A stretch of DNA of 32,844 nucleotides, from contig QBMB01000051.1 in assembly GCA_003241965.1 (NCBI GenBank), positions 1-32,844 on the forward strand, read 5' to 3'. Origin of the DNA: Burkholderiales bacterium. GTDB taxonomy: Bacteria; Pseudomonadota; Gammaproteobacteria; Burkholderiales; Burkholderiaceae_C. This document shows positions 1 through 32,844 of the stretch, piece after piece. The position numbers and the translations under genes are program-made. Position 1 is the stretch's first letter. The number at the start of each line of letters is the position of its first letter. The notes under the pieces were generated by a model that was not told where the DNA came from, did not search any database, and saw nothing but the letters and a program-made list of their open reading frames with translations.

Positions 1-241
1 CCTTCGTGGTGACCGGGCGGCGTGTGGGCGGGCAGGCGCAGTCGGGTGCGGCCCGGTCGCGCCCACGGCGCAGCACCGGGTGGCGCCCGTCGGTGCACGC
101 CTGCAGCGCATCGGGCAGGTGCAGCGTCTGGACCTGGGCCAACAGAGCGGTATCGCCCCCGGCCAGTCGCAGCCGCCCGGGTGGACCGAGGAACTGCGCC
201 CCGACCGCACGGGCCTTGGCGCGGCCGCGCTCAGCCACCAT
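1..241 (-). CDS. Unrecognised protein, 3' end beyond window
   Basis: An open reading frame on the minus strand starts with ATG at 241-239 and runs without a stop through 80 codons to the window edge, so the C-terminus is missing. The start overlaps the last 11 bases of the preceding minus-strand gene, which suggests translational coupling. Third codon positions are almost all G or C, as in the neighbouring real genes. The product is Arg/Ala/Leu-rich, begins MVAERGRAKARAVGAQFLGP, and has a CAC cluster near the cut. I recognise no domain, signal peptide or membrane segment. It may be shorter if a later start is used. The link to the upstream hypothetical gene is inference from overlap. Confidence 0.5.
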   Translation of the reverse strand, partial: MVAERGRAKARAVGAQFLGPPGRLRLAGGDTALLAQVQTLHLPDALQACTDGRHPVLRRGRDRAAPDCACPPTRRPVTTK

Positions 242-611
242 TGCCTCCGTTGACGATCTGGTCCAGTTCCTGCAGGCCGGGCTGGCGCTGGAGCGATCCG
301 CGCGCCTCGCAGGGGTTGGCCACGTAAGGCTCGGTGATCACCTGCCCCTGGCCGCACAGCCGCACACACACCAACTCGGCACCCAGCAGGGTGAGGCCGA
401 CGCGGTAGTCCAGCGGCAAGTGGACCCGGATGGGAGGGATTTCCTTGACGCGCAGCGAGAAGTCGATCGGCCGGATGTCGATGGGCCCGAGGTTCAGGCT
501 CATCGGCGCGACGTTGGCGTTGATGCTGTAACTGGTGGGGATTCCCGAGATGTCGAGATCGACACCCAGGTCCACACCAAAGTCAAAGCTTGAAGGAATG
601 CTCACGCTCAT
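231..611 (-). CDS. Conserved-looking hypothetical protein, 126 aa
   Basis: I do not recognise a named family. The protein begins MSVSIPSSFDFGVDLGVDLD and continues with alternating hydrophobic/polar stretches rich in Ile, Pro and Asp (for example GPIDIRPIDFSLRV and EIPPIRVHLPLDY), which looks like a beta-strand-rich fold. A short Cys-containing segment (VCVRLCGQG, then NPCEARGS) and a Gly/Asn tail (VNGGNGG) follow. There is no signal peptide. The start at 611 is preferred over the longer frame from 668 because AGGAAGTGAGG lies just upstream, with GAGG 5 bases before the ATG. Its stop overlaps the start of the next minus-strand gene by 11 bases, so the two probably form an operon. The cellular role is unknown. 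Confidence 0.65.
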   Translation of the reverse strand: MSVSIPSSFDFGVDLGVDLDISGIPTSYSINANVAPMSLNLGPIDIRPIDFSLRVKEIPPIRVHLPLDYRVGLTLLGAELVCVRLCGQGQVITEPYVANPCEARGSLQRQPGLQELDQIVNGGNGG

Positions 612-701
612 GCTGACCTCACTTCCTGATGGGTCAAACGGTAGGCGGGGCGTCCTGGACACCACCAAGACGCCTGCGTCGGGACAAGACCCTCATCCCG
701 G

Positions 702-717
702 CGTGAATTTTTTCACG
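702..717. promoter_or_regulatory. Short perfect inverted repeat CGTGAA-TTTT-TTCACG
   Basis: Two 6-base arms, CGTGAA (702-707) and TTCACG (712-717), flank four T residues. It lies about 90 bases upstream of the minus-strand gene starting at 611, in a locally AT-rich patch. It could be a regulator binding site or a weak hairpin. No regulator is encoded nearby, so the role is a guess. Confidence 0.3.
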
Positions 718-874
718 ATTTGATCGCCGTGACATCCCCCCGTTTTGCAGAACCGGTCCGGGCACCGGCACCTGGGCACGGCCCAACTGCGCAGATGTGC
801 GCCCGGCGCTACCCGGGGATTGACCCGGTCGCGGCGGGCCCAGGTGGGTGGTGGACAGTCGCCTCGACGCCAGA

Positions 875-893
875 TTCGACGTTACGTGTCGAA
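875..893. promoter_or_regulatory. Inverted repeat TTCGAC-N7-GTCGAA
   Basis: Perfect 6-base arms TTCGAC (875-880) and GTCGAA (888-893) surround the 7-base spacer GTTACGT, giving a 19-bp dyad of the size bound by many dimeric bacterial regulators. It lies between the end of the metallo-hydrolase gene and the hypothetical gene. It may be an operator or part of a transcript end; nothing else supports either reading. Confidence 0.3.
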
Positions 894-956
894 ACAACAG
901 ATTCAATTTCCAGCGGAGATGTCACACACTGGTTCAACTCAGGAGCCATGGCCCGC

Positions 957-1931
957 TCACCGTCCGCGCAGGCTTTCCTCTTCCATCAACAGGTAGGTGT
1001 TGTAGGCGTTCATGCGGTTGGCAAAACGGAACATCGGCATGGGCTCGAAGGTGCTCCAGTTGGTGCTGCCGTAGGCCTCCTCGAACGGCACCAGGTCTTT
1101 CGCGGCTTTGCCCATGGTGGTGCGCAGGTAGGTGAGGTAGTCGCGCATCACCACCATGTCCTTGCGCGGCTCGGTGGACGCCGCGCCGTGGCCGGGCACG
1201 ACCACCGCCACGTCGAAGCGCAGCAGGCGGTCCAGCGAAGTGATCCACTGGCCGCTGTCGGCCTTGCCCACGAAGGGCAGGCGCCCGGCGAACATGAGGT
1301 CGCCAGCGAACAGCACGCGCTCGGCGGGCACATGAATGGCCAGGTCTTCCGGCGTGTGCGAGGGGCCCACGCGCTCCACCACGAAGCTCTCTCCGGCCAG
1401 CTCCAGCGTGGTGGAGTCGGTGAGCCAGCGGTCCGCCGGCACCAGGTGCGTGTTCTCGTCCACCCAGGGCGCCAGCTCGGTGCGCGAGGCCACCAGCCGC
1501 TGCGCGGCGGTGTCCGAGTTCAGGTACTCCCGCGCATCTTGCTGCGCAATGATCTGCGCGCCCAGTTCCTTGAACACCTGCAGGCCGTAGATGTGATCGG
1601 CGTGGTAGTGCGTCACGATCACGTGGGTGATCGGCTTGGGCGTGATCTCGGCGATCTTCTGCACCAGCCGGCGCGCCAGCGCGGGCGAGCCCAGCCCGTC
1701 GATCACCACCACGCCCTGGGGTGCCACCACGAAGCCGGCGTTGCTGATGAAGTTCTGGTTGGCCGGTGAGCCGAGTGCGGCCTGGCCTTGCACATACCAG
1801 GTGTTGGGGCCGACCTGCTTCGGCGTCATGTCAGGTGCAGGTTGAGCCATGGCCAACAAGCTGAGCGCACCGGTGCAGGCCAGCAGATGGCGCATGACGC
1901 GGTGTGCGAGGGGGGCGGTGATTCGGAACAT
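957..1931 (-). CDS. Exported metallo-beta-lactamase-fold hydrolase
   Basis: A 324-aa protein with an N-terminal hydrophobic export signal (about residues 12-31) followed by an MBL-fold domain. The metal motif THYHADH is present with H108, H110, D112 and H113. Further ligand-type residues appear in SHTPED, AGDLMF and VPGHG, so the binuclear zinc site looks intact. The start at 1931 is supported by GGAG 6 bases upstream. The gene follows the exported rhodanese gene by 27 bases on the same strand. Pairing of MBL-fold and rhodanese proteins is well known in persulfide and thiosulfate metabolism (SoxH-like and persulfide-dioxygenase-like relatives). The exact substrate cannot be read from sequence; quinoprotein-associated or lactamase-like hydrolases are alternatives. 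Confidence 0.85.
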   Translation of the reverse strand: MFRITAPLAHRVMRHLLACTGALSLLAMAQPAPDMTPKQVGPNTWYVQGQAALGSPANQNFISNAGFVVAPQGVVVIDGLGSPALARRLVQKIAEITPKPITHVIVTHYHADHIYGLQVFKELGAQIIAQQDAREYLNSDTAAQRLVASRTELAPWVDENTHLVPADRWLTDSTTLELAGESFVVERVGPSHTPEDLAIHVPAERVLFAGDLMFAGRLPFVGKADSGQWITSLDRLLRFDVAVVVPGHGAASTEPRKDMVVMRDYLTYLRTTMGKAAKDLVPFEEAYGSTNWSTFEPMPMFRFANRMNAYNTYLLMEEESLRGR

Positions 1932-1958
1932 GGGGCGCTCCTCAGGTGGATTCAGTGA

Positions 1959-2420
1959 TCAGTGCTTGGCCGTGCCGGTGGTGCGGGTGGCAGCATCAAA
2001 GCCGCCTTTGGCCCTCCACTCTTCCATGCCGCCTTGCAGGATGCGAAGGTTGTCCCAGCCCGCCACGCGCAGCGCAAAGCCGGCCTGTGCCGAGAGCGAG
2101 CCGGTGTTGCAGTAGATCAGCACCGGTTTGTCTTTGGGGATCGAATCGCGTTTGGCCAGCACCTGGCGCCAGTCCATGTTGATGGCGCCTGGAATGTGTC
2201 CCTTGGCAAACTGCCCGGCGTCGCGCGCGTCGATCAGCACAAACTTCTTCCAGTCGTCCTTGGGGATCTGCTCGGCGAAGATCACCCCGCCGCCGTAGTC
2301 CACGAACTCCAGATAAGCCTCCATTTCGTCGACCGCTGCCGCCTTGTCGGCCAAGGCTGCACCAGGGCCGAGCAGGGCGGCGGTGCTCAGCACCGACAGA
2401 ACGATGTGGCGTGGGCGCAT
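1959..2420 (-). CDS. Exported single-domain rhodanese-like sulfurtransferase
   Basis: A 153-aa protein with a cleavable signal peptide (about residues 1-25, ending ALA-DK) and one rhodanese domain. VLIDARD and GHIPGAINMDW match the family's first conserved motifs. The active-site loop is YCNTGSLSAQ with the catalytic cysteine at about residue 104, and GGMEEW is the typical end motif. The start at 2420 has GGAG 6 bases upstream; the longer frame from 2453 has no such site. The protein is predicted to carry persulfide sulfur in the periplasm, probably with the MBL-fold hydrolase encoded 27 bases downstream. Substrate and partner are inferred from gene order. Confidence 0.88.
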   Translation of the reverse strand: MRPRHIVLSVLSTAALLGPGAALADKAAAVDEMEAYLEFVDYGGGVIFAEQIPKDDWKKFVLIDARDAGQFAKGHIPGAINMDWRQVLAKRDSIPKDKPVLIYCNTGSLSAQAGFALRVAGWDNLRILQGGMEEWRAKGGFDAATRTTGTAKH

Positions 2421-2515
2421 GGTGGTCTCCGTTATTTGGAAGTAAATTAGCAACTACTGATATTGTGCTTTCATTTGGAGGGATTCGGACAGTGTTCACC
2501 GCCATGCGGCCGGCT
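2421..2515 (-). promoter_or_regulatory. AT-rich promoter region of the rhodanese-hydrolase pair
   Basis: Between the flavoprotein stop and the rhodanese start lie 95 bases, of which about 2431-2475 is strikingly AT-rich for this genome. It includes an imperfect dyad TTATTTGGAAGTAA (2432-2445). Such low-melting tracts before rhodanese/MBL operons are often promoters controlled by ArsR-type sulfur sensors such as BigR. I could not fit a confident -35/-10 pair, and no such regulator is encoded in the window. Confidence 0.35.
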
Positions 2516-3895
2516 TCAGGCCAGGGGCTTGAGTTGCTGCAGCAGCGTGGGCAGCAGTTCCGACACCGTGGGGTGGATGTGTACGGTGCGCGCCATCACG
2601 TCGCAGGGTTGGCCGGCGGCCATCTGGTCCAGCAGGCTGTGCACCACTTCGTCGCCGTTGAGGCCGAGGATGGCAGCGCCCAGCAGCAGCCGCGAGTCGG
2701 CATCCACCAGCACCTTCATGAAACCCTGGGTCTCTCCCGCTTCGCGCGCGCGGCCCACCTTCTGCATCGGCATCTTGCCCATCAGCACCCGCCGTCCGCT
2801 CGCACGGGCTTCGGTCTCGGACATGCCCATGCGGCCCAGCGCCGGGTCGATGAAGAGCGCATAGCAAGGAATGCGGTCCGAGATGCGGCGTGGGTCGTTG
2901 TCGAACAGGTTGGCCACCACGATCTCGTGGTCGTTCCAGGCGGTGTGCGTGAAGGCGCCTTTGCCGTTGCAATCACCCACCGCCCACACACCCGCTGCGC
3001 TGGTGCGGCACTGGTCGTCCACCTCGATGTAGCCCTTGGCGTCCATGCGGATGCCGGCGAGTTCCAGGCCGAGCCCGTCGGTGTTGGGCCGGCGGCCCAC
3101 GGCCAGCAACACATGGCTGGCGACGATGGGCGCACTTTCGCTGGCGCACTGCGCGCCCACGGTGATGCCACCAGCCGTCGGCGCCAGCGACAGGCACTCT
3201 GCCTCCAGCTCGAAGCGCACACCTTCTGCCTGAAGGATCTCGCGGATGCCGTCCGACACGTCGGCGTCTTCGCGCGGCAGCAGTCGCGCCGAGCGCTCCA
3301 CCACCGTCACCCGGGCACCAAAGCGCCGCATCATTTGCGCGAACTCCAGGCCGATGTAGCTGCCGCCCACAATGACCAGGTGCTCGGGCACGGTCGCCAG
3401 TTCCATGATCGACACATTGTCCAGGATGGGCACGTCGTCGATGCCCTGCAGGTCCGGGCGCGCCGAGCGTCCACCCACGTTGAGGAAGATGCGCGGGGCG
3501 GTGATCCGACGGCCGTTGACCTCCAGCGTGGCCGGCGCCACGAAGCGCGCCTCACCGGTGATCACCTCGGTGTGTTCCAGGCCACGCATCCAGGCTTCCA
3601 CCGCCTGGCGCGAGTGCAGCACGATGCCTTCCTTGCGCGCCTTCACCCGCGCCATGTTCACCCGGATGTCGCCCGCATCAAAGCCGTACTCGGCGCCGCG
3701 CTGCGCCTGGCGCACGGCACGCGCGCTGGCCACCAGGGTCTTGGTGGGCACGCAGCCCACATTCACACACGTGCCGCCAAAGAGGTGGCGCTCGATCACA
3801 GCGGTGCGCAGCCCTTCGCGGGCACAGCGCGCGGCCAGAGCGGGGCCGGCCTGGCCAGCGCCGACGACGATGGCATCAAAAACTTCCTTGGGCAT
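2516..3895 (-). CDS. MerA/Lpd-like FAD-dependent disulfide oxidoreductase
   Basis: A 459-aa flavoprotein of the pyridine nucleotide-disulfide oxidoreductase family. The FAD-binding GAGQAG lies at about residues 12-17 and the redox disulfide in GGTCVNVGCVPTKT (C43, C48). A second nucleotide-binding motif is VIVGGSYIGLEFA, and the ATG-type motif VWAVGDCNG and the C-terminal catalytic HIHPTVSE are present. It resembles mercuric reductase most, but lacks an N-terminal HMA domain. It also ends in LQQLKPLA without the C-terminal vicinal cysteines needed for Hg(II), so mercury reduction is unlikely. The start at 3895 has GGAG 9 bases upstream. The gene is divergent from the methyltransferase gene, separated by 118 bases. 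The substrate is unknown. Confidence 0.87.
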   Translation of the reverse strand: MPKEVFDAIVVGAGQAGPALAARCAREGLRTAVIERHLFGGTCVNVGCVPTKTLVASARAVRQAQRGAEYGFDAGDIRVNMARVKARKEGIVLHSRQAVEAWMRGLEHTEVITGEARFVAPATLEVNGRRITAPRIFLNVGGRSARPDLQGIDDVPILDNVSIMELATVPEHLVIVGGSYIGLEFAQMMRRFGARVTVVERSARLLPREDADVSDGIREILQAEGVRFELEAECLSLAPTAGGITVGAQCASESAPIVASHVLLAVGRRPNTDGLGLELAGIRMDAKGYIEVDDQCRTSAAGVWAVGDCNGKGAFTHTAWNDHEIVVANLFDNDPRRISDRIPCYALFIDPALGRMGMSETEARASGRRVLMGKMPMQKVGRAREAGETQGFMKVLVDADSRLLLGAAILGLNGDEVVHSLLDQMAAGQPCDVMARTVHIHPTVSELLPTLLQQLKPLA

Positions 3896-4013
3896 GCGGG
3901 GGATCTCCGGGTTCGTATGAGCGACCCTGTTGATCATGTCCTTCGGCACAGGTGCTGTCGACCCATTCAGGCGCATCATGTCCTGCGCGTCGGAATCCAA
4001 CACCGAGACACCC

Positions 4014-4610
4014 ATGAACAACAACCGCAGCGTTGAGTTTTTCGACCGGCAGTTCGAGCAGCAGATTCACCAGACAGAAGGGGCGCTGAACCCGTTCGAG
4101 CAGGCCGCGCTGCCGCACCTGCGGGGCCGGGTGCTGGACTTTGGTTGTGGCATGGGCAACCTGGCCCTGGCTGCGGCCCGCGCCGGTTGCCCGGTGCTGG
4201 CGCTGGACGCCAGCGAGGTCGCCATTGCGCATCTGCAGCAGGTGGCCGCTGCCGAGGGCTTGCCGATGCAGGCACAGGTGGCCGACCTCAGTCGCTACCG
4301 CGTGAGCGGCGAGTTCGACACCATCGTCTCCATCGGACTGCTGATGTTCCTGGACTGCGCCACGGCGCAACGTGCCCTGGACGACCTGCAAGCCCACCTG
4401 GTCTCCGGCGGAGCCCTGGTGGTGAATGTGCTGGTGGAAGGCACGACCTACATGGACATGTTCGACCCTGATGCCCATTGCCTGTTTGCAAGGGACTTCC
4501 TGCAGGCCAGGTTGGCCGGCTGGCAGGTGATCGAATCCGGTTACCAGGACTTTGCGGCGCCTGGGAACACGGTGAAGTCGTTTGCGACCATCGTCGCGAG
4601 CAAGCCTTGA
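4014..4610 (+). CDS. Class I SAM-dependent methyltransferase
   Basis: A 198-aa cytosolic protein with the Rossmann-type SAM motif I at VLDFGCGMGNLALAA (about residues 40-54), then ALDASEVAI (motif II acidic residue) and DTIVSIGLLMFL (motif IV region). Size and motifs resemble TehB/type-11-12 methyltransferases, which act on small molecules such as tellurite or thiols. The start at 4014 (MNNNRSVEFFDRQFE) matches where homologues usually begin; the frame extends upstream to 3930 with no good ribosome site. It lies 71 bases before the copper lipoprotein gene on the same strand and divergent from the flavoprotein gene. A link to metal or metalloid resistance is possible but inferred. Confidence 0.82.
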   Translation: MNNNRSVEFFDRQFEQQIHQTEGALNPFEQAALPHLRGRVLDFGCGMGNLALAAARAGCPVLALDASEVAIAHLQQVAAAEGLPMQAQVADLSRYRVSGEFDTIVSIGLLMFLDCATAQRALDDLQAHLVSGGALVVNVLVEGTTYMDMFDPDAHCLFARDFLQARLAGWQVIESGYQDFAAPGNTVKSFATIVASKP

Positions 4611-4670
4611 TCCAGCGCAACCACCGATCCGCTCAGTCGTTCATGCTGAAGGTCTTGGGAATGTCCCATG

Positions 4671-4675
4671 AGGAG
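4671..4675 (+). promoter_or_regulatory. Shine-Dalgarno AGGAG deciding a GTG start at 4682
   Basis: AGGAG lies 6 bases before the GTG at 4682. The in-frame ATG at 4661 upstream has no such site and would place charged residues ahead of the signal peptide. The GTG start therefore gives the well-formed lipoprotein signal. Confidence 0.7.
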
Positions 4676-4681
4676 AACACC

Positions 4682-4954
4682 GTGATCGCACTCAAGACCT
4701 TGACCGCACTGTCCACATTGGCCCTGTTGGCCGCCTGCGCCGGCCCTGGTGGACCCGGAGGACCCCACAGGTCGCAGGCCCATCACCCGGGCGCTGAGAC
4801 CATGGCCATGATGGATCACACGCATTCGATGCCGGGAATGCAGGCCATGCACGACAAGATGAAAAACGCCAAGACGCCTGAAGAGCGCCAGGCGCTCATG
4901 GCGGAGCACATGAAGGCCATGGAATGTGGCATGACCGCACCGGCTGTCCGATGA
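4682..4954 (+). CDS. Small Met/His-rich lipoprotein of the copper island
   Basis: A 90-aa exported lipoprotein. The signal peptide ends in the lipobox LLAAC, with the lipidated cysteine at about residue 19. The mature part is rich in Met and His ([20 protein letters not shown], then [10 protein letters not shown]) and includes an amphipathic segment ([20 protein letters not shown]). Met/His clusters of this kind bind Cu(I)/Ag(I) in periplasmic proteins, so a copper buffer or relay role is plausible. It starts at GTG by ribosome-site evidence. The gene ends four bases before the CueR-type promoter of copA, so the two are neighbours with separate promoters. No named family is recognised with certainty. 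Confidence 0.75.
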
Positions 4955-4958
4955 ACCC

Positions 4959-4989
4959 TTGACCTTGCCATTGCGGCAAGGATCAAGCT
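4959..4989 (+). promoter_or_regulatory. CueR-type (MerR-family) promoter of copA
   Basis: A -35 box TTGACC (4959-4964) and -10-like CAAGCT (4984-4989) are separated by an overlong 19-base spacer. The spacer carries a perfect dyad, CCTTGCC (4963-4969) and GGCAAGG (4975-4981) around ATTGC. This layout is essentially that of the E. coli copA promoter, where CueR bound to Cu(I) or Ag(I) underwinds the 19-bp spacer to activate transcription. It lies 33-63 bases before the copA ATG and begins just after the lipoprotein stop. No merR-family gene is encoded in the window. Confidence 0.85.
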
Positions 4990-5021
4990 CATGCTCCAGT
5001 CATCACTCAAGGAGCTCGCTC

Positions 5022-7217
5022 ATGTCCGCAGGAACCCACGACGACAACGCAGGGCATGTGCACAGCCACGGTCACGCCCCGGCCCCGGCCCCGGCCGCGG
5101 TCAAACCCGGAACGGTCTATACCTGCCCCATGCATCCGGAGATCCGCCAGGACCACCCGGGCAACTGTCCCAAATGCGGCATGTCGCTGGAGCCGGTCAT
5201 GCCGGTACTGGACGAAGCCGAGAACCCCGAGTTGCTGGATTTCCAGCGCCGCTTCTGGTGGACGCTGCCGCTCACCGCCGTGGTGGCGGTGCTGGCGATG
5301 TTCGGGCACAGCCTCGGCTGGTTCGACATGGCGGCCCAGAGTTGGGTCGAGTTTGTGCTCACAGTGCCTGTGGTGCTGTGGGCCGGCTGGCCGTTTTTCG
5401 TGCGTGGCGCGCAGTCGGTGGTCAACCGCAGCCCCAACATGTGGACGCTGATCAGCCTGGGCACTGGCGCTGCGTTCGTCTACAGCGTGATGGCCACGGT
5501 GGCACCGCAGGTGTTCCCCGAGGAGTTTGTTTCGATGGGGCGGGTGGCTGTGTACTTTGAAGCGGCGGCGGTGATCATTTCGTTGACGCTGCTGGGTCAG
5601 CTGCTGGAGCTCAAGGCGCGCTCACAAACCTCGGCTGCCATTCGTTCGTTGCTGGGTCTGGCGCCCAAAACCGCGCGGCGCATCAAGGCCGATGGGCAGG
5701 AAGAAGACGTACCGTTGGCCCATGTGCATGTGGGCGACCGGCTGCGCGTTCGCCCGGGTGAGAAGGTCCCCACCGACGGCGTGGTGGAGGAGGGCAGCAG
5801 TTCACTGGACGAATCGATGCTCACCGGTGAGCCGCTGCCGGTGACCAAGCGGGTCGGCGACAAGTTGATCGGCGCCACGCTCAACACCAGTGGTGCATTG
5901 GTGATGCGCTCCGAGCATGTGGGCTCCGCCACCGTGCTCTCGCAGATCGTGCAGATGGTGGCCATGGCACAACGCTCGCGCGCGCCGATGCAGCGCATGG
6001 CCGATCAGGTGGCGGGCTATTTTGTCTATGGCGTCGTGCTGGCCGCGCTGCTCACCTTCTTCGGCTGGGGCTTTTTCGGGCCAGAACCGAGCTGGGTCCA
6101 TGCACTCATCAACGCGGTGGCTGTGCTCATCATCGCGTGCCCCTGTGCACTCGGACTGGCCACGCCCATGTCGATCATGGTGGCCTCTGGCCGTGGCGCC
6201 ACGCACGGTGTGCTGTTTCGTGATGCCGCTGCCATTGAAAACCTGCGCAAGGTCGACACGCTGATCGTCGACAAGACCGGGACCCTGACGGAGGGCCGGC
6301 CGACCTTCGAGCGTTCCATCGGACACGCTGGATTCTCCGAAACGGAAGTTCTGCGGCTCGCCGCCAGCCTGGACCAGGGCAGTGAACACCCGCTGGCCGC
6401 CGCCATCGTGGCTGCGGCGAAGCAACAGACGCTTGCGCTGGACAAACCCGAGCAGTTCGACTCCGAGTCCGGCATCGGTGTGCGTGGGCAGGTGGGTGGC
6501 AAGGAACTGGCCCTGGGCAACACCGCGCTGATGCAGCAGCTTGGTGTGGACGTGGCACCGCTGGCCACCGAGGCCGAAGCGCTGCGCGCTCAGGGAGCCA
6601 GCGTCATGTACCTCGCTGTCGACAAAACGCTGGCCGGTCTGCTGGCGGTGTCCGATCCGGTCAAAGCCACCACGGCCGACGCGCTGGCATTGCTGCGCAA
6701 GGCCAACATTCGCGTGATCATGGCCACGGGCGACGGCCTCACCACCGCGCGCTCTGTGGGCCAACGCCTGGGCATTGACGAAGTGCATGGTGAGGTCAAG
6801 CCACAGGACAAACTCAAACTCGTGGAGAAGCTGCAAGCAGAAGGTCGCGTGGTGGCCATGGCGGGCGATGGCATCAACGACGCACCCGCCCTGGCGCGCG
6901 CCGACGTGGGCATCGCCATGGGAACCGGCACCGATGTGGCGATGAACAGCGCGCAGCTCACACTGGTCAAAGGCGATCTGCGCGGCATCGCCACCGCCCG
7001 CGCGCTCTCGGTGGCCACCGTGGCCAACATGAAGCAGAACCTGGCGTTTGCCTTCGTTTACAACGCGCTGGGCATTCCCCTGGCTGCGGGATTGTTGTAC
7101 CCCTTCACCGGTTGGCTGCTCTCGCCCATGATCGCCGCCCTGGCCATGAGCCTGAGCTCGGCCTCGGTGATCGGCAATGCGCTGCGGCTGCGGGGCGCCA
7201 CGATCCGGGAGCATTGA
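5022..7217 (+). CDS. copA: Copper-translocating P1B-type ATPase
   Basis: A 732-aa inner-membrane ATPase that would pump cytosolic Cu(I) (or Ag(I)) to the periplasm. The N-terminus has a His-rich stretch (residues 12-18) and, instead of an HMA domain, a heavy-metal-binding domain at about 33-59 (YTCPMHPE ... [10 protein letters not shown]). The catalytic set is complete: TGEP near 268, CPC at 373-375 in the transport helix, phosphorylated D417 in DKTGTLTEG, the SEHPLA motif with H456-P457, and GDGINDAPA at 615. Length and layout fit the CopA/SilP group. The start at 5022 has AAGGAG 7 bases upstream; the frame from 4959 would run through the promoter. Expression should be metal-induced through the CueR-type site upstream. 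Confidence 0.95.
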
Positions 7218-7331
7218 GAACGCGCAAACACATATCGCCGGGAGCGTAAAAAGGTGAACCTCGCCGGTCTCCAATCGCTGGTTGAACAGCGGTCGTTCCG
7301 GCCATGAGCCATCGCATCACTGAGACGCTGA

Positions 7332-7733
7332 TCACTTCTGCTTGGCGAGCCACTGGTCGAACTGGACGATCTCTTTCTTTTGTGCCTCGATGATCTGCTT
7401 GGCCATCGCCTTCATCTCGGGCGACTTGCCATTCTTCAGCTCCATCTCGGCCATGTTCAAGGCTTGTTGATGGTGGATTTTCATCATCATGGCGAAGTCC
7501 TTGTCGGTGTCGCCCGACATGGGCATCTTCTGCATCGCGTCCATGCCCATCATCATGGAGGCCCGCATGTCATTCGCGCCCGTGGCACCTTTGTGCATTT
7601 GCCCCATGGGCATGTTGGAAGGCGGGTTTGCTGGCGGGCTGGTTTGCGCCTGGGCAGATACAGACAACAGCCAGATGGCAGTCACAGAGACAAGCCACGG
7701 CGCGTTCTTCGACAGAAATTCGTTTCGTTGCAT
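7332..7733 (-). CDS. Exported DUF305-family protein
   Basis: A 133-aa protein with a signal peptide (about residues 1-30, ending SAQAQ) and a DUF305 four-helix-type domain. The core has the family pattern of Asp/Met/His residues: MGMDAMQKMPMSGDTDKDFA, then MMKIHHQQALNMAEMEL and AKQIIEAQKKEI. Paired histidines and many methionines suggest metal binding, and DUF305 genes are commonly found in copper islands. The start at 7733 has AGGAG 6 bases upstream; the frame continues to 7892 but the extension has no signal sequence logic. It converges on copA with 114 bases between stops, where I see no clear terminator. Function is unproven. Confidence 0.85.
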   Translation of the reverse strand: MQRNEFLSKNAPWLVSVTAIWLLSVSAQAQTSPPANPPSNMPMGQMHKGATGANDMRASMMMGMDAMQKMPMSGDTDKDFAMMMKIHHQQALNMAEMELKNGKSPEMKAMAKQIIEAQKKEIVQFDQWLAKQK

Positions 7734-7934
7734 GCATGTCTCCTGGAGTGGGGATGGTTCGGGCGAAGGCCTGAGGCGGTGAATCGGAGCAGTCGAACCA
7801 ATCACGGCACCTGACCGGGTGAGCATCGCGAACTTCTCGCAGTCCGGCTGTGCGTCAGCGAACGAAGCAATAATTTTTGGAGGGACCATCACACCGTCGG
7901 CAAATTGCTCCCGGCTCTGTTGGCTGTTGCTGAG

Positions 7935-8474
7935 TCATCGCTGATGGCGTTTTCTGCGGGTCATCAGCAGCCAAGCCCAGACCACGGCCAGAGCCGCGTA
8001 GTTGGCTATGACGAATCCAGGCCGGTTCCACGCAACGCCATCAAAGCCCCAGTACGTCAGCGGATAAAAAACAGGGGACGGGTAGAAGTCATCCGAGTGG
8101 GTGAAGACATCGATCAGGATGTGCGACCACCAGCCTGCCAAAGGCCACCAGAAGACGCGCAGCCACAACCCAGTTGCGGCAGTGACGCCCAAAGCGATCA
8201 CGCCACTGTGAAACACGCAGTGAAGATGGTGTGACCACAGCTCCACCTCAGCCGGCAGCGGTTGTGCCCGGTCCGGCAAGGCTCTCAAATACAGCATGAA
8301 ATCGCCCGTCAGGCCGTTGAACAACGCCCACGCGACCACAGGAAGTGTGTGCATCAGGTCTGGCACCACGGCCAGGGCGACAAAGGCGACGCCGGCTGCT
8401 CTGGGCAGCGCCCGCTGGCGGACCAGCAGCAACGCTCCTGCTCCGGCCCACAGCGCATGTGCAGCAATGTCCAC
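7935..8474 (-). CDS. Small integral membrane protein, YdjM-like
   Basis: A 179-aa protein with about four hydrophobic segments (residues 4-38, a central pair near 80-130, and a C-terminal one near 150-172). Histidine/aspartate motifs lie between the segments: SHHLHCVFHSG and GWWSHILIDVFTHSDDF. These resemble the membrane-bound metal-dependent hydrolase family PF04307 (YdjM-like), but I am not certain of the assignment. A GTG start at 8474 is chosen because GGAG sits 6 bases upstream; a TTG at 8486 in the same frame is the alternative. It is divergent from the small exported protein at 8576 and lies inside the copper island, though no direct metal role is shown. Confidence 0.7.
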   Translation of the reverse strand: MDIAAHALWAGAGALLLVRQRALPRAAGVAFVALAVVPDLMHTLPVVAWALFNGLTGDFMLYLRALPDRAQPLPAEVELWSHHLHCVFHSGVIALGVTAATGLWLRVFWWPLAGWWSHILIDVFTHSDDFYPSPVFYPLTYWGFDGVAWNRPGFVIANYAALAVVWAWLLMTRRKRHQR

Positions 8475-8480
8475 TGTGTT

Positions 8481-8484
8481 CTCC
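8481..8484 (-). promoter_or_regulatory. Shine-Dalgarno GGAG favouring the GTG start at 8474
   Basis: On the minus strand GGAG is followed by six bases and then GTG (8474-8472). The upstream TTG at 8486 would place this site inside the coding region and has no site of its own. This decides the start of the membrane protein gene. Confidence 0.6.
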
Positions 8485-8514
8485 AAGCGCGCAGGCTGCG
8501 TGCGATGCTCACAG

Positions 8515-8568
8515 TCTAGGGCTCGTCACATCCCAGGGTCAGCGCAACCGTGGCGCAGACCCTAGAAT
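8515..8568 (+). promoter_or_regulatory. Divergent promoter region with inverted TCTAGGG/CCCTAGA
   Basis: The 97-base region between two divergent genes contains TCTAGGG (8515-8521) and its inverse CCCTAGA (8560-8566), with starts 45 bases apart. The right arm overlaps TAGAAT (8563-8568), a good -10 box. It lies only 7 bases before the ATG at 8576, so the message would be leaderless or nearly so. I could not identify a matching -35. The dyad could be an operator or chance. Confidence 0.3.
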
Positions 8569-8575
8569 CACCGCC

Positions 8576-8926
8576 ATGCGCCGCCTGCTTGCTCTCATCC
8601 TGTGTCTGCTGATCCCCTTGCAGGGATTCGCGGCGCTGAAGACAGCAAGCGTTCCTTGCCCCATGCAGGCTGGGATGAGCATGAATGTCGATATGGAGGA
8701 CCTGACCGAGGCCATGGAAGACTGCTGCAACGACGCGGCCACTTTTGAGCGCACCGGTGAGATGTGCAAGTCCGGCAAGAGCCTCCAGGCGCCGTCGTCG
8801 TGGATGCCACCCCCCTCACCGATTGAGTTCCAAGCCCACGCGACCCCTCCGCAGCGCGAGCCTGTCTGGCGGGAGCATCCGCCGGGTCAGCCCACGCGCC
8901 TCTGGCGCCCTCCCACTTCCGTCTGA
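8576..8926 (+). CDS. Small exported Cys-containing protein ahead of cusCBA
   Basis: A 116-aa protein with a signal peptide (MRRLLALILCLLIPLQGFAA). The mature part contains PCPMQAGMSM, a DCCND motif and EMCKSGK, and a proline-rich tail with His residues. The cysteines and methionines could bind copper or form disulfides. Small proteins of this kind at the head of heavy-metal RND operons (CzcI-like and related) are common but poorly defined. I did not recognise a named family. The gene lies 93 bases before the CusC-like gene on the same strand, so it is probably the first gene of that operon. No ribosome site is evident, and the nearby -10-like TAGAAT suggests a leaderless start. Confidence 0.68.
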   Translation: MRRLLALILCLLIPLQGFAALKTASVPCPMQAGMSMNVDMEDLTEAMEDCCNDAATFERTGEMCKSGKSLQAPSSWMPPPSPIEFQAHATPPQREPVWREHPPGQPTRLWRPPTSV

Positions 8927-9019
8927 TTCCCAGCAAAGCGCAGCCCATCGTTCGGTGGTGCTGCTGTCGCACGTTGCCAGGGTTGTTGCGCCCGGGCGTG
9001 CCTGCTCCGGAGCTCAGAC

Positions 9020-10285
9020 ATGGAACACCTTTCGCTTTTCTTCGCACGCGCCGTGCTGGCCTTCGCCGGTCTGCTCGCACTGGTCACGCCCGTGGCCGCC
9101 GAAGAACCCCTGAGCCTGAGCGCCGCCGTGCGCTCGGCCTTGGCGCACTCGCGCAGCCTTGACGCCTCGAGCGCTGCCGCGCAGGGCGCGCGCGAGATGG
9201 CGGTGGCGGCCGCGCAGCGGCCCGATCCGGTGCTGCGCCTGTCGCTGGACAACCTTCCGGTGGACGGACCGGATCGCTTCAGCGTCACGCGCGATTTCAT
9301 GACCATGCGCTCCATCGGGCTCATGCAGACCCTGCCCAACGCGGACAAGCGTCGCGCAAGGGGCGCGCGCTACGAGCGTGAGGCAGATGCCGCGCTGAGT
9401 GAACGGGCGCAGCGTGCGGCCACGCTGCAGGCCGAGGTGGCCCAGGCCTGGCTGGAGCGACGCCTGCAGGAGCGGCGGATGCAGGTTCTGCAGGACCAGA
9501 TCAACGAGGCCCGCGTGCTGGTGCAGACCACTGAGGCGGGCCTGCGTGGTGGCCGTGGTTCTGCAGCCGATGCGCTGGGCGCACGCGAGGCGCTGGCCCA
9601 ACTGGAGCAAGGCTTGATCGGCGTTCAGGCCGAGCGTGCCAATGCAGGGTTGACGCTGGCACGCTTCACCGGTGGGCCGCGTGATCAACCCTTGGCTGAT
9701 CCACCGCCATTTGATCGCACGGCGCTGGACATCACGGCAGTGGAACGATTGCCAGATCTGGCCGCCTTGCAGGCCCGCGAGGCCGTGGCTCGGGCCGAGG
9801 CCGAAGTGGCCCGCCAGGACCTCAAGCCCGACTGGAGCGCGGAGATCATGTTCAGCCAGCGCGGCTCGCAGTTCTCCAACATGGTGTCGATCGGGGTGTC
9901 GGTGCCACTGCAGTGGGACAAGCCGCAGCGCCAGCAGCGCGAACTCGCTGCGCGTCTGGCCCGAGTGAACGAACTCGAGGCCGAGCGCGAAGAGCAGACG
10001 CGCGAGCGTGTGCTGCAAGTGCAGCGCTGGCAGCAAGACTGGCGCGCCGGGCTGCAGCGGCTGGCGCACCTGGACGCGCAACGCCAGCCACTGGCTGCGC
10101 AGCGTGTTGAAGTGGCGCTGGCCGCTTACCGAGGCGGGCGCGAGGGCCTGGGCGCCGTGCTGCAGGCGCGCCGCGATGCGCTGAGTCTGGCGCTGGAGCG
10201 GCTGGCGCTGGAGCGTGACACCGCTGGCCTGTGGGCGCAGCTCGAATACCTGTTTCCCGACACCACCGCTGGAGTGAAGCCATGA
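9020..10285 (+). CDS. cusC: TolC-family outer-membrane efflux channel of the Cus system
   Basis: A 421-aa outer-membrane protein of the TolC/CusC/CzcC family, with a signal peptide (residues 1-27, ending PVAA). Long alpha-helical, Ala/Arg/Glu-rich repeats follow, typical of the periplasmic tunnel. E. coli CusC is lipidated, but this protein has no cysteine after the signal peptide, so it should be a non-lipidated channel. The start at 9020 has GGAG 7 bases upstream. Its stop overlaps the cusB start as ATGA (10282-10285), so the two are translationally coupled. Function as the exit duct for Cu(I)/Ag(I) comes from the operon rather than from residues of its own. Confidence 0.88.
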   Translation: MEHLSLFFARAVLAFAGLLALVTPVAAEEPLSLSAAVRSALAHSRSLDASSAAAQGAREMAVAAAQRPDPVLRLSLDNLPVDGPDRFSVTRDFMTMRSIGLMQTLPNADKRRARGARYEREADAALSERAQRAATLQAEVAQAWLERRLQERRMQVLQDQINEARVLVQTTEAGLRGGRGSAADALGAREALAQLEQGLIGVQAERANAGLTLARFTGGPRDQPLADPPPFDRTALDITAVERLPDLAALQAREAVARAEAEVARQDLKPDWSAEIMFSQRGSQFSNMVSIGVSVPLQWDKPQRQQRELAARLARVNELEAEREEQTRERVLQVQRWQQDWRAGLQRLAHLDAQRQPLAAQRVEVALAAYRGGREGLGAVLQARRDALSLALERLALERDTAGLWAQLEYLFPDTTAGVKP

Positions 10286-11883
10286 ACAAAAGAACATCCT
10301 TCATCGCCCTGGCGGCTGTGGCCGTGCTCGTTGCCGTGGGTGGTGGCGCCTGGTGGCTGGGCATGCAGCAGGGCATGGGCCATACGACGCCGGCCGCCGC
10401 GCAGCCTGTGGCAAGTGCCACCGCCGCCGCCGACCCGTCGCAGTGGACCATCCCGCAAGGCGAAGAAGCCACACGCCGGCACATCCGCGATGCCCTCAAG
10501 GCCGGCGACGTGGACCCCGCCACGGGCCGGCGCATCCTGAATTACCACGACCCCATGGTGCCGGGCAAGAACTTCGAGGCGCCTGCGAAATCGCCCTTCA
10601 TGGACATGATGCTGGTGCCTCGTTATGCCGGCAGCGATGCAGCGGACGCCAGCAGCGTCACCGTGAGCCCGCGGATCCAGCAGAACCTCGGCTTGCGCAC
10701 GGCGCCGGTCGTTGAAGGCTCGCTGGTGTCGGAAGTGACGGCGGTGGGCAACGTGGCCTGGAACGAGCGCGAGCGGGTGGAGATGAGTTCGCGTGCCATG
10801 GGCTTCGTGGAGAAACTGCATGTGAAAGCGGCGCTGGACCGCGTGGCCGCTGGCGCGCCTTTGGCCGAGTTGTACGTGCCCGACTGGGTGGCCGCGCAGG
10901 AGGAATATCTGGCGTTGGCGCGCCTCGGCGGTGCAGGCACCGACACACTGAAAGACGCAGCTCGCCAGCGCATGCGCCAGGTGGGCATGACGCCCGCGCA
11001 CATCGAGCGCGTGGTGACCTCAGGCCAGGTGCAACCGCGCTTCACGCTGAACGCCCCCATCGCCGGTATCGTGAGCGAGCTCATGGTGCGCGAGGGCGCC
11101 ACCGTGATGCCGGGCATGACGCTGATGCGCCTGCAAGGCACCCGCACCGTATGGGCCGAGGGGGCCGTGCCCGAGAGCCAGGCCGCGCTGCTGCAACTGG
11201 GCGCACGCGTGCGCACCACCAGCCCCGGCGCGCCAGGGCAGACGTTTGAAGGCCAGGTGCAGGCGTTGCTGCCCGAGGTGGACGCGGTCACCCGCACCAT
11301 CCGTGCGCGGGTCGAGCTGGCCAACCCGCAGGGGCGGCTGGTGCCGGGCATGCTGGTGAGCATGCGGCTGGACCGCCCGAAGGCCGCGGCCACGCTGCTG
11401 GTGCCCAGCGACGCCGTGATCCACACCGGGCGGCGCAGCGTTGTGATGGTGGCGGAAGACGGCGGGCGCTTCCGTCCGGTGGAGGTGACCGCGGGTCTGG
11501 AGGTGGGTGGCCAGACCGAGATCAGCGCAGGTCTTCAAATGGGGCAGCGCGTGGTGCTCTCGGGCCAGTTTTTGATCGACTCCGAAGCCAGCCTGCGCGG
11601 GCTGGAGGCGCGGCTCAACCAGGAGCTCGCACCAAAGGCTCAGCGCTACACCACCGACGCAGTGATCGACGCACTCAGTGGCGACACGGTCACGCTCACA
11701 CACCCACCCATTGCGGCGCTGAAGTGGCCGCAGATGCAGATGGACTTCAAACTGCCGCCGCGCGCGCAGCAGCCACGCGATCTGGAAGCGGGTGACCGCC
11801 TGCAGATCGAGTTTGAAATGCAGGACGGTGATGTGCCGCGCATCACCAGCCTGCAGCGCGTGGCACCGGAGCCCGGCAAATGA
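10282..11883 (+). CDS. cusB: CusB-type periplasmic adaptor with fused CusF domain
   Basis: A 533-aa membrane-fusion protein linking CusA to CusC in the periplasm. It has an N-terminal membrane anchor (residues 7-27). A degenerate heavy-metal-binding segment follows at about 88-117 (NYHDPMVPG then [14 protein letters not shown]), Met-rich and lacking cysteines. Next come the barrel-sandwich and beta-barrel adaptor regions. About 455-533 is a CusF-like metallochaperone domain. Its ligand set H474, W482, M485 and M487 keeps exactly the spacing of H36, W44, M47 and M49 in E. coli CusF, including the cation-pi tryptophan. No separate cusF gene is present in the window, so the fusion replaces it. 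It overlaps cusC and cusA by 4 bases each. Confidence 0.93.
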
Positions 11884-14800
11884 TCGCGGGCCTGATCCGC
11901 TGGAGCATCTCCAACCGTTTCCTCGTGCTGCTGGCCACCGCACTGCTGAGCGCCTGGGGCGTGGTGGCCCTGCAGCGCACGCCGTTGGATGCATTGCCCG
12001 ACCTCTCCGACACGCAAGTGATCATCCGCACCACGTGGCCGGGGCAGGCGCCGCAGATCGTGGAGAACCAGGTCACCTACCCGCTGACCACCACCATGCT
12101 CTCGGTGCCAGGCGCTCGCGCCGTGCGTGGCTTCTCGATGTTTGGTGACAGCTTTGTCTATGTGCTGTTTGAAGACGATGTAGACCCGTACTGGGCGCGC
12201 TCGCGCGTGCTGGAGTACCTCAACCAGGTGCAGGCGCGCCTGCCGCGCGGCGCGAGTTCCTCGCTGGGTCCCGACGCCACGGGCGTGGGCTGGATCTACC
12301 AGTACGCGCTGATCGACCGCACGGGCGGGCAGGACGTGGCGCAGCTGCGCGCCCTGCAAGACTGGTTCATTCGTTTCGAACTCAAGACTGTGCCCGATGT
12401 GGCCGAGGTCGCCAGCGTGGGCGGCATGGTCAAGCAGTACCAGATCGTGCTCGACCCCGACAAGATGGCCGCCTACCGCGTGACGCAGGCCATGGTGGCC
12501 GAGGCGGTGGCGCGCGGCAACCAGGAGGCCGGGGGCTCGGTGCTGGAGCTGGGCGAAGCCGAGTACGCGGTGCGCGCCAGCGGCTACCTCAAAACGCTCG
12601 ATGACTTCCGCGCCATCCCGCTCATCACCAGCGCCAGCGGTGTGTCGGTGCGCCTGGGCGACGTGGCGCGGGTGCAGACCGGTCCGGAAATGCGACGCGG
12701 CATCGGTGAGCTCGATGGCGAGGGCGAGGCGGTGGGCGGTGTGGTGGTGATGCGTTCGGGCAAGAACGCGCTGCAGACCATCGCGGCGGTAAAGACCCGG
12801 CTGGCCGAGCTGCAGCGCAGCTTGCCCCCCGGTGTGGAGATCGTGCCGGTGTACGACCGCTCAGGTCTGATCGAGCGCGCAGTGAAGAACCTCGGTCAAA
12901 AGCTGCTGGAAGAGTTCATCGTGGTCGCGCTGGTGTGCCTGGCTTTTTTGTTTCACCTGCGCAGCGCGCTGGTGGCCAGCATCTCGCTGCCACTGGGTGT
13001 GTTGATGGCCTTCATCGTGATGCAGCAGCAGGGCATCAATGCCAACGTGATGTCGCTGGGGGGCATTGCCATTGCCATCGGTGCCATGGTGGACGCGGCC
13101 ATCGTGATGATCGAAAACGCCCACAAGCACCTGGAACGTTGGGCGCACCAGCATCCGGGTGAAACGCTGCAGGGCGAGCCGCGCTGGCGCGTGATCGGCG
13201 ACGCCGCAGCCGAGGTGGGGCCGGCACTCTTCTTCTCGCTGCTCATCATCACGCTGAGCTTCATTCCGGTGTTCACGCTGGAAGCCCAAGAGGGTCGGCT
13301 GTTCTCGCCGCTGGCCTTCACCAAGACCTACGCCATGGCGGCGTCGGCCGGGCTGGCGGTGACGCTGATCCCGGTGCTCATGGGCTACCTCATCCGCGGG
13401 CGCATTCCTGCAGAGACGGCCAACCCGCTGAACCGCGCGCTGATCGCGCTGTACCGCCCGGTGCTGGATGCGGTGTTGAAGGCGCCGAAGCTCACGCTGC
13501 TGGTGGCTGCACTGGTGTTGGTGGCCAGCCTGTGGCCGTTGCGCCAGTTGGGCAGCGAGTTCATGCCGCCGCTGGACGAAGGCGACCTGCTCTACATGCC
13601 CACCGCGCTGCCCGGGCTCTCGGCGTCCAAAGCGGCCGAGCTGCTGCAGCAGACCGACCGCCTCATCAAGACCATTCCCGAGGTGCAGAGCGTGTACGGC
13701 AAAGCTGGGCGCGCCGAGACCGCCACCGACCCGGCGCCACTGGAGATGTTCGAGACCATGATCCAGTTCAAGCCGCGCAACGAATGGCGCGCCGGCCTCA
13801 CGCCCGAGGCGCTGATCGAGGAGCTCGACCGTACCGTGCGCGTGCCGGGCCTGTCCAACATCTGGGTGCCACCGATCCGCAACCGCATCGACATGCTGGC
13901 CACCGGCATCAAGAGCCCGGTGGGGGTGAAGGTGGCCGGGCCGGATCTCGCCACCATCGACCGCCTGACTGGTGAGATCGAGCGCGCAGTGAAGGACGTG
14001 CCCGGTGTGAGCAGTGCACTGGCCGAGCGCCTCACGGGTGGGCGTTACATCGACGTGGACATCCGTCGCGCAGACGCGGCGCGCTACGGCCTCAACATCG
14101 CCGATGTGCAAGACATCGTGGCTGGCGGCGTGGGTGGCATGAACATCGGCGAGACGGTGGAGGGCCTGCAGCGTTTCCCGATCAACCTGCGCTACCCGCG
14201 CGAATTGCGCGACTCATTGCCCAAGCTGCGCGCGCTGCCCATCGTGGCACCGGGCGGCCAGCGTCTGGTGTTGTCAGACGTGGCCGATCTGCGCATCACC
14301 GAAGGACCCCCCATGCTGCGCAGCGAAAACGCGCGCCTGGCCGGTTTTGTGTACGTGGACATCCGCGGGCGCGACCTGCGCGGTTCGGTGCTGGACATGC
14401 AGCGAGCAGTGGCTGAGCAGGTGGTGCTGCCCGCCGGGTACTCGGTGTCGTGGTCGGGGCAGTTCGAATTTCTGGAGCGCGCTACGGCCAAGCTGAAGCT
14501 GGTGGTGCCGGTCACGCTGCTGATCATCTTCGTCCTGCTGTATTTGATCTTCCGCCGCTTTGATGAAGCGCTGCTGATCATGGCCACGTTGCCGTTCGCC
14601 CTGGTGGGTGGTGTGTGGTTGCTGTGGCTGCTGGGGCACAACCTGTCGGTGGCCAGCGTGGTGGGCTTCATTGCGCTGGCTGGGGTGGCGGCCGAGTTCG
14701 GCGTGATCATGCTGATCTACCTCAAGCAAGCCTGGCAGGAGCGCCTGGACGCCGGGCGCACCGACGAGCCTTCATTGCTGGAGGCGATCCGCGAAGGCGC

Positions 14801-15032
14801 GGTGTTGCGGGTGCGGCCCAAGGCCATGACGGTGGCCACCATCGTGGCCGGGTTGTTGCCGCTGTTCTGGGGCATGGGCACCGGCAGTGAGGTGATGCAG
14901 CGGATCGCTGCGCCCATGGTGGGCGGCATGATCAGCGCGCCGCTGCTCTCGCTGCTGGTGGTACCGGTGGCTTACCGGCTCATGCGCCGGCGCGAGGCAC
15001 GCGGTCAGGGAAGGCCCACTGCTCAGCCGTGA
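11880..15032 (+). CDS. cusA: CusA-type heavy-metal RND efflux pump
   Basis: A 1050-aa inner-membrane proton-driven pump of the HME-RND family, normal in length, with twelve expected membrane segments and two large periplasmic loops. The three methionines that bind Cu(I)/Ag(I) in E. coli CusA occur at the same numbers: M573 ([10 protein letters not shown]), M623 (PLEMFET) and M672 (RIDMLATG). The proton-relay aspartate D405 lies in [17 protein letters not shown]. These features place it in the monovalent copper/silver subgroup rather than the zinc/cobalt one. The start overlaps the cusB stop as ATGA (11880-11883), with GGAG 8 bases upstream. Its end overlaps the convergent SUMF1-fold gene by 10 bases. 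Confidence 0.95.
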
Positions 15033-15733
15033 GCGCAGCGAAATCCGATGTAGACCGCGTAGAAATCGGCCGCTTTCCAGGCCGCCACATCGGCCTTCAT
15101 TTGTGAGCTGCCGTACCACCACGAGCCACCCATGGTGCGGCGCTCGTTGCCCTGTGCGTCGCTGACCCATTCCCACACGTTGGCACCCATGTCGTGCAGA
15201 CCATTGACGCCGGCGGCGGTCTGTCCAGCCGGGGCTGCGCGGGGCCAGCGGTCGGGCTCGCTGGTGTTGGCGCCTTGTGGGCTGTTGCCCGTGGGCCAGG
15301 GGTAGGTGGTGCCGCGCTGCCAGGGTGCGGGTGGGTTGGCGCGCTGTTCGGTGAACGCGGCGCTCAGCCATTCGGACGCGGTGGGCAGGCGGCCACCCGC
15401 CCAGCGGCAATAGGCCGCGGCCTCGGCGTGCGTGAGGTGCACGGCGGGCAGTTGTGGGGAAGAGGGCGCCACACCATCGGGTTTGCGCCAGTTCCAGCCA
15501 GGCCTGCGCTGCCAGCCACCTTCAAACTCGAAACCACCGCCCTCACTTTCCGCTCGTGTGACGGTGGACGTGGCCTGGGCAAAGCGGGCGAACTGCTCGA
15601 TCGTTACCTCGGTGCGGTCGATGGCGAACTTGCCCAGTTGGACGCGGTCGGCAGGCATTGCCGTTTGGGCCGGCGCTGAGGCGGACCATGCCGCCACGAG
15701 GAGCGGTGCAAAAGCACGGAGTGGGTGTTTCAT
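15023..15733 (-). CDS. Exported SUMF1/FGE-sulfatase-fold protein
   Basis: A 236-aa protein with a signal peptide (about residues 1-22, ending APAQ). One SUMF1-type domain follows, shown by [68 protein letters not shown] and the C-terminal IGFRCAHG. Formylglycine-generating enzymes carry a copper-binding Cys pair shortly before the GFR motif. Here that segment has no cysteine, so sulfatase activation is unlikely, and a binding or accessory role as in PvdO/NirV-like proteins is more plausible. It follows the thioesterase gene by 17 bases and converges on cusA with a 10-base overlap. Its presence beside a copper operon is noteworthy but its role is unknown. Confidence 0.82.
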
Positions 15734-15750
15734 GACCCGCTGTGACCCGC

Positions 15751-16236
15751 TCAGCTCGAAGGAGTTCGCAGCTCGTCGAAGCGGCTGGCGAATTCCTGGC
15801 GCAGTTGTTTGCGCACCTGGGCCGCGGCGTGGCGGCGGCGTTCGTCGGGCGTTTCGGGTTGCAGCGGCGGCACCGCCACAGGCTTGCCGTCGTCACCCAC
15901 CGCCACCATCGTGAAGAAGCAGCTGTTGGCGTGTCGCACCACCTGGTTGCGGATGTTCTCGGTGACCACCTTGATGCCGATTTCCATGGACGATGTGCCG
16001 GTGTTGTTCACCGAGGCCATGAAGGTGACGAGTTCGCCCACGTGGATGGGCTGGCGGAACATCACCTGGTCCACCGACAGCGTGACCACATAGCTGCGCG
16101 CGTAGCGGCTGGCGCAGGCATAGGCCACCTGGTCGAGCAGCTTGAGCACGGTACCGCCGTGCACATTGCCTGAAAAATTGGCCATGTCCGGCGTCATGAG
16201 CACCGTCATGGAGAGTTGGTGGTTGGGCAGGTCCAT
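15751..16236 (-). CDS. Hotdog-fold acyl-CoA thioesterase
   Basis: A 161-aa cytosolic protein of the YciA/BFIT-type acyl-CoA hydrolase family. NFSGNVHGGTVLKLLDQVAYACA (about residues 20-42) holds the catalytic aspartate of the hotdog helix. LSVDQVMFRQPIHVGELV and SMEIGIKVVTEN are the family's following strands. It hydrolyses acyl-CoA to free acid and CoA; chain length cannot be told from sequence. The C-terminal 35 residues are charged and variable. The gene leads the minus-strand pair with the SUMF1-fold gene and is divergent from the iron operon. No clear ribosome site is seen before the ATG at 16236. Confidence 0.9.
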   Translation of the reverse strand: MDLPNHQLSMTVLMTPDMANFSGNVHGGTVLKLLDQVAYACASRYARSYVVTLSVDQVMFRQPIHVGELVTFMASVNNTGTSSMEIGIKVVTENIRNQVVRHANSCFFTMVAVGDDGKPVAVPPLQPETPDERRRHAAAQVRKQLRQEFASRFDELRTPSS

Positions 16237-16321
16237 GGTCGGGGTCCGGTTCGGCGCAGCACGGCGCTGCAGCCGCGGATTGTGCCCCGGCGCAAGCGCC
16301 TCGGGAATTGCAGGACTTTAT

Positions 16322-16340
16322 ACAAATCATTCGCATTTGC
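16322..16340. promoter_or_regulatory. Fur box of the imelysin operon
   Basis: Read on the minus strand the site is GCAAATGCGAATGATTTGT. It matches the 19-base Fur consensus at 11 positions, including both GNNAAT hexamers, and sits in the only AT-rich patch of the intergenic region. It lies about 63-81 bases before the first imelysin start. Iron-replete Fur should repress the downstream operon. Confidence 0.72.
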
Positions 16341-16402
16341 GATATCCTGCGCTCCTGCACTGGCCACGCACACCGGTCAGTCATCCTCCAGGAACCCATT
16401 TC

Positions 16403-17563
16403 ATGCACTTCAAAACCGCCATCGCTGCCGCTGTTCTCGGTATCGCACTCTCTGCCCACGCACAGTCGCCGAGCGCAGCCACCCCGGCCAGCGTGGCCGC
16501 GCACTACGCCACGCTGGTGTACGCCAACTACGAAGACGTGGCGATCACGGCGCGCACGATGCAGGACGCCATCCGGGCGTTCACCGCCGCCCCTTCGGCC
16601 GACACGCTGGCCGCTGCGCGCAAGTCGTGGCTGATGGCGCGTGAGTTCTACGGCCAGACCGAGGCCTTCCGTTTCTACGGCGGCCCGATCGACAACGACA
16701 ACGGCCCCGAAGGCCGCATCAACGCCTGGCCCATGGACGAGTCGTATGTGGACAGTGTGGACGGCAAGAAGACCGCCGGGCTGGTGAACAACCGCAAGGT
16801 GTCCATCACCAAAAAATCGCTCTCGAGCCTGAACGAGCGCGGAGGCGAAGAGAACATTGCCACCGGCTGGCACGCCATCGAGTTCATGCTCTGGGGGCAA
16901 GACCTCTCCGAGACCGGCCCGGGCAACCGCAACTTCGAAGATTTTGTAGACGGCAAGGCGCCCAACGCCGACCGCCGCCGCCAGTACCTCACGGTGGTTA
17001 CCGAGCTGCTGGTGGATGATCTCTCCAGCCTGGTCAAGGCCTGGGCGCCGAGCCAGAAGACCAACTACCGCGCCCAATTCGAAAAGGGCGGCAACGAGTC
17101 GCTGCGCAAGATGTTCGTCGCGCTGGGCTCGCTCTCGCGCGGTGAACTCGCCGGCGAGCGGCTGGAAGTGGCCCTGGCCAGCCAGGACCAGGAAGACGAA
17201 CACAGCTGCTTCTCCGACAACACGCACCGCGATGCCGTGACCAACGCCAGGGGCATCGAGAACGTGTGGCTGGGCCGCTTCACCCGGGTCGACGGCAGCT
17301 CGGTGCAAGGCCCCAGCCTGCGCGATCTGGTGGCGTCGAAGGACGCGACCCTTGCCGACAAGACCACGAAGCAGATCAGCGGTTCGGTGAAGGCCGCCGA
17401 GGCCATTCCGGCGCCGTTCGACCGGGCCATCGTCGGCCCGAAGGACGCGCCGGGCCGCGTGAGCATCGAGAAGACCATCGCAAGCCTGATTGCGCAGTCC
17501 AACGATCTGGTGGCGGCGGCCAATGCCGTGGGCATCAGCAAACTCACGCTGGCGAAACCATGA
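16403..17563 (+). CDS. Imelysin-family periplasmic protein (IrpA-like)
   Basis: A 386-aa exported protein with a signal peptide (residues 1-20, ending AHA) and an imelysin/peptidase-M75-like all-helical domain. The GxHxxE motif is intact as GWHAIEF (H157, E160), the site proposed to bind iron in IrpA, EfeO and related proteins. Further family segments are AREFYGQTEAFRFYGGPID and DSVDG. The start at 16403 lies in a CAGGAACCC leader. The gene heads a four-gene overlapping operon under a Fur box, so a role in periplasmic iron binding or delivery is likely. Despite the family name, peptidase activity is not expected. Confidence 0.9.
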   Translation: MHFKTAIAAAVLGIALSAHAQSPSAATPASVAAHYATLVYANYEDVAITARTMQDAIRAFTAAPSADTLAAARKSWLMAREFYGQTEAFRFYGGPIDNDNGPEGRINAWPMDESYVDSVDGKKTAGLVNNRKVSITKKSLSSLNERGGEENIATGWHAIEFMLWGQDLSETGPGNRNFEDFVDGKAPNADRRRQYLTVVTELLVDDLSSLVKAWAPSQKTNYRAQFEKGGNESLRKMFVALGSLSRGELAGERLEVALASQDQEDEHSCFSDNTHRDAVTNARGIENVWLGRFTRVDGSSVQGPSLRDLVASKDATLADKTTKQISGSVKAAEAIPAPFDRAIVGPKDAPGRVSIEKTIASLIAQSNDLVAAANAVGISKLTLAKP

Positions 17564-18993
17564 GTCGCGTGGCCTGGCGGGTGCCGGTTGTTGTCGCCGC
17601 CGTGCTGGGCGCGGCGGTCGCGGGTCTGCAGGCTGCGCCGGGCCCCGCCGATCCCCTGGGTGAAAAACCGGGCGGTGCCACCACCGTCTACGCGAACGGC
17701 AAAAACGCGTTCTCGTTCCCGTCAGCCAACCTGCCGGACGACGAACGCACGCGCTTCGTCATCGGCAATTCGTTCTTCAAACGCAACTGGGTCGAAGCGC
17801 CTTCGTCCACCACCATGCGCGACGGCCTGGGGCCGCATTTCCTGGCACGCTCGTGTGGTGGATGCCACCTGTTCGACGGCCGCGGTGAGCCGCCGCCCTG
17901 GCGCAAGGGCTTGTCCGACGAGCAGCCGCTGGCGCTGCTGATCCGCCTCTCCGTGCCGGGCACGGACGCGCACGGTGGCCCGAAGCACGAGGCCGTGTAC
18001 GGCGACCAGTTCAATATCGCTGCGATCCAGAACGTGAAGCCCGAGGGCGAGGTGGTGATGCGCTGGAAGCCGCTGACCGGCCGCTTTGCCGACGGCACCC
18101 GCTACACCTTGCAGCAACCTCAATACGAGCTGCGCAAACTGGCCTACGGGCCGCTGGACCCCCAGACCTTGATGAGCCCGCGCGTTGCGCCCCAGCTCAT
18201 CGGCGTGGGGCTGCTGGAGTCGATTGCAGAGAAAGACATCGTCGCCAACGCAGCGAACCAGGCCGCGTTGCCCGGCCCGATCAAGGGCCAGCCCAACCGC
18301 GTATGGGACGCCTTCGCCGGAGGCGAAATGCTCGGACGCTTTGGCTGGAAGGCCAACGTGGCCACGCTGGCGCACCAGACTGCGGGCGCCTTCCATGGCG
18401 ACATCGGCATCACCTCGCGCCACTTCCCGGCCGAGACCTGCACTGCTGCGCAGAAAGACTGCCTGGCCGCACCCAACGGCTCCAACGACGGCCAACCCGA
18501 GATCGAAGACGAGACGCTGGAGCAGGTGGTTTTTTACCAGGCCACGCTGGCCCCGCCAGCCCGGCGCAATGCCCGCGAACCCCAGGTGTTGCGAGGCCAG
18601 CAGCTGTTTGCACAAGCGCAGTGCGCCGCGTGCCACCGGCCCTCGTACACCACGGCCGAAGGGCCGTTCCCGCGCCTCACCAGCAAGGCCTTGCAGGGCC
18701 AGACCATCTGGCCCTACACCGACCTGCTGCTGCACGACATGGGCGACGCGCTGGCCGATGGCCGGCCCGACTTTCTGGCCAACGGGCGGCAGTGGAAGAC
18801 GCCACCGCTGTGGGGCCTGGGTCTCATCAAGGACGTCAACGGCCACACCCGTCTGCTGCACGACGGGCGGGCCAACGGCGTGCTGGAAGCCATCCTCTGG
18901 CACGGCGGTGAGGCCGAAGCCAGCAAGCAGCAGGTGCTGCAGTTGAAGAAGCCCGAGCGCGATGCGCTGGTCAAATTTGTGGAGTCACTGTGA
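17560..18993 (+). CDS. Di-haem oxidoreductase (thiol oxidoreductase-like)
   Basis: A 477-aa exported cytochrome of the DUF1111/di-haem oxidoreductase family (peroxidase-like fold). After a signal peptide (about residues 1-26) come two haem c sites: CGGCH at 99-103 in a segment typical of the family (FLARSCGGCHLFDGRGEPP), and CAACH at 355-359. LLLHDMGDALADGR, PPLWGLG and ILWHGGEA near the C-terminus are characteristic. The start overlaps the imelysin stop as ATGA (17560-17563). Genes of this family regularly sit between two imelysin genes. It may change the iron redox state in the periplasm, but the reaction is unproven. Confidence 0.92.
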   Translation: MSRVAWRVPVVVAAVLGAAVAGLQAAPGPADPLGEKPGGATTVYANGKNAFSFPSANLPDDERTRFVIGNSFFKRNWVEAPSSTTMRDGLGPHFLARSCGGCHLFDGRGEPPPWRKGLSDEQPLALLIRLSVPGTDAHGGPKHEAVYGDQFNIAAIQNVKPEGEVVMRWKPLTGRFADGTRYTLQQPQYELRKLAYGPLDPQTLMSPRVAPQLIGVGLLESIAEKDIVANAANQAALPGPIKGQPNRVWDAFAGGEMLGRFGWKANVATLAHQTAGAFHGDIGITSRHFPAETCTAAQKDCLAAPNGSNDGQPEIEDETLEQVVFYQATLAPPARRNAREPQVLRGQQLFAQAQCAACHRPSYTTAEGPFPRLTSKALQGQTIWPYTDLLLHDMGDALADGRPDFLANGRQWKTPPLWGLGLIKDVNGHTRLLHDGRANGVLEAILWHGGEAEASKQQVLQLKKPERDALVKFVESL

Positions 18994-20060
18994 AAAAAAC
19001 ATACCGTCTCATGACCTGCCTGGGGATGTGTCTGGCCCTGGGTCATGCCCAGGCGCAAAGCACCGAGCCGGTCGTGGCCTTCCCCATCTACAACGCCGCG
19101 CAGGCCATGCAGGGGCTGCACCAGCACACGCTGTTGCCGCGCGCACAGGCCTTTGCCGACGCTGCGCAAGCACTCACCTGGCAGACCACCGTTTACTGCG
19201 CCGGCCCGGCGGGTGCTGCCAGCGGGCTGCAGGCGGTGCGCCAGCAGTGGCAGAGCACGCTGCAGGCCTGGGAAGGTTTGTCCAGCGTGGCCACCGGTGC
19301 CGTGCTGGAGCGGCGCTCGCAGCGCCAGATCGACTTCTGGCCCGTGCGAGCGGCACTGATCGAGCGCGCCATTGCCCGCGCCCCACAAGGCGAGAAGGCC
19401 ATGGAACTGGTGGGCACGCCTGCCAAGGGGCTGCCCGCGCTCGAATGGCTGCTGTGGACCCAGCCAGCGGCACCCGCCACGCCCGCCTGCGCATTTGCGC
19501 AAGAGGTGGCCAAAGACGTGGAACGCGAAGCCCAGGCCCTGGTGCAGGCCGAAGTGCGCATCGCCGCGCAGGACTGGGAAGAGAACCCCGACGTGGCCGG
19601 CAAGGCCATGGCGGAGTGGATCAACCAGTGGCTCGGTGGGCTGGAGCAACTTCGCTGGGGGCAGATGGAAAAACCCCTGAAGGCCGCACCCGCCGGCGAG
19701 CGCCCGGCCTACGCGCGGCTGGCCAGCCGCAGCGACGCCAGCAGCTGGCAGAGCCAGTGGAAGGTGCTGCGCGAACACGCGGGCGTGACGCCGGAGCAGC
19801 GCCGTGCACCCCCCCGGGCGGGCCAGGCGCTGGCGCCGATCGAAGCCATCCTGATCGGGCAGGGCAAGCTCGCGCTGGCGGCGAAGTGGAGCACCGCGCT
19901 CACGCAGGCCGACGTGGCAATGACCAGCGCCGACCCGGCGCGTGCGGCCTCGGTGCTCACCGCCTCCACCGCCTTGAAGTCGCTGAGCCTGATGTTTCAG
20001 AACGAGGTGGCCAGTTCGCTGGACATCCCGCTGGGCTTTTCGAGCGCCGACGGTGATTGA
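18990..20060 (+). CDS. Second imelysin-family protein, His-less motif
   Basis: A 356-aa exported protein with a signal peptide (residues 1-23, ending AQA) and a diverged imelysin domain. At the position of the family's GxHxxE it has GLPALEWLLW: the histidine is replaced by proline (P149) while the glutamate (E152) is kept. Any metal site must therefore differ from that of the first imelysin. The GTG start at 18990 overlaps the upstream stop (GTGA) and has GGAG 5 bases upstream. It overlaps the next gene by 8 bases. It probably partners the first imelysin and the di-haem protein in iron uptake. Confidence 0.87.
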   Translation: MKKTYRLMTCLGMCLALGHAQAQSTEPVVAFPIYNAAQAMQGLHQHTLLPRAQAFADAAQALTWQTTVYCAGPAGAASGLQAVRQQWQSTLQAWEGLSSVATGAVLERRSQRQIDFWPVRAALIERAIARAPQGEKAMELVGTPAKGLPALEWLLWTQPAAPATPACAFAQEVAKDVEREAQALVQAEVRIAAQDWEENPDVAGKAMAEWINQWLGGLEQLRWGQMEKPLKAAPAGERPAYARLASRSDASSWQSQWKVLREHAGVTPEQRRAPPRAGQALAPIEAILIGQGKLALAAKWSTALTQADVAMTSADPARAASVLTASTALKSLSLMFQNEVASSLDIPLGFSSADGD

Positions 20061-21171
20061 GCCCATCGACCTCCTGCGCCGGCGCTGGCTGGGTGCGCTC
20101 ACCCTGAGCGCCTGCCTGCCTGCGCTGGCGTCGCCATCGGACAACCCAACGGCCAGCCTGCGCCTGCTCGCGGCCTGGCAGTCGGACGAGGACCACCGCA
20201 TCGGCCTGATCGACCTCACGGCGGGTGAGGCGCGCGTGCACAGCACGCTGGCGGTGCCCACGCGCGCCCACGGGCTGCTGGTGGAGGCGTCGGGCAGTGT
20301 GCTGGCCATGGCACGCCGCCCGGGCGACTGGCTGCTGCGCTGGCAACCCGACAGCGGGGCCACGCAATGGCAGTGGATCGAAGACGACCGCCGCTTCAAC
20401 GGCCATGTGATGGCCAGCGCGGACGGCCGCACGCTTTGGACCACCGAGACCGACCGCGACAGCGGCCAGGGCCGTGTGGCGCGGCGCGATGCGCGCACGC
20501 TGGCCAAGGCAACCGAGTTCGCCACCCAGGGCATGGACCCGCACGAGATGCTGGTGTTGCCGCAGCGCGTGGGCGATGTACCAGCCGGCAGCCTGCTGGT
20601 GGCCAACGGCGGCATTCCCACGCAGGCCGAGACCGGGCGTGCCAAGCGCGACCTGGGGCGCATGGACGCTTCGCTGGTGGCGCTGGACGGTGGCAGTGGC
20701 CGGGTGCTCGGGCAATGGCGCCTGGCGGACCCTCGCCTGAGCATTCGCCATCTGGCGTGGGACCCAGCGTCAAGCCGTGTGGGTATTGCGCTGCAGGCCG
20801 AACACGACGACGTGCAGGCGCGCGCGGCAGCGCCGGTGCTCGCGGTCTGGAACGGCCGTGAGTTGCTGGCCGCGCGTGAGCAGCCCGCGCTGGCCGGCTA
20901 CGGCGGCGACATCTGCGCGCGCACTGGTGGTGGTTTTCTGGTGAGCTGCACCCGCGCGAATCAGGTGGCGATGTTTGGTGCCCAAGGCGTGTGGCAGGCC
21001 AGCCAAGCGCTGGTGGAGGCCTGTGCGCTGGGCAGCACCGCCGAGGGCTGGTGGGCCGCCGGGCGGTCGGATGCGATCAGCGACACGGCACAAGCTCCGG
21101 TCGGTTTGCCCGCCGGCTTGCGACTGGACAACCACTGGCTGGTGGTTGAATCATCGACGGGCAGCAGCTGA
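20053..21171 (+). CDS. Tat-exported DUF1513 beta-propeller-like protein
   Basis: A 372-aa protein starting at GTG. Its N-terminus, LLRRRWLGALTLSACLPALA, has the twin-arginine pattern followed by a hydrophobic stretch, so export in folded form by the Tat system is likely. The rest matches DUF1513: repeated strand motifs such as GLLVEASGSVLAMARRPG, FNGHVMASADGRTLWTTETD, GMDPHEMLVL and LLVANGGI suggest a seven-bladed propeller. Overlap with the second imelysin (8 bases) makes it the last gene of the Fur-controlled operon. Tat export hints at a bound cofactor, but none is evident in the sequence. Its function is unknown. Confidence 0.88.
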   Translation: MIEPIDLLRRRWLGALTLSACLPALASPSDNPTASLRLLAAWQSDEDHRIGLIDLTAGEARVHSTLAVPTRAHGLLVEASGSVLAMARRPGDWLLRWQPDSGATQWQWIEDDRRFNGHVMASADGRTLWTTETDRDSGQGRVARRDARTLAKATEFATQGMDPHEMLVLPQRVGDVPAGSLLVANGGIPTQAETGRAKRDLGRMDASLVALDGGSGRVLGQWRLADPRLSIRHLAWDPASSRVGIALQAEHDDVQARAAAPVLAVWNGRELLAAREQPALAGYGGDICARTGGGFLVSCTRANQVAMFGAQGVWQASQALVEACALGSTAEGWWAAGRSDAISDTAQAPVGLPAGLRLDNHWLVVESSTGSS

Positions 21172-21197
21172 GGCTGCGCTCAGCCCTGCGCCATTGT

Positions 21198-22097
21198 TCA
21201 GTCGGGTGCCACCGGGTGCCCGGCCATCAGCTCCAGCGCCTTCACCAGGGCCGAGTGATCCAGATCACCCATGCCGTGCGCTGCGCAGGCCTGCATGAGT
21301 TGCGCGGCGTTGGCGGTCTGGGGAAGCGACACGCCGAGTTCCTTCGCGCCTTGCAGCGCCAGGTTCAGGTCTTTCTGATGCAGCTTGATGCGAAAGCCGG
21401 GGTTGAAGGTGCGCTTGATCATGCGTTCGCCGTGCACCTCCAGGATGCGGCTGGCGGCAAAGCCGCCCATCAGCGCCTGGCGCACCTTGGCCGGGTCGGC
21501 GCCGGCCTTGCTGGCGAACACCAGGGCTTCGCTCACAGCGGCGATATTGAGCGCCACGATGATCTGGTTGGCCACCTTGGTGGTCTGACCGTCGCCGTTG
21601 CCGCCCACCAGCGTGATGTTCTTGCCCATCAACTCCAGCAGCGGGCGCACGCGCTCGAACACCGCTTCGTCACCGCCGCACATGATGGTCAGTGAAGCCG
21701 CTTTGGCGCCCACTTCGCCACCCGACACTGGCGCGTCGATGTAGTCGGCGCCGAGGTCGTTGATCCTCTTTGCGAAGGCCTTGGTGGCCATAGGGCTGAT
21801 CGAACTCAGGTCGACCACCACCTTGCGCGTCGCACCGGCGCTGTCCTTGAGGCCGGTGGCCACGCCGTTCTCGCCAAACAGCACGGCTTCCACGTCCGGG
21901 GTGTCGGGCACCATGGTGAACACCACCTCGGCCTCGCGCGCCACGGCGGCGGCGTTGTCGCAGCGCACGGCGCCTGCGGTTTGAATGGCTTCAGGCACCT
22001 GGCTGCGTGTGTGCACGAACAGCTGGTGGCCGGCGTTGGCGAGGTGCAGGGCCATGGGTGTGCCCATGATGCCCAGGCCGATGAATCCAATTTTCAT
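21198..22097 (-). CDS. garR: Tartronate semialdehyde reductase
   Basis: A 299-aa cytosolic dehydrogenase of the beta-hydroxyacid family, which reduces tartronate semialdehyde (2-hydroxy-3-oxopropanoate) to D-glycerate with NAD(P)H. The dinucleotide-binding motif is GFIGLGIMGTPMA at residues 4-16. The substrate-binding DAPVSGGEVGA, the catalytic lysine region GDGQTTKVANQI and LHQKDLNLAL are present. Length fits GarR/GlxR. AAGGA lies 7 bases before the start at 22097. It is the last gene of the glucarate operon, 25 bases after the aldolase gene, and converges on the DUF1513 gene with 26 bases between. Confidence 0.92.
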   Translation of the reverse strand: MKIGFIGLGIMGTPMALHLANAGHQLFVHTRSQVPEAIQTAGAVRCDNAAAVAREAEVVFTMVPDTPDVEAVLFGENGVATGLKDSAGATRKVVVDLSSISPMATKAFAKRINDLGADYIDAPVSGGEVGAKAASLTIMCGGDEAVFERVRPLLELMGKNITLVGGNGDGQTTKVANQIIVALNIAAVSEALVFASKAGADPAKVRQALMGGFAASRILEVHGERMIKRTFNPGFRIKLHQKDLNLALQGAKELGVSLPQTANAAQLMQACAAHGMGDLDHSALVKALELMAGHPVAPD

Positions 22098-22122
22098 GTG
22101 TTGTCCTTGTGGTGGGGCGGGC

Positions 22123-22911
22123 TCAGTAGCCGCCTTCGGTTTTGGGTGCTTGAGCGGCGCGCATGGTTGCCATCACCTGTTGCGCACCGGCTGCCATGAG
22201 GCGTGCGTCCGAGCTGACCGTGACGAACTGGAAACCCATGGCGATGCGTTTGAGCGCGGCTTCGGGCGAGCCGTTGTGGATGCCGGCCACCAGGCCGTGC
22301 GCCTTGGCTCGCGACAGGATGTGTTCCACCGCATCGGCGGCCTTGGGGTCGAGGTCGTCGAAGGTGGGCTTGCAGCCCAGCGCCAGCGACAGGTCGGACG
22401 GGCCGATGTAGATCGCGTCCAGGCCCGGCACCGAGAGGATGTCTTCCAGGTTGTCCAGCGCCTGCGCGGTCTCGATCATGGCGAAGGTCACGATGGTGTC
22501 GTTGGCGTGTTGCGGGTAGTCGGCACCGCCGTAGAGCAGGGCGCGCACCGGGCCGAAGCTGCGTGTGCCGCGCGGTGCGTAGTGCGTGTACGCCACCAGC
22601 TTCTGCGCGTCTTCACGGGTGTTGACCATGGGGCAGATCACCGCGTAGGCACCGGCGTCCAGCGTCTTCATGAGGATGCCGGGCTCCAGCCACGGCACGC
22701 GCACCACGGGCACGGTGGCGGTGGTGCTGACGGCCTGCAGCATGGTCACCATGGCCTGGTAATCGACCACGCCGTGCTGCAGGTCGATGGTCAGCGAGTC
22801 CCAGCCCTGGTGGGCCATGGTCTCGGCCGAGAAGCTGTTGGGAATGGCCAGCCAGCCGTTCACGACAGCGCCACCGGCGGCCCAGATCTCGCGCAGGCGG
22901 TTGGGTCTCAT
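22123..22911 (-). CDS. garL: HpcH/HpaI-type aldolase, GarL-like
   Basis: A 262-aa class II aldolase of the HpcH/HpaI family. Signature segments are SFSAETMAHQGWDSLTIDLQHG, with the catalytic-base His in DLQHG. VVRVPWLEPG, DAGAYAVICPMVN, FAMIETAQALDN (metal-binding Glu) and IYIGPSDLSLALG follow. In this operon it should split 5-dehydro-4-deoxy-D-glucarate into pyruvate and tartronate semialdehyde, feeding the reductase encoded next. Related aldolases act on other hydroxy-oxo acids, so specificity is inferred from context. AAGGA lies 7 bases before the start at 22911. It sits 25 bases after gudD and 25 before garR. Confidence 0.9.
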   Translation of the reverse strand: MRPNRLREIWAAGGAVVNGWLAIPNSFSAETMAHQGWDSLTIDLQHGVVDYQAMVTMLQAVSTTATVPVVRVPWLEPGILMKTLDAGAYAVICPMVNTREDAQKLVAYTHYAPRGTRSFGPVRALLYGGADYPQHANDTIVTFAMIETAQALDNLEDILSVPGLDAIYIGPSDLSLALGCKPTFDDLDPKAADAVEHILSRAKAHGLVAGIHNGSPEAALKRIAMGFQFVTVSSDARLMAAGAQQVMATMRAAQAPKTEGGY

Positions 22912-22936
22912 GGCTTGTCCTTGGTGGAGTTTGTGT

Positions 22937-24283
22937 TCATCGATCGAGCGCGGGGCGCTTGGGGTTGAAGGTCCAGTTGGGAATCAGGCTTTGCATGGCC
23001 ATGGCGTCGTCGCGCGAGCCCAGGCCGTGCTGCAGGTAGAGCTGGTGGGCTTTCTCTACCTCGACCATGTCGAGCTCCACGCCCAGCCCTGGGGTCTTGG
23101 GCACCTGCACATGGCCGCCTTTGATTGTGAGTGGATCTTTCGTGAGGCGCTGGCCGTCCTGCCAGATCCAGTGGGTGTCGATGGCGGTGACCTTGCCCGG
23201 CGCGGCCGCGGCCACGTGGGTGAACATGGCCAGCGACACGTCGAAATGGTTGTTGGAGTGTGAGCCCCAGGTCAGGCCCCAGTCGCGGCAGGTCTGCGCC
23301 ACGCGCACGCTGCCGGCCATGGTCCAGAAGTGCGGGTCGGCCAGTGGGATGTCCACACTCTGCAGTGACAGTGCGTGGGTCAGCTGGCGCCAGTCGGTGG
23401 CGACCATGTTGGTGGCCGTGGGCAGGCCGGTGGCGCGGCGGAACTCGGCCATCACCTCGCGGCCCGAGAAGCCGTCTTCAGCACCACACGGGTCTTCGGC
23501 GTAGGCGACCACGCCGCGCATGCGCTGGCCCAGGCGTATCGCGTCTTTCAGCAACCAGCCGCCGTTGGGGTCCAGCGTCACACGCGCGCCGGGAAAGCGC
23601 TCGTGCAGTGCGATCACCGCGTCCACTTCCTCCTCGCCGCGCAGCACGCCGCCCTTGAGCTTGAAGTCGTTGAAGCCATAGCGTTCATGCGCGGCCTCGG
23701 CCAGGCGCACCACGGCCTCGGGCGTCATGGCTTCTTCGTGCCGCAGGCGGCTCCAGGCGTTGTCGGCGCCGGGTTCACTCGCGTAGGGCAGGTTGGTCTT
23801 CGACTTGTCGCCCACATAGAACAGGTAGCCCAGCATCTCCACCGCGTCGCGCTGCTGGCCTTCGCCCAGCAGTGCAGCCACCGGCACGCCCAGGTGTTGA
23901 CCGAGCAAATCCAGCAGGGCCGACTCCACAGCGGTCACCGCGTGGATGGTGGTGCGCAAGTCAAACGTCTGCAGCCCGCGCCCACCCGCGTCGCGATCGG
24001 CGAAGCGGGTGTGCAGCTGCTGCAGCAGCTTCTGGTGGTCGCCCAGCGAACGGCCGATCACCAGCTCGGCTGCGTCTTCCAGCGTCTGGCGAATCTTCTC
24101 GCCACCGGGCACCTCACCCACGCCGGTGCGGCCTGCGCTGTCGGTGAGGATGAGCAGGTTGCGCGTGAAGAACGGAGCATGCGCACCGCTCAGGTTGAGC
24201 AGCATGCTGTCGCGCCCGGCGACAGGAATGACGCGCAGGGCGGTAACGCGGGGCGTGGAAGCAACATTGGCGGAGGTTGGCAT
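22937..24283 (-). CDS. gudD: Glucarate dehydratase
   Basis: A 448-aa enolase-superfamily enzyme that dehydrates D-glucarate to 5-dehydro-4-deoxy-D-glucarate in the cytosol. Hallmarks of GudD are [13 protein letters not shown] and [11 protein letters not shown] near the N-terminus, the lysine motif FNDFKLKGG and the metal ligand region [36 protein letters not shown] and the catalytic-histidine loop [12 protein letters not shown] follow. Length agrees with E. coli GudD (about 446). The gene starts 4 bases after the TctC stop and its ribosome site lies within the end of that gene, so translation is coupled. Confidence 0.95.
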
Positions 24284-24287
24284 GAAC

Positions 24288-25238
24288 TCAATCTGCCTTG
24301 ATGTTGCGGGCCTCGATGAGTTTTTTCCAGCGCGCGAACTCGGTGGCCTGGAAGGTGGTGAACTGCTCGGGCGTGTTGGCCACGATCTCGAAGCCGAGGT
24401 CCAGCAGCTTGGGCTTGACCGTCGGGTCGTTGAGGATCTCGACGATGGCCTGGTGCAGCTTCGCTTTCACGTCGGCGGGGATGCCTTTGGGCGCGGCCAC
24501 GGCCTGCCAGGAGTTCACGTTGGCGTCCTTGATGCCGAGCTCGTCCAGCGTGGGCACGGTGGGCAGCAACGGCGAGCGTTTGGCGCTGGTGATCGAGAGA
24601 GCGCGCAGCTTGCCCGCAATGATCTGCGGCATGGCGGTGTTGATGTTCATGAACGACGACTCCACCTGGTTGCCCAGCAGGTCGGTCATGACGGGACCAC
24701 CGCCTTTGTAAGGCACGTGCACGCCGCTGGTGCCGGTCTGTTGCCAGTAGAGCTCGGCGGTGAGGTGGTCGCTGCTGCCGTTGCCCGAGGAGGCAAAGGT
24801 CATCTTGCCTGGGTTGGCCTTCTGGTAGGCCAGCACGTCGGCCATGGTTTTGTGCGGCGAGACGGCGGGCACGACGAGCACGTTGGGCGCCTGCACGGCG
24901 ACGGTGATGTAGTCGAAGTCCTTGGTGGCGTCGTAGGTGACCTTGGTGAGGTGCGGCGCGATCACGAACGGGCCAAGCGAGGAGACAAACAGGGTGTGGC
25001 CATCGGGCGCGGCGCGAACCACTTGCGCGGCGCCGATGGTGCCGGTGGCACCGGCCTTGTTCTCCACGATGAAGGTGCCGCCCAGCTTTTCCTGCAGCTT
25101 GCCTTGCAGGGTGCGCGCGATGAGGTCGGTGGAGCCGCCGGGCGGGAAGGGCACGACGATGGTGACGTTTTTGTCAGGCCAGGCCATGGCGGTGGCAACA
25201 GTCATGGATGCGCCGAGCGCGCAGAGCAGTTTCTTCAT
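24288..25238 (-). CDS. TctC/Bug-type solute-binding receptor
   Basis: A 316-aa periplasmic binding protein of the tripartite tricarboxylate transporter receptor (Bug) family. It has a signal peptide (residues 1-19, ending AMA) and the typical start of the mature protein, [30 protein letters not shown]-like [12 protein letters not shown] and [17 protein letters not shown] are also diagnostic. Context points to glucarate or galactarate as ligand. Membrane partners TctA and TctB are not encoded nearby, which is common for the many orphan Bug proteins in Burkholderiales. The start at 25238 has AAGGAG 7 bases upstream. It is the first gene of the repressed four-gene operon. Confidence 0.92.
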
Positions 25239-25282
25239 TGCTTGTCTCCTTGTGGGTGGAATCGAATGGCTTTTTGCCGTTG

Positions 25283-25300
25283 ATGGGTACCGGTGCCCAT
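25283..25300. promoter_or_regulatory. LacI-family operator O1
   Basis: An 18-bp near-palindrome, ATGGGTACCGGTGCCCAT, with one mismatched pair. It lies 45 bases before the TctC start, downstream of the promoter, with its centre 31 bp (about three helix turns) from the promoter-overlapping operator. Two repressor dimers would thus lie on the same face of the DNA. Confidence 0.75.
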
Positions 25301-25314
25301 GTTTCTCGGATCGC

Positions 25315-25343
25315 ATGGTACCGCTACCAAATCTTCGCGTCAA
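25315..25343 (-). promoter_or_regulatory. Promoter of the tctC-gudD-garL-garR operon with operator O2
   Basis: On the minus strand a -35 box TTGACG (25343-25338) is followed by a 17-base spacer and a -10 box TACCAT (25320-25315). The operator TGGTAGCGGTACCA (25329-25316, one mismatched pair) covers the spacer end and most of the -10, so the LacI-family protein encoded upstream would block RNA polymerase directly. This placement, the matching O1 and the matching site by the repressor gene make the assignment strong. Confidence 0.78.
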
Positions 25344-25388
25344 CGGTCGTTTGTCGGGTGGGGATTGATGGGATGCACCTCGCGGGCT

Positions 25389-25484
25389 CGTGAGCGAGCG
25401 GCGCTCTGCTCCGCGGCTGTCCCCCGGGCCGGCTTCGCCGTCCCTCCTCCTTGATGCCGCTGCGCAGAACGCCACTCGCTCACG
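25389..25484. repeat. REP-like hairpin element, copy 1
   Basis: An outer stem is formed by 25389-25409 and 25464-25484 (19 of 21 pairs). Inside lies a core (25409-25465) of 20 bases starting CTCCGCGGCTG, a short inner hairpin (CGGC-TTC-GCCG), and 24 bases ending CTTGATGCCGCTGCGC. An inverted second copy lies at 25529-25628. The element sits just beyond the 3' end of the LacI-family gene and upstream of the tctC promoter. It could act as a terminator or insulator, and is likely repeated elsewhere in the genome. Confidence 0.8.
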
Positions 25485-25528
25485 CGCTGAAGTGACGTGG
25501 GCGCGCCCTCGTGACGAGTGCCAACGAG

Positions 25529-25628
25529 GTCATTGGCGGCCATGGGGCACGGCGCAGCGGCATCAAGGAGGAGGGGCCGCAGGCCCCGGGGGACAGCCGC
25601 GGAGCCGTGCCCCGTGGTCGCCGATGAC
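25529..25628. repeat. REP-like hairpin element, inverted copy 2
   Basis: The outer stem is 25529-25553 with 25604-25628 (22 of 25 pairs), different in sequence from the stem of copy 1. The core (25552-25604) is the reverse complement of copy 1, with all 44 flanking core bases identical. Its inner hairpin differs (GGGGCC-GCA-GGCCCC on the plus strand). It ends 21 bases from the stop of the LacI-family gene. Conserved core with changed but still paired stems suggests selection on structure. Confidence 0.8.
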
Positions 25629-25649
25629 CGGACCCGCCGGAGAAAGAAC

Positions 25650-26678
25650 TCAGGAAGTCTCCCGCTCCACGATGGAGAACCCCACATCCACCACCCGCGG
25701 CGCCACCTCGCGCCCCTCGGCCCGGTCGATCAGATGGCGCGCCGCCATGCGGCCTATGTCCACACCGTTGATGTGCACCGTGCTCAGCGCAGGCGCCATG
25801 TCGGCGGCAAAGGGCACGTCACCGAAACCCAGCACCGCCAGTTGATCGGGCACCGCGATGCCGCGCACCCGCGCCTCGGTCAGCACACCCAAGGCCAGCA
25901 GGTCCGAGCTGCAGAACACGGCGTCCACATCGGGCGCCTGCGCCAGCAACTGACCCAGGGCATTGCGCCCGCTCTGCAAGGACCGCGACGCACCCACATT
26001 GACCACGGTCACAGGCGCCAGGCCGGCGCGCACCACCGCGTCTGAGAACGCACTGGCGCGCCGGTCGGCGCGCTCGTCCTCGGCACGGATCAGCGCCAGC
26101 TTGCGCCGACCCTTGGCAATCAGAAAACGCGCCACCTCGCGCCCGATGTCGGCGTGCGAGAAACCCACCAGCATGTCGATCGGTGTGGGGGTGAGGTCCC
26201 AGGTTTCCACCACCGGAATGCCCGAAGCCATCAGGCGCGTTCGGCCCAGGCCCGGATGCAGGATGCCGGTGAGAAAAATGCCGTCGGGTCGGCGGCCGAT
26301 GATCGCTTCCAGCAAGGATTCCTCGCGCGCCGCCGAGTAACCCGACTGCCCCAGCATGAGCTGGTAACCCGCGTCGAACAGCGTGTCGTTGAGTGCTTCG
26401 ATGGTTGGCATGAAGACCGACATCACCGTGCTCGGCACCACCGCTGCAATCAGCCGACTGCGCGACGAGGCCAGACCACCGGCCATGCGGTTGGGCACGT
26501 AGCCGGTTTTCTGCACGGCATCCAGCACCTTCTGGCGCACGTCCGCCGAGACCTGCTCGGGCGTGTTGAGCACACGCGAGGCGGTGATGGGTGCCACGCC
26601 GGCGAGCTTGGCCACGTCGCGCAAGGTGATGGCGCCGCTGCCGCGCCGCGCGCGCCGGGAGTTGTCGGTTTCTTTCAT
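25650..26678 (-). CDS. LacI-family repressor of glucarate/galactarate genes
   Basis: A 342-aa DNA-binding repressor. The N-terminal helix-turn-helix (about residues 18-40) reads ITLRDVAKLAGVAPITASRV, and the hinge-side motif GYVPNRMAGGLASSRS follows. The rest is a periplasmic-binding-protein-like sensor domain (for example DAVFCSSDLLALGVL and LAVLGFGDVPFA), which would bind a sugar-acid inducer. It resembles GntR of the LacI family. The start at 26678 (MKETDNSRR) fits the family; its ribosome site is weak. It lies between its probable targets: garD is divergent across one perfect operator, and the tctC operon lies downstream behind two more. The same upstream operator suggests autoregulation. 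The inducer is unknown. Confidence 0.92.
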   Translation of the reverse strand: MKETDNSRRARRGSGAITLRDVAKLAGVAPITASRVLNTPEQVSADVRQKVLDAVQKTGYVPNRMAGGLASSRSRLIAAVVPSTVMSVFMPTIEALNDTLFDAGYQLMLGQSGYSAAREESLLEAIIGRRPDGIFLTGILHPGLGRTRLMASGIPVVETWDLTPTPIDMLVGFSHADIGREVARFLIAKGRRKLALIRAEDERADRRASAFSDAVVRAGLAPVTVVNVGASRSLQSGRNALGQLLAQAPDVDAVFCSSDLLALGVLTEARVRGIAVPDQLAVLGFGDVPFAADMAPALSTVHINGVDIGRMAARHLIDRAEGREVAPRVVDVGFSIVERETS

Positions 26679-26702
26679 TTGAGGCTTAATCAAGGCTTGA
26701 AA

Positions 26703-26716
26703 TGGTACCGGTACCA
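26703..26716. promoter_or_regulatory. LacI-family operator O3 between repressor gene and garD
   Basis: A perfect 14-bp palindrome TGGTACCGGTACCA, the ideal form of the two imperfect sites before tctC. It lies 25 bases before the repressor start and 70 before the garD start. TTGAAA (26697-26702), directly beside it, could serve as a -35 box for garD, but no good -10 was found. An 11-base dyad TCAAG-G-CTTGA (26690-26700) adjoins it. Confidence 0.82.
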
Positions 26717-26785
26717 AACTGAGGGTGATCGTATGCCGAAATGGCCGCCGACGCTCGTCAAGCCCCGCAATCTTAGGAGACAGGG

Positions 26786-28396
26786 ATGTCACCAGCCCTT
26801 GATACACCGCTCGCAACACCGTCGATCACGCCGCTGACCATTCGCATGCACGCCAGCGACAACGTGGCCATCGTCGCCAACGACGGCGGTCTGCCGGTGG
26901 GCACGCCACTGCCCGGCGGCCTGGTGCTGCGCGACAAGGTGCCGCAAGGCCACAAGGTGGCGCTGGTGGACCTGCCCAAAGGCGCGCTCGTGCTGCGCTA
27001 CGGCGTGCCCATTGGCCAGGCGCTGGCCGACATCGCTGCCGGCAGCTGGGTGCACGAGCGCCTGCTGCAGATGCCCGATGCGCGTGAGCTGGACAACCTG
27101 CCCATGGCCACGGTGAAGCCCGAGCCTCAGCCACCGCTGGAGGGCTACACCTTCGAGGGTTACCGCAACGCTGACGGCTCGGTCGGCACACGCAACATCC
27201 TGGCCATCACGCAGACCGTGCAGTGCGTGGCCGGCGTCACCGACTTTGCGGTGCGACGCATCAAGGCCGAGCTGCTGCCGCGATTTCCGAACGTGGACGA
27301 CGTGGTGGCGCTGGAACACAGCTACGGCTGCGGCGTGGCCATCGACGCGCCCGACGCGATCATTCCCATCCGCACGCTGCGCCACATCAGCCTGAACCCC
27401 AACTTTGGTGGCGAGGTGATGGTGGTGAGCCTGGGATGCGAGAAGCTGCAGCCCGAGCGGCTGCTGCCACCGGGCTCGTTTGCCATCGTTGACGAACGCA
27501 GCGTGGCCGATGTCGGTGCCAGCGCCGACGCCACGCTCGATGTGGTCTGCCTGCAGGACGACGCGCACGTGGGCTTCATGTCCATGGTCGATTCCATCGT
27601 GCGCCAGGCCGAGGAGCACCTGGAACGCCTGAACGCGCGCCGCCGCGTGACCGTGCCCGCCAGCGAACTGGTGGTGGGCGTGCAGTGCGGCGGCAGCGAC
27701 GCGTTCAGCGGCGTCACGGCCAACCCCGCCGTGGGCTTTTGCACCGACCTGCTCGTGCGCGCCGGCGCCAGCGTGATGTTTTCCGAAACCACCGAGGTGC
27801 GCGACGGCATTGCCCAGCTCACCGCTCGCGCCACCACGCCCGAGGTGGCGCAGGCCATGGTGCGCGAGATGGCCTGGTACGACGCCTACCTGCAGCGCGG
27901 CAGTGTGGACCGCAGCGCCAACACCACGCCGGGCAACAAGAAGGGCGGCCTCTCGAACATCGTGGAGAAGGCCATGGGCTCGATCGTGAAGTCGGGCAGC
28001 ACGCCGATTTCCAACGTGCTGGCGCCCGGTGAGAAGCTAAAGCACAAGGGCCTGACCTACGCCGCCACGCCCGCGAGCGACTTCATCTGCGGCACGCTGC
28101 AGCTGGCCGCCGGCATGAACCTGCACGTGTTCACCACCGGGCGCGGCACGCCCTATGGCCTGGCCGCCGTGCCGGTGATCAAGGTGGCCACGCGCAGCGA
28201 TCTCGCACGGCGCTGGCACGACCTGATGGACATCAACGCCGGCACCATTGCCGACGGTTCGGCCAGCATCGAGGACGTGGGCTGGGAAATGTTCCGCCTC
28301 ATGCTCGACGTGGCCAGCGGCCGCAAGAAGACCTGGGCCGAACACTGGAAGCTGCACAACGCGCTGGTGCTGTTCAACCCCGCGCCGGTCACCTGA
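26786..28396 (+). CDS. garD: Galactarate dehydratase
   Basis: A 536-aa UxaA/GarD-family dehydratase converting D-galactarate to 5-dehydro-4-deoxy-D-glucarate, the same product as gudD makes. It has an N-terminal SAF-type domain (about residues 18-105, with [12 protein letters not shown] and [19 protein letters not shown]). The catalytic domain contains [65 protein letters not shown] and [12 protein letters not shown], where the conserved Cys and His residues should bind iron. It is slightly longer than E. coli GarD (about 523). AGGAG lies 6 bases before the start at 26786. Altronate dehydratase is the main alternative, but length and neighbours favour GarD. Confidence 0.93.
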
Positions 28397-29603
28397 TCTT
28401 CACGGCCTGGCCGTCGGTGATGGTGCTGCCCGGGTAGAGCAGCACCTGCTCGCCTTCGCGCACGCCCTCGCTTACCCAGGCCACGTCGGCGTTGCGCTCG
28501 CGCAGCGTCACCGCGCGGGCCACGGCGCGTTTCCCGTCGACCACGAACACCCTCCACGCCTCGCCGTCGCGCACCAGGGCGGCGCTTGGGACGAGCAAGG
28601 CGCCTTCCTGGCGGGAGACGGTGATGCGTGCATCGACCCGAAAGCCATCGCCCAGGCGCTGCAGCACAGCGCCGGTGGTGTCCAGGTCCACGATCACGTT
28701 CACCCGCTGCTCCTCGATGCCCAGCGCCGAGACCTTGGTGAAGGCCACGGGCTCGATGCGCACCACGTGGCCGGGCAGGGCGGGCGCTCCGGTGGTGAGC
28801 GTGAGGCTCACGGGCGTGCCCGGCGCGATCGGCTGCACCTCGCTGGAGAGCACGTCGACCACCGCTTCCACCGAAGCGACGTCGCCGATCTCAAGCAGGT
28901 GCTGGCCCGCCGTCACGGGCGAGGCGCTGTCCAGGTGCAGCTTGATCACCTGGCCATCCACCGGGCTCTTGAGCGACCACAAACCTTCAACGCGTTGGCC
29001 CGAACCCGGCTCGGAACGCGCCAGCGCCGCTTGGGCTTCAGCCAGTGCGAACTCGGCCGCGCGCACTTCGGCGCGCCCGGCGTCCAGCGCCTGCTGCGCC
29101 GAGCGCCGCGCCAGCACCGCCTGGTCGAGCGCGGAGGGCGCGATGAAGTTCTCGCGCGCGAGTTTCTGCGAGCGCTCGGCCTCCAGGCTGGCCAGGGCCA
29201 GTGCGGTGTCCAGGCGCTGCAACTGTGCACTGGAGGCACGGCGCACCGCATCGGCACTGCCCACGCGCTGCTGCAGCACCAAGCGCGTGCGTGCGTCGAT
29301 CATCTGGGGCGCCACCGGTGTCAGCGTGGCCACCACGTCGCCCGCGCGCACGGTGTCGCCCACCTTGAGCGTGGGCCGCGACAGCTCGGCTTGGGTGGGT
29401 GCAGAAATCAGGTAGCGATGCTTCAGGCGCAGCTGACCGTCTTCTTCGATGGCTTGCTCGAAACGGCCGGTGGTCACCGGTGCCACCTCCACCAGCAGGG
29501 GGCGTGGTTGAAAGGCCCAGAAGGCCAGGGCGGCAACCCCCAGCGCTGCTGCGACCCAGGGCGCCCAGCGGCGCCAGCGGTGGTTGGATTTGGTGTTGTT
29601 CAT
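28389..29603 (-). CDS. HlyD-type periplasmic adaptor of an ABC efflux system
   Basis: A 404-aa membrane-fusion protein with one N-terminal membrane anchor (about residues 14-31). A barrel-sandwich half-motif follows ([27 protein letters not shown]). A helical hairpin rich in Ala/Arg/Glu spans about residues 100-205, then the second half-motif [15 protein letters not shown] and C-terminal beta-barrel strands. It would link the inner-membrane transporter to an outer-membrane channel not encoded here. The start overlaps the permease stop (29600-29603), so it is translated with it. It converges on garD with an 8-base overlap. The exported substrate is unknown. Confidence 0.9.
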
Positions 29604-31969
29604 TCGCGGACTTTCAATACGGCAACGAGATCAAGCCGGTCGATCTGGCGGCGCACCAGCAGGGCGCTCACCACACCGGCGGCCAGCACGATCAGCGCGG
29701 CCCAGGCGTAGGTGGCAGGTTCGATGACCACCGGGAAATCGATGTTGTCCGAGGACATGAGCCGCATCAGCAGGGATGCCAGCAACCAGCCCGCCAGCGC
29801 GCCGATGGGCAACGCCAGCAGCAGTTCTCCCCCGAGCTCGCCGAGCAGCAACACCGAGACCTCGGCGCGCGTCATGCCCAGCACGCGCAGGCTGGCCAGT
29901 TCCCATGCCCGTTCAGACAAGGTGATGCGCGCGGCGTTGTAGACGATGCCCACCGCCATGGCCACGGCAAACAGCGTGAGGATGGTGCTGAACACGCCCA
30001 TGTTGCGCGAGGTGGTTTCGTTGAAGCTGGCCATGGAGCCAGCCTTGTCGAACACCGCCGAGATGACCGGCGCGCGCTTGACCGCCGCCCAGAACGCGCC
30101 CATGGCCAGCGGGTCCACCCGCAGCGCGGCCTCGGCCACGCCGGCGCCGTCGCGTGCCAGGGTGTTCATGGCGTCCAGGTTCATGAAGGCCTGCTTGCCC
30201 ATCATGGTGTGCACGATGTCGACCACCTGGACCGTGACGCGCCGCTGGTGCCACAGGCGGAACTCGATCTCGATGCGGTCGCCCACGCGTGCGCCCACCG
30301 CGTCGGCCAGCAGTGCAGACATCACCAGTCCGCTGGCCGGCAAAGCCACATGGCCGCGCACGTCGTCCACGGCGCGCAGCAGCTGTGCGCCGTCGACCAG
30401 GCCGGTGAGCGCTGCGTCTTCACTGTGACCGAGCCTGCGCACACGCACCGGCTCGCTGCGGTAAGGCTCGGCGTTCATCACACCGGGCAGGCGCTTCAGG
30501 TCTTGCACCACCGAGAGCGGCACCGGACGGTGAAAGCTCACCAACACGTCGCCTTGCTGCACCTGGCGGAACTGCACGTCGACGATGTGGGCGATGGCGT
30601 CCAGCCAGAAGGCGCCCGAGATCTGCAGCGCCACCGAGAGTGCGATGCCGGTGACGGTGAAAGCCGCGCGCAGCGGGCGGCGCTCGAAATTGCGGATCAC
30701 CATGAGCGTGCCTGTGCTCACGCGCCGACCCAGGCCCAGCCGTTCGATCAGTGTTTTGCGGTAGTTCGGTGGTGTGGGCGGTTGCATGGCCTGCGCAGGC
30801 CGCAGGCTGACCACGGCGCGGATGGCCGTCCAGGTACCCGCTGCTGCAGCGGCAAACGCCAGTGCGGTGGCCGCCACCACCAGCCAGGGCGTGGTCACGT
30901 AGGCCAGGTGGTTGAAGCGGAACACCTCGTCGTACAGGCCCAGCATCAGCCGACCGATGACCAGGCTCAGGCCCAGCCCCACCGCCACGCCCAGGCCAGC
31001 GATCACGAGCGAGAGCTTGATGTAGTGCCAGGCTATGGCAGCGTCGCTGTAGCCCAGCGCCTTGAGCGCGGCGATCTGGCTGCGCTGCGTGGCCACCTGG
31101 CGGCTGATCACCACATTGAGGATGAACATGGCCACCGCGAGAAACATCGACGGCAGCACCGTGCCCATCACCTTCAGCTGCGAGAGTTCGTCGGCCACGA
31201 TCTTGGCCGATAGCTGCTTGTCGCGGCCCACCGCACCGAGCGTCCCGTAGGCGTCGAGCAGGCGGTCGGTCTGCTCGATCACGGCGGGCGGTGAGGCGCC
31301 GGCTTCCAGCCGCAGCGAGACCTGGTTGAAGGCGCCCTGCAGATCAAAAGCGTGCGACATGCGTTCGCTGTCGATCCACCAGATGCCGAAGGTCTTGTCG
31401 TCGGGTGCGCCGCCGCGTGAGGCGAACACATACTCGGGCGAAATCGCCGTGCCCACCAGATGCACCTGCTCCAGCCGGCCATTGAGGATCGCATCGACGC
31501 GGTCGCCGGCTTGCAGGCCGCGTGCCACCGCAAACCGGTCGCTGACCACCGCCTCCAGCGCCCGGCCGCGCTCGGGCCAGCGGCCGCTGCGCAGCGTGAG
31601 CACGTTGAGACCCTGGCGCTGGGCGTGCACCTGCGCCAGGTCCAGGCCGATGAAACGTCCGGTCACAGGCGCGTCAGCCTGCGGCAGCGCGATCTGCGCG
31701 TCCATCACCACGTCGAGCTTCACCTCGGCCACACCGGGGATGGCGGCCAAGCGTGTGCCCAGGTGCAGCGGCGCGCGCTTGACGCTGGCGAACACATCGG
31801 CGAGTCGGTTGTCGCGGTAGAAGTTGTCGCGCGAACCCTTGAGCGATTCGTGCACCGAGAACATGCCCACGAAGCTGGCCACGCCGATGGCCACCACCAC
31901 CGCGATGGTGGCCACCTGTGCGCGCAGTCGCTTCAGGTCGCGCCAGAGCTTGGTGTCCAGGGCCTTCAT
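29600..31969 (-). CDS. FtsX/MacB-type ABC transporter permease
   Basis: A 789-aa inner-membrane protein with two FtsX domains. The first membrane segment is near the N-terminus ([19 protein letters not shown]). A long periplasmic domain follows, then three segments around residues 270-395. The second half repeats the plan with a segment near 430-455, a periplasmic domain, and three terminal segments. The coupling-helix type motif [16 protein letters not shown] and its second-half equivalent [15 protein letters not shown] are typical of the family. It starts 7 bases after the ATPase stop. With the ATPase and adaptor it forms a three-part exporter, possibly for lipids, peptides or drugs; the substrate cannot be told. 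Confidence 0.92.
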
Positions 31970-31976
31970 GTTGGAC

Positions 31977-32756
<780 letters not shown>

Positions 32757-32773
32757 CCAGGCCTTCGTGTGAC

Positions 32774-32789
32774 CTTGATGACCGTCAAG
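32774..32789. promoter_or_regulatory. Inverted repeat CTTGA-N6-TCAAG
   Basis: Perfect 5-base arms at 32774-32778 and 32785-32789 enclose TGACCG, about 18 bases before the ATPase start. It abuts the stronger 23-bp near-palindrome and may be a second operator half-region or a -35 area for the minus-strand operon (TTGACT occurs across it on that strand). Confidence 0.35.
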
Positions 32790-32810
32790 TCAAAGGCATT
32801 GCCTTAGACT
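32788..32810. promoter_or_regulatory. 23-bp near-perfect palindromic operator
   Basis: Arms 32788-32798 (AGTCAAAGGCA) and 32800-32810 (TGCCTTAGACT) around a single central T pair at 10 of 11 positions. Size and symmetry fit a dimeric regulator site, as for TetR-type or MarR-type repressors. It lies upstream of the ABC exporter operon and may also serve a divergent gene starting near 32824. The right arm includes TAGACT, a possible plus-strand -10. Confidence 0.6.
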
Positions 32811-32823
32811 CGCGCCTCCTGTG

Positions 32824-32844
32824 ATGACCGCCCTCTCTTCCCCC
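32824..32844 (+). CDS. Possible start of a divergent gene, cut by the window edge
   Basis: ATG at 32824 opens a frame (MTALSSP) for seven codons to the window end. Its position opposite the ABC operon, just after the palindrome and a -10-like TAGACT, fits a divergent regulator gene. Seven codons cannot prove coding, and no ribosome site is obvious. Confidence 0.22.

Follow-up and report, generated by a model that had tools for sequence, protein, structure and literature searches.

The window analysed here, a 32,844-nucleotide stretch of Burkholderiales DNA (contig QBMB01000051.1), carries two inverted hairpin elements between two tandem genes, and they raise the question of whether such a pair is selfish DNA or an RNA signal for 3′ ends. 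The upstream gene encodes a LacI-family repressor (25650–26675, minus strand; Pfam LacI and Peripla_BP_3) and the downstream gene a TctC-type solute receptor (24288–25238, minus strand; Pfam PF03401, E 5.5e-79). Unit 1 spans 25385–25488 with its GGAG strand on the minus strand and consists of a 24-bp outer stem, a conserved core and an apical hairpin; its core, CTCCGCGGCTGTCCCCC-hairpin-CTCCTCCTTGATGCCGCTGCG, was located by sequence and core scan at 25409–25464 (plus strand). Unit 2, the inverted copy, spans 25529–25628 with its GGAG strand on the plus strand, has its core at 25553–25604 (minus strand, by core pattern) and ends about 20 bases from the lacI stop codon. Sequence and match positions place a 40-base spacer (25489–25528) between the two. 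A covariance model (R1) derived from units in other genomes matched unit 1 with 72.8 bits (positions 1–96 of 96) and unit 2 with 79.8 bits.

The initial annotation had described two inverted copies with identical core flanks, inner hairpins that differ and still fold, and paired outer stems, and each of these features was found again. The core flanks, 25409–25428 (20 bases) and 25442–25465 (24 bases), agree with their counterparts in the inverted copy at 44 of 44 positions, and the inner hairpins of the two copies are different and each able to fold. The outer stems do pair, with the 19/21 and 22/25 pairs given earlier counted in a register slightly off the 24-bp register of the family; in the latter, copy 1 has 20 Watson-Crick pairs plus two G-U pairs on the minus strand, and copy 2 has 21 plus three G-U pairs on the plus strand, where no pair is broken once G-U is allowed. 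Folded as RNA, copy 1 reached -70.5 kcal/mol (z -6.84) on its GGAG (minus) strand and -62.9 kcal/mol (z -6.89) on the opposite one, nearly equal z-scores that have no power to tell the strands apart, and copy 2 reached -78.3 kcal/mol (z -8.63) on its GGAG (plus) strand and -65.6 kcal/mol (z -6.00) on the other; for each of these four folds, 0 of 200 shuffles were as stable. Outside the hairpins, TGGTACCGGTACCA palindromes were seen before tctC (25316–25329, one mismatch) and in the divergent gap between lacI and a dehydratase gene (26703–26716, no mismatch), and by eye also in orthologous gaps; they are likely operators of the LacI-family gene.

The core was then searched for in the genome and its relatives, as the initial annotation had proposed. 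Many copies were returned, well above what chance would give, and the window pair belongs to a repeat family that is dispersed in these genomes. In its own genome (177 contigs), copy 1 was placed by BLAST at no fewer than 29 sites at E < 1e-5, the two window copies included, with the 40 best of 69 candidates scored; a core scan of 21 fetched loci gave 29 cores, some of them cut, and the core pattern gave 24 matches vs. 0 for a reversed control pattern. Allowing at most one mismatch, the pattern is present in 44 of 60 same-genus genomes (own included), at 0 to 24 matches per genome, while the reversed control is present in none and 16 genomes have no core match. Copy number is uneven among related species, with at least 29 BLAST places here vs. 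four R1 matches in G001. In a collection of named genomes at least 118 stretches matched, and the 80 titles listed among these included 41 Variovorax and 11 Hydrogenophaga, other hosts such as Ramlibacter, Rhodoferax, Rubrivivax, Pseudorhodoferax and Xylophilus, and single records labelled Sulfurisoma and Stagnimonas. R1 matches were obtained in at least 12 of the 250 order-level genomes sampled (including G566, whose match is weak, on both strands and doubtful), at least 4 of 274 from the class and at least 12 of 398 from the phylum; as the best 10–16 candidates per genome were scored, these counts are lower bounds. All matched genomes fall at least within the class of the window. In a small class-level genome (G651, loci L397 and L399), a variant core, ATAAAGCGCAGGAG-hairpin-CGACGAGCCA, was seen with a long, AT-richer stem in the same layout, perhaps a second branch of the family.

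To describe the unit, 253 distinct units were gathered by core sequence alone, so that the outer arms were not chosen for pairing. From outside to inside, a unit starts with 24 freely varying paired bases and a 3×3 internal loop, continues with an inner stem some 5 bp long and an asymmetric loop, purine-rich and conserved, in which AUNAAGGAGGAG faces CGGGGGACA, and closes with the apical hairpin; the purine loop and the 3×3 loop are the conserved unpaired parts. The outer stem has a fixed length: counted outward from the core, pairing is 61–98% at positions 1–24 and 26% at position 25. Over 20 positions, own arms pair at 84.9% vs. 39.5% for swapped arms (44,774 swaps between units with dissimilar left arms), with 25% as the lowest value in a single unit, and the means for 99 non-redundant units are 82% vs. 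41%. A stem fixed in length and free in sequence gives a concrete hint of how a factor that recognises the hairpin might measure it.

The stems covary. When 23 units of the same length were aligned, standard pairs made up 95.9% of the cells and 27 of 34 pairs showed two-sided change, while 0 of 500 shuffles reached any of the five measures used and slid registers gave 34–41%. In 42 distinct, more distant rows, an alignment fitted to the model that holds a few opposite-strand and doubtful matches, 92.4% of cells are paired and 32 of 34 pairs changed on both sides. The inner stem is paired at 69.7% in this larger alignment, two of its pairs being mostly non-standard; an inner stem of GCTCA/CTTCG occurs in 39 of the 253 units, in which tandem G-A pairs could take the place of two Watson-Crick pairs, and this variant would explain the low figure. 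The outcomes on which the initial annotation would have withdrawn its proposal, namely no other copies or no stem covariation, did not occur.

The pairing carries a strong one-strand signal. Read on the CTCC strand, the 6072 outer-stem cells comprise 5103 Watson-Crick pairs, 586 C-A/A-C cells, which become G-U wobbles on the GGAG strand, 91 G-T/T-G cells, which are G-U on the CTCC strand itself, and 292 other mismatches. The 99 non-redundant units gave 221 vs. 56 such cells, with 76 units vs. 9 favouring G-U on the GGAG strand and 14 ties, and the 25 units of the own genome gave 58 vs. 8 in the same direction; swapped arms gave only 13.6% vs. 8.7%. Complete 24/24 pairing was reached by 78 of the 253 units with G-U on the GGAG strand, by 11 with G-U on the CTCC strand and by 9 without any G-U, and for 118 of 120 sampled units it was the GGAG strand that gave the more stable RNA fold. 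As the mismatches are one-sided, selection sees one strand, either as RNA or as single-stranded DNA. Single-stranded DNA, too, tolerates G-T better than A-C, and the strand bias therefore does not prove RNA.

Change in place at orthologous sites was also evaluated. The lacI–tctC region had a long match in 17 same-genus genomes and any match in 33 of 60. Two units occupy the gap in the own genome, G029, G037 and G011 (cut by a contig edge in the last); G028 has a single unit, G001, G032 and G024 have remnants that lack the core, and G058 has an insertion. Reading of the gaps showed no element in 8 of the 17 species. With G-U on the GGAG strand counted as paired, 10–12 of the 24 pairs of unit 2 were changed on both sides in five of the six comparisons among the four two-unit genomes and none in the sixth (own vs. 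G037), and no pair was broken in any of the six; unit 2 of G029 and that of G011 are each 24/24 Watson-Crick. Unit 1, compared in four genomes, showed 1–7 two-sided changes and 2–3 broken pairs per comparison; the figures for unit A of another site, on contig C113, were 0–8 and 0–2, respectively. Own-arm pairing, covariation, strand bias and this compensation in place together support selection on a folded single strand, RNA or single-stranded DNA, as first proposed for the window. The other proposal made there, a mobile core that inserts into existing palindromes, was rejected, given the same 24-bp stem across 253 units and the stems that change in place.

On a 17-row tree of the lacI–tctC site, three presence changes are needed, and a single gain plus two losses may account for them. 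Presence was also polymorphic at three more own-genome sites in ten relatives, and some element-free sites hold other hairpin-like repeats. The element is dispensable, being absent from this gap in 8 of 17 species and without a core match in 16 of 60 same-genus genomes. The element-free sites of G024, G001 and G032 (L307, L326 and L328) were seen to carry different repeats, GC-rich, hairpin-like and of CCCCCTTGAGGGGG / GCCGCAGGCGGC type, as if hairpin families replaced each other after genes. Around position 1317 of L309, in G032, the two units of the site look fused into one longer palindrome by deletion.

The layout of the units is equally regular. Adjacent units stand in −/+ order, their GGAG strands facing outward, in 60 of 62 cases in one set and 36 of 36 in another (96 of 98, some loci being in both sets), with a spacer of mostly 38–47 bases across the family; one same-strand neighbour pair was found in G596. 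The REPIN-like (REPIN/BIME) arrangement noticed in the initial annotation is supported. Neighbouring genes were called with a home-made codon-model gene finder, with seeded training for the second set. Confident neighbours on both sides were obtained for 51 of 98 elements in the first set (5 in-gene, 28 with a distant neighbour and 14 at an edge were dropped) and for 33 of 61 in the second (2, 25 and 1 dropped, respectively), at least two loci being shared between the sets. These 84 elements lie in 28 convergent (14 + 14), 53 tandem (35 + 18) and 3 divergent (2 + 1) gaps, vs. 19 (14 + 5), 105 (78 + 27) and 36 (25 + 11) among the 160 gaps that are 80 bases or longer and hold no element; the divergent shortage in the first set has a Fisher p of 0.005. 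The shortage depends on the stricter gene calls, as with looser ones it was slight (7 of 69 and 9 of 86 elements, several calls being doubtful, vs. 84 of 519 gaps). The elements prefer convergent and tandem gaps near stop codons, the median distance to a stop being 50 bases in the first set and 41 in the second. Convergent and same-direction gaps are likewise favoured by known REPs in the part of the literature consulted (PMC3733652), and selection against harmful insertions elsewhere would yield the same placement.

Where a single unit stands between tandem genes it tends to be in sense orientation, at a sense to antisense ratio of 12:8 by lenient calls and of 9:3 and 4:2 with confident genes, at least one locus being in both of the latter counts. 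Such numbers are only suggestive as a sign of RNA, and sense orientation as proof of RNA was not convincing. In a convergent gap read as proC–ubiA from its open reading frames, three species (L074, L075 and L076) have a unit pair that encloses a different insert in each: in one a protein that has no Pfam match, in one what by eye is an attC-like cassette, and in one an insertion sequence with a DDE transposase. A cargo carried between units was rejected, as the inserts differ at the three orthologous gaps, with two proteins without Pfam match and the DDE transposase in the third; they look like unrelated secondary insertions.

RAYT transposases had been suggested as the mobilising enzymes. Y1 transposases were found in 51 of 60 same-genus genomes (one in 49 and two in 2, 53 matches). 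Of these 53 matches, 30 came with flanks of up to 1.5 kb and none of the 30 has a unit by R1 at E 1, a regular expression giving two weak half-core matches at one of them, and four further Y1 loci from distant genomes had no unit, which makes 0 of 34. Conversely, G079 and G537, with at least 16 matched units each, gave no Y1 match at E 0.001. Mobilisation by RAYT is not supported as far as tested, and another enzyme, or one now extinct, is possible. In the six bases 5′ of the 24-bp stem, GTAG was found in 1, GTGG in 3 and CGTC in 7 of 253 units. The sole Y1 match of the own genome (L031, C107:319–1020) has inverted GGGTCAGATTCCAATT-like ends by eye and no unit nearby; Variovorax copies have TGTTCAGGGCG...CGCCCTGAACA-like ends, likewise by eye. 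No clean insertion with target duplication was seen by eye at four sites. The family is itself a site of insertion: at three contig ends of the own genome (C43:33–54, C83:3024–3045 and C101:42200–42221) the core is broken at CTCCTCCT and followed by the same foreign end, and unit 2 of G058 (L248) is interrupted at the same core bases by a stretch that carries an IS110-family transposase gene (Pfam) and whose terminal part resembles, by eye, that foreign end. An IS110-type element appears to target this hairpin core, and REPs are known targets of the IS110 family according to the part of PMC1525189 seen.

The reading that we prefer, at a probability of roughly 45%, is that of a bidirectional 3′-end RNA hairpin element that has spread as a repeat. 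The active form of the unit would be RNA. A transcript running past a gene, from either side, would meet one unit in GGAG form; this hairpin, bound through its purine loop by a putative factor, would define or protect the 3′ end of the transcript and limit read-through, and the inverted pair would let the device work both ways. Copies would have spread in the past and would now mostly stay, co-evolve in place or be lost. The pairing of own arms, the stem that stops at pair 24, the covariation, the strand specificity, the compensation in place and the gene context speak for this reading; transcription, the binding factor and the 3′-end effect are what we infer here. Against it count the start codons, which lie about as near to the elements as stop codons do (medians 52 bases in the first set and 61 in the second), the unconvincing orientation of lone units, the divergent shortage that is slight with looser gene calls, the lack of a T-tract and the dispensability of the element. 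For the terminator or insulator role put forward in the initial annotation, the place fits, being convergent or tandem and near stops, but no T-tract follows the hairpins. A search for rho-independent terminators found no hairpin plus T-tract inside the element, and one weak terminator-like site at the lacI 3′ end (25664–25651), with 0.4 expected by chance. Somewhat more tentatively, the hairpins could form a new structured RNA class, common to several bacterial families within one class, serving as a two-way 3′-end device. A protein or ribonuclease would then read only the purine-rich core on an RNA stem fixed at 24 bp, which would leave the stem sequence free, and the inverted pair would be deployed so that transcripts of both neighbours are handled.

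The main rival to the 3′-end element, plausible at rather less than even odds, is a non-autonomous mobile element of REPIN or MITE type, whose ends are the hairpins of one DNA strand; a candidate transposase or recombinase would recognise them, and pairing would be kept because only folded copies move. A dispersed family with uneven copy number (at least 29 places here vs. four matches in G001) and a fixed inverted-pair layout (60/62 and 36/36 adjacencies) are what it predicts, and the strand bias would also suit a strand-specific single-stranded DNA substrate. It fits less easily with the 34 Y1/RAYT loci without a unit, the two unit-bearing genomes without Y1 match, the failure to see by eye a clean insertion with target duplication at four sites and stems that still covary in copies staying at one orthologous site. 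Mutation rather than selection could also keep the arms paired, if template switching in a quasi-palindrome copied one arm onto the other, and some changed stems are indeed perfectly Watson-Crick (unit 2 of G029 and of G011). This process acts on double-stranded DNA, though, and predicts about equal numbers of C-A and G-T cells, vs. the 586 and 91 observed; likewise, 9 of 253 units are 24/24 Watson-Crick, vs. 78 that pair throughout once G-U is allowed on the GGAG strand. Template switching is accordingly quite unlikely, and a strand-biased mutation process within the hairpin keeps a small residual probability as the source of the asymmetry. REPs bind gyrase or IHF, and inverted palindromes enriched between convergent genes might similarly be bound in pairs by a DNA protein that acts on duplex DNA or on cruciforms, with no role for RNA; a cruciform holds the hairpins of both strands and, like duplex binding, gives no reason for one-sided mismatches. 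This is the least probable of the readings considered.

With respect to known systems, Rfam 15 gave no match at the gathering score in nine sources, the window included, the sub-threshold match at window 25100–25900 being MIR839 (31.3 of 200 bits). The family was not found in titles and abstracts, and six literal core strings had no match in literature text, in a search that had most subscription papers outside its scope. It is apparently undescribed so far, and set apart by description only from BRE, the Beta-proteobacterial repeat element. BRE, as presented in the consulted part of Hot et al. (2011; PMC3110155), is a GC-rich, mostly intergenic element of about 90 bp in Burkholderiales, present in as many as 29 copies per genome and originally encountered in a Bordetella region that yields small RNAs. 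Host range and size are thus alike in the two descriptions, whereas BRE occurs as tandem copies of variable number and sometimes within coding sequences (same source).

REP, BIME and REPIN elements are closer in kind. As far as the parts seen of PMC2817692, PMC3733652 and PMC3116915 describe them, they share with the present family intergenic palindromes in inverted pairs, mostly in convergent or same-direction gaps, compensatory stem changes and a role as targets of IS110-type insertion sequences; the outer stem of 24 bp differs from the 6–13 bp of the GTAG families in these same sources. Many intergenic palindromic copies per genome occur in both, at numbers that are low for REP. The hairpin family further differs from REP in its long conserved internal loops, in lacking a GTAG/GTGG or CGTC tag at the base of its stem and in that no adjacent RAYT was found, so that two defining features of RAYT-linked REPs, the tag and the RAYT, are missing. 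Its core is hit by an IS110-type element as REP sites are in the portions consulted of PMC1525189 and PMC11208160, with this core, and no known REP, as the target. Next to these systems, it adds a paired hairpin repeat family with a strong strand-specific covariation signal in genera that have cultured members, e.g., Variovorax and Hydrogenophaga, and it makes testable the old question of whether paired intergenic palindromes are selfish DNA or 3′-end RNA signals.
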